From Lytechinus variegatus (taxonomy: Eukaryota; Echinodermata; Echinoidea; Temnopleuroida; Toxopneustidae), in the NCBI RefSeq assembly GCF_018143015.1, contig NC_054742.1:52709195-52773194 (forward strand): DNA of 64,000 nucleotides, written 5' to 3'. Under the pieces are notes generated by a model. The model was not told the DNA's origin and made no database searches. It saw only the letters and a list, made by a program, of their open reading frames with translations. Position 1 is the first letter of the stretch; each line of letters starts with the position of its first letter. Shown here one piece after another: positions 1-64,000 of this stretch. A program made the translations under genes and the position numbers.

Positions 1-383
1 CAAGGGGTCATAACCAAAAATAATTTTATCAATTTGAAATATGGTAAATGTGATTTCAGGAAAGTTCGTGAAATATCATTGTCAGTCCGTGTATTACGGT
101 GGCTGTTGATATTCCATGCATGCTTGTGATAGACAAACCTGAGTTTGATCTCCTTTTTTTATCGTTTTCATCTTCAAACTGGGGATCGCTATATATCGGC
201 AATTGCAAAAACTCGATCATCGCCTTTAAACATATTCTCATAGGCAGGTATGCAGATGTACTGGAGAAAAGAATGAGCTAATGCGAAGAATGCGTCACAC
301 AGAATTGATGATTTATTTCCAATTCTACTTTCTCTTGGTAAAAAAGGTGGTTACACTTCGTAATTCCGAAACACGTAAATTGC

Positions 384-808
384 CTATACCTCGATGTTCG
401 TTGATCCAAAAACGTAAAAGGATTCGTTAATCCGAACATTTGTGGCGTTATTCCGAAGGTTCGTTAGTCCGAAAACGAAACGAGGTTCGTAATTCTGAAG
501 GTTCGTTTGTCTGAAAACGAAGTGAGGTTCGTTGTTCCGAAGGTTCGTTAATCCGAAAACGAAATAAGGTTCGTTGTTACGAAGGTTCGTTAGTCCGAAA
601 ACGAAATAAGGTTCGTTAATCATTTCGTTTTCGGACTAACGAACCTTCGGAATTACGAACCTCATTTCGTTTTGGGATTAACGAGCCTTCGGAATTACGA
701 ACCTCACTTCGTTTTCAGACAAACGAACCTTCAGAATTACGAACCTCGTTTCGTTTTTGGACTAACGAACCTTCGGAATAACGAAGTTTCGGAATTACGA
801 ATGTATGC
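384..808. repeat. Palindromic foldback repeat with internal direct repeats
   Basis: Two inverted arms, about 440-607 and 622-790, surround a 14-base loop. Each arm is built from roughly 44-bp units that alternate the words GGTTCGTTAGTCCGAAAACG and GGTTCGTAATTCCGAA. The arms match unit by unit, including private variants such as TTTGTCTGAAAACGAAGTG, so one arm was copied from the other or the element arose as a hairpin. Degenerate similarity continues outward to about 384 and 808. Open frames here simply translate the repeat and are not genes. A non-autonomous foldback transposon is likely. I see no clear target duplication. Confidence 0.8.
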
Positions 809-3800
809 GAAAAAGGTTATATTGACGGTCCTTCGCCAACAACAACACCATTGGGTCTTATAGGGCCTATATATATTGGGTTTTTTAAAGGAGCTATGGG
901 GATAAAATGGAAGATGGGGGTGCTCCAGCCCCACGGTTGAAACTTTATTTTTTTTCATTATGCGAGAGACCGAGCGACATAATGATGAAAACTGAAAAGC
1001 GTTTTAGGAGCACTTGACAGATTAATTCAGTGTCTTTGACAGCATCTTTGACCAACACCACACATTTTTTTTTCGTTTAAGAGGTTAAAAAGCAAGGTTT
1101 TGTTGCATACTCCACGTGTATTTTTGCCGCTACCGGGCGTATATGGTTGTATTGCCACATTAAACTCCGCCATGAATATAACATTATTAACATCATTTTC
1201 CAGGTGAAATTATGTTGCTTTTGAAACTGACTGACTTTCGAGTATCGCCGTGTTTGTTTCTAAATACAGTCACGTGAAAACGAACACTCTCATAATAAAG
1301 CGCACTTTTGCTTCCAATATCGATATCTTGGCGGGTTTGATCGGTGTCAATGTCGTCTGCATTCATTGTTATTTCATCCGATCGAAGACAGAGTGAAAAA
1401 AGAAAAACCAGACCACAGTTCAAGAAAAAAAACCCCACATGAACAGGAGAAAGTGATTTCTATTGAAGGTTAAGTGAAAGATCAATTGTAGAGCGAGTGG
1501 TATACAGTGAATATCGAGTTTCACCGTCTAAAAATGTGGATTGTGTGTTAAAGAAAAGATTAAAAAAATGGTAGCTTACAAAATTGTTACTGTGCTTGTA
1601 TAAATCACCGAAATTAGATAAAAACGAAGGGGCGGGATTGGATGTGACATGATGCTTCTAAATTTTGTATGGAAAGGTAAAATGGGAAGGACGTTTTTAT
1701 GCAGTTGTCGTTTTTAGTTAATCATAAAGGAAGAGGATTTAGATTAAAAATGAAAATGACAGAGGAAAGTTGAATTAGTGTGAGACTCGATCGCAGCGAA
1801 AGAAAAAAAAAATCTCTCTGCAAATTAAAGTATACAAAAGAAGGGATGCGAACATATACCTAGAGTCATGCAGGGTTCGTTTGTTTTCCTTTTCTTTTGA
1901 TAAATCTGATATGAGATTTTCTAGAATTTTAGACCATTGAATTGTTTAATTGCCAATATGCATTAGCTTGATCACTTCGTCTAATGACAGTTTGCTCTAC
2001 TTCATAAATACGTATATTTGTCATGGAAATGAAATTAATTTCTTCAATCTTAAAAATACGAGTGATGAAACGGAAGTAGACCGAAATCGATTAAAACATA
2101 TGGTGTTAAACAATATGACCCATATTCTGAACTCAGGTTTAAATTAAATCCTGGTTAAAGTTGTAGTTTAACTATGGAAAGCCATTAGGAAACAGATCAC
2201 TAACAGAACACATTCATTTTTATTAACTCATATGACACTCAAATCGTTCACAATTGTCTGGGAATGATAACTGAAGCATTTTAAAGTATCATTCTTCTTT
2301 ATGAAAGCAAAGTAGTAAACATAAGAAATATATAATATAGACAGAAAATTTGAATTTTTGGCTCCCATAATTTTAGCACAGAGTTAGACCGTGGTCTAAG
2401 TTAAACCTGACTTCGGAATACGGGCCTTAGTAAAAAAAAAATGTGGCCTTCATATATATTTGAAAACAATAAATATACTTATAGTTTTGAAGTTTTGATG
2501 AATCAATAGAATAGGAATCAGTAAAACTGATTTTCCACTTAACCTGCTAAATGATTTCTGTGAATATTCGTCTTTCTCTAATTCGATGTGAATCATAATA
2601 AAAAACATGGAAACATCTATTTCCAACACGACATAAGCACTCACTTTTCTTCAGTGCAATTTTCAGCCATGTATCATTTTAGATTGTTCGTCGAACAGAT
2701 CAATATATGCAGAACGCCCATTGATTTAAATGTTTAATTATACCGTTCGATAAAAGCCATTAACCGAAGAGGTGATTGATTGAGTAGAGTGCCACAAATC
2801 ATCGGTTGCTTCTTAGACGGATGTATAATGTCAACGGAGAATAATAATCATGTACATGTGAAAACAAACAAACAAGATAAATGATGTAAAAGACGTTTCA
2901 TATAAAGACTTTATATTCCGGTAAATTCAACTCTGTGGCAATGACCATAATAAAAAACCCGGTTCTTGATTGGTTGCCGAGCCCTGTTACAATAATATGT
3001 GATAACATAGTTACATTCTAAAAAAAAGGTTTACCCAATATTTGGTAAAATGGGAACATGCTTATTGGTTGGGTAAAAAGATATCCAATATGTTGTAAAT
3101 TTTACGTAATGTTGCGTTGAAATAGCCCAATATGGGGTAAAAAGAAATACGCAGCAAACACGCATGTTCCCTTTCTACCAATATTGCATAAAATTTTACT
3201 CAGTGTTTTAGAGTGTACCAAAATCCCTTATTAAATAATTCATTCATTCAAATGAACATTTTTTCTCCCATTTACACAACTATATACTAAAGTATACATA
3301 GTCATTTGTCATAAAATACAGAAAAATGTATTATGAAACAGCCCCTGTATACCCTTTCCGCTCTTTCTCTCTATATACATGATATACGCATATTCAAATC
3401 ATCCTTCCTTAATCTTTTAAATTCACGATTTTACGGATTTGTTATCGTTTATATCATCATACTTACGACACTACGGGTGATGGAATTAGAATACCATCAT
3501 TGGATTAAGATGTTGATTTTCAGATAAGAGCCAGGGGCGTATCTCACAAATCGTCTAATGTTAGTTTTGAGGATATACCTTAGAAATGCGCATGGTTTCA
3601 AATTTTATTGTGGGTTGTATAGTTTCATGGAGGTCTCGAGTAACCAGTCCCAGGCTCTCTTGCAGTCATCGATTTTAGTATTATTATTCGACTTTGCTAG
3701 ATAATGTCAATTCAACATTTACATTATCATTCTCATCATCATTATATCAATATCATCATCGATAATCAAAGAAAAGAAAAGAAAAGAGTTCGAGGCCATT

Positions 3801-5243
3801 TGCACTTTCAGTCTCAACAGGCACCTTTCGACGTAAACCTTGTCTGAAAAAAGAAGAAAAAAGAAATCAATTACCCCCTCCCCCTGAAATACACCATGTA
3901 CACAGAAGATGAACATTACCATCGTCTATCTCAGTTTTAAGCTCATGAGAAAATAGAATAAGAGGATGATGACACGGAATAACAAACATGATGAGATGAT
4001 AAGTTCTTTGAAGAGAGGTGATACAATAAATACATGCAATTAAGGTTTATATTCAAAGATAACGCATTAGAATAGCACAGTCGCCTGTGCAGCAACCAGT
4101 CGCAACGGGATTCTAATTCATTATGAATTGTCATTTTATTTTCTTTCAGACCATTTTATTCAGAGATTTGAAAAGGGAAACGAACGGGTGTGTACTATTG
4201 AAAACAGTAAGAACTCTTGCAGGGAAAGGGACCTAGTGCACATTCCCTATAGGTTGTAATGTCATGAATGTATTAGTCACGCGTTTTACACCAATTGGTA
4301 TAGGTGTTCCCAGTATAGGCACCCCACAGAGATATAATATATCCTCACGGGGTACCTGGGTACAAAATAAAATAATATTTCATCATTATGGCTCTGTTTC
4401 CCAATCGCTAGCACTGTTTATACTGTATAGTTGATCTGTTATGACATTACGAACGGAGGGGCTTAATGTGTAGTGTGAATTACCTGCCTTGATTGCCTCT
4501 ACAATAAGGTATAAGAAATTCTTGGCTTTCTCTTGATGCTCGTATATCGCTATACATTTACTATTTATTTCATGTTTGCAATGTAGTATTTATTCCTATA
4601 GTGAAATATTAACAGAGTGAATTTCCACTGATGGAAAATAAAATATTAACATGAACTGAATTGAATCATTTATTAGGATAAGTATTGATCTGAGTGCGGT
4701 TTTGAAAGGGGGAACATTTTGAGAGAGTCGTCAAATCACGGGAAGGTTTAGACTACTTATGTATTGCCAAAGCCATTAAGTATTCCCAGGTGGGTTGTAA
4801 TATCGGATCGACCCTTGAGGAATATTTCCAAGTGCAACAAGGTAACGGTTTCTCTAAAGAAGAAACCCGTACCATTTGCGTTACATCAGTCTATAAACCC
4901 GTTCTGAATGTCCTTAGAAATAATCATAATATTCCATGGAATTTTTGAAGAGTTGTTGATAATGATGATGTTAGTGGTGATGGTGGTGATTAGTATCATT
5001 ACTTTTCACTCATTAGTGTTATATAGGGACATGTTTACTTAACTAGTATATCAACCGGTACGAATACAAGAGCACAGTTCATTTTCATCGTTGCCTACAA
5101 GTCATGATGCCATAATAATGCGTGTATTGCTTACAATGATGCGATAAAGATCGAATTTTAGAACCCATTCTCTTCTGACTCACAAAAGTACGTGTGGCTA
5201 TTGGTGACTTCATGCAGCCACAAAGCACGTGGTAGTCTGCAAC
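809..5243. other. Anonymous AT-rich DNA, no gene seen
   Basis: Apart from the short element at 3012-3217, I find no exon with both splice signals and a protein-like frame. All frames are short and biased to AT-rich codons. It may be intergenic or an upstream intron of the membrane-protein gene whose exons appear at 9191 and 15711. Confidence 0.5.
3012..3217. mobile_element. Short MITE with TACAYTCTAAAA termini
   Basis: The left end reads TACATTCTAAAA and the right end is the complement of TACACTCTAAAA, giving 12-bp terminal inverted repeats with one mismatch. Inside, the arms continue imperfectly (TGGTAAAATGGGAACATGC against GCATGTTCCCTTTCTACCA). The 206-bp size and lack of coding capacity fit a non-autonomous DNA transposon. 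Confidence 0.65.
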
Positions 5244-5418
5244 ATGGCCGTTTTACGAGATGTATGGGAAATCAGGCTTTGTTTGTCCAAGCTGTCTTCT
5301 CTCGTCTTGGGAATCCTCATTACACAGGCTCATAGCCATGTCTCGCTCTACGGGGGCATCCTTCTTTGGGGCATTTCAACCTGCTTCTCTGCCCTTTTGG
5401 TGTTTTTGTATGTCCATG
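5244..5418 (+). CDS. Possible first exon of the small membrane protein (uncertain)
   Basis: This stretch is a candidate only. An ATG in good context (AACATGG) at 5244 opens a frame with two hydrophobic segments (LSSLVLGILITQ and GGILLWGISTCFSALLVFLY). Stopping at 5418 leaves one base over, which is the phase needed to join the exon at 9191, and the result would be a 150-aa four-span protein. The donor (GTGCGG) is poor, however. A better donor (GTATGT at 5408) also gives the right phase, but in another frame starting at 5260, which would yield a Cys-rich 141-aa protein instead. Only one can be right, and the true 5' exon may lie elsewhere. Transcript evidence would decide. Confidence 0.2.
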
Positions 5419-5889
5419 GTGCGGAACTTTCAAAACAATGAAGCCGCCATGTTTGATTGAGCTGTGGATGCTCTCGACTCCTTGCTCTATTTACTTGCAG
5501 GCTCAGGTAGGAGTCTTTTTCATCCACATGCCTACAGCTAATGTCAGATGAAAGGCTGTATGATGAGGGTTAACCCGGTTAACGAACGATGAGGCAAATC
5601 GATTATTTTCCCGCCTAATGTCGTTGGTTAATAGTAGGCAATTCGTACACGTCTCTCATGATGTAGACCTACTTGACGCAATTAAGAAGGATTCCTATTT
5701 GAAAAGTGGCTAAGTGTGTATGTACCTGGGGACAATGTATTGTGAGCCTAGGGGGATTTATGCTACTAAGATATTCCAAGATTTAATACCTGTGAGGCAA
5801 GAAGCTTTGTGATCTAATTCGTCAGAGACGATCGGTGAAAAAACAATGGGCTGTTTAATGGAATGTTGAATAATAATCAAGGGTATCTA

Positions 5890-5935
5890 GGGTAGATGTT
5901 AAAGAACAACATGGTAATGGTGACAATGATGTTGT

Positions 5936-5966
<31 letters not shown>

Positions 5967-6215
5967 GATGATCATGATGGTGATGGTATCGAAGGAAAAG
6001 ATGATGGTAATGGTGGTGGCGGAGATGATGATAATGATGGTGATGATGGTGATGTTGTTGATGATGATGATGGTGGTGGTGGTGGTGATGATTATGATGG
6101 TGATGGTAATGAAGGTAATATTAAGATGAAGGTAATGATGGTGGCGGAGATGATGGTGATGATGGCGGTGATGGTGGTGGTGGTGGTGATAATGACGACG
6201 ATGATACTACTGATG
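5890..6215. repeat. TGA/TGG trinucleotide microsatellite
   Basis: Impure (GAT)n and (GGT)n runs occur in two near-identical blocks, 5936-5980 and 6056-6100, with degenerate extension to about 6440. Met/Val-rich and His/Ile-rich open frames here are translations of the microsatellite. Confidence 0.85.
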
Positions 6216-8970
6216 ATTATGTAGCCGATTTTGATGGTGGTAATGATGATTGTGTTGATAATATACAGTATGTTTGGTAACTTTGATGGTTATATCATGA
6301 AATTGATGATAATAATGACGGTTACAGGCCTTATAATGATATTTGATGGAGATGATAGTGTTCTTTGTGAGGGAGATACGTATGAAGAGAGTTGTGCCAA
6401 TGGTAATGATGATGGTGATGATGGCGATGATAGTAATGATAATCGTATTGAATAAATATAATGATGATGGCAGGGATGATAATGGAATTGATAGTATTTT
6501 CATTGGTCGTTTCATTCATTTCTTTATAATATTTAGTAGAATTCGTTTGAATCTAAAATGCCTGCAGGGTACAAACACACATTCGTGTGAATGCTGAGTT
6601 TAAATGATATTCCATATCGCCAATTTCATTTTGATCAAAAGATCAATGTGCCTCATGATACAACGCAAGAAGATATCATAATCAAATATATTAAGATAAT
6701 TATACAAGCTAGATATGCCTCTATTCATGGTAACCCTAATTCAAGCAGGCATTAGCAATTATGCGAGAAAGTAAAATGAGAAATGCGGAACAAAATTCTA
6801 CCGTTATGGTCTATTTGGCACTCACTATCGCATCATTAATGTACGATGTGCGAGCACAGTGCCTTGTGCTCCATGAAGCGTATAATGAACGAAATTGTCG
6901 CCAAGTCATGCAGAAACTACAATATACAGAGATAAGAAAAAAATCTAACCTGTTTTTACCATTAAATATATTGGCAATACTAAGGTTGTTTCATAATTTC
7001 TGGGGCTATAGACTTCGATTTGTCAGATATTGAAGAAATTAAAAAGCAGCATCGGCAAAGAGGAAACAGTAATGTTTGCTATCTTTGGTAGATCGTAAAG
7101 AACTGATGATGATAAGTTTTCACTGTGATAAACATAATGTGGTTGGGTACGTTTCACTATGATAAAGATGATGTGGTTGGGTACGTAAAGAAGATGACGA
7201 TGACAACGATGATGGCATTGATGACGCTGTAGGTGTAAATGGTAATAGAAATCATGTTTTTTTATGAATATGGTGCTGTGATGATATGATTTTTTTTCAA
7301 TTCTGGTTGTGGTTATGATGGTGATAGTCTTGCCGGCAATGTTGATTGTAATGATAATGTGAGCGATGTGGTGGTGCTCAATAGTGATCGGCTCAGAAAT
7401 TATTATGGTTAGATTTTGCATACTAAGTTGTTGTGAATATTATTATAATGCATGTAGTCACTAAACATGCAAAGGACGCGTATATTTTTCTTTTCTAATT
7501 CAGAAACGTTCTCTATTTACTAGCCGAGTAGCCGGTGGCATTGATGCGAGGAATTCAAACTAATGTGAAACCTTGGATACATACGTACACATGCATGTAT
7601 ACTGTTTTGCATCATTAATGTGAACTCGACAGCTATTACGTAACCAAGGTCTAATCACAAATTTCTTGCTGTCAAATCACTTTTTGCCTGTTGCAAAGTA
7701 TTAAAAATGATTATTTTGGTGCTCATAACATAAATAACACCGAGCAAGGCATACTCTTATGAATACATTTGTCAAATCTACCTCGGTATGTTTTCAGGAA
7801 TTCATGAAATAATATATGATTGAAAAAATGAATATACCTTAGCCTTATGAGGGAGGGGTAGACAATATCAAAGGTATCTTAAGCCCCCGAATGGCTCCAT
7901 TTTGTAATTAAACTCACATCAATTTCAATAAGTATTATTATGCCATCACCCCCCATCCTTAATGCTCAGATGCATAATGATGCCATTCCAAGGTAAAACC
8001 TGTGCCTATAATGTTAGCTGTATCAATGCAGTGAAATCAATACTGAATACGAGAATGATCAAGGTGAAAAGAAATACATCTTATCGATCCAGTTGTGTAT
8101 TCCAAAAGCCTAGCAGATTTGACCCACTTTGTCTTGGTCTGAGATTTAATTTAGACATTGGATGCTCATCTTCGCAAGCTCCTCGTATGACGGTTTCATA
8201 CGCGCCGAGAAGCGGTTTTAGTTTTTGCAGGACCCACAGTGAATTCCACATCGTATCTCCTGCTCGTATCATGTATGCCGATTAGTCTAATCAAGCCTCC
8301 CGAAACGGAATACATTTGCAATTAAAACTTACCTATTTGCTTACAAGTTAAAGATTTTCCACCATTTCCGTCATAAATTTACTGTTCTCATTATTCAAGC
8401 GGTTTTGTTTTTCCTTAAAATGCAGCGAGCTCTAGTATTTTAATGCGGATAATACCACACTAACGGCAAATGATTATCCGGCGAAGTATTCATTGAGATT
8501 TGCAATGATGTGAAAAATGTGTCGTATTATCTCAAATTCTAAACAAAACATAAGTGAAAGATTGATTGACGATTACCATGATAAAATTTAGCTCTTTTAA
8601 ATTTTTAAACAGAAAGAATCAAATTCTTTGAAGGAAACGGCAATCGGGTGACTCGATATTGTAGTTGTATATAACTCGATATTTTTCGCCTGACGATGTC
8701 AAATTAAATTCATTTTTATTCAGCAAACTTATGGAAAAGCAAAGCTTTACATACAAGCACGAAATAACGTTTAAAATATCGTTCATTCAAATAACAAAGA
8801 TGTTAAAGAAAGGATAGTGAGCAAAAAGACAAACAACATCAGCAACGCCCCAGAACAGAATGTCAAACTAAGATATAAATTTGTAAAAATCAAGACGTTT
8901 GATATTGATATTGTAATGTTAACATTTTAATCAGTGTTCCCTGAAGGTAATAATGGAATTTAATTGGGGC
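6216..8970. other. Anonymous region, no supported gene
   Basis: Degenerate GAT-rich sequence continues to about 7400. A less AT-biased patch at about 8080-8280 is open on both strands (107 aa plus, 63 aa minus) but has no matching pair of good splice signals. I do not call it a gene. Confidence 0.4.
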
Positions 8971-8997
8971 AAGGAGAGAGAGAGAGAGAGAGAGGGG
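8971..8997. repeat. (GA)n microsatellite
   Basis: About eleven GA dinucleotides followed by GGGG. Confidence 0.85.
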
Positions 8998-9190
8998 ATA
9001 TACCTCTGGGTGTTTCCAAGAGTCTTGTAAAACGACGATCCCCATTTGTTTTTCATTGAGGCAGGTTACTGTATCACTAATTAGTCCATATTTCGAACTA
9101 TTTGGATGATGTTATTCACCGTTCATGCCGTTAATATTCATATGTTTCCATTATTATGCCATACTATTTTTATCACTTGGTATTATTCAG

Positions 9191-11394
9191 GTTGTAAGGT
9201 GTGCGGTGGCTTACACTGCGGTCCCGGATTGATCTTAGGGATAGTAGCATGTATCTATTTTATCATCATATTACCATCCGGTAAGTACGCTCCTTTTGTT
9301 TTTTTTACTTTACATTCTTCCGACCCCTTTGTGTGCTTTCACCATTCTTGTATGTCCCTACCATGCGTCTTCCCTTTGAAAATAATTAATAATAGTATGA
9401 TGGTGGTGGTGGGGGGGGGGGGGGGGGTGCAGTTGCATAAAGATGGTGATGATGATGGTAATGATTATCATGATGAAGACGACGACGATGATGATTGTAG
9501 TAGTAGTAGTAATGATGATATAATAATAATAATAATGATAATAATAAATAATTATGACGCTAAAAATAATTGAATAATGCAAATGATATCATAATAATAA
9601 CCTAGTTCTAATACAGCTATCACAGTTCATTTTTTTCTTTTTAAACTCTGTGAGTACATGCTCTCACTTATGTATATCCCAGTCGCGATGATCATTTTCA
9701 TGCCCACCTCCCTCTCTTATAACCATTATGACATCATAGAGATAATAGGAATATTATACATCATCATCGTCGTCACCATTATCATCATCATCATCATCAT
9801 CACCATCATCATCACAATCATCATCATCACCACCACCGCCATCATCATCATCATCATCATCATTGGCAACATCTCATTATCATCACCACCACCATCATCA
9901 TCATCATCATCATCACCACCGCCATCATTTATCATAAAATGTATATAATATTATTTTGTAGGAAATGTTGTTAAGCATAACATATACATTCAACATTTCC
10001 TATATGAAATGTGAAGGAAATTGTATCATATTTCCCCTTTTAAGAAATAAGATATTAGGCCTACCTGTATGTTATTGTGTCATTACGTGTCTTTTTACAT
10101 TTTCCGTTCATCATAATACTGTTTGCGGGGAGAGGATGTCTTTATCGTTTGTCTTATATCACGTATCGACCTGCATACGGGGTAAAATGACATAGATGAA
10201 TCCGGGCAGAACGTGACTTGAATGATGTAAACAAGAAAGATCTTGTCAAGCGTGACAGAAAGTAGAAAATATTCCGTCTAACAAATATATATATGTATAT
10301 ATATATATATAGCTCAATTCACAGTAGATCTCTAAATAATAGGGGTGTTCGTTTTGTTAATGATATTTTAGATGTACATGGCAATTTCCTCTCTTTGAAT
10401 GACCTTCAGGAAAAATACAATGTTCCAATAAATTTTCTTTTTTACCGTGGATTATGTGATGCTATAAGAGACGGTTTTAGCAATGGCACACACTTTAGCA
10501 AGTTCCAAGAACCTATTATCCCTGATACAATAGCACTTGTTATGAAATATGATAAAGGTTGTTCACACATCTATACGATGCTTAAAAGAAAAGAAAAGTG
10601 GAGTGTAAAAGTTTTCTTAAGTGGAAGTGTATATTCGATATGAATGACAAGCAATGGCAGTCGTATTGCTCTATTGGATTCAGTTGTACTACCGATGTGA
10701 ATTTACGTTGGTTTCAGTTCAAAATAATGCAACGCATTTTATATACAAATGAAATATTGTTTAAAATTAATTTAGCTCAACAAAAAGAATGTACTTTTGT
10801 AATGTACACCGTGAAACAGTCACTCATCTACTTTGTGAATGTACATGTATTAAACATATATGGGACAGGTTTGAGCAATGGATATTTCTTAAAACTGGAA
10901 ATAGAATATTTTTCTCTAATAAAGAAAAATTATTTGGCTTAAGAGGTTCAAGTAATCATGCATTAAATTGTTTATTGATAGTGATACGGCTAATGATTTA
11001 CACTTCCAGAGTAAAACATCAATTACCTGTTTTTGATAATATCAAATTTGCACTTCAGAATTATTTCAAGAATGAAAAATATATCGCAGAGTCAAATTGT
11101 AAAATGGTAAAGTTTACAAAGAAATGGTTTCAATTACGTGCCATGTTTACATGAGGTGATCTGTTCAGTTCCCTTTCCATGTACAATTATACTTATGAAT
11201 ATTATTGTTCATTTACTCCCCGCTTGTTTCTTAAATTGTTTATTATTATGTGAACCTGACAGTTCAATTTATATATTTGTTGCAATTACTGTTGTACTGT
11301 ATTTCGTTGTTATTAATTTGATTTGTCATTGAAAAGATATCTTGTTATGTTTGAATAATAATAAAATCCCTGTGGAGGGGAAACAAATTGAAAA

Positions 11395-11433
<39 letters not shown>

Positions 11434-14400
11434 GCTTCGGCATATGGCATAAAATAATCATAAATGGCATTTACTAAACCATTGATGACTTATGATTTTG
11501 TTATCTGTATATATATATCTGTTTATATTATATATAGGCCTATAACAGATAACAAAATAATGCTGATGATAGTGCTTTGATTGCCATTGAAGTTTTTATT
11601 CTTCAGGAGTGTAGCTCTGCAAAATCACAATGATCTCAGTGACCGAAATTTGAATTTGATATTTCAGGATATTTATCATTCTCTCTCATATTATAACAGG
11701 CCCAATAGAATAAGTCCATGAATTATTATGCGCAGAGCCAACCCGATCCGACATTCCTCTCTATACGATGAATCATTAGTGCATAGCGAGATAGAGTGTG
11801 ATGGAGAAGCATTACATGACCGTGATCATGACCATGAATAGAACATTGCAGAGCTCCATCAGTTTATGAAGAGGGACGGTTTCAGCCCCCCCCCTTTTTT
11901 TTGGGGGGGGGTAGAATATGATAGTCACTTATTTCGAGAATGAAAATGCAATAATATGGATTAGGTCTGATTTAAGACAGATTGAAAGGCAGGTAGATGC
12001 AAAAGGGAAGGACTTGTTCTCTTTGCTCGTTTGCAAAATTTTCACAATCAATTTTTTGTCTCTTTATACGGCTTTATTGTTCTCCGGCCGCGTTTAATAT
12101 ATTGCTATCTACAGCTGATAGTTAAAGCTGTCATTTTCTGTATAAGAAAAGGCAAATATTATATTTATGTGTTAACGCATTTGGAACTTATATAGGAAAT
12201 GGAAAGATGGATTGCGGGATAACAACACATCTCATTTTCTCTGCATGCCTATACCTTCAATTTACATTCGCCTCTCTTGATTGCTTGACACCATCCCGCA
12301 GTCCCATACATTACGATCGGTGTGATACTGTTTATTTCATTTCATTTCATTTACAGTGACCTTTCCGTAGCGAAGAATCACAGCTCTTTACAAAAATAAA
12401 ACATATATAGACATGCCAAGTTGGGTCGAGCATGCGACAGAATGCTTACACGGCGCCATATAGAGTTCTTTCTTCACACGTATATACGTGCGTGGTTGGG
12501 TGTATTTTCAGCCCCATCCCTGCGTGCAATAGAAGCATCTGCTATTACAGAGGTTGCTTTAGAATGATCCTCATGAGAAATCAAGCAAACATGAAGATGA
12601 GGGATATTTGTTATTGTAAGTCGTTCATTCCTCTCTGTCAATTCATCCAACCATACAGAGCGATACCCTTGGAGAAATGAAAACGAAGACTTCCAAATCT
12701 AAAAGCTTATTAAACCCAAAGTGATTTCACGGAGAGCCCGGTATCATTGTCAGAATAATATTGACATTCTAAACATGGAACGATAGCGGCCTTTCCTCCA
12801 TCGATGGTGATATTTTGTTTTAATGTTTTCATGATCGAATCAGTTTTGGTTTACTTGTATTGTGTGTAAACATGACGTCATGTCCGAGTATCATGCACTC
12901 TCCCCCTCTATCACAATAACATGGAAAACACGATAGGCTGGAATGGTTTTAAAACATGGAGGCCAAATTCATCCAAATAAAAAAGCAAAGAGGTGACTCA
13001 GTTGGAGTTTGAAGAGAATTCATTTAGGAAATATGTCAAAACATGTTATCATTAAGCAGGGAATATTGTATTGGTATTGATTGAAAACTGGGTCTGTATG
13101 CCTCGGGCACATTGACGTTAAATTGACAGATACATGATAATGGTTCTGATAATGGTCGAAAGCATCAAGGACCAATACAGCGTTGGGGGTAAGGTGTGGC
13201 AAGACGATCTCAAACCCCTGGTCATCGTGAATGATGACACCACTGGAAACGGTATCAGTTACTTCCGGGGTATATTTTAAAGAAAAGAAGAAAAAAAAAC
13301 CAATATGCCATTATTCTAAGTGGTCTCCTCGGCCATGTTGCTGACGTCACTGAGACATGTTTGCATTCATCTACAGTTGTGTGTATTACTAAACAGTTCC
13401 TCCTCAATATACCACCACGCCGCAGAAAGTCCTCCCTCGACAGATTGCATCAATGCAGCATATATTAATGTGAAGAGTCTATAATATGAATTCTAGTCAG
13501 ACAGGACAGAGTGGAACCTTGGAGAGATTGAGTGTGTGGTCTGGAGGGGGGGAGGGGGGGGGGGTACAAAACATCGCCATTATCGTAGTGGGTAGAATCC
13601 ATATGATTGCCAGAACTGCACTGTTAAAAAACCCTGTGATTTTACAGAAAAAAATAATTCTGTAAATTCATAAAACAGGATTTTTTCTGCAATTTAACAG
13701 AACACATCTGTTCAAAAAAGGGGAAAAGGGTGTTTTATTTAAGGAAATTTGTAAGATTCCGTACACCAAATTCCAATTTCCTGTAAGATTACGCAATCCG
13801 GTAAGATTACAGGTGTCCTCTGCTGCAGGACTTCTTTTATTTTAAGGGTAAATTTTCTAACAGTGTGGAAGGGGTGACGTGGTCCTATTCTAGAATCATT
13901 TAGAAAAATGAAGTTACGTCTGAAATAGAATGGATGAAGTGGAGTATGATAGGAAAAGGATGTGGTGATCAGTAACATCAGAAGAGTGTGAATATAAGCA
14001 GCATCAGCGAGAATAGCATAATGACGTACGAAAACTCAATGGTGACTGCTCTTTATTACGAGAAAATGGCTTTAAATGTATCATTTGAAAGTACAACCAA
14101 TGGTCAATAGAATTCATACCTGCCGAATGAAGCAAAAGGAGTCCAGATGTATGGGTATGAGGGGAGACGTGAACTAGTGCAGTTTGTACTAAGTATCATC
14201 AGATATCTCTTATTGAATGCGATGTCAAAATGGATTATGAAGACCTTGTAAATTGCGTTATCATTACAAATGAAAACTAATAAAACCACCTTCTCAATCT
14301 CTCCGAAGCGTATTTTTTAAAAGTAAAACTGATATTACTTTTTTTTATCGTTGAAAAGAGGAGCATGTTCTTTCATCCGTGACCAAACTTTCAGCAACCA

Positions 14401-15898
14401 CGCCACTAACCTCTCAAAGCTGATATATGACGAGCTGACCATCACACTTATATCATTCTCTGATGTATTATTTCGATGGTGCCCAATCAATCACATACAT
14501 CCCATATGGCCTCTTAGTCATGAGAAACCAGATAATATACGAGAGGCATATGGCGGGCTAAAAACAAAGGAGATCCCTTGATATAATCAACGAAGAGAAG
14601 ATAAGTTTCACTCAGTCGACCTCAGCATGCAACCCTAAAAACAAAAACAAACTAAAGTCAAACGATTGTAAGTGATAATCAGAAGGATTTAAATTTTCTA
14701 GGACTCTAATACTTTCCTTCCAAACAGGGCCTTTTCCCCTGTTTTGGGGGGGGGGGGGGGGGATCACCTTCTTACCCACTGAGATAAAGACCTACAGCAG
14801 TTTACTGATGCATAAGATGAAGTGCCTGCCGTAAACGGAGTGTCATTTATAAATAATTTACAAGTCCCTTCCTTCCTTACCCAGCTTCCTTAACCTTCAC
14901 TGTGTCTATCTGAAGAAGAGCTTTAAACGATCAACCACTTATATCATGAGAAACTAGTGACACAAATTGTAAGGAAGTTTCACACGGTCCAAAATTTGAG
15001 GTCCCTGGGGAAAGAAAATAGGGATGGAAAGGTGAAAGACTGTGACCGCCATCAGACAGAAAATGTGACGTCAAACTTTGATCAACTCTGATTAGCCGGA
15101 CCTTTTGTATTCTCGACACCACCTAATGCAGGATGAATATTCCACACGGATCGAATTTGAAACCCATCTGGTCACGGTGTATCAACAATCTCGTGGCATT
15201 TCTCAACGATTCAAAGACGGTCGGGGTTATTATATCTCTTCTTAGGCTAAACTGTCAATAAAAAAACAACAACAAGTGCGTGATAAACGAAAACCAATCT
15301 GACATTGACAAACAATGAATCGAACATGACATAATATAATCAGTCTACCCCCTTTCAAAAAATCCCCATACTTAACCATAGTTTGTATATTTTTTGTTTA
15401 ACGTAAACTTGAAGTATTTTCTTGATATTTAGCTAAACGTGTTTTGAGTCATAATTAAGATTCTTCATTTGCCTCCGCTGTTAAACATTTTTTCATTTGT
15501 CTCCGCTGTTAAACATTTTTTTTCGACTTCAATGTTTCATCAAGCTTTTTTATGCCTTTTCCTCGATTCCTCATCACACTGGGATATAAAATTTATAACA
15601 ATAATCATGTTCATTGAGTAAAGTATCTACAATAAGTAATCGAGATGATACCGATTACAAAGATACTTCTTTGTAAATATTGTATTTATCTGTTTTTATT
15701 TTCTTGACAGGTCTATTCTTAGCGATGGTTGGAGGTCCAAAGAGCGTGGTACTCCTGCTGATCGGATTGGGGTGCATCTTCATTCCTCTCCTACTCTTCC
15801 TAGTAATATGCCTTCTCATCAGGTGTAGAAGAAAGTACTCACATCCGGGAACTAGACACATGCGAATGAACGAATCATCGCCGCCAGCCAATGTGTAA
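9191..15898 (+). CDS. Small multi-span membrane protein, C-terminal two exons (5' part not certain)
   Basis: Two exons, 9191-9280 and 15711-15898, join in phase 1. The first follows TATTATTCAG and ends at G|GTAAGT; the second follows TTCTTGACAG and runs to a TAA at 15896. The joined frame has a Cys cluster (CKVCGGLHCGPG), a hydrophobic segment of about 17 residues (LILGIVACIYFIIILP), a short GGPK turn and a longer segment (SVVLLLIGLGCIFIPLLLFL), then a basic stop-transfer RCRRK and a polar tail ending PPANV. This is a membrane-hairpin topology with a cytosolic C terminus, inferred from the positive-inside rule. The intron is 6.4 kb and filled with repeats. I do not recognise the family, so no function is proposed. 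The upstream exon must end in phase 1; candidates at 5244-5418 or 5260-5407 are weak. Confidence 0.6.
9397..9560. repeat. Mixed microsatellite with a 17-base G run
   Basis: (GGT)n passes into 17 consecutive G (9411-9427), followed by GAT/GAC, (AGT)n and (AAT)n blocks. Non-coding, intronic. Confidence 0.85.
9760..9936. repeat. (ATC)n microsatellite
   Basis: Long runs of ATC interrupted by ACC, GCC and one unique island (ATTGGCAACATCTC). Poly-Ile and poly-Met/Asp frames on either strand are artefacts. Confidence 0.9.
10312..11402 (+). pseudogene. 5'-truncated, frameshifted LINE ORF2 end with poly(A) tail
   Basis: Frame shifts near 10620-10640 and 10800-10830 break a frame that otherwise runs to a stop at about 11152. 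The final third holds the motif typical of non-LTR retrotransposon C termini: C-x2-C-x7-H-x4-C (TFCNVHRETVTHLLCECTC) followed by IWDRFEQW. Upstream text (LNNRGVRFVNDILD, LQEKYNV) resembles the post-polymerase region of L1/Tx1-like elements. A roughly 240-bp 3' UTR ends in AATAAAATCC and an A run at 11390-11402. The copy lies between (TA)n tracts, so the target was probably a TA microsatellite. It has no start and cannot be active. Confidence 0.75.
11403..11430. repeat. (TA)n microsatellite
   Basis: About 14 TA units directly follow the LINE poly(A) tail. A matching TA tract (about 10285-10311) precedes the LINE, consistent with insertion into a TA repeat. Confidence 0.85.
13619..13865. mobile_element. 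MITE with CACTGTTA termini
   Basis: The 247-bp block starts CACTGTTAAAAAA and ends with the complement of CACTGTTAGAAAA. Inside are repeated TTACAG/CTGTAA words (TCTGTAAATT, CCTGTAAGATTAC, CGGTAAGATTACAG). No coding capacity. Confidence 0.6.
14746..14762 (+). repeat. 17-base G homopolymer
   Basis: An uninterrupted G run flanked by CCCCTGTTTT. Similar tracts recur across the window; see the findings. Confidence 0.9.
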
Positions 15899-18800
15899 CG
15901 GGAAAAATGGCGCGTTTCTTCTTTTTTTCTTGAGACCATTGACGTTCGCTATCGTAACCGCCAAGATGGAGAACGAAGTACATGCACCCGGTCATCGGTG
16001 TTTTAAAGAGTCATCGGCACCCATCAATTTCTAACGAGAGGAGTGTGATGGTCTCCAATCTAACAAAATGAAGTGGATGTCTTCATCTTTCTTTAAAGTT
16101 GGTCGCTCTGGAGTTATCAGTGATGATGTAACTGCATGGACTGCCGAGTGTGGGTGCGTTTTGCGGTGAGATGGAAAGGATAGTAGTCTTCTTCTTCTCC
16201 TGCTTCTTGGTGATTTCCTGGATATTCCTGCAATTCATGACAACGGACCACCAATTATAAAGAGAGATGGGTCCCATCGTCTACGACTTCCCCTGACGTG
16301 TGTTCAAGTTTAAAAGTCTGTATATATAGGATTGACAAAACATTGATGTGATCATAATGATCCGTTCTAACCTCCACGTCATAATAGCTTGAGTGAACTA
16401 TTCGATTGTATATATTTATCAAAGGTGAAGACTTGAATAATGGCATAGCCTGACAAACAAAACGTAATCTTCAGTGAATTCAGGCAACCTTCTCTTGCCT
16501 GTACTCAGAAGTATACAATATGTTCTACATGTTTGTGATGATAACAAGTTTGATCAGGGAAGATTCCCACTTCCCTGGTTTGATCATGTTTGAAGTAGAA
16601 GTGACATGTCCATGATTTTTAAATGTACAGTATAGTTATAGATGAAAGTGCCGAAGAGACGCAACGCAGGGTATACGCATTAAAATGGATATTTTTTTTT
16701 AAAGAAAGATCCATACATGATGATGACTGCCATGGTAACAAGGGGTATTTATATTACGATGTTTGGCTGTTTTTATTGCCTGAAAATTGTAACAAACATG
16801 CACCATGCTTGTTGTATATAGTCTCGATGACGCGCTTTTTATTTATTTAACATGTTGTGTCTCTGCTCTTGGAGGATATTATCATCTGAAAGGTTGTTAC
16901 ATCACGCGAACAAAAGAAAACTAAACCACATTACCCACGCTCTTTTCATGGATCATCCCGCCAAAACACAGTCAAAATATTTGAGAATCACATGGTTATT
17001 TTCATGCTTTTTGATTGAACCCCACAGATTTCCCCCAAAAAACAAATGAAGCAAATCAGAACGCAAACCCAATTACTCGCAAAGGGCACAAATATCAACA
17101 AGGTTAGAGCTGTACTTTATCAATGCCAAAGAGTGTCATGAATGTAGAGCAAATAAAAGACCATCTAGGAAGTATATTTGCAATGACGCCGCCATTATGG
17201 CTATTGCAGATGTTCAACTTCATCCTGAAAAAAAACAAGGTGCTGTGAATACAATATAGGCCTGTTCAAACCCTTCTATATTTAGATTACTCTTGGACGA
17301 GTATAGAATATAGACAAACTTGAAATATTCATAATGGTGAGGCACATGGGAGCAAGATATTTTACAGTTTCTTCTTATTTAAAGACCAATTGCCCTTCGC
17401 GAGGGGTAGATAATCTTATAGGGGTACATGAATTTTCTGTTGGCACTTTATCTACAACAAAGGGGTGTACATGCAGGGGATAGGAGCAGAAAGAGTTAAC
17501 GAAACTCGAATTCAAACCAATCAAAATCGCCCATTTAGGACTTCGGTTTGATTCCCCCCCCTACAACTGGCCCCAGGTACATTCCATGAATTACCATTCC
17601 TTTGGCTCAATATCAATTAATTGGTATTTTATTTGGGCGCAACGATGTCTGTTGTATTAGCCGATGATATCGAGTTGACTTTTGTGAAGATGGAGAAAAG
17701 AATGGAGACCTGGTATTGATCATTACATTTCTTGAAACAAAATAATGTCTAGAATGATTCGTGTGAAACATCATCATGAATGATCAGTACAGTTTTGATA
17801 GAACAAGTCTCTTCCACTTTCCTACAGATAACGTTTGGAGCACCGATCCATCAGGTTATTGATGAAAAGTGGGGGTGGAAGGGATTTTTTTTCCCTTGGC
17901 GATTTGAATGTGATTCATAAAACTGATTGCTCTGTAGTTTGTTGGATATCGACGAGTTTGGTTTCCTTTGGTTTGAAAGGGGGGGGGGGGGGCAGATTTT
18001 GGTATTGAAAGTACTTCAGACTTAAAAATATATATGTATAAATTAGGGTGATGATTGCGAAAGACGCCAACGTTTATTGCCATACCTGCCCCGGACTGTT
18101 ATCATGCAAACCTGTCTCTGAGAAAAGGTTATTCAATCTTTGCTTATGACCTTTTCAGTCTTCTACCCCTCGCATACCTTCCCGTCTTCCCCGTCGGTCG
18201 CTCTCTCCTTTTTAGAATCAGACTAAATTTCTTGGAGAAAGGGTAAGCAGAGAAGACCCCAAACTGCTAAGACTCAGTAAATTGAGGGCCAGCAGGAAAT
18301 GAATAGAGGAAATCCAACACTAGGCTAGGAGCAACTGGAAAGTCTATGTTATGACGAGGGTGTGGGGAAGAAAAAGGGTACATGATTATAAAAAAAAAAC
18401 CTCGGTGAACTCGGGTCGGAGGAAAGCATTTGAGAAAATATTTAAGCACCGTCCGGTGTTTGAGGCATTTAGGGTAATACATCTAAAGTAATGTTGCATC
18501 CATTATAACCACATTCAAACGCAGACAAGAATTATTCTCAGAGGTTTCGTTGCGGTTTCTTTATAATGGATTAATACAATGATCATGTACATGCCACTTG
18601 GTATGATTGATGCATGCATCATGATTGCAGTTTTTAGAATAGTGTAGCTTCTTCCCGGTGTGAAATAACTATTCTAAAGCCTTTCCTATAATGAATTGAT
18701 GAGATAATAGAATTGATAACAAAGTCGTAAAACTTTCACGTATGCAATCCCCAAGATGAAACAAAATTGAAATTATTCACTTTTATCACACATCCTTCTA

Positions 18801-20579
18801 CGGTCTTATTATCTTGACTAGAACTCGATATTCATATTTGAGAGTATAATTGAAAATATGAAGATCAATAATTGTCAGATTTCAAAGGATCATCTTGGGT
18901 CAGGATTTCAGAGAGAAATATTTTGTTTTTCTTTTTGAATGAAACAAATCACGGTAACTTATTCTAAGAATGGAAGAAGACAGAATATTACAGAACAGAA
19001 TGTCGAATATTGACAAAGTATGTGAAAGATTATCTGATCATTTAAAGTCGACGTATACCTGCACTTTTTTTAAATTTCGAGTAATGTTATTAGTCAAATA
19101 GAATAATGTAGGTCCAAATATATTCCAGAGATGTATAATTAAAACAAACGGTGTGATGAAACAATAAATAATTATTCCAGTAGTTCTTTTATATCAATGG
19201 TAAGAGTCAATATTAACCGTATGCACCTTACAGACAACGAAAGCACGAATATTGAATTGTGATATTTGTAAAGGTAATCTGTACTATATCATTTCCAGCT
19301 TGTAAGTACGCTTAATGTTTTTGTGTTAATATCTTATCAATTTGACTTTGTGTTTGTGTCTGTTATGATAAGTTATTTTGTACTATTATGCTGAAAGAGA
19401 CGAAATGTGCCTATTTCTTTGAATTTTTGCAAATATTATATTTTCCATGCTTGAGAGGAATTGAGAATGGGTTCGAAGTTTAATGATCGTATTATATACA
19501 GCTGCAATATTTTGTAAAAAGCCAAATAATACTTGCTTAAAGCTGAAATGTTAAGTGTGTTAGGAAGCGGTTGTGCAATCTGAAGTCAAACTCACGTCCA
19601 TTAAATAGTTTGATGCTTTTAGGTTTTTTTTATATAATGGCTGAATAATATATAAATAATGTCACAAACATCGTATTATTTTTTTTATAGAAAATACCAG
19701 CCAGATACAAGTATAGCTAATGTACCACCCTTGTTCTTTTTTAAATAGTGGTTAGAATCTTTATTGTTTCGACCTTACAAAGAATACATGATTTGGCATT
19801 ATATTTGTAATAGTTTTATAATTATGAACCAACTTATTACATATTTTAGTGTGTTGTTTTGTTATTTGAATATTAAATTGAATTTAAATGAAACTTATAG
19901 TTACATAATTTCATCCCACCTCGATTTAAGGTATATAGACAATCTTAAATTATCTGCTTGTGAATATTCTTTATCCTTGACGAGCAAATTCAAAATTTAA
20001 TTATATTCAAAGGAAATGTTATCATGATTATGTTCTGTGTGACGTCAATTCGCATACTAATTATTAAGAATCACAACTCAGTGAAATACATAATACTGTT
20101 TAATATTATTAACAAGCTTTTAGTTTTAAAGTAAGTTTAGCTTTCTTTATTGATTTCAAAATCAAATTTTGGTATTAACATTCTTTTGCAATGCTGATCA
20201 AAACCAATGCAATTGTTTGTTTCCCTCCATCATTTTACATAATTACATTTCATGAGACAAAGTATAAGAATGTGCATTTATCTGTTTTATCTAACGATTT
20301 TAAGAGTAGAATATCATGACGAAAAGGTCGCCAACTTTTGAATGATGATCAATTCATTCCATCGCATCGTTGGGTCCAACATTCCAAGTTATACACCAAA
20401 AATAGAAGTGAACATAAAAAGACCCTAAACGAACTGCATGTCGAGATTTACGATTATACCAAAAGAGAGAATAATGTCCTAAATAGTATTGTTGAAGTTA
20501 ACACATACTTTTGATGTGGGGAGGGGGTATAGGTTAAGACGGTCAAGTCTGACATATACAATCTGGTGGCAATTACATT
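15899..20579 (+). other. 3' flank of the membrane-protein gene, no further gene seen
   Basis: The sequence after the TAA at 15896 is AT-rich with short frames only. The 3' UTR probably occupies its first part, but several AATAAA-like words (for example near 17150) prevent choosing a cleavage site. A 14-base G run sits at 17979-17992. The 78-aa frame at 19764 is AT-biased and unsupported. Confidence 0.4.
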
Positions 20580-20712
20580 CATGTTCGTAAGTCAAGAGTG
20601 ACTCTAAGACTGGTGATCCTTGTGCTAAATGATATTCGTCATTACATGTTGATTAGTGATTACTTAGCACGTAAGAAAGGTTCACCAGTCGTTATGAAAC
20701 ACCCACCTAGGC
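20580..20712. mobile_element. Short inverted-repeat MITE (family also at 30.1 and 39.2 kb)
   Basis: It contains ACTGGTGATCCTT on the left and GAAAGGTTCACCAGTCGTT on the right, with GTTCGTAAGTCAAGAGTGAC at the outer left edge. The same arrangement, including GACTGGTGATCC and GGTTCACCAGT, occurs at 39185-39335. A more diverged copy lies at about 30080-30230. Three dispersed copies support a mobile family. Confidence 0.55.
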
Positions 20713-21782
20713 CCCGTATCAAAAATCCCAGCAATTGATCGTTAGGCTGTTTTCTACGATTGATCACAAAGTGCGTATGATCAATCGCTAAGCTAAAGGT
20801 AACAGCCCCCCCCCCCTGGTTGTAATATCTGAGAAAGCTATCTTTTTGTAATCATAAATTAATACTATGCACATTTATGAGGTCGTTTAATCAAGGCTAC
20901 CAAATATAGATCTATTGCAGGTACACGGTGTTTTAAAGTTAGTCAGAAAAGGTTTAATGATGTAATGGACATTCGTATATAAAACATATTCGTTTTAATT
21001 TTGCTTAAAAAATATTTGTTTATAAACCTTTGCGAAATAACGTGAGGGAAAGATGTAACGTGTTTAAACGAAAATAGTATAGAAACTGTGTAATACAATG
21101 ATTCAAACAATGAATTATTATTAACACTTATATCAGTTTCATTTTGAAATGCGCTTTGAAATTAAAATGCGAATTGATTTATTACTAAAATCAGCTGTTT
21201 ATATTCGTTTTTATTGTTATCATACAAAAATAATAATTCGCCATTGGATCCACCTATTAGTCCTTCCTTACTTATTTGGTTCATAAAGAGGCAAAGGCTT
21301 TTAGGTTCCTAGATTCACAATTTGCAAAAGAAAATCAAAATCTAATATTTTTCCCTTTTTGCTTCTTTCATCCAACTATTGTGTTTTCCTCTCTTTCACC
21401 GTGACTATTCCTTTTCATTTCACATTCCCTTCCCTTCTTTCCTTTATGCTCTCAGCTGTCTAACTTTAAGTATACTGGTCAGGGAGGGATGAGCCAGCAG
21501 CGAGGCGACGAGGCTGTTTCGGTCTTTGATGCCCAAATATGCTAATTCCCCCCCCCCCAAAGGTAGAGGATTGCAGGATCGTTTGGCACCCCATTCATTT
21601 ATCTTGGGCCTCATTCCCCCCCCCCTTGATCCGCACCTGTAGTATGCAATATATTACGATGGTCATTTTCATATATAGTATTGCACACGTTTATTATATT
21701 TAAAAAAATAGATAAATAAATAAATAAAAGGTCGGGAAATTAGGGGTGGTGTGGATTCAATCACCTTCAGCCCCCCCCCCCC

Positions 21783-22952
21783 CAGGGTGACCAGAGGTCC
21801 CGTATTTCCCGGGATTGTCCCGTATTTTGCTCCTTTGTCCCGGCGTCCCGATAAACCCTTCCCGGGAAGGCTATTTCAGTGTCCCGTATTTAAGAATATT
21901 GAACAAAATGTAGTTAATACATTTAAAAGTGATGAATTTTCATCAAATAACCGACAGATGACGAAGCAGAGATAACAATGAAACTAATTTGGAGATGTAA
22001 TCGGTGGAACAAATTATTGAGTTTTCATAACTAGATCTTGTTGTTTCAGCTTTCGTTTTGAGTCTTGTTTGTGTATGATGTTCCATCTAATTCTTAAGTT
22101 TGACAATGTTTTACTTTGAAATTTTATTGTCTAAAACATTTTAGTTTTTCAAAATTCTAAAAATGTATCAAGCACCAAATATCATTATGATTTTTGTTAG
22201 ATGACTGGATTTTTTGTTTACTTGAAGTTTTAACTTTTTTCCTCTTTCTTTCTTTTGTTCATCTTTATATCCTTCCTGCTTGCCCTTTTTTGTTCCATCT
22301 ATCTTTATTTCCGATCTTTTTTTTCCTCTTTCTCTCTCTCTCTGTTCATTTGTCTTTCTTTCCTTCTTTCTGATTTCCTTTATTAAATTTCATTTTTTAT
22401 TTCCTGAATTCATCTTGCTTCCTTCTCCCTTTCTCTCTTTTTTTTGTTCTTTCTCTCCTTCCATTATTTTCTCTTTCTTTCATTCTCTCTTCCCTTCATT
22501 CTTTCCTCCTTTCTTTCATTATTTATTATATATTTCCTTCTAATTCTTTTCCCTTATCATTTCTAATTATTTCCCTTCCTTCCTCCCTTCCTGTTTTCTT
22601 CTTTGTTTCTTTCTTCCAAAGAATGAGGGAAACATTTTTCTTTCCTTCATTCTTTCTTTTCACCCCTTTTTTCTTATTTTCTTTTTCTCCTTTATTTTGT
22701 CTTTCACACATTTATTCATCTTCCCTTCCTTTCTTTCTTTCTATATTCATTTCAAAGAATGACGGAAACCTTTTCTCTCTTTTATTCTTTCTTTCATCCT
22801 TCTTTTATTCTAACTTTCTTTAATTTTTTCTCTACATTTCCCCTTCAGTTCGTTTTTTCTTTCTTTCTTTTCACAAGTCTAACATTGTGTATTTTTGTTG
22901 ATCCTTTTTGTCGATTGTCCCGTATTTCATTTTGTGAAATCTGGTCACCCTG
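21783..22952. mobile_element. hAT-like non-autonomous element, TIR CAGGGTGACCAGA
   Basis: The left end reads CAGGGTGACCAGAGGTCCCG and the right end is the complement of CAGGGTGACCAGATTTCAC. Subterminal GTCCCGTATTT words recur near both ends. The element lies between C runs (GCCCCCCC on each side), so an 8-bp target duplication is possible but cannot be proved. The 1170-bp length and CAGGG ends fit hAT MITEs. The interior is mainly a pyrimidine tract, not a transposase. Confidence 0.65.
22222..22895 (+). repeat. Long polypyrimidine tract (TTTC/TTCC-rich)
   Basis: About 670 bases are almost only T and C on this strand, in irregular TTTC, TTCC and TCTC words. A short imperfect duplication, CAAAGAATGA(G/C)GGAAAC, occurs at about 22617 and 22753. 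The Phe/Ser-rich frames here are artefacts. It lies inside the element at 21783-22952. Confidence 0.85.
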
Positions 22953-23219
22953 GCCCCCCCCCCCCTCCGGCATCCAATATAATAATAATCATACTCTAGT
23001 ACTTTTTTGGTGAAACAGCAATACTGAATGAATATGTTCTTATACAGGCACATACACTTGGTTTTCGCAAAGTACACAATCATGACAATGCAGAGTCTGA
23101 AGTAGTGACACTAGAGTCACTTATGCACATTTTTTATGTACCGCGATTGCTTTGGGTTTGGAGTCTGTAACCACCCTAAATAAGGAATTGTTAAAGTGTC
23201 AAATTGAGTCTGTACTTGC

Positions 23220-23554
23220 AGACTAACTAATAATGGCTCGAGTAAAACTAGGTCAGTTCAAATCCTATGCGCGTTCTGCGTCATCAATGGATTGTCGCGT
23301 AGCAATGACATCATCAAAGGGTTTTCGCGTAAGACACAGCTACGTCATCAAGTCGCGCCCTCTGACCTACTTGCCATTGTTTACAAACAGACTGGTTTTT
23401 GGCAACGTGAAGCTTCCGAAACACAAACGTTATTCGAGATTGAGGAACGAAAGCATTGACAAAAAACAATTGAGTGATAAATTTTCAAAGATCAAAGCAA
23501 CTTTCGGGGCTATGTAGGCTTTCAAAAAACGTTGACGAATTTTATATCAGAAAC
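23220..23554 (+). promoter_or_regulatory. CpG-rich 5' flank of the 332-aa gene
   Basis: CpG density is much higher than in the surroundings (GCGCGTT, GTCGCGTAG, TTTTCGCG, AAGTCGCGCCC). ACGTCATCA/TGACATCATCA words resemble CREB/ATF-type sites. It directly precedes the first ATG of the gene at 23555, so a promoter plus 5' UTR is the simplest reading. The 94-aa frame starting at 23233 has no other support. Confidence 0.4.
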
Positions 23555-26500
23555 ATGCTTTTCCATAAAGTGGCAATTGGACTTTGTTCTTTAATAATCG
23601 TTCACCCAGCATTGAAACTATTTGGCATTACTTGGGATAAGGAGACAGTAGATATTGACGTCATCACAGCTACCGAAGACGAAGAAATGAGGTAAGATTG
23701 CAAATTACACCATCTCCGTTTTTATTTTTCAGGCTAACATAGACCTTGGCCTAATTTGGATCTATAGGACTTTGCTTAACTTCACACGATTTTTTTTTCA
23801 CAGTTTTGTGGTAATATAAAGAGAGGAAAAGAAGAGAAAGATATAGGGCCTAGAGTAAGTCGTAGAACGGGACAAAAAAAAAAGAGGAGGCGGAGAAAGG
23901 GAAAAGGAGAACAATAAGGAGAGAGAGAGAGAGTCGAAGAAAAGGGGAAAGGATGACGAAGAAAATGCAAAAATGAAGTGAAAAGAACAAAAGAAATAAA
24001 AGAAAATTGAAGAACAAGGAAAAGACGAAGAATAAAAAAGAAGAGGAAGGTGGGACTAAGAAGAAAAAGAATGTATAAAATATCAAAAATCTATATCAAA
24101 AAAAGGAAAAGAGAAGGCACTGGAAATTCCATCCATTAAAATATTCACCATACCAGAGACAACCCAATGTGACGAGGGGCAAATAAGCTTCCAGCTTTAT
24201 GTCTCTATACATCCAAGTAAATTCAAGTAAATAAGAACGAGAGAGAGGAGAATGAGGGGGGGGGGGCCCATTGAGGTCTGCCTATGCCCGACATTTTCTT
24301 AATAAAAAACAAAATCAAACATAAGATATGGGTGAGGTACTGGACTTCATCATGTTATTCACAAGGGTTTTGATTTCGAGCATCTTTCAAGGACTCTTTT
24401 CACGTTTCAGTAGTAGGTTATAATTGGACGCTTAATTCGAGTGTTTTCGTTTTACCGTGAAGTCTAATTCGAGTGATCAGCGATGGCGTATTTTAATAGA
24501 GTGTGACATCTAATTAATCTGGAGTATTGAATAGGTGAGTGGTTGTCACACAGCATATAATTACAATTTGGATTTTGACTCAATACGTTCTGATATTTAG
24601 AGGAACACTTATTCAAAATAAATGTGTTCTGTCTGTAATAAAACAGCAACAATAGCAACATCAACAAAACCTTTCAGTAAATGATCATTACTCCTTAAAT
24701 TCATCAGCATTATAATAATTCTCATCATAAATAAACATCACGCTGTTTGGTATTGTTATATATCTTCCAGTACGAACGTCTATCACAATGGGGTCCTGTT
24801 TGGTGTGTGGGTAGCAGGGGTAGCCATCTCCATGGGCCGTTTGCTCTCTGCCATCTTCGGAGGATCCGGAAAGAATGGAATTGATGCAGAAACACAGGTA
24901 GGAATCAGCTTAGATAAACAAAGAACAGTATATAACTAAACTATTCTCTCCTTTACCCAAATCATATCAAGATAGTGATATAAGTAGAAATGTAGAATAA
25001 ATCCTGAGGTCTCTTAATTTTAACATTAAATCTGCATGGTTTCATTTGCGGTGCTATCCAAAATGAAAATCCTGCCAATACATTTGATATGGCACATGGT
25101 AATGATGTTAACATTAGCAACCCTTACTAGCCAACCTTTTCCCAGGCCTTTTCCCCAGTGGAAGTCGAGGTGAATCAGTTTCAGCTGCTACTATCATTGG
25201 CTTGAGAAAGAATAATACTGTTTGACAAAGAAAAAAGATGTCATGAAAACGGAACAATGCCAATAGGATGTGGGGAAGCCGTAGTCGAATCCCAGCGAAG
25301 TCATGTTAATATCTGATACGTGGGCCTTCTGCCATCTTGATATGGATAATATAGATCAGTTACATTAGCTGAAATTGCTCTCTTGGGTATAATACGTTAT
25401 TATGTAATCACTGGTGAAACATAAAATTTCCAGAATCACTTTGGATCTAAAGTGGATTGCCAAAGATTTTGTACTGCATTAAAGAACGTGTGATTTTCCT
25501 TATTTATGAAAATTGTCAAAATCATGTCTTCACTCTAATCTAGACTGACCACAAAACAGAAGAGAAAGAACTCGGCCAAGAACCAGAAGAAGATGAACTG
25601 AACATAGTCACAGGAAGAGAAGAACTCGACAAAGTGACAGAAATAGAAGCTAAAGGAATCAAAGTTATCAATCAGGTACATCAAAAAGATTAGTATTCAC
25701 ATCTGTGAAGGAGCGCCGTTAGGGTATGTGGGGGGGGGGGCAACAAACTGAGGGTTATATTATTTTTCAATATGAGAGTATCCTAATAACTATTGCTTCC
25801 ATATTATTTGCATTTATATGTTTTATATTAACAATTATAAAAGTTATGTAGCTGCCCCCCCCCCCTTAAAAAGAAAGAAAGAAGTAATAAAATATTATCT
25901 GATCCTTTCTTGAAAATCAATATAATTGTAAAGTGCTTCCAAAATAATGTGTTAATATCTTCCTTCTGTTTTCAATTTTTACATGCTTTACATCGTGATC
26001 ATCAGCACGGGACATGCGACTGGGTAAAAATACACTTGCAGGAATGTCAACATTTCTCACGCCTGGTCATGAATGTCAGAGTAATAATCCATACGATTGA
26101 TTGACAAGGTGACAAAAAATAACTACAACACCCCATCAAATCAGACAATAAAATCATTGTATATAATTTCTTGGCAGGAATCGTATATCAAATTAAAGGG
26201 AGTGAAACAGGAGAATGAAGACGATGATGACCCATTGAGAAGCCCACCAAACGACGATGTCACAACGCCAGTAGAAGTAGTTTCCAAAGAGGGCAAAGGC
26301 GAAGGGTCAAATATCGGTGACCCTAAACTTGATGAAAAGGAAGATAATGTAGTGAAATCTGCCACAAAAATCTCAGTTTACAAGCTTCCAGCAATTAAGC
26401 GCCATTCTTTCATGGTAAGTGTTGACCTCAGAGTGAAAATGATGGGATGTTTATATGATTGGAGTCAATCTTCCAGAACTAAAAATTTTCTTTTATGTAT

Positions 26501-27881
26501 GGTTGGACAGGTCACACACATTCAAATAAATATAATTAATTAGGAAACAGATCATAGATACTCTAATTATATATCATATATGTGTATGACTTAAAAAAAA
26601 ACACAGTTCAAAATATATGTTATTCTGCAACGTATATGGATATTTTAACAGATGACCCTTTTATGGAGCAGAAATACATAGATGGTATGAAAAAGAAGAA
26701 AGCAGACATGATACATGTATGCATAACTTTTATCATGTATAAATTCTTAATGTACAGATTCTCCAAGATGGAATGAATTCATTAAAGCAGGCAGTCAGTG
26801 GAAGATTCAGCCTGGAAAAGATCAGTCTTGATGGGGTCAGAAACTTCATCTTTATTGTGGCAAAAGGTGAGGAACTAACTGCAATAAATTGTTTTAAAAT
26901 CACGAAGATGGTAATATCATTATTGATAATGTTGATGATAATGAAGATGATGATGATAATGGTGCCGATAACAATGCATTAGATTTGTCCAATGTCATAT
27001 CTCTTTGAATTCATTTGCTGAAATTTCGATTGCGAGATGAACAGAACAAATTAAAAATATATAAGATGAGCTATATTTAAGCAAATACATGTAAATACAT
27101 CTTAAGCACCTCAATCGAGCTAAAAGCAATACTATTTTTAGAACACAAACTCCACTTTGTAGACTCTGCAAGCATCTCATAGAATGAGAAAGTTGCAATT
27201 TTTTTTTAATAAGGATACCAATTTTCATGACAAGAGAATTGAGAGGGAACAGACAATCTTTATCAACAATTCCAATCACCAGAACTATGGCTTTTGATAT
27301 TGATTGAATTGATTTTGTAATTGTACAGATAGTGATTTCCTAGAACATTCCATACATTCTTATTTTGAAATAACTTGATAATCCTTTTGTCAGTTCAGTC
27401 ACGTTCCTACATGATGAGCCAATATCAGAAACTACCAGCAATTTCTTTCTTCCGCGTCCATACAATAACAAAATGTTCCGGTAGCATGTTTGAACATATG
27501 AACATGAAATAGACAAGTTTAGTCTAGATTCAGAGCCTAGTGAACTACAACCCACAAAATCAGAAACCATTTTCCTTATAATCCATAAATAAATACTATT
27601 GTGATTTCTTTTCCTCTGAACCAGGCACCCCTTCTCAGCTGAGTGAGCTGGAGTCCAAGGTCAAAGCTGACTTCCGCTGGTTGACCCCTGTAAGAGAGCC
27701 CTCACCTGCCCTGACTGGAGCCCCAGCCACCCAAGAGCAGAAATGGGTCTCTAGTACTAGTCCAAAGGCACGGGATATGTCACGCATCCCCACCAGCCCT
27801 AGGACCAGGTCCCAAACACTTAGACTAGGTCTATCTAACAAGACACCAAATCCAAAGTTCCTCACCAATTCCCAAAAATAG
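23555..27881 (+). CDS. Unnamed 332-aa protein with two N-terminal hydrophobic segments, six exons
   Basis: Exons 23555-23691, 24771-24897, 25544-25675, 26178-26414, 26758-26866 and 27625-27881 all have AG/GT borders and join in frame to a TAG at 27879 (999 bp). The first ATG in frame gives MLFHKVAIGLCSLIIVHPAL, a hydrophobic segment. A second (GVLFGVWVAGVAISMGRLL) follows at about residues 55-73. The middle is acidic and charged (EEKELGQEPEEDEL, NEDDDDPL). A compact stretch (LKQAVSGRFSLEKISLDGVRNFIFIVAKG) precedes a Ser/Pro/Arg-rich tail (SPKARDMSRIPTSPRTRSQ). A signal anchor or two-span membrane protein with a long cytosolic tail is inferred. I do not recognise the family. It converges on XPC; the neighbour at this place in vertebrates is TMEM43, whose sequence this does not resemble. 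Confidence 0.72.
23816..24120 (+). repeat. Polypurine tract (GA-rich)
   Basis: About 300 bases in intron 1 of the 332-aa gene are dominated by AAAG, GGAG and GAGA words, including (GA)7 at about 23919. It mirrors the pyrimidine tract at 22222-22895. Lys/Glu or Phe/Ser-rich frames here are artefacts. Confidence 0.8.
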
Positions 27882-28351
27882 ATAAAAAACAACAACAACA
27901 AGTATTACTAATGAGAGATACAATTACTAACATATTCAAGGTTCAAAAATAGGGAAAGAGATCAATCCAAATTATTATGGGAATATGAAAAATTTCTGTA
28001 GGTCATTCACTATAAAAGAAAATGAACAATTCCATATAAGAATGATTGACAAGAGTGCTATTGCAAGTTGTTATAGTAATAGATAATGATTTATGAAATA
28101 TCATGTCATAAGTCATAGGTATATATTGGTCAGAATTATTAAAAGACTTCCAAACTGATTATTTAGACCTGGTGGAAAACTATTTTAAGGATAAAGAAGA
28201 AGCTGAAGGTATCATATTTTGAAGGTAAATGAAGTGTAACTGAATCTTAAACATGTTACTCAAAAGGCAAGAAGGTATTTTGCATAATATTTTATTTGAA
28301 TGTTAAGCACTGACCAAACTGCAAAATCTTTGCAAATGGACAAAGCATGTT

Positions 28352-28357
28352 AATAAA
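28352..28357 (+). other. Candidate poly(A) signal of the 332-aa gene
   Basis: This is the first clear AATAAA (TTAATAAAGAG), 471 bases after the stop codon. Cleavage is not shown by the sequence. Confidence 0.35.
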
Positions 28358-29547
28358 GAGAGATAGTAGTAGACATACCGTGAGTTGGAAATCTCTATTT
28401 TGTTTTATTACAAATAAATTCACTTTCAATGTTGATGAAAATGAACATCAATGCAGTAAGTCATTAAAAAAGTTTTTAAAAATGTGACAAGTATTCTTGT
28501 TGGATATTCTTATGATGTCAGGTGTCAAAAGTTTATATAAACATAGGCAATTTAAGCAAAAATCTACCATATCATCAATAATTATCCTATCATAACATAT
28601 TTTGTAAAAAAAAACAAAAGAGCTGATAATGCTTTTTTGCCAGATTTGTATTTCTCAAAGGTTGAAATTCATGTCAATTTGGACTTTAAAAAAACCCTGA
28701 TATTGTAAGAAATGTTATGTTAGAGCATGTTTCCTTACTAGGATGTTTAAGATTTAATTTTAGGGTGAAAATTTAGATAAATGGAATAATTGAGTGACAA
28801 AATGGTGATATAATTCTTGCAAAAAACTCTTCCAAAAAATATATATATATTTACCATTGAATGACACCACCAATTTTTGCCCGAATTTTACCAAATCATA
28901 AAAACATTTCTGGAGATAAAGTAGATTTTATCACTTTTGTCAAAAAGGAGATATTGTGGAATTTTCAGGTTTATGTAACCCTATGCTCCACAGAAAGTGC
29001 AGCCATCATATAAGACTATTTTCGAAGTTACAATTGAAAATCATCAAAATAGGATGAATATCAGCAGTGATTTTATTACAAGATAAAAGAGGGTCATTTT
29101 AAATTGATAAATCATAATTTGAGACAAGTAAATGAAACTTTAACCAAAAAGGTTGATCAGTAAACCACTAAAGTACATGAAGGTAAATACCAGTAAAATT
29201 TTTAAAGTGGTTACCTTAAAAACATTTTCATGGATAGAAAGATATTTCTCAAATGATGATTTATTGATCAATTCATTGATACTGTATACTATTATATTTT
29301 GTAGTTTTGTAACTTCTGTTATCCTATTTTGACATATTATAAATGGTAACTTGACCACATTGACCAAAGTGAAAAGTGTAATTGACAATTCATAAATCAA
29401 TCAACAGCTTCACTTATTTTGCATAAAACAGTAACATACACAACTCAGTGATATGCAAAAGAAAAAGTTGATGAAGTCCCTCACTCACTATTTCTTTTGG
29501 TTTTCATTGTTTGAATTATACAATATTTCAAATATTTATGGGTTTGA

Positions 29548-29781
29548 CAAGGCTCCACACTAACTTTTATCTTGGTGGCCTGATCGGTCTACCAAACTCA
29601 TCAATTTCATATTCTTGGTGGCCCGAAAAGCAAATTTGGTGGCCCTAAATCAATAAAAAACATTACAATTTATCAAAACTTTGGTAGCCTGACTGGGCCA
29701 CCAATTGCAGGCTTTTAAAGAATTTTGCTGGCCCGACTCTCATTTTTGGTTGCCCCGGGCCACTGCTAATGTCGAGCCCTG
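29548..29781. mobile_element. hAT MITE nested in another repeat
   Basis: Its ends are CAAGGCTCCACACTAAC and the complement of CAGGGCTCGACATTAGC. CAGGGCTCGACATTA is a familiar hAT terminal sequence. Flanks carry the perfect direct repeat GGGTTTGAC (29540-29548 and 29781-29789), which contains an 8-bp hAT-type target duplication. The interior repeats TTGGTGGCCCGA/TGGTGGCC words. The flanking DNA (about 29445-30085, with CACTCACTATTTC left and AATGAGTGAGTGATG right) looks like an older palindromic element split by this insertion. Confidence 0.75.
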
Positions 29782-30054
29782 GGTTTGACATTACTGACCA
29801 ACTCGACTGAACCACAAAATGTTTAAACAATGGTAAATCCACATGTTCAGGGAGGAATAAAGCTTTGTTTCACAATGTAGAGAAAATTAAGATATTTCAT
29901 ACGTCATATAATGAAAAACAGTAAGTGAATGAGTGAGTGATGTCACCAGTCCCTATCATTTGCATACTCACCAAGATGTGCACATAGCTGTTTTGTGAAA
30001 TTAAGTGAATGTCATAACTTTCTTATTTTACACCCGATTTTTATGACATTTTTT

Positions 30055-30235
30055 CAGTGTTATGCTTGTCGGAGTTTTCACTCTTTATTCAAATCAACGA
30101 CTAGAACATGATCTTGGTCCGAACTCAATTACATAGGGATATCACTTGGCATGAGAAATGGTTACCAGTCGTGCGTAAAGTTATTCATATCTTACGAACA
30201 GCTTTATGAAACAACCACCTGATATATCCAGTCTT
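30055..30235. mobile_element. Diverged MITE copy (family of 20.6 and 39.2 kb)
   Basis: GGTTACCAGTCGTGCGTAAAG and CTTACGAACAGCTTTATGAA match the right half of the copy at 39185-39335. The left half is badly decayed. Confidence 0.4.
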
Positions 30236-30429
30236 GATGTTCATTCTATTATGATATGTTTGTAGTAGGCCTGATGAAGTCCAGTATGGCTGAAAGCTCC
30301 CATTAATAAGCGCTTACTGTCACTCATTATTACTATATGTCTTCCAAGTACATGTATTAGACTATAATGAGTATCTGCACCCAAACAGATTTTGCAAAGG
30401 CTTCTTAAATTTTACCACAATGATTATCT

Positions 30430-30600
30430 AGGGATGTTTCATGGAGTGTCATAAAGGACTTACTGTACCTTTGCCATTATGGCAACTACCATATTAACAG
30501 GGCTCAGCAGCCAATTACAATCTAGCGTTTAATGGTTGATGTCATAATGATAAAGTTACCATAGTTGTAAATCTTCATGAAACAGTCCCCTTGGTCAGTG
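30430..30600. mobile_element. MITE with GGTAACTACCAT-type palindrome (family of 45.5 and 62.4 kb)
   Basis: CATTATGGCAACTACCATA, CAGGGCTCAGCAGCCAAT and a trailing AGTTACCATAG are shared with 62395-62520. The copy at 45455-45605 carries the complement. GTTTCATGGAG and CATGAAACAG mark the outer inverted ends. No coding capacity. Confidence 0.55.
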
Positions 30601-31299
30601 AATTCCACTGCCAAAACTGTTCTAAGCTATCGAGATCCTTGAATCTGATAGTAAGAATGCACAATTTTTAAGTGAAAATCACTGAAATGCTCCTAATATG
30701 TGCAAGGCTCCTTGGAGAAACAATAACTCCCATAAAAGAAAGATGGCACATTGGTAGTTTAAAATATGCTACTTCATGTTTATTCAAAATGTCATCATAT
30801 GTTAATTTCTATGCAACTGTGTGTACTGTGAAGAGTGTGACAAATTAAATATTTCTTTCGATTAACATGATGATGTATTCTGACTGGTTTTCAATGTAAA
30901 TACTTAGTTCCACATTCATAGCACCTACCGTAATACAACTAATACATGATACCTTCTATGATCTATATCACTGACGTAAATATTAGCAAAATGATTATCT
31001 GAAATACATAGGTTTCCATGTATTGTATTTGGCACATTGGTTGACTAAAATATGTTAATATATTCAAACTTATATCAGATAAAAGACACAAAATAGAGCA
31101 ACAGTCACCCACTTCCATTTTAGTATCCTTACACAAACACAATCTAGTACAGTAACAGTACTGTATTAATTGACTTTGAAAGCAAATACATATTTATCAT
31201 TTAAAAACACAAGATTTTGACTCATATATTCCAATGAGATAGCAAAATATATCTGATTTTTAAGCACTATATATACATATTATATACAAAAATGGACTA

Positions 31300-32288
31300 C
31301 AGTGCGTATCAAAAAAAAGTTTACACTTTGAAAAAGCCCTGGGAATTAAAAAATATACAATATGTGGGTAATTTGTTTACATACGATCTTGGGTTTAGGT
31401 CTCATCTATCCAATGAAAGTAAAAGTTTTGACAGAATGTTACACTTGAGTGAGCACTGTCCATTTTTGTAAAGCTCGCAGAAATCTGTTTGCGCAGAAAT
31501 GCTCATTTTCACACTGTGTCAAGGGGAAAGCGCGAAATCAAACTTACCCTGCACAACATTTCTCATACATTTCCCTTGCACTTTTAGTCAACTGAAATAA
31601 AACGGATACATTCAAGCATTTTGCAATAATTTTGCCACCCAAATTAAAATTTCAACACTAAGTAAGCACAACCTTCACCCTTTTTGTGCCAGCTGAATCT
31701 GAGGACATAACTGAATCTGACCAAAAGTTTATATCAGACATCTCCAGCATGTTTTCACTATGTTTTTATCATTTAAAGTGGGTTTACATTTCATTTTTCA
31801 TTTATTACTTGTTTCTCCACACTTTTTCCAGGCTTTAACATGATTAATAAAATGAAAATCAAGCCTAAGCCATTTCATGTAAATCCCAGCTCAGTGTAAA
31901 GCAAGTAACGTCACGATGGCCTCGGTGTGTGGGGGAGTGGGGTGGGGTGCAATGCACTCTTCGAAGTGCTTTGGGCAAGGAAACAAGTAAAAAAAAGGTA
32001 AAAGGAATCTTCAAATCAATTTTACTAGCGAAATTCCATGTGTTCTTCATGATTATGGTCTACTTTTATTCGCATAACTATTTCAAAGTTCTGCGCAAAT
32101 CATTTTTCACTAACTTTTCAAAAGTAAGTGGTGCTCACTCAAGCGGAAATATTTTTCGACAGTTATATCGTCATTTGCTCAAATGGATCTGCACCAATGT
32201 TAAAATGTGGAAAAATCTTCAAGATATGACAAATGTATGATTTTACAGGATTTTTTCAAAGTGTAAACTTTTTGGTTGATACGCACTG
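31300..32288. mobile_element. Tc1/mariner-type non-autonomous element
   Basis: The ends are inverted repeats of about 33 bases: CAGTGCGTATCAAAAAAAAG at left and, at right, the complement of CAGTGCGTATCAACCAAAAA, both continuing into GTTTACACTTTGAAAAA. TA dinucleotides flank both ends (31298-31299 and 32289-32290), the target duplication of this superfamily. The 989-bp interior has no transposase frame; the 103-aa frame at 31929 is not convincing. Confidence 0.8.
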
Positions 32289-32421
32289 TATATTAGCAAT
32301 AACGGTCAGATTCAATTCATTGTACTGAAAAGCCAAGGAGGCTGTGATCTTGAATCAGAGAAAACTACATAGGTATAACATTCAGAAGGAAACTTCATGA
32401 ATCAAACACAGCTGCCCTGAA

Positions 32422-32427
32422 TTTATT
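32422..32427 (-). other. Candidate poly(A) signal of XPC
   Basis: AATAAA on the minus strand lies about 430 bases beyond the XPC stop codon and just before the Tc1-like element. It is an inference from position only. Confidence 0.3.
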
Positions 32428-32852
32428 TTAACCTGATTATACTGTCATTAAAACTTTGTATACCGGTATGTGAAAAAGTTCTGTAAGTTCAGTTTCAACA
32501 TTAGCAAAGCCGGCAGAAAATTTACCTTACAAAAGTATCAAAATGCGTACCTGCATACCCCAACACAAAGTTTTACAAATCAAGTGGATAAATGAAACAA
32601 CTCTTCCGATCAGTAACCAATCGTTTTTTTTTAAACAATACTTTCATGCAACCGATCAAGTTTAGTTTTTTCTGTTTTCTAATTGCTTGCTTACCTTTGG
32701 ATACTTGGTCCTTAACTTTTTGCAGCAAATGATGGCTTTTGGCACTTATGATGTCAGGTAAATACATATAACTGACAAAGAATACAATGGAAGGGTAACA
32801 TATGAAAACAACCATTCGAAAGACACCACTGAATATATAGTGAACTTCAGAA

Positions 32853-35800
32853 CTATCGCTTTTTCTTCTTCTTACTTATTTTCTTCTCGAATGGCAGAAG
32901 ATTTCCTTCATCACCTGTGAAAGCAGTCATCTTATTTTCAGGCCATGATGCCTTCACAGGACTGGTATCCTTTCTTCCGTCTTTCTCTGATTGCTGCGAT
33001 GTACTGGGAGAGTCTAAGTTGGGATCATTCTTGCCATACCTCTCTTTGAGTCTTTCCCTGATAAGCAGGCTTTTGATAAAGAGTTTCCAGTGGTTCATGG
33101 CTCTGGCTTCTCTTTTCTGTTAGAAAGGAAAGTTAAAAACAAAAATCAGATTCTGTATTTTGTAGAACAGTGTCGCTAAGGTGAGCACATAATACGCCCG
33201 TCTGTAACACAGAAAATGGAGCAATTGGTCAAGCAAGAAAAGTGGAAGATGGCTACTTCACCTTTGACCTTCTGACCTCAAAATCAATAGAATTGCTAGG
33301 ATCTATGCTAGTATCATACACACCAAACTACATGAGCCTAGGTTAAGTTCAACTAAAGTTATCGCATTACAAGGGCTTTAGAAGGATAAGATGAAAAGAT
33401 GTCACTGTGATCTTGACCTTTGATTTTTTTTTACCTCTAAATCGATAGGCTTGCTGGGATCAATGCTAGTATCATACACACCAAATTATATGAGGCTAGG
33501 TTAAGTTCAACCGAAGTTATCACGTTTAAGAATGCAGAAGGGTAAGATGAAAATACATCCCTGTGACCTTGACCTTTTGACCTCAAAATCAAAAGGCTTC
33601 CTGGGATCAATGCTAGTATCATACACACCAAATTATATAAGCCTAGGTTAAGTTCAACTTAAGTTATCGTGTTTATAAGGAGTGCAGAAGACTACAATGA
33701 AAATAGGTCACTGTGACTTCCACCTTTGACCTTTTGACATCAAAACCAATAGGCTTCCTGAGATCCATGCTAGTATCATACACACCAAATTAGAATTTTA
33801 ATTCGTCATGAGGACGAATTAGGTGATCTGTCTCTGATTTTCATGATCATGAATACAATCACCATGTTCATTGAGATCAAAACGATGCTCATATTGAAAA
33901 CTAAACTTTTATTATGAAAAGAACATGTTGAATACTCTTGAAAAGAGGGAAATGAGAATATGTGAAATACATGTAGGTGTAGGCGATACACATTGTACAT
34001 GTTATAGGCCTATTAAAAACGATTTTAACCTACTTTATTGTGCGATATTTGAACTAATATACCTTGTAATGGTGATTAAGGAACATTTGCGAAAAGTTGA
34101 AAAGAAAAAAAAAGAAAAAAAATTTATGTTCACTTTTGGGTTCGAACCCTCGACCTTAAGGATGCAAGTCTGATTCCTTACACATCGAGCTACACACTTC
34201 CCATAGACTTTACACATAAGCTACAACACATTGAAAACTGAACGAAAATTCACCAATATTTACAGAGTTAAAGTCAAATTTGCATAATTATAATGACGTC
34301 ATAAGTAGCAAAATGGGAATTTTGAGTTCCGACGCCATTTTGATGACGTCATGATAAAATTTCGGGTCAAATGTGACATGAAATCACATCTCCCATCCAT
34401 ACTCTATTCGAATATGAAAAAAAAATGGGGGTCAACGGACTACTTTAAAAGCTATAATGAATTTTGTATAGGCATGTTTTTGCACATATATTGTCTATGG
34501 TTAGTGCGCGCGTGCTGTAAACTTTGATGGAGGCTAATTCCTTTATTACTTGTCGTAGAAGGTTGATCAAGGTATCAAATTGTTCAGAATTATATTATCG
34601 GTGCATTGATGTGAAAAAAATGGCGATCCTATGTTTTATAGTGCCGTTACGCGCGAGAACGCGCGCGTAACCGTGCGCGCGCGCAAATTTTTGAAATGCT
34701 TAAAATGACCTGATTCGTACTGTTTTGGTCAAAAAGTGATTTTGAGCATTTTAAAATTTTGATGCGCGCGCACGTCGTGACCTTTACATGACCTTTGATG
34801 ACATGGGCAGTTGCCCCCTGACCTGAAGTTAATGTGATGTAAATATTGTTAATTTTTGATAATTGATAATGAAGATATGATTGATAATGTGATTTTACAA
34901 AATGGCGTCTAGATGACGTCATGATGACCTTTTGACCTTGAACTTGCTTTATACACATCACATGATAAGTCCCCATATCTGATGATATTTTGAAGATAAT
35001 TGATGATGTAGATTTGGAGATTTTGTGCTCACAAGAAGAGGTGGGAAAATAAAAATGAAGAAATAAATAAATAAAAAATAAAATTCGTACGAAATTAATA
35101 GTTGATCTGTCAATTGACAGATCACCTAATTATATGAGCCTAGGTTAAGTTCAACTGAAGTTATCGCATTTACAAGGACTACAGGAGGGTACAATGAAAA
35201 TAGGTCACTGTGACCTTGACCTTTGGATCTCAAAATCAATAGGCATCCTTGGATCCATGCTAGTATTATACATTCCAAATTATATGAGCCTCGTTTAAGT
35301 TAAACTGAAGTTATCGCGTTTACAAGGAAAAGTTAAAGGACGGACAGACAGACGGACGGATAGACACCGAGCGTGATACCATAAAGATGGGCGTATCATC
35401 AAGATGGGCGTATAAAAAAGAATCATAAATTGTTGATAAATCTAAGGACAAAAACTGATCGATTCTAAACTAGAGAGAAAATTTATACCTTCACAATTGC
35501 CAAAAAATAAATGTCATAAACATTGGTGTTATGAAGTAAAGGAAATACATATACAACATACTTATGCCTCCCCCCCCAAAAAAAAAACATAAAAACAAAC
35601 AGTTTATGCCCATGCCCAAATTCAGGAGCTACAACAGTTCCTGTGTGAGCAGAATCATGGTTTGTGTCCACTTGGTCTAATATCAAAAAGACTAATTTCA
35701 ATAATACCACTATATTTGGGCAACTGTGTGGACAGTTGTGTTTTGGAAGACTAATCATTGTCTAATACCCATTTCATCTTTGTCTCATAATAAAACTGTC

Positions 35801-38800
35801 TAGCTGCCACTCTGTATAATTAGTTTTCTTCTTAACTACTTGGTCATTGCCAGTTTGTCTAATAAGATAGTAATGTTAGACCAAGTGGGAATTATATAAA
35901 ATGGGCATTGTCTGACTAAAAAGTAGATGTAATCGGAAATGGGCTGCACAGGAATGAAAGGAAAACTACTGGTGTGGGGAAAATAATAATGGTGAATATT
36001 CTGGTTATTTTCATGTTATTTAGAAAAATATCATAGCAAAACAGCCCACTGCAGAGGACTGCTTCTCAGATGCCCTTGCATCTAAATTATGAGTGTAGCC
36101 CTCGTCATTTCTGTGAGTAGTGCATGTGATTCCCAGTAGACATGAGTAAATTCCTTACCATTATTGTCTCCCCAAATCTCACAGGATATGTTTATTTTTT
36201 TTGTGCATTACAATTAATATAAATTACAATTTAAAATCATATCTTGAAACTAGCTAAAATCATTGGGATTATACCATTTGGTAAAGTCTGAATGCGACCA
36301 AGTGGCAATTGACTGCATTGGTTGACAAGATCATGGCTTCAACTTAAATTAAATCTGAATAAACCAGGGATGGACAAACACACTTGTGGCAGGCAGATAT
36401 ATAAAAGGTTGATGAAAGACCACTTTACCTCTTTTTCTTTCTTCTCTTGTTCTGCTCTATCTTCTTCCCAAGCGGCAACCAACACCTCTGCATGCTCCTC
36501 ACAGACAACAAATCCATCCATTCTATATCACAATGGAAACACGTGAAAGAAAAGAAAGAAATGACTTAATGAATTTAAAAATCAAGATTTGAGTACAGCA
36601 TTTCAAGAAATTGGGTGGTTGTTTCATAAGTCAGCTACATAGGGATATATCATAAATCACACAGAAGAGCAACAAGTCTTGCATTAAGTCATTTGTAACT
36701 TTAGGACAACTTTATAACACACTCATCATTTATATAAATAGTACCCATTTTGGCACAGACAAATGCTTGAACATTCTACAGGTGACCTTGTCCTTTACAG
36801 TACATGTTAGTTCTACACTTTTTATTGTGGTCTAGTTCCCACTGTCCATTGCACAAGGGTGAATGATAAACCTGGGAGGTACTCCTCTTACTTTGAAAAC
36901 TGTCAATATGCTTGTGCAACGATCCCACTTTGGCAAGTGCACCTTTCAACTTTAATTACTCTTCCTTTCCTCTGGTAAGTCTTCCTCTTATTTTGCTTCC
37001 TGCTAATATCATGAACTTTTCACCTCTTTTAATTTCCAGTTTTATAATTGATGACTACCCTTAAATCTGCAATATCAATTCCATTCCATCCTTTACATAA
37101 ATGTGAATTTCACTTCCTGATAATTTCATTTCCTGATAATCATAAATTGATGTTCCCTTTGTGGCATTGATATTTGACACCTTTTTTTAAAATACAACTT
37201 CTCTCTTCCCTTTTACTATACTACAAACAGAGACAACAAGGTAATGGGAGGGGGGTGACAATGTGACCAGCAGGTGAATCCATTTGCATTCTAAATGAGA
37301 GGAAATAGGAATAACACCATTTATGATCCAACCCTCTCTTTCTCCTACTTATAAGTAATATTGCCTGCTTCTCTTCTTTTTTCTTAAATCAAGAGTAAAA
37401 ATCAACAAAGGTGGGACTCCCTACCCATCCATCCCATCTACAGCTGACAGTATATTCAAGACTTACACAGGGTGGATGTAACCCGAATGGAAGTCCCATC
37501 CCATCATGGCGGGGGCGCAATCTATATCAAGCTTACGGGCAATCTTGTTCAATCCAGCAACTATATCAACATTGACAAGAAAAGCAGAAAGAAGTGAATG
37601 AAAAGTTTGAAATGTGATTTTGGACTTACACAGGATGGTTGAATCCAGAGTGAAAATCCCAGCCCATCATAGCTGGAGCACAATCGATATCCAGCTTCCG
37701 AGCTACTTTGTTCAGACCAGGAACTAGGGGAGAATATAAATATTTGAGGATGAATAGTGATGAGTGTAGAACTGCATTTATTTTTTCTCTCAAATAACTA
37801 CCTTTGACCTTATCTCCGCGAAAATACACATCATAACAATAGAGTACTGAAGTGATGACATCACAAAAAAATTGTTTTTAATTACAGCATTTTTTATACC
37901 ATATTTGGTAGCGCATCATGAAAAAACCCCACTACCAAAATTTGGTGAGAATCGGTCCATGGGGGCCTGGTTCCTAACTTTTAAAACCAGGCCAAGAATA
38001 CTTTTACTTCAATGGGGCTAATTATGTATTCATGAGATCATATCTTGGGGGCCCCATTGACCGATTCTCACCAAATTGGGTTTTGAGGGTTTTTCATCAT
38101 GCTCTACCACAATATGGTATAAAAAGCGCTGAAATGCAAAAAGTCAAAATTGATAATGTCACAATTCGGTACTCTATATGCCACAATATCAGTCATCATC
38201 GGTGTATAGCCAACCGGTGTGTTGGCTCAGTTAGTAGAGCGTCCGTCTCACAACCAGGAGGCCATGGGTTCAAATGCATCGTCAGACAAAAAAAATGTTA
38301 AAAGATGGGAGTTGCTGCTACCCTGTTTGGCGTTCAACAATTAAAGGGATAGAGCCTTATTGATCTGGTGCTGCTCAGTGGCTGCCGGGCCCACGATCAA
38401 TTGGGCAAAACAAATTTTCAGAGTATTTCATTTCTGGTCTCTATTTCGAACAATATATGAATTTTAGATTTTTGGATCCCTTGGCATTAGACAATTTGGA
38501 ATCATATAATGAGGGATGAAGGAATAATCACTTATTTCCAAGCTGGAAGATCTCCCCAATAGCTATTTTTCAATGTGTCTCAACCAAGATACCCATCATT
38601 ACATACTCCTTCATTAGTTATCATCTATCAATCCACCTCTCCATGAAGAGGGATGGAGAATGTGGTAACCGACTGCAATACTTACTCTTGAGATGAACAG
38701 TGCCAGCAGGCAACATGGTAGGTTTGAAGAGTTCCACGTTTCCATACTCATTACGAGGAACCTTGCCATCGACTGCAGGAGGGGGGATGTAATCTTCAAC

Positions 38801-41800
38801 TTGCCACTCCCCAAATATTCCCAGGGTACTCTCCTCTGTCTTGATCATACCTATTCCTTTTTTCTGTAATAATAATAAGTCTTTTCATATTGAGCAGCTG
38901 ATATATGCATATAATTTATTAGTCTTATATGGTATTATGTGAACATATTCACTTTATAGGCTACATGGGTTAATTAGGTCGTGAAGTTTTACACACTCAT
39001 TTGGAGTCAAAACTTTACATACACCTAGGTATCCTGCATGAATTGTTCACTTGTAAAAATTATCCATTTACAGAACTATTTGTGCTACCAATACAAAGTT
39101 GGTACCAAACTAAAAAACTGAAGAACTATTCGTGCTCTTTCATCCATCTCATACCATAAATGGAGGGTAAGCAGCAAAGTGCACTGGTGAATGTTTCATA
39201 AAGAGCGACTTTAAGAATGACTGGTGATCCTTTCTTGTGGTAGATGATATTTGCCATTAATGTTCATTTAGTGCATAAGAAGGGTTCACCAGTTGTTCTT
39301 AAAGCCACTCTTAACATACGAACAGCTCTATAAAATGCTCCCCTGGGTTGCTAAACCAATAACACCTACTAGACCAAATATATCCCCTAAACATCAGGCT
39401 TTGGGTGTATCAATATGCACCTATTTTCACATGGCACTACTCACTCTTATTTTAATGATATCAAGCTTCCTTACCCATTTAGGTCTTGGTTTGACCATCT
39501 TATATGGTTTCTCATTGATGCGGATGGCTTTTCCTTCCTTCATCCATGTCTCTCTTGTGTGCAACTGTTATGCATACAAACAAATATACAAACATTAAAG
39601 GGGAAGTTCACCCTGACAAAAAGTTTATTGTAAAAATAGCAGAAAAAATAATAAAAATATTGCCGAAGGTTTGAGAAAAATTCATCAAATAATTAAAAAG
39701 TTATTAGAATTTCAATTATTTGATTTGTGACGTCATATGCGAGCAGCGTTCCTACACAGCGAATGGTAAAAAATCAATGAAATGTCATTTTCTCAGAAAA
39801 TTGAAAATGGTTTTCACTGTACGTTTTGTATATCAATAGACAAATCACTTCACACCCGATCATGAATAGAAAGCAAAATTAAGTCATCAGGAACCATACA
39901 AAATTTGAAATTTGTGCATTTTGTATTACATAACACATGGGGCAGCTGCTCGTTTATGACGTCACAAATCCATAATTTTGAAATCTAATAACTTTCTTAC
40001 TCTTTAACGGATTTTCCTCAAACATTCACCAATATTTTTTACTATTTTTTCTGCTATTTTTACAACAAAGTTTTCTTCAGGGTGAACTTCCCCTTTAATA
40101 ACTAGGTTAGTGTATCTACTTCATTTAACCCTACATAGCTAGGGTTATTTTGAAATTGCATACTGGAAGCACTTATTATTCCCCCCAGATCATGCATGTC
40201 AGCCACAACATAATCTACAATAATGCATTGTCATTTGTTCCAAAATAATTTAAATGTCTTTTGAATTAATTAACTATGCTACTTAATGTATGCATATAAT
40301 CAGAAGTATAATACCCCCCCCCCCCCATCAAGTGGCTAGATATGGTTAATGACACTTTAGGGGCCCATTGTAGAAATAGTTGCATTTGAGATCAAATTCA
40401 TTAAAACATGGGGGCATGTAGATTCAAAGATCAGCAGCATCTTTTAATTCAAATTTCATTAAAAAAAGTTAAAAACAAAGATATATGTATACAATGAAGA
40501 AAACAATAAAATTAATAAGAAAACACATAAGATACCCTACTTGTGAAAAAAAAAACTACATTCAATAAAAATCTAGACAAAATATAAAAAGTTTAAAAGC
40601 TTTTTTTAAATGAACTTGAGCATGTTTATGATTTCACATATAAATATACTTTATTTTTTTTATAACCAATTAATATTGCAGCATTAGAGTATCTAACTAT
40701 TGACAATATTTAACTTTGAAAGCTAACAAGGATTTAATACTTACTGTGTGAACACACTCCCTGGAATAAACTGCTTCTCCCTTGCAATATCCTATTACAG
40801 CAGCTGATTCTGGGTACAAAGCTTCAAATTTCAGTAAATGTCTCTTCAAGGCATATCTACATCAATCAAGACCATGAATTATATTATTACAGTAACAGTA
40901 TTTAAAATGTACAAATAAGCAAAAAAAAAAACGTATTCAATGGTTATTTGACAAATATAAGAGATGTATTATATCAGCAAGAAATTTCAATCAACGAATC
41001 TAAAAAGAATTTAAAGTTTTTTTACTTCATCTCATTTTATACACTGTTGGAAGTACATATTGTACAATAACTACAATGAATCCTTCAATTTCATCACAAA
41101 GTCACAAGTTTTTTTTTTAAATGAACAATACACAAAAAATTGCATATTACTCTTTGAGAAAACAATAAGTGTTGCATTATGGAAATACTCACAGTGGGTG
41201 ATTCTTGTATTCTGCTACAGATGTAGGAAGCGGCTTGCTTGTGAGGTTACCTGAGGAAAAATAAGAAAGAATTAAAGTAGCATGTCTTTTCTTTATTGCA
41301 AGAAATATTAGCTAAAACTACAAAGTGCTATCAAAGAAACTGAAAAGTGATTCATTTTGGTATGCGATGCTGATGACCAAGTGTGGTCTTAAATAATATA
41401 GCACTTGGTGTAATTTTTTGCAAATTATGTGGGTGTACTGTGAAGAATGAATCCACTTCTACTTTGTATCAATACTATACATAAAAGCATATTAAAGGAA
41501 AACTGTACTTAAATAAAAACATGCAAATTAATAGAGGTTTGTAAAACTCTACTTTTGAAGAAATACAGGCTTCTACAGTTCCCTTTTTTTAAATCTATCT
41601 CCCTCAGAGGTTGTGAACGTGATTTGGAATACAAAAATGCCTCAAGATGAAATTTATTTTACAAACAATCAACAAAGAGAAGAGATAATGAAATATTTTA
41701 AAATAAGAAATGAAAATTCCTCCACATACTCTGAACATCTAAATCCTCTTTCCTGTCTCTATCCTTGTTACTCTGGTAAGGTTTCAAGGTTTCTTCCCAC

Positions 41801-44800
41801 CATTCGTCAACTGGTCTTAGTTTGTGAGTCTCTGTCATCCACTTGGAAGCATACCTTCTGGTGATATCTTTCACACAACCATCTACAGTACCAACAGAAA
41901 AGATTAATCATACAAAAGATGAACTAAAATCACTGAATATTTGAGCAAATTCTTGGACATTTGTGCGAGGGTTGGAAAAAAGATTTGTTTGTAATTGTTC
42001 ATTAAGTACCAAACGAACAATTAATTAAATTCTGGTTATCCTGTTCTTCTCAAGAGGTCAAACACTGGTGTGACTGTAACACCTCAATCTACTAAAGACT
42101 TCTTGAGGATATTTAGAAGTCATTTGTACTTAAGATAATTCCTAATTGCTCTACTGTGGGTAAATGGTTATACTTATAGTCAGTAGCATGATGAGATAAA
42201 AACAGGCACAACATTATGTACAGGGGAAAATTTCTTGCAGGTCACAACTCACAAGCAAGCTGAAGTTGTGATCTTTTTTTCATATGAAAATCTAATTTTG
42301 TGACAGATTTCAAAATACAAAACAAAATGATATCATAATTAACCCTTTTCCTTTAGTTTTCTTTCCTTTCCCCCAGGGCCCAAATCTACATGCCAGTGCT
42401 TATAGTATGGAAGAATCATAAATGCCATGACTAAGTGTATGAGAATGCTGCTAGTTTCTCAACTAAAAGGCATCTTATCTTAAAATTGTGACTGGCTATC
42501 ATTTAGATATCCAGTACTACTCATATGTACAGAACCCATTTCAAACACCTCTGCAATTCGGTTTACTTCCGATTGGACTAATGCCAGTTTGTCCAATTCC
42601 CAACTCGTCTAATATCATTTGGTCTACCATCAGTACGTCCACTATCCACATGGTCTACTTGCCAATTCGTCCACTCACCATTTCATCTAAAAACCAGTTG
42701 GTCCAATAGCCATTTAGTCCATATATCATTTGGTCTAATTTGACTAAGTACTAATTGCGGGAAATGAATGAAAAGAAAATGAGTATTAGACCAACTGGTT
42801 TTGAGACGGAATGGTCATACACGAACTGGAGATTAGACAAAGTGATTATTGGACCAAATGGCTGTTAGATGAAATGATGATGGATCGAGTCGCAATAGAC
42901 TATTGAAGGTAGACCATGTGATGAGTAGACAAGTTGGCAATAGACAAATTGGCAGTTTACCTACAGTTCACTTTGCTAGTTTGGTTTGGACAATTAACTG
43001 GTAAAGAGAAATAAGAAATGTGAGAGGGGATTAAGAAGAGGAGGGATCAAGTGAGAGTAAAAGATGAGAAAGAAGGGATGGCTTCCATCATATATTCCAC
43101 TATCTTCTTACCATTTTCCACACCAATGACATATGTGATTGGTTCAGTTGCTTTCTTTTCACACATCTCAGGTTTGTTAATGAGTGCTCTCACACAGTCT
43201 ACACAAATCCAACGCTTTTCAGAAGACAGATAAACCTCAAGCCAGAGATCAGAACCTGTGCAAAAAAGCAAACATTTTCCCAATATTTAGGACAGACAAC
43301 CCAAGCCATATTTCATTAAGAGTGTTCATGACAATAAAATCATTGGTTCGTCCAAGTCTGAACTATTTGTTTATAGCTGTTGAGTATAGCTAATGTAAAA
43401 TAGGTTTTTTTTACAAACAGAACGGGGAACGAAACCATAGATCATCCTCCCCTCATGACAAAAGGTTCTGCGCTTGGATTTACACTAGTGTCACTATGTA
43501 AATTTTGATAATAATAATAATATGCAACATTTATATAGCGCTTAATACAGTTAATGTTTCTAAGCGCTGCATACTATTACCCCGGCTTTAGCACGGCTAC
43601 CCTGATTGGGCGCATCGAGCATTCAAGGAATTTCTTCCTACCGGGTACCCATTTACTACACCTGGGTTGAGAGTGGCAAATGTAGATAAACGCCTTGCCA
43701 AAGGATGCTAGTGCTGTGGTGGGATTTGAACCCCGGTCCTTGTGGTTCACAGTCCGGAGACTTATCCACTGAGCCACAACACCTCTACGATTAATCTTGG
43801 ATATAACTGTCAGCTGATACCAAGCATGTTTTGGTGAATTTTGATTTAGAACACAGGGTAATATTAACACATCAATTGACCATCTTTGTCTCCCAAATAC
43901 ACATAGTTATATACAAATTTGGCTTTCAAACATGTACTTCTCATCAAGTATTGTGATACAAACCTGGATCCAAGATGTCCACCAACAAAATACTTTCATC
44001 AGAATCAGATGACAAGACTTTTCTTGAGACTTTCTTTTTGTTTTCATTCTTCGCAGTTTCAGCCTTCCTTGGTTGCTTTGTGACACTCATTACTTTCACT
44101 TCAAAGTCATCATCGGATGACACTTCCTCCATGGTGGACACTGATGATGACATCTTCGCTTTCTTTTTGGTGGATCCGCTGGCAGATGGTGCCCTTGATT
44201 TCCTCTTAGATACAGATTTTCTGAGTTCCTCCTCATAGTCGCTATGATCATCATCAGATTCACCTTCCTCGTCATCCCTTTCATCATACTGTGGGGTCAT
44301 TTTTGAAGCCGTCCTCCTTCTGGAGGTGTTCTTGGCCCTAAGACTTCTCTTGGGAGCATGTCTTTCACTTGTTGGCTCCTGCTTCTCTCTTCCTTTCTTA
44401 CCCAAATTGCCACTCATGTTTAGTCCCACTGAGCCCTCAGGCTTTTTCTTTGTTGCTGTCTTCTCCTCCTTTATGACTTTCCCACGAGGTACTTTGCCCA
44501 TTTTCTCAACAGATTTGGAAGAGGTAGCCTCTTGCTTCGTTGAAGTGATCTGTGTCTTTGGTGCATTTGCTGATGATTTCTTTAAGGAACCCTTGCTACT
44601 TGGTTGCCCAGACTTTGAAGAATCTGCCTTTGTGCCAGATGGCATAGACCGAATCTTTGTGGAAGAAGTGGATGATGAAGAATGGGATAAAGACTTGCTG
44701 GGCATGAGACCTGCTTTTGATGGAGACCATGTTAAAGAAGTACTTGTTGATGACCTGCTTGACGAGGACTTAGTACTTTGTTGTTTGGATTTTAGTAGTG

Positions 44801-47800
44801 TTGTATTTGTGGATTGAGTCTTTGGAGTGCTTGAAGAAGAACTGCTTGATGACAGTTTCTTGGTTGACTCAGCTGATTTTGCAGGAGATGAGATGTCAGT
44901 AGAACTCAACTGCTCCTGTGGCACTTCATTTCGTTCCTGCATTGTGTTTTGACCAGATGGCTTTTTGACTGGAGCATTTGCATTTTCTCTCTTGAATTTC
45001 TGCACACAGTAAGAAAAGGTAATATATGGAAACTCAGAAATACAAATCTTCAAAACTTTGGACAAGAGTTTTTAACTATTATTTTCTCAATGTAGTAAGT
45101 TCATTCTTGTAAAATTCTATGAATGTAATTCCTATTAAAGTTAATGTTACATCATACATCATTACAACTATTGTGATTCATGATTTCTTAAGATATGATA
45201 TTCATGTATTGTACAAATGTTTTAAAAAACTTCCTACCTTAGTAAGTTTCTTGGCCTTAAAGGTCAGAGGCTGGAGAGAGAAAATGAGACGGACATCCAC
45301 TCCTAAGCACCTCAGAATAATTGCAAACATCTGTGGGTAAGAAACAACAAGACATTCAGGAGAGTGTTACATGAAGCAACATTATAAGCGATCCTTGCAT
45401 CTGATTAGATGGAAGTGTTAAGATGCTCCATGAATTACTCCCCCAATGATACTTTTCATGAAGTACTCTGCAATGAATCCCAATGCCCATTGCATAAAAG
45501 TTACTATTATGGTAACTTTGCCATCCTTGATTTTGATTGGCTGTTGAGCATTGTTACCATGGTAACTATCATTGGATGGCAAATAATAGTAACTTTTTTA
45601 AACGATATGAATCAAATCATGAATGCTCATTGATTTAAAAAGCATCATGTGACCAAACATATTCTAACTATTTCATGATGATGTTGAAAATGAAACGCCA
45701 TCTGAAGAAAAATTGCTATTCCGTGACGGCGCAAAGACTAATACGTGTTCCGCGCACTAAGCGTGTGACTTCAGCAAAAGTAAGTCAGTCAGCACAGCAG
45801 GGTTATCTTAATTCACATTTTAAAAAGATGAGCTACGAGTACAAGAACTAGATTGTCAACATCTATTGCTCTAACTTATTTAAGTAGGATAGGTCAGGCT
45901 TTTATTTCGAAAGTATAGAGAGTTATTCATCCTTGGTTGTACTGGCAAAACTACTAAATGCCAGTCCAACCTCGGATGAATAAGTCCTGCTATACCTACT
46001 CATAGCCTGGTATATTTGTACACTATGCAACAGGTCCAGGGGTGGTATCAGACCAATTGCCTATAAAACTATAGGATTTGAAACAAACATCTCCTTTCAT
46101 GTTACCAGGTAAGGAAACAGCTAAAATCTGAACCCTAACTCACATGAACCAGTTGTCTCTCTGAAGCAGCCTGTCTCTTTTCAAACATGAGAGGTAGAAT
46201 CCTTTCAAGTGATGCCGTCAAGTCTTCCTTCAGATCTGATTTGATCTTAAAACTATTCTTGAACCTTGTCAAAACAAAACATCATTCACAGTGTTTGTAC
46301 ATTAGTAAAAGTATAAAAAGGGGTCGCAGGCAGTGTGGATAACAATAATATTATGTGTTTATATAGTGCTTATCACGTAAGACCTTGTAAGAACTTTACA
46401 TAACACCCCAGCCATTGGATTCTGGCTTGTCAGCATATGGACCATACCAGAGAGCAATATTTAATGATCTCATGAAATAAATTCAACTTGATAATGCAAA
46501 GGTCATCTAAAGATGCCAAGTAGGCCAATGTTATTTTGTTCTTATATTTTGAATTCCTTGGCAATCAAATATAGACACAGAAGACATAGCATTCCCATGG
46601 AAATGATGACAAATTTCTGTTAATCTTTCTACATGGAAATATTATAACATTGATTAGCTGTACTCAAAGACGACTTTCAAAAAATTTGCTCACTTTACAG
46701 ACTAACACAAAACCATTGCAAAAGTATAGAATGTGGGATAAAAGTGACAACCTACCAGCCAAGAATTTTGGTGAGATAGTTGATGTTAAGTTGCTTAGGT
46801 CTCTTAGATACAAGCTCAGAAGGGATAATGGAGAGAGCCAAGCACTGGAGCTCTATCTGGTTACATATCTTGTTGCTATGGAAACTACTTGTGAGAAGTA
46901 GTACAAGGTGTGACTGTAGTAACATGCAAGAAGGATAAAATATTGTATCATCATTTTGCTTCCTTTGCATAAATCATACAATTAAATTGAACCATTTAAA
47001 ACTTTTATTTCAATTGATCTTTCACTAAGAAAAAGTTCATGAGTCATGAAATAGTGTAATAAAGTGCTGTTACCTCTAATTCTTGACCTGTATTATTGAT
47101 CAATCAAGAAAATTCAATATGCAGGGAATGTTATATTCCCTGATTCCGTCTTCTGTGACTGAAATATATTCTAAGTAACACAAATTATAATGATACAATA
47201 GGGGAAGGCGGGGTAAGTTGAGAATAGGGGCAAGTTGAGCCACCAGCCCCAGGCCAATAATGAATGAGTCAGACATTGTGGTGGTGTCATGTATTGATGA
47301 CCCATAGCATAACCCCTAACCCCACCATTGTTTTCAACTTTGAAACAAAAAGCAGTTTTTTAGAGGGAAAAATATGAATTTCAGCCAAAAAAGTAAAAAA
47401 GAGTGTGAAATAGATAAGTGCTTTATAAACACACACGTCTTTAAATATAATAAAGACATGATAACAACATTATTAGTCCAGGTATGGATCTTCATTCTTG
47501 TCATAGTCTTTTATATGATGGATGCATAATTAATGTGTGGATACAAAATTATTGCACTAAGTTCGGACTGGGGTAAGTTGAGCCAAACAGCATGGGGCAA
47601 GTTGAGCCATGGTAATTCCTATGGTAATGTATCTTAAAGAACAAACCAATCATAAAAATCGATTGAAATGCTGGCTGAAAGGAGCAAATTTACATGACTG
47701 CTCTTTTCCTTTTAAAGGATGTTAGTATTTATAGAGAATTAGCAAGTGAAAAAACTTTAAACAAAAAATTGACATGCTGGTTCTCCCCTCTTACATTTTG

Positions 47801-50800
47801 TACATAGTTTTCGTGGATCAACTTACCCCAGAAGATGGCTCAAACTTACCCCATATATGGGGCAAGTTGAGCCATTTGACATTGTTTTTTTCGAAGGTCA
47901 CGATGACTTTCAGTGTGGGGATAGAAAGTTATATATAGGTGGAAAATATTTCAGAAGAATTAAATTTCAAGGCAAGGTACTTATTTCGACAAGATTTATT
48001 AATCATATCAATTCGAACATGCAAAAAGCAAAAACTGTCACAACTTACTCCGCCTTCCCCTATCTATTCTAGTCAATGTCTAATTTTGGCTACCTTGGGC
48101 AATTATCTGACACTAATTACTTTACAAGTATAATATGAGGAAATTCAAATCTGTATTGCTTTCCTTACCTTGTGTAGCAAGAGTTGTCTCTCTTTGTTAT
48201 ATTTATTGACTTGCCATTGGAAATAATTTGCCCAATTATATTCTCTTTTCCTAAATATGAAGAGAAATTCAAAGGGGAAAAAGAAAACACTAAAATTAAT
48301 CAAGATGAATGTGAATATTTACTTTAACCTCTATGCTATGGTCACAAATACCTTTATGAACACCTAACAAATGATTTCAAACAATTGCTATGTAAAAAAA
48401 ATGTTCTTATGGCCATCGTAAAGGTATCTGTGACCGTAGCATAACTTCTTATAGGAATTTCAAATAAAAGAACACCCACACAGACAGAAGTGTCTTTTTT
48501 CACACACAATATTGGGAATTTTATTTTTGCGTTCTAAAATCTAGATTTTCTTCAAAATGATTAGGAGTCGTAACTCTGCATGTGAACAAGAGAAATACAT
48601 TTGATTACTCTATTCCCTGCGATTAGGTCAATGTACAATAAAAATATGTTATGCTAACAAACTCTCAGAAGCCTATCAATGTTGATGCAACTCTTTAGCC
48701 ACTTAAAATGATTGTCATAAATACAAATTAACACTCATGTGACAATTATTTGAATTTTCTGTACTGGTATTCATAAGTGGGATTTCCACTGACGTAAATT
48801 AATAAAATCTATCTTGATACTTTAGATTTTTTTTTACAAGCAAGAACACACAAAAAGTGCAATCTAAAGAAGCTTACCAAAAAATACAAGAAATCATTTT
48901 GGGATAGGGTTATTTGGGAAAGAGCAGGATAATTTGTAAAGATGTAGGTGTTGAAATGTTACACCACACACCTCTAGACTATTCATCTCATCATTTAAAT
49001 CCCAATTCATTTCATTGGAATCCATTAGATGTACTATATGCAGGGCAAGATTGACAAACTATTGCAATTGCCAATTAGCATGATGATTCTGTCTGTCTGA
49101 ATGGTTGAAAACATCATTGGATTTGGATCGTGATCAAAATCAAATCATTTCATTTTAATGAATGTTATTTGTTGTTTTAATGCATTCTTACTTTTTCTTT
49201 CCTGCTTGGGATTTTCCTGGTAGATCAATATCAATTTCCAGGGATACTTCCTGATCATTAGCTTTCTTGGGACTTGGCGTTAACATTGGTTCTCCTATTT
49301 CATTTATTGGTGTGTCTGGAAGAGAAATAAAGAATAGTCCGCATTGAATTAATCGTTAATAATGCTTTCAGCAAAGTGTCAAGTGTACATAACAATCTAT
49401 TAAAATCAAATAACTTGTTTATTCAGAGCCAAACCACATACATTCTATGTTCAATATAAAAAGAAAACAAAACAAGTCACTTCTGGGTTGTTTAGCATTG
49501 AAAATGAGACATGCAATTACTGCCACTGTAACAATCACACTAACATTATAGACTTACTAAAATGTGTGAACAAAACTTAGGAAACTTATGAATTTGATTT
49601 TCCAAAGGATAAATTTTGACACATATGTCTTAATATTCTAATTCATGCAGAGCATGTCTCCAAATATGCATGCATACATATCATAACTTGTTATAGCAAT
49701 ATCATTCTAATTATTATTCAAATTTTTATAACAAATGCCTCATCATTTATCAAGTAAGATTGCTGAATCCCAAATATCAATTTTTATGTCAATTTCTGTA
49801 TCAATCGTTATCTCACCTTCCACTTCCTCCCACTCTGATTCATCAGATGAAATATCAGCATCCTCCTCCTTTACCTCTATCTCCATCTTCTTTTCCTCCT
49901 TCTTAGTCGCCATCTTTCTTTTAGATGCTTCTCTTCCTGCTCTCTTAACAGTATCAGCTGAGGAACTCTTTGACCTGGTTGACATTTTCCTCTTTTTGGC
50001 AGGGCTGCTGTGTTCACTTCCACCATCTCCATCCCCTCTCACATCTTTCTTGACAGTACCCATCGAGGAGTTTTTCACTCCAGTGGAAAGCTTTCTCTTC
50101 TTTGTGAGATTTTTAGTGCTACCTTCTCGATCAGATTGACCTTGTGTTAAGCCTCTAGCGTTATCTGAGTTTACTACAGATCTATTTGATGTATTAGGAT
50201 GGCTTTTCGTGTTACCGCTTTTCTCTGACTCAGCAGGCAAGACACTGGCATTGCTATTTTTCTTTCTTTGTTTCTCACTCTTTTCCTCTCTTATGGTAGT
50301 TTTTTTACCTCTTGTAACATCATCTGCTGCATCACGTTGACCACCTTTCTTATCTCTTCTTCCGCTTTCTGCTTTTATGACTGGATTCTTTGATGCATTA
50401 GAATGGCTCTTAGTGCTATCTCTTGTCTTTGACATAGCAGGTAAGACTTTCGGATCAACATCTTTCTTGCTCTGTTTCTCATTTTTCCTTTCCTTACTTA
50501 TGGTAGCATTTTTACCTCTGGTACAACCATTTTTCACATCAGGATGACCTCCCTTAAAGCCCCCTTTTCTGCTTTCAAGCATTACAACTGGTTTCTTTGC
50601 AGTAATTCTTTCAAGCATTACAACAGGTTTCTTTGCTGTATTAGAAGTGGGCAAGATGTTGGTTTTAACATCTTTCTTGGTCTGCTTCTCATTTTTCTTT
50701 TCTTCACTGGAAGCTTGCTCAACTTTGGCAATCCTCTTCTTCAGCTGCTTTTTTGCTTTCTCAGGAGGACTTTCTTCAAAATCACTTTCATCTTTTTCCA

Positions 50801-52031
50801 AAATGTCACTTTCATTGAAAGTGGTGGACTTGACCACAGACCTTGCATCACTTACACGAAGCCTTCTCTTCCTCAAGTTTTTAATTTTTGAAAGGTGTTT
50901 CGAATCAGGACTGCTACACTCATCAAAATAATCTGATGTAACCACGGGTGATGTTACCACTGGTTTTGCAACATTCTTTTTTCGAGGTGTTAATTTCCCA
51001 TGATCACTATCTAGATCAACATCATCAAAATACTGTGATGTTACCATCGGTTTTACATCAGCCTCTTTTTCCTGAGGCGAGACTTCCTCATGAGCACCTC
51101 CTAGCTCATCATCTTCAAAATACTGTGATCTAATCACAGATTTCACATCAGTCTTTTCTACCCGAGGTATTGATTCCTTTTGATTATCTTCTACCTCGAC
51201 ATCATCAAACAAGGATTTATTGTTCCCCGGTTGAGAGCCCTGAAAATCTGGTATATCATCTAAATCATCAAACATTGACTTTGTTGTCGGCTGAGATGGC
51301 AATACAAGAGAAGAGTCAGTCCCATCTGTTTTCATCTCCTTCAATTTTGATATTTGAGATGTGGCACTTCTAATTTCAGATTTATCAGGGATTGTCTTTA
51401 ATGACGAAGGTTTTGATTCGCCCAAATCTGATTCATCTTCTGAAGAAGAATCACTGTCACTTAATGAAAGAAACTGTTCTTGTGAAGCTTGGCAGACGTA
51501 CCTTTCCTCAAAGATTTTCTCACTTTGTCTAACAGGAACTGCTGTATGTTCCTTAGTTACTTGTTTGCTTTTATCTTTGGATTTCATTTTTCCATGATTT
51601 TTCTGCCTTGTATTTGATGTTCTCTTCTGCAATGAAGGTGTCGCTTCAAAGTCATCTTCATCCTCTTCATCATCATATTCTGAATCCAAACTAACGTAAT
51701 CATCATCATCTTCTGATTCATTCTCCTCAATGCCTTCTGTTCTCTTTGCATCTTCCTGCATAGTTGACATTTTCTTGACAGCTTGTAATTTTGCACTCCT
51801 GCCTCTCCTTGGTCCATTCTGACTAATTTCAACAGGTGCTACCCTTTCATCCTGGCTTAAAGTGTTCTGACTGTCTTTTACCTTTGACCTCTCTTTGACC
51901 TTTGTATCTTTTTCATTTGTTTTTACTCTACTCTTGACTTGACCTCTGACCTTAAGAATAGGCTCAGAGTTTGTTTTCCTGCTGAGTTCACTGGATGTCT
52001 TCACTGGACCAGATACCTTGCGTTTGGCCAT
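32853..52031 (-). CDS. XPC: XPC, DNA damage sensor of nucleotide excision repair
   Basis: Coding exons in transcript order: 52031-49817, 49315-49192, 48250-48169, 46913-46756, 46264-46144, 45330-45238, 44999-43964, 43255-43112, 41882-41730, 41250-41193, 40856-40745, 39564-39475, 38863-38686, then either 37723-37630 or 37560-37467, then 36522-36429 and 33116-32853. All borders are AG/GT and phases agree, giving 5016 bp (1671 aa). Human XPC has 940 aa. Order: disordered N terminus (about 1-740) ending in the acidic SEWEEVE motif; Rad4 transglutaminase-like fold, split by a Ser/Lys-rich disordered insert encoded by 44999-43964, as in human; conserved [41 protein letters not shown]; beta-hairpin domains with [13 protein letters not shown] and ARKLDIDC; C-terminal helix [11 protein letters not shown] and a terminal basic tail. 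XPC with RAD23 and centrin binds lesions and recruits TFIIH. The start matches human (MAKRKVSG against MARKRAAG). Confidence 0.95.
33793..35130. mobile_element. Helitron-like insertion inside the minisatellite
   Basis: Neighbouring units give the empty site CACCAAAT|TATATGAGCC, so the insertion limits are clear to a few bases. Subterminal inverted repeats AATTAGGTGATCTGTC (about 33817-33832) and its complement (35116-35131) occur with terminal hairpins: AATTCGTC-ATGAG-GACGAATT on the left and GATCTGTCAATTGACAGATC near the right, followed by CACCTAA|T. A hairpin followed by CTAA at an A|T site is the 3' signature of rolling-circle elements. No Rep/helicase frame is present. An alternative is a DNA MITE with an AATTA duplication. 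Confidence 0.5.
34128..34205 (-). repeat. tRNA-like head (SINE-type) within the insertion
   Basis: On the minus strand GTGTAGCTCGATGTGTAAGG resembles an A box and GAGGGTTCGAACCC is a B-box/T-arm. The acceptor stem does not close well, and a T-rich tail follows, so this is a SINE fragment rather than a tRNA gene. Confidence 0.45.
35625..35905. repeat. Foldback-type repeat of GTCTAAT words
   Basis: Words such as CCACTTGGTCTAATATC, TTGTCTAATACCCATTTC, CCAGTTTGTCTAATAAG and TTAGACCAAGTGG recur in both orientations. The vocabulary is that of the larger foldback at 42530-42965, so the two are probably relatives. Confidence 0.45.
36429..36522 (-). CDS. XPC: XPC exon following the duplicated exons
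   Basis: This exon reads [20 protein letters not shown], then [11 protein letters not shown]. It matches the human segment [20 protein letters not shown]. Its first base completes the Val codon begun by either alternative exon. The length (94 bp) equals that of both by coincidence of phase. It ends at GAG|GTAAAG and joins [10 protein letters not shown] at 33116. Confidence 0.92.
37467..37560 (-). CDS. XPC: XPC alternative exon B (second copy)
   Basis: This 94-bp exon is preceded by TTGATATAG and followed by GTAAGT. It encodes the first part of beta-hairpin domain 3: (I)[19 protein letters not shown], then [12 protein letters not shown]. It is the second copy in transcript order. It differs from exon A at 23 of 94 bases but at only 4 residues, so both copies have been kept under purifying selection. 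Splicing both exons together reads into TAA after ten codons. Confidence 0.88.
37630..37723 (-). CDS. XPC: XPC alternative exon A (first copy)
   Basis: This 94-bp exon is preceded by CCCCTAG and followed by GTAAGT. It encodes (I)[19 protein letters not shown], then [12 protein letters not shown]. The corresponding human stretch contains GFDFHGG, whose two Phe belong to the hairpin that binds flipped-out nucleotides. Here the first is Trp and the second is kept. Phase (1 in, 2 out) is identical to exon B, and only 69 bases separate the two. Confidence 0.9.
37840..38177. mobile_element. Foldback MITE upstream of XPC exon A
   Basis: The two halves are inverted copies. Left: AGAGTACTGAAGTGATGACA, TTTTTATACCATATTTGGTAG, TTTGGTGAGAATCGGTCCATG. 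Right, complemented: AGAGTACCGAATTGTGACA, TTTTTATACCATATTGTGGTAG, TTTGGTGAGAATCGGTCAATG. Arms are about 140 bases around a short centre. It sits 117 bases from exon A in the intron transcript and would form a strong hairpin. Confidence 0.75.
38214..38430 (+). repeat. tRNA-derived SINE
   Basis: The head has an A box (TGGCTCAGTTAGTAGAGCG) and a B box (GGGTTCAAATGC), with a Val-like CTCACAA anticodon loop but weak stems. It is followed by a unique body (GATGGGAGTTGCTGCTACC, GGTGCTGCTCAGTGGCTGCC). The acceptor stem is not closed, so I call a SINE, not a tRNA gene. It lies in an XPC intron. Confidence 0.7.
39185..39335. mobile_element. Short inverted-repeat MITE (family of 20.6 kb)
   Basis: TTTCATAAAGAGCGACTTTAAG at left is complementary to CTTAAAGCCACTCTTAA near the right, and GACTGGTGATCC pairs with GGTTCACCAGT. 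It matches 20580-20712 along its length. Confidence 0.6.
39597..40099. mobile_element. Palindromic MITE, TIR AAAGGGGAAGTTCACCCT
   Basis: The left end AAAGGGGAAGTTCACCCTG and the right end AGGGTGAACTTCCCCTTT are near-perfect inverted repeats flanked by TTA/TAA. Internal arms also pair (CTTTTTAATT... against ...TAATAACTTTCTTA). The core contains GGGGCAGCTGCTCGTTTATG, which recurs in a decayed copy at 58755-58870. Size is 503 bp. It lies in an XPC intron between exons 39475-39564 and 40745-40856. Confidence 0.8.
42530..42965. repeat. Foldback repeat of short GTCTAAT/GTCCA modules
   Basis: The left half repeats 20-25-bp modules such as CCAGTTTGTCCAATTCCC, ATCATTTGGTCTACCA and CCAGTTGGTCCAATAGCC. 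The right half repeats their complements (TTAGACCAACTGG, GGTAGACCATGTGATGAG). The two halves are imperfectly inverted around about 42750. It lies in an XPC intron. Confidence 0.65.
43508..43786 (-). repeat. tRNA-derived SINE, full length
   Basis: On the minus strand: A box GTGGCTCAGTGGATAAGTC, B box GGGGTTCAAATCCC, body with GGCAAGGCGTTTATCTACA and GGTACCCGGTAGGAAG, and a 3' end GCGCTATATAAATGTTGCAT followed by (ATT)n. Related 3' halves occur at 63689-63860 and, weakly, 46340-46440. It lies between two XPC exons. Confidence 0.8.
43964..44999 (-). CDS. XPC: XPC large exon encoding the insert in the transglutaminase fold
   Basis: This 1036-bp exon encodes 345 residues rich in Ser, Lys, Thr and acidic runs ([31 protein letters not shown]). 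It ends [17 protein letters not shown] before SDLWLEV of the next exon. Human XPC has a similarly long, low-complexity exon at the same place. Antisense frames (for example 44326-44817 plus) are shadows. Confidence 0.9.
45455..45605. mobile_element. MITE copy (GGTAACTACCAT family)
   Basis: GTTACTATTATGGTAACTTTGCC and GATTGGCTGTTGAGCATTGTTACC are the complement of the copies at 30430-30600 and 62395-62520. Confidence 0.5.
46340..46440 (-). repeat. Decayed SINE 3' fragment
   Basis: AACAATAATATT, TATATAGTGCTTATCACGTAAG and CACCCCAGCCATTG resemble the complement of the SINE tail at 43508-43600. Confidence 0.35.
47201..48060. mobile_element. DNA element with GGGGAAGGCGGGGTAAGTTG termini
   Basis: The left end GGGGAAGGCGGGGTAAGTTG and the complement of the right end (GGGGAAGGCGGAGTAAGTTG) differ at one position. 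The word GGGGTAAGTTGAGCCA/GGGGCAAGTTGAGCCA is repeated inside near 47222, 47572, 47596 and 47862, with complements near 47820. At 860 bp with no real frame, it is non-autonomous. It lies in an XPC intron. Confidence 0.75.
49817..52031 (-). CDS. XPC: XPC first coding exon: expanded disordered N terminus
   Basis: This exon is one open frame of 738 codons, charged and low in hydrophobics. Human XPC has about 150-190 residues before the equivalent point. From the start it contains an acidic block ([20 protein letters not shown]), five acidic-aromatic motifs between about 51285 and 50905, three copies of a roughly 69-residue unit between about 50700 and 50140, two KKRK(L/M)ST basic repeats, and the SEWEEVE motif at the splice junction (E-G|gtgaga). 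Plus-strand frames opposite it are shadows. Confidence 0.9.
50140..50700 (-). repeat. Three in-frame 69-70-codon repeats in XPC
   Basis: [18 protein letters not shown] and KSEKQRKKN start units about 207 and 210 bases apart. Each unit continues with a LP..S segment, a K.PV(V/I)..E segment, KGG..D and TRGK..TI. Lengths are multiples of three, so the frame is preserved. Confidence 0.75.
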
Positions 52032-52062
52032 GATGCTCTTAAGAGAACAACTGTTATCAGGT
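52032..52062 (-). promoter_or_regulatory. 5' UTR part of the first XPC coding exon with upstream acceptor
   Basis: A pyrimidine-rich TTTCTTGATCTTCAG ends at 52063, suggesting that a non-coding first exon is spliced here, 31 bases before the ATG. The frame stays open a little further upstream, so a start inside a longer first exon is possible. I cannot place the first exon or the start site. Confidence 0.4.
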
Positions 52063-53018
52063 CTGAAGATCAAGAAAGGAAACAAATAAATTAAAATTGT
52101 TTAAAGATACATGCAAGAGATATAACAGTTTGAACAATGAACTTCAAGCGACAATGAACGAAGTGATTGTTCAGAGTATGAGTGGACTAACATTTCAACA
52201 GCTCTCTGAAGTTTTGTTGAAAATATGTTTAAAATAAAATTCCCACAAATTGGTTGCTCACCATTCTGGTTTACTACATTATATATACAAACTTTGCTTC
52301 AGTCTCTGTTTCGCTGGTTGGTCCTTTGGATTAAACTTGCTTAATTCTTCACTACAAAAAAAGTACAAAAATGTTTGAAAATTCATCCCTCCAGACAGAT
52401 TTCAGCTGTCTAGCATATACTAATTCCAATGTTCATATTTTCCATTTTCATGTTTCTCAGAAGTCAATCATTGACGTTTACTGCAACTTACAAGTAGACA
52501 TACGCTCATTAGGGAGCCGGACGCATGAAAAATAAGTAATACTAAAGACTTGTAAAGGTTTACGATGTCAACGGACATGCATCCTGCAAGCATGCACACT
52601 TTATACTGCTTGCGCTCGAAACAAACACGCATTTCATTGAATGCACTAGTAATTTTATGCACAGGGGATTGGAAAAGACTGCACTGGAAGCCCCTGGCTG
52701 CAGATATCATTGCTCTGGTTCACTTGCTAACTGTAACCATCCTGCCTGTGGAAAATCTACATGTACATGTAGGACTATACTGTACAGAGCACACACTTCA
52801 AAAAATCATTAAAATATCACTTTTATGACCAAAATTACTCATTTTTATACAGTTGCAATTTATATTTTATAAGGAACTTGAGAATAATTTTGGTATTCAC
52901 CAGAGTGCTCAAAAACTTGAATTTTTTGCATATTTTTGTGTAAGCCCTCTATTTGCGTGCTGTCGCCAAGCGGAAGACAAAGAAATCAAGATGGCGACAT
53001 AAACACGGCCGTAAGCTC
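52063..53018. other. XPC 5' flank, no gene seen
   Basis: A segment at about 52480-52760 is less AT-rich, with 80-87-aa frames on both strands but no splice context or recognisable motif. The non-coding first exon of XPC should lie here or beyond the foldback element. Confidence 0.3.
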
Positions 53019-55124
53019 GAATCCATGACACATGCTCCGGCGACGATTGCTCCGGTGACAAATGCTCCCCAAAATGCGACATTTGCTCCGCGACATTTGC
53101 TCCTCGACATTTGCTCCGCCGACATTTGCTCCGCCGACATTTGCTCCGCCGATATTTGCTCCGCCGACTGTTGCTCCGCCGAAATTTGCTCCGCCGACTG
53201 TTGCTCCGCCGACATTTGCTCCGCCGACAGTTGCTCCGCCGACAGTTGCTCCGCCGACGGTTACTCCGCCGACAGTTGCTCCACCGACAATTGCTCCACA
53301 TTTAGCGACAAATGCTCCGGCGACAAATGCTACCTGAACGACACATGCTCCGGCGACAATTGCTCCGCCAATATTTGCTCCGCATGTAGGGACAGTTGCT
53401 CCACCGACATTTGCTCCGCATGTAGGGACAAATGCTCCGCCAATAATTGCTCCGTCCACAATTGCTCCATCGACAGTTTCTCGGCATGTTGCTTGAAAAA
53501 AATAAAGACCTAAAAAAAATACCTGCGACAAATGCTCCTCGAATAACAATTGCTCTGCTCACGATTGCTCTACCGACAGTTACTAGGCCTAAAAGAAGAC
53601 AAGACACTTGCTCTGACGAAAATATTTGTTACATCCTTTTGCGTTACATACTTTTTTGTATTGTTTTGTTTTTCCATTCAAGTTGTTGTGCCACTTTATA
53701 TCATAGGCGGATCCAGGGGCGAGGGGCCCGGGTCCCCCCTATTGGCAGAGCAATAAAAAAGAGAATAAGGGGGAAAAAGAAGAAAAAAATAGGGAAAAGA
53801 GAGAAAAAAGAAGAGGAAGACAAGTGAAAGACTTGGAAAATAAAAAGAATCTTTCATATTTCACTATATAAAATTTTCGCTCGCACTTCGTGCTCGCATT
53901 GCCTGTTTGATTTTCATTATTATCTTGTTCAATATGGAGCTTAAATATCACGTTTGGAAGTCAATATGTAAAAGATATTTCGCCGCGGATATCGAACTTT
54001 CATTATTTTGTTTGATTTACAAATTGATTGTTTTAAAGTGATTTTTAAAAATGTTAGTTTTACGATCTGAACATTAATATTTTCTGCTCGTGCTGCACGC
54101 TTGCAAATGTTAACTTATCAGTTACTTTTATTAATTTCGTGTATTCCATACAGTTTTCAAAGTATCCCTTTGCAGGTCTGATAGTCAAAACGTATCAGCT
54201 AGCGCTGCACGCTCGCATTTTTATTGGCAAGTAATGTATGTCTCAATATTGATTATACAACAAGCTTCTTAAAATCCACATTTTGTGATAGTCTATCAAA
54301 AGTTTCGGCTCGCGATTTGCGCTTGCATTAATTGTTAAAATGTATTCACTCATTCATCTTATTCATAATTACCAAAAGTTCTTGAAATGTCCGGTTTTCA
54401 GGCCATGATTTCGTGCCCTACTTAGGCATATTAGCTTAAGAGATAGAAGATGGGAGAGGTTGTAAAAGAAATAAGGAACAGATGTCATTAATGTAGAGAG
54501 AGAGAAAAAAATTTTAGTACAGGAGAGAGGGACGGGGGAGAAAGTGGTTTTCAAGGAAAGAAAGGGAGAAATAATCGAGATAAAAGCGCTGATGGGAAAT
54601 TTAAGTTCAGCCAAACTATTTCTTTTCGCTGAGCAATTCAATTAGGAATGTTAAAAAAGTATAGAATAATGATGAAAACCATACAGCTTTGGAAAAGAAG
54701 CGTTGTTAGTTTTACAAAAAAAAAAAAAAATCAGTGGATAGCATTTTCGGCAGAGCTATTATCAGAGGAGCATTTGTCCCTACATGCGGAGCAAATGTCG
54801 GCGGAGCAACTGTCCCTTCATGCGGAGCAATTGTCGCCGGAGCATGTGTCGTTCGGGTAGCATTTATCGCCGGAGCATTTGTCGCTAAATGTGGAGCAAC
54901 TGTCGGCGGAGTAACTGTCGGCGGAGCAATTGTCGGTGGAGCAACTGTCGGCGGAGCAGCTGTCGGCGGAGCAACAGTCGGCGGAGCAAATATCGGCGGA
55001 GCAAATGTCGGCGGAGCAAATGTCGACGGAGCAAATGTCGAGGAGCAAATGTCGCGGAGCAAATGTCGCATTTTGGGGAGCATTTGTTACCGGAGCAATC
55101 GTCGCCGGAGCATGTGTCGGGTTA
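53019..55124. mobile_element. TU-like foldback transposon with 15-bp repeat arms
   Basis: Two inverted arms (53025-about 53585 and about 54755-55118) consist of tandem 15-bp units, TTTGCTCCGCCGACA and its complement. The outer 70 bases of both arms match base for base apart from a few changes, including the irregular GATTGCTCCGG and CCCCAAAATGCGACATT spacers. CCGTAAGCTC occurs just outside both ends (53009-53018 and 55125-55134), a likely 10-bp target duplication. The 1.2-kb centre carries no transposase frame. Sea urchin TU elements are described as having outer inverted domains of about 15-bp tandem repeats; the match is architectural and from memory. All long frames here, on both strands, translate the repeat as five-residue periods (CSADI, FAPPT, GGANV). 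Confidence 0.8.
53870..54330. repeat. Four spaced GCTCG...GCTTGCATT motifs in the foldback centre
   Basis: Related words occur at about 53877 (TCGCTCGCACTTCGTGCTCGC), 54088 (GCTCGTGCTGCACGCTTGCA), 54200 (TAGCGCTGCACGCTCGCATT) and 54306 (CGGCTCGCGATTTGCGCTTG). Spacing is about 100-210 bases in AT-rich sequence. This looks like a decayed repeat inserted in the element. Meaning unknown. Confidence 0.5.
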
Positions 55125-55282
55125 CCGTAAGCTCTTCCCATCTTTTCATAACAAATCTCTTGTTTTTTTAATGAATTCTTCTTTAAAAATGAAATCAATA
55201 TCGCAGAAATGTTGGAAATGAGGTTGGACCCCATGTACATGTTTTAGGGCTAGATCTTTTAGAGGGAAAGTAGAATTCTCAG

Positions 55283-55731
55283 CAGTAGAGGCGCACGGCC
55301 AATATGGGAGACTCTCTCCAATAGGGGAGACAATCTCCCACATTGGAGACTTGCTTTGCAAAAGGACAAAAGAAACAACACCAACAAAAACACAATTTTT
55401 TCCACCCAAAATTTTGTCTCGCTGAGGCCAGAAGCCCATTTGTTTTGTGTGTGGATGACAACAAAAATCCTTATCAAAACAAAAGTAGACAGTGAATTTT
55501 TAAAGTAGACGGTGAAAAGGTGTAAATTTTCATGAGGAATCTGCTTATATCACATTTTTATTTGCCGTCAAGGTAATCCTTTTGCCGCAAATGTAAACAA
55601 AGAAAATTAGTCTCCAAAACTGGAGACTGTCACTGAAATTGGACACCCAAATTCTTTACAAAAGTCTCTGATATTGGAGATAATCTCCCACATTGGAGAC
55701 AGTCTCCAATATTGGCCGTGCGCCTCTACTG
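55283..55731. mobile_element. MITE with CAGTAGAGGCGCACGGCC termini
   Basis: The inverted ends are CAGTAGAGGCGCACGGCCAA and its complement, at least 23 bases. CTCAG flanks both ends directly (55278-55282 and 55732-55736), a 5-bp target duplication. The interior repeats the self-complementary word GGAGACAATCTCCCACATTG near both ends. No coding capacity. Confidence 0.8.
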
Positions 55732-55736
55732 CTCAG

Positions 55737-56677
55737 GGGCGAAAGTTTCTGGTTTTGTACCCGTACGTGGGGGAATATAGGTAGGGCTCCCAGGCGTCAG
55801 TCGGGAGTGACCGTACGTACAGTATATGACTTTCACTCCCCAGACGCCTCAAGGCTACCTGTAACAGGGTGAACTTTAGGATTAAATCCTTTGAATTGAT
55901 ATTAAGATTAATAAATGATTATTGCTTCTTTTTCGTTTAATGGCATTCAATGGACTCTAACAAGACTAGACATGCTAGAACTTAAACTTCATTAACTTAA
56001 GTCAAACTAGTGCTGTACCCTGTTTGAATAAAACTCAAGTTAAATGATCTATTTCTTGTCTAATTTTCTAACTAACCCCTATTAAATTAACAGCCGGCAG
56101 TATAATTAACGTATCCCCCTATTCTTTTAAACTTACCGTCATGTGATGTAGATTGTATTTGTACTTGTAGTACCGGTAATGCGGTATGTACCGTTCTCGA
56201 TCTTGCTGATTAGATTTTTCAATTTTGAACTTTTATTTAGGCTTTTATTTTCAGCTGTTTTTACTCAAATTTAGCTTGAAGTGGCGGGAAAACCTCTGAA
56301 TCTTGGCCTTGGAATTGGTGTACCTTTAGTTGGACTTTGCACGCGATGAGAGCGCGAGCTTGAGTGGTTTTCTATGATTGTGTAAACAACGAGCATGTGT
56401 TGTTGTTGCATAATTCATTTTGCTAGTCTTGTGGAAATTCTTTCCTAGTCATTTCAAAGTTAATAGACAATCATTATCATTATAAACTACCATAAAATTA
56501 ACAATTGAATCAATATTTATGATAACCTTTAATATATCAAAAATATCGAATTCCCTCCTTGCTTTGATCTTTAAAATTGGGCTATCCAAATGAAATATTT
56601 TTCAAAATAAAAAGGTTTGTTGAGTCGAACTAAGCCTGAGCTGAGATCAGTCAGCGTGGAGCGGTCGTGGAGCAACT
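55737..56677 (+). promoter_or_regulatory. LSM3 upstream region, probable promoter
   Basis: This is unique AT-rich DNA between the MITE and the LSM3 ATG, with CpG islands only near 56340-56370 and 56655-56690 (GCGTGGAGCGGTCGTGG). The LSM3 start site probably lies just before the ATG. In vertebrates XPC and LSM3 share a short divergent promoter; here the starts are 4.6 kb apart. No TATA box is convincing. Confidence 0.35.
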
Positions 56678-59600
56678 ATGGCGGAAGAATCTGAAGTTGT
56701 GAGTTTTAGAAGTATAATCAATTAATTAATTTATTTATTTGAGTGGATGAATGTTATCGGTATTGATTATTAGTGCCGGAGTTTTAGTGTCAAGTTATGA
56801 TTTTCGACGCGGATGCGGACTTGACTAATAGACTTGCATCGAAAATTGGCAGTACCTTATATCATTACCATTACGAGCGCATGCGATGCTTATGCACACG
56901 TAGTTCAATTGGGATTATCACGGTTTCGTGAAATTGTAGTTCGAATAGCACAGGAGCTAAATCCCGGGGCACGCCTATAGTAGATGACATTTTATGTGTT
57001 TGCTGGTGATGACAGCAGGACAGCTGATGTCTCTGAGCTGAGTGGGTTTAATTTGATTTTTCCTTTGAGGTTTGGATGAAGTTGCATGTATGTTTGAGCC
57101 AGTTGAATAGAACAGTTTTTTTTTCGGGTGTTCATTTTCAAAATTCAAGTTTTCTGTAAATGTAAATTTCATTCAGGGGCTCCATTTTTAGTACCTTACT
57201 TACGGAGTTATGTCATTTCGGGGCCAGGGCTCCAACTCCAAGTCCAATTTTCGTAAATATGTTGTATGTATTGTGCAACCCAGGACAATTTACCTATCCT
57301 GCTTGTTTACAAATCAATAAATATTTAACAATAACATTGTTTATTTAATTGCTTTATTTTTTCTTCATTGTTATTTAGGAACAGTGATTTTCCACGATCG
57401 CGGAAAACGGATGGAATTCAAAAGTGACATTTCAAATGGAAAATCACGGAAAACATATTTTTCCTCATAAATTACTCCAAAATCTTGACAAATATGAATA
57501 TTAAATGGCCACAAAACACGATCTCACCAGAGTCACCACAAATTACAATGGCGGATAGCCAAAAGCCGTTGACTGCTCAAAACTATATAAAAAAACCCAA
57601 CAAATTATCAATAAAATTTTATGCAACCGCAAAATAATGCTAATAATGTGAAAAGCGAGGATGTATTCATGTTAAACGTGTTTGTCACAATATTTTGTGT
57701 ACCCGCATAGATCCGATTAGCTGAATGGGTAAACGGAATTGTCATTTTTTCATGTACACACAGTCTATTGGGAAACAGAATTTCTGTTTTCTGTCATGCT
57801 GAAACGGAATTTAAGATTTTCTGAAATGGAAAAGGTAATTTTTTAAACGGAAAATCATTGTGTCTAATTGTTAAATGATTATTTAATTTCTTGTTGTTCA
57901 TTTAATAGATATGTTTATTTTTGTATCTCATATATTAAATTAAATGGACCTTCTAGTTCTAAAGTTTACAATTTTGTCCATCAAATTGAATAGGATGAAG
58001 TTTATCAAATTTGAAGAGAATTTGTACTTCGAGAAATCGTTATCATAGATTTTGATTTATTTGATAAAAACTCATTGAAAATTATTTTATGAAATATAGA
58101 ATGCAGCGCAGCTTGACAGCTAATGTCAACATGTCAACTTATTTCACAAGCTAAGCTACACCAGTGCAGTGCATCCACTGAACGCAGCACAGCTCACAGT
58201 CAATCATCACCACATATATTAGTGCCAATATGGTACATACATGTACATACTCGGGTACTGTTTTGTTACCAAAAATCCCAGCTAAGAATCCTAATTTCGG
58301 CCTTCAAATTTCGGAATCCACGGCATATTTCCAGAGCACCTGAAAGCTTAGTTCAGGTTTGAGAATTGGGGTCGCTGAAAATTGCGCTAACTGAAAAAAA
58401 CTGATTTTGTTCAGAGTTCTCAGTCTTATTTTCTCGTAAATTTTAGGATGGTAGATTCAAAATGCAATAAAAAAGGAAAATTTTCACTATCATAGTTTAT
58501 ACGGAGGGACCTCATGCGTTCCAGCCGGCTTGGGCAGGGGTCGCTGAGCTCACAGCGCAGCATGCACAGCCTAACCAGTATATCACTCAGCAATTATCTC
58601 GGGGGTGACTTCCAGATTTTATGCTACCCACGGAAGCATGATTTTGGGTGAATTCGGGGGTGATTTTAGGTATTTCCGGGGCGAATTCACCCGCCGCCCT
58701 TGTGTATTTTTTCCGTGACGAAAATTTTAGTGTAAAAAAAATGAAAATGAAAGTAAAAAGCAGAAATCAGTCATCCAGAACCATAAAATATGGAAATTTA
58801 TGCATTACATAGCATAAGGGGCAGCTGCTCATTTATGATGTCACAAATAAAAAACTAAATCAGGGACAGAATTTCATTAAGGTCCACTTATAGTGGGTCG
58901 GACGTACACATTTTATGGAATTGCTCCTAGAGCAAACTTTACTGAGCGAAATTCTGAAAATTTCATCAAAATTTGATAAAAAATAACAAAATCATCAATT
59001 TTAAAGTTTGGTAAAAAAAAATTTTGTACTTTGTACTTAGAGAGCGAAGTTGGCTCAGTCGGTAAAGCGTCTGCCCGTCGAACCAAAGATCGTGGGTTGG
59101 AGTCCACCCCGAGTGGATGACTGAAGCCAGTGCATTGTGTGTAAAGGTCTCTCCCCTGTTTCATAGATGCAGGCTATGTTACAGTGGAAAACACTCCGTC
59201 CATCGGATAGGATGTTATATGGAGGCCCTGTGTAGAGGAGAATCACCACCTTTGCACATTAAGAATCCACTGCACTATTTGAATAAGAGTAGGGGGAAAC
59301 CCTGGTGTAGTGGTCCACCTGCATTCCCCAACCAGTTATCGGAAGGAGAGTCCTGCGGGTCACAGTTCTGTGTGCGCGCCCTTCTTGGCGACCCAGATTG
59401 ACTGGCTCCTCCAATGCGCCTTTGAATGTCTTTGACAGATATATGGCGCTATACAAATGCTGTGCATTATCATCTTTGTCATGATTATTCAGTAGGTGGG
59501 CTTTCCTTTTTTTAAAATCTTATTTCATGAAATCATAATTTTTTTATTTAATATATTCATACCTTTGTGAATGATTAGAAAAAAGTTGCAGCATTGGATA

Positions 59601-62125
59601 TCTAATGCATTAAATCAGGTGTCAATCCAATATTTTTAGTTCTTGATGGACACAATTTCATGTAATAAAATAAGAAAGAACAAGTGGGGATATGATATCA
59701 GTTTGCTCATGAATAGACATGCATTGAACTGTTTCACCAAAATAATGCAAATCATTTAAATGTCATAACTTAGTTATTCCTTATCAGATTTTGATGATTT
59801 TTTTTTAGTGTTTTGTTTGTCTGATTTTTCTTTATTTGTTCAAATTATATTTTTTTTAGGCTGGAGTACCCTTTTAATATCTGATCGTGTAGGGTTTTGT
59901 GCTTTATAATGCATTGATCAATGATCATTTTGTGCAACCAAAATGTGCAAATCAACCGTACAGTCAGTTGCTAAGATTTGTTTCACATGACTTGAATCTT
60001 GTAGCATTCGCTTATGCAAAATCGTAGTATAATTGAGTTAATAATGCAAGGCTGTTATTATTTTTTGGGTGTCACCTTTGCCTGGGATGCAAAAAATGAA
60101 CTAAATCACTATGACTTGCAGGTCTCTCCCAATATAACTGATTGGGTGGAGTGCAGGTGATCCACTGACTACAGCATGGTGTCCCCCTACTCTTATATGA
60201 ATAGATAGTGCGGTGGGTCCTTATCGTGTAAGGCCTCCATTTAACATCCTATCCGAGGGACGGACTGTTTTCCTTTGTAGGATCTATATATAATTTATTG
60301 TGTGAATTGATTTTAATAGATGTCCTATTGCAATATTTTGTCTTTTAGCCCACCCAACCAGCTAACACTGTGGAAGAACCATTAGATCTCATCAGACTCA
60401 GTCTGAATGAAAGGATCTATGTAAAGATGAGAAATGAGAGGGAACTCAAAGGCCAACTTCATGTGAGAATATTTCTTTCTTTGTATCTTTCATCATTTTT
60501 CCCATAAAAATAAAATCTTGAAAGTCCAAATGTTATTTTTTTTATAGCTGTGGCATTTGTTTGTGCTGTTTTCATTCCTTTATACATTTGTACATATGTG
60601 TTCATTTATCTATTTTTAATATGATTAATACTGGGGGATGGGGAGGGGAGTGGGTGCTTACTACTTAATAAAAAAAAATACATACATGGAGATGAAATGC
60701 ATAGAAAGAAAGATTTAAAGCAGCTACAGTATAACTCAATTCACCTTTTCATTTCAGATCCCTGCAAGAATTCCCCAATTGAAGAAATTTTAAAGAGGTA
60801 GGATTGCCATCACTACAATGGCAAATTTTAGTGTGATAATTATAATATAATATAAAATCATTAAAATGATTCAATGATAATTCACAAATATTGAATATCT
60901 GCAACTGTCTTCTTTATTTGTGATTAGGCTTATGACCAACATCTCAACATGATTCTTGGTGATGTCGAAGAAACTGTGACGACCATGGAGATTGATGAGG
61001 AAACCTATGAAGAAATTTATAAGGTAAGGCATTTTCATCTACTTGCAATGTTTCATTTTGTGATTGATTTATTGGTGAGGTGAAAGCAAATAATAATATA
61101 AATTACATTTCTGAGAATTCTGTCTGTGGCATCTATATGTAGACTGTCATTGAATAAATTGTCAAATAACTGCTTAAGTGTTCCCCATCCACTTTTATTT
61201 CAATTGTATTAGACTAAATTTGCTTGCAATATTTTCTTAAGTGATTGATTTTTTGGTGGAGACTTGTTTTAAAAAACAACAACTAAATTTCAGAAAAATT
61301 CTTGCTGTGAACTTGGGACTGTCATGAAGTCATTGTCAAAAAACACTGCACATCCATTCCCCATCCACTTAAATTCTAACAGATTGGGAGTTCACTTTCT
61401 TGCATTACCAATGTTTTCCATTGAGGTTGATTTGTTGGTGAAATACAGAGAGACAAATGTTGTGGAGTTCACCTTGTTTACTAATAGAATATTAATCTTA
61501 AACTAATAGAATATTAATCTTAAACTGAGTATTAATTGAATAAACAAAAGGAAATTTAGTAATTGATCTGCCTGTAATGATCTTGTCAATGGATTTTTTT
61601 ATCAAGATTTCATTTTCATAATGAAAACTTTTTATGAATCGAACACCAGACTACCTGTAACCTTCCTTTTTATAGAACATAGATCATAGTTTAATATTTA
61701 TTCATTTTTATTGAAAGTACATGTATATAGCCACTTGCTAATAGATGGTCTAATTCCCATATACAGATACACTGTGTATTATGCTTAAATTTTTTCACCT
61801 ACTACCAATGTTGTCTGTTTGTTTGGGTCAATCTCCAATGGTTGGACACCAATTGGGTATTAAATTGGTGGTGATAGGCTTGATGGTAATTAGATTTAGT
61901 GGTTGTTAGAAAACTTTAGAGAAGAAAATGGGTCACGTGCTTGTGAGAGCATACTAGACAATCATGCATTAGACTAAGTGATAGTTTTACTTACATGTAA
62001 CCTCTATTAATATTTTGTCTGTAATTGTTTGATTTCAGAGTACGAAAAGATCGATTCAGATGCTGTTTGTCAGAGGTGATGGAGTCATACTTGTTTCCCC
62101 TCCACTACGATCAGGAACATTATAG
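56678..62125 (+). CDS. LSM3: LSM3, U6 snRNA-associated Sm-like protein
   Basis: Four exons, 56678-56698, 60349-60462, 60928-61023 and 62039-62125, all phase 0 with AG/GT borders, give 105 aa (human LSM3 has 102). The first exon supplies only MAEESEV. The Sm1 motif is in exon 2 ([20 protein letters not shown]), runs through [17 protein letters not shown] in exon 3, and the Sm2 motif [14 protein letters not shown] is in exon 4. [16 protein letters not shown] matches the vertebrate linker almost exactly. LSM3 is part of the LSm2-8 ring that binds the U6 snRNA 3' end in the nucleus and of the LSm1-7 ring in cytoplasmic mRNA decay. Intron 1 is 3.65 kb and holds several repeats. It is divergent from XPC. 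Confidence 0.97.
57382..57860. mobile_element. Possible hAT-like MITE in LSM3 intron 1
   Basis: The ends CAGTGATTTTCC and the complement of CAATGATTTTCC are inverted, and GGAAAAC/AACGGAA words are repeated inside. I see no target duplication, so this is tentative. Confidence 0.4.
58755..58870. mobile_element. Decayed copy of the 39.6-kb palindromic MITE
   Basis: AGTCATCCAGAACCATA, TATGGAAATTTATGCATTACAT and GGGGCAGCTGCTCATTTATG match the core of 39597-40099. Both termini are lost. Confidence 0.6.
59038..59480 (+). repeat. tRNA-derived SINE, sense copy in LSM3 intron 1
   Basis: A box TTGGCTCAGTCGGTAAAGCG and B box GGGTTGGAGTCCACCC (a disrupted T arm) open the element. The body has CCGTCCATCGGATAGGATG and AATAAGAGTAGGGGGAAACC. 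The 3' end GGCGCTATACAAATGCTGTG is shared in style with the SINE at 43508. The T arm lacks the TTCRA core, so this is not a functional tRNA gene. Confidence 0.75.
60115..60285 (-). repeat. Inverted partial copy of the 59.0-kb SINE
   Basis: The complement reads CCGTCCCTCGGATAGGATG, TAAATGGAGGCC, ATAAGAGTAGGGGGACACC and CACCCAATCAGTTAT, matching the body of 59160-59350. Head and tail are missing. Confidence 0.75.
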
Positions 62126-62394
62126 CATTTCAAATGTCAGTGGGTAGACATCATCCAACATTCTGTATCAATAACTATTAGGAATAGGATGTATAAATTG
62201 TATGTATTCGTTTCTTTGTTTTGTTGTGCTCATTCATTTACATGAGCAAGGCAAGTAAAAAAAACCCTCAAGTACAGTCTTATTCAGTAAATGTAACCCA
62301 AACATAAAAAACAAGATGTATAGTAGACTCTTGCATAGGTTGAATCTCTCAAGACCACAGAAGATGTAAATAACACACGTTTTGCATATTCTGG

Positions 62395-62520
62395 GGCCTG
62401 TTTAATAAAGTGTTACAACGATGGTAACTTTGCTATTATTATGGCAACTACCATGGTAACAGGGCTCAGCAGCCAATCACAATCAATATACCTGTGTTTG
62501 TTATAATAATGGCAAAGATC
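62395..62520. mobile_element. MITE copy (GGTAACTACCAT family) in the LSM3 3' UTR
   Basis: GATGGTAACTTTGC, ATTATGGCAACTACCATGGT and CAGGGCTCAGCAGCCAATCA match the copy at 30430-30600. It begins 270 bases after the LSM3 stop. Confidence 0.6.
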
Positions 62521-63397
62521 TTGAAGGCATCATTTGACATATATGCAGATTCTACTGTACAAACATTTAGTATATCTAACCCCATCTGGATGTGTCATTC
62601 TTGTTCTGGATGATGACCTTGCATTGTAATTGTAAAGAATGAAACAACTTCAATATCAGAAAGGATCTTGTAGCTCCTGTATGAAGTATAAGAAAATCTG
62701 ACAACTACTTGATATTTTTTCTCAAACTTATGATTTCAGTATATATTAAAATGATAGAAAGCTTTTACAAGGTGTGTACACGAGTACACATATATTAAAA
62801 CTTCTTGACATTATTGTATGGATAAATCAAGTAAGACTAGTTCGTACAAATTTCATATTAGCTAAAATCATTGTTTTCGAAACAGTCCTTTGTCTTCAAA
62901 ATACATTTATTTGTCAAAAGAAACCATCAATATTTATATATTGTCAAGCTTTAAGTTGGGCACATTACTGAATGTGTTTAGTGAGAGTACATAAGCTATA
63001 AAAAAGAAAACTTTTTAATTTTGAAAGAATCAGAATGCTTTGAAACATTTTTATCAGACTTATTTTAATATTATGTGCATTAATCTTATTTAAGTGCATC
63101 ATTAATTAGCTTGGAGTGGTAGTCTCCAATCCAAGTTGATGCAATTGTGTCTTTTGGTTGGGCCTAAGGCCTTGTTACAGGTCCCTTTATAGAGAGGACC
63201 AAAAGCTATTATTCCTCTGGTTGCTTACAAAAATTTATTTCTTTGTAGTCATAAACCCCACTTTAGTGACCGTTCTGTTCATTCCCAAGTTAGTTGATGT
63301 GTATATTACATATTACATATGAGCTTACAAGGTTTGCTTGTATGAAGATCTTTTGGTTTGTAAGTACCTGTACTTTTCATTGTAAATAATGTTTTAA

Positions 63398-63403
63398 AAT
63401 AAA
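63398..63403 (+). other. Candidate LSM3 poly(A) signal
   Basis: AATAAA in TTTTAAAATAAAATAATGG is followed by GT/T-rich sequence (TTGCATGTCTTTTG). Using it would give a 3' UTR of about 1.3 kb. Earlier signals are not excluded. Confidence 0.4.
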
Positions 63404-63688
63404 ATAATGGCAAATGTATTTCATTGCATGTCTTTTGTATCTTTATTAAATATACATTAGTGGTCCATTTCCTAATTAATCAAAACCAAAAAAGCACACA
63501 CAACTTGATGAAGGAAATATATTTCTTTTATGATCTCTTGTGATCAATCTAATGAGAATGTCTTTTATTGCAAAGTTTTCTGTATCATGACGTAGGGCTT
63601 ACTTAACTATCAATCTCTCTACATATCAATTGAGCTGTCAACACTGGGATTTCGGTGGTGGTTTTGTGTAGCAGAGACATTATAACAA

Positions 63689-63860
63689 TAATAATGATGA
63701 TAATAATAGATAATGATAATAATAATAGCGATATATTAAGGGTAGCCACTTCAGTTACGAAAACTGTTCTCCCAGCGGGCCTTGCTATTATTACCCCGGC
63801 TTAAGCTAGACTGACTAGGTGCTCAAGCATTCAAGGAATTAATCCTGCCGAGTTAAAACA
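63689..63860 (-). repeat. SINE 3' half (family of 43.5 kb)
   Basis: On the minus strand: AATTCCTTGAATGCTTGAGCAC, TTAAGCCGGGGTAATAATAG and a (TTATTA)n tail at 63689-63726. The same words occur in order in the SINE at 43508-43786. Confidence 0.65.
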
Positions 63861-64000
63861 AATATAAGATTAATGGAAATTACAAGGGAAAGGTGGGAGA
63901 GAGAAAGTGGGGGGGGGGGTGAGGATGAGAGAGAAGAATGAACAGTTTAAAGAGGATTAGAAAGAGAAATCTCTATCCTGCCACATACAATTGTGCTCTG

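Follow-up and report, generated by a model that had tools for sequence, protein, structure and literature searches.

The XPC gene of the sea urchin Lytechinus variegatus carries what appears to be an old tandem duplication of a single coding exon, exon 14, of which only one copy (14a or 14b) would enter each productive messenger, giving two forms of the damage sensor that would differ modestly and whose ratio would be set by splicing. We put the probability of this reading at about 0.8. Both copies lie in the window, that is the whole stretch of 64,000 nucleotides that was analysed, and they code for a part of the protein that reaches the tip of beta-hairpin 3.

The XPC gene and its duplicated exon

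The spliced model with exon 14b is identical across 1671 aa to the NCBI record 'DNA repair protein complementing XP-C cells homolog isoform X2 [Lytechinus variegatus]', and because of this exact match the gene is XPC, the source is L. variegatus and copy b is the one present in the annotated isoform. There are 16 coding exons with 14b, or 17 when 14a is included (Table 1). The Pfam listing of L. variegatus XPC comprises PF03835, PF10403, PF10404 and PF10405, and the protein has the Transglutaminase-like Rad4 domain together with BHD1-3, as members of the XPC/Rad4 family do. A search of the genome (869,567,369 bases in 33 contigs, only the best candidates being scored) with the 348 C-terminal residues as query yielded 12 matches. 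Ten were exons of the XPC locus and two stood at E >5, so that no other XPC locus was found above noise. Retrocopies of XPC, which could reveal the exon used by germline messengers, were not found in this whole-genome search with the C-terminal query.

Other parts of the gene deserve a mention. The first coding exon (49817-52031) holds 2215 coding bases, and its product is an N-terminal region that is long and charged; XPC measures 1671 aa in this urchin vs 940 in the human chain. Exon 12 offers two good donors that are in frame with each other and separated by 30 nt (39445-39475, scores 7.9 and 6.7). Isoform X2 uses the donor at 39475, and the alternative one would add 10 residues.

Table 1. 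Features of the XPC locus, in window positions
Feature	Positions	Strand	Basis or remark
XPC coding region, start to stop codon	32853..52031	-	Model with 14b identical to isoform X2; stop at 32853
Exon 13, upstream exon shared by both forms; its last base opens a codon	38686..38863	-	Spliced model identical to isoform X2
Exon 14a, 94 bp, 30-residue peptide	37630..37723	-	BHD_3 30.6 bits; splice sites; 29/30 as in Diadema
Intron between 14a and 14b, 69 nt	37561..37629	-	Pyrimidine-rich middle
Exon 14b, 94 bp, 30-residue peptide	37467..37560	-	BHD_3 28.9 bits; in L. variegatus X2 and L. pictus XPC
Exon 15, common downstream exon	36429..36522	-	Spliced model identical to isoform X2

The two exons are equal in length and in phases, code for the same stretch of BHD_3, and are each preceded by AG and directly followed by GTAAGTC. 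The coordinates and splice sites confirm the preliminary description, which had reported two 94-bp exons of the same phase, 69 bases apart and with good splice sites. Our recount also returned its figures of 23 mismatches in 94 bases, mostly silent, and 4 differing residues (P/A, V/I, F/Y and N/I). Taken singly, both exon peptides score above the Pfam gathering cut-off of BHD_3 (27 bits), and between 36400 and 38900 no direct repeat >19 nt was found other than this pair (104 nt at 78%), for which reasons we rejected a chance repeat. By our own scoring, given as percentile of AG sites, b has the weaker acceptor (84.7th vs 93.2nd for a), though b is the annotated form.

Exon 15 starts with the last base of a codon, and because of the exon phases a full-length protein needs exactly one of the two copies. 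Either 14a or 14b alone keeps the reading frame. With both joined, translation meets a TAA stop 8 residues past the shared V, and with neither the frame shifts and a stop follows in exon 16. Both outcomes had been anticipated, an early TAA and a frameshift respectively, although the 'ten codons' given for the distance to the TAA was a miscount. The exons are adjacent, homologous and of the same length and phase, the frame is broken when both are in or both are out, and both copies appear to be constrained as protein (see below). On these sequence features, the view that the XPC pair is a fresh case in a known class, that of tandem duplicated exclusive exons, is well supported, and the earlier claim of an apparently mutually exclusive tandem duplicate in XPC is supported by phases and homology together with the exact match to isoform X2. 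No published report of a duplicated or mutually exclusive XPC exon was found among the titles and abstract openings listed, in a search with most subscription journals outside its scope.

The swapped residues and the hairpin tip

By sequence mapping on the human chain 28jm_I (940 residues), the choice of exon would swap the equivalents of residues 777, 782, 803 and 804. The W and F of the urchin GWDF correspond to human 797 and 799, which agrees with the earlier statement that the segment holds the hairpin turn of BHD3. The aligned hairpin of Rad4 (754-residue chain) reads F597-K-F599-E-R-G-S603-T-V605-K-P and, with F599 as anchor of the alignment, the F/Y and N/I sites come to lie at about Rad4 603 and 604, inside the tip, in a register that is approximate because Rad4 has one extra residue ahead of the Pro. 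These last two sites map to the tip of beta-hairpin 3, the part that occupies the DNA once the duplex is opened. Human XPC and yeast Rad4 have the same BHD3 and hairpin, and the equivalent of F799/F599 is kept in the urchin; the position of human F797 differs, being Trp in both urchin copies (codons 37659-37661 and 37496-37498) and also in 48 of 259 aligned relatives. We know of no duplicate exon of this kind in human or yeast XPC/Rad4.

In the parts of the structural literature that we draw on, Rad4 residues 599-605 are described as going into the duplex and filling the gap left by the flipped-out nucleotides (PMC4354021). For a simulated Rad4 mutant without hairpin 2, Arg601 and Ser603 at the tip are described as bonding the partner guanine, and Phe599 as a guide for hairpin insertion (PMC7708039). 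In the deletion chain 6ubf seven hairpin residues of Rad4 are missing and one Phe is kept before PVLSG; this deletion is one residue off the stated range 599-605, and both ranges include 603 and 604.

Residue frequencies come from 275 fetched relatives, 274 of them aligned, taken from the listed parts of 1180, 886 and 176 matches and mostly vertebrates. The commoner residue is Pro at the P/A site (210/268, with Ala in 11/268), Val at the V/I site (195/266, with Ile in 23/266) and Tyr at the F/Y site (141/257, with Phe in 42/257). At the N/I site the 257 aligned relatives have Ser in 202 cases, Cys in 19, Asn in 5 and Ile in 2, both of the latter being Lytechinus b forms, so that copy b puts a hydrophobic Ile where most aligned relatives have Ser. 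We infer that an Ile at the tip may change lesion reading. The two forms of XPC might then differ modestly in speed or in lesion type when holding DNA open, and a splicing choice dependent on tissue or stage would set their ratio.

The strongest competing reading accepts exclusive use and takes both proteins to be functionally equal, the duplication mattering for splicing control only or not at all. We regard this as a serious possibility that we would nonetheless bet against. Three of the four differences (P/A, V/I and F/Y) are mild, and Phe and Tyr are both common at the F/Y site. On the other hand, the rarity of the tip Ile in a sample dominated by vertebrates, its restriction there to the Lytechinus b forms and the preponderance of Ser argue for a difference, as does the conservation of the b peptide at 30/30 between the two Lytechinus species.

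Age, use and exclusion of the two copies

Of the differences between copies a and b, 19 are silent, for 21.2 silent sites, and only 4 are replacements, for 74.8 replacement sites. Among the conserved codons with silent freedom 18 of 25 differ, when 14.7 would be expected for random codon choice under the gene's own usage, and silent sites between the copies are thus saturated. With substitutions placed at random, none of 20000 neutral simulations gave as few as 4 residue changes (mean 14.8). Saturated silent sites with no more than 4 replaced residues mean that the pair is old and that both copies were kept for their protein. If only one copy is let free, 12 neutral substitutions stay within 4 changes and free of stops in 0.17% of trials, a share that rises to 9.8% with 8 substitutions and 41% with 6. 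One copy might therefore have fallen out of use recently.

The database proteins of both Lytechinus species, as far as cluster representatives go, carry b. The XPC of L. pictus has the b peptide (30/30), bears no isoform label and stands for a cluster of 2 members; the lack of a label would fit an annotation of b alone in that species. The isoform X2 record of L. variegatus also represents a cluster of 2 members, which together with the name X2 suggests a further isoform. In the urchin Diadema setosum (202/246 residues identical to L. variegatus XPC over exons 8-13), XPC isoform X1 matches the a peptide at 29/30 and b at 25/30. The hemichordates Ptychodera and Glandiceps have PGLNRV...GFSHP and Saccoglossus has PGLNRV...GYCHP; the brittle star Amphiura, with VGLNRI...GFCHP, is mixed. 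On these comparisons copy a probably represents the ancestral form, from which b is derived. These sequences come from three protein searches. The full-length query (best 120 of 886) included three urchins, namely L. variegatus, L. pictus and Diadema. Among the matches listed for the search of about 381-1213 aa (best 120 of 1180) none was named as an urchin, and among those listed for a 235-residue query (matches of about 130-411 aa, best 120 of 176) many bore no name, the best identity in E-value order was 64% and none looked like an urchin. S. purpuratus was not named among the matches listed in any of the three.

It might be argued from these records that only b is used in Lytechinus, a being a recently silenced ancestral exon still awaiting decay, and the Diadema type of copy a and the 41% of simulations in which 6 neutral substitutions stay invisible would fit. 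We consider this improbable. The silent saturation points to a long coexistence of the copies, yet the frame and splice sites of a are intact and a differs from Diadema at 1 residue of 30, and the X2 name and two-member cluster of the L. variegatus protein do not favour it either. We infer instead that a and b are used exclusively in Lytechinus.

How the exclusion would be achieved is suggested by the anatomy of the intervening intron, much shorter at 69 nt than the next shortest XPC intron (238 nt). No AG occurs between its donor and the terminal AG, and AG-to-AG gaps of at least 62 nt make up only 37 of the 1265 in the gene region. A simple motif score alone picks out candidate branch-point adenines at donor distances of 15, 22, 31 and 35 nt; a further branch-point-like A stands 5 nt from the acceptor, too close to work. 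A steric threshold of about 50 nt between donor and branch point is described for OGDH, where branch points at 25-41 nt enforce exclusion (in the portion of PMC7969005 considered here). The XPC intron looks alike in its anatomy, with its putative branch points below that limit. Joining of a to b would thus be hindered, since 69 nt would leave no room for both splicing complexes at once and any usable branch point would lie too near the donor of a. Should a slip occur, the joined messenger would bear the premature stop and probably decay.

Given that stop, shortly into copy b, the second exon could also be conceived as an unproductive-splicing switch, in which the transcript with both exons is destroyed and the XPC level lowered. 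This seems very unlikely, as an extra copy serving that end would need no protein constraint, at odds with the ratio of replacements to silent differences given above, and the short intron looks unsuited to a-b joining.

No RNA structure that would enforce the choice was found in the folding and inverted repeats of this one species: a 321-nt stretch over the pair has z +1.19 (89 of 100 shuffled versions fold equally well or better), and none of the 5 inverted repeats in 36400-38900 overlaps the two exons or the 69 nt between them. The intron directly before 14a contains nested inverted repeats (37839-38177, arm lengths 46, 31 and 16 nt, complementarity 80-88%) that look like a foldback mobile element. 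Next to them, positions 38219-38300 (+ strand) hold what we take, from A-box-like and B-box-like words recognised by eye, to resemble a tRNA-derived repeat; ARAGORN and Rfam gave no tRNA or Rfam features within the window, this segment included. Elsewhere in the window two arrays of a 15-bp unit (53077-53419 and 54767-55119), about 1.3 kb apart, are mutual reverse complements, and 446-785 contains two adjoining arrays, each with a 42-bp unit, that seem reverse-complementary in their consensus units.

An assembly artefact or allelic duplication, with nothing beyond adjacency in its favour, was rejected as next to inconceivable in view of the 23 differences in 94 bases, the unrelated flanking introns (19/60 and 20/60 bases identical) and the presence of a-type and b-type exons in the proteins of other species.

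Comparison with known exclusive exons and meaning for XPC

Exons 4a and 4b of OGDH are the closest parallel, going by the part of that study used here (PMC7969005): an old tandem duplicate of a coding exon with a short intervening intron, branch points below about 50 nt from the donor, a long AG-free zone, and isoforms that differ at a functional loop, as the XPC pair would at its hairpin. The systems differ in that OGDH is a vertebrate metabolic enzyme and XPC a sensor for DNA repair, here in a sea urchin, in that the OGDH intron measures 118-131 nt in birds and mammals vs 69 nt, and in that branch points were mapped experimentally in OGDH and are guessed from motifs only in XPC (PMC7969005). 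A survey of human homologous exons describes, in the sections on which we rely, pairs that resemble the XPC one in being old and in having mostly conservative replacements; it covers human genes, and its main text has 0 occurrences of 'DNA repair'.

Under the favoured reading of one copy per messenger, the gene holds a natural experiment, with two tips in the very part of XPC that decides DNA opening, and the randomised silent sites speak for the age of this pair of tips. A further step, which we advance tentatively and would not count on, is that they represent two regulated XPC sensors with gap-filling tips Phe-Asn and Tyr-Ile, whose lesion preference or DNA-opening kinetics would be changed by a splicing switch. 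We know of no other DNA-damage sensor that has its reading finger under exon choice. If both copies are used, lesion selectivity could be tested with two natural proteins four residues apart, and damage sensing would prove to be tunable by splicing.
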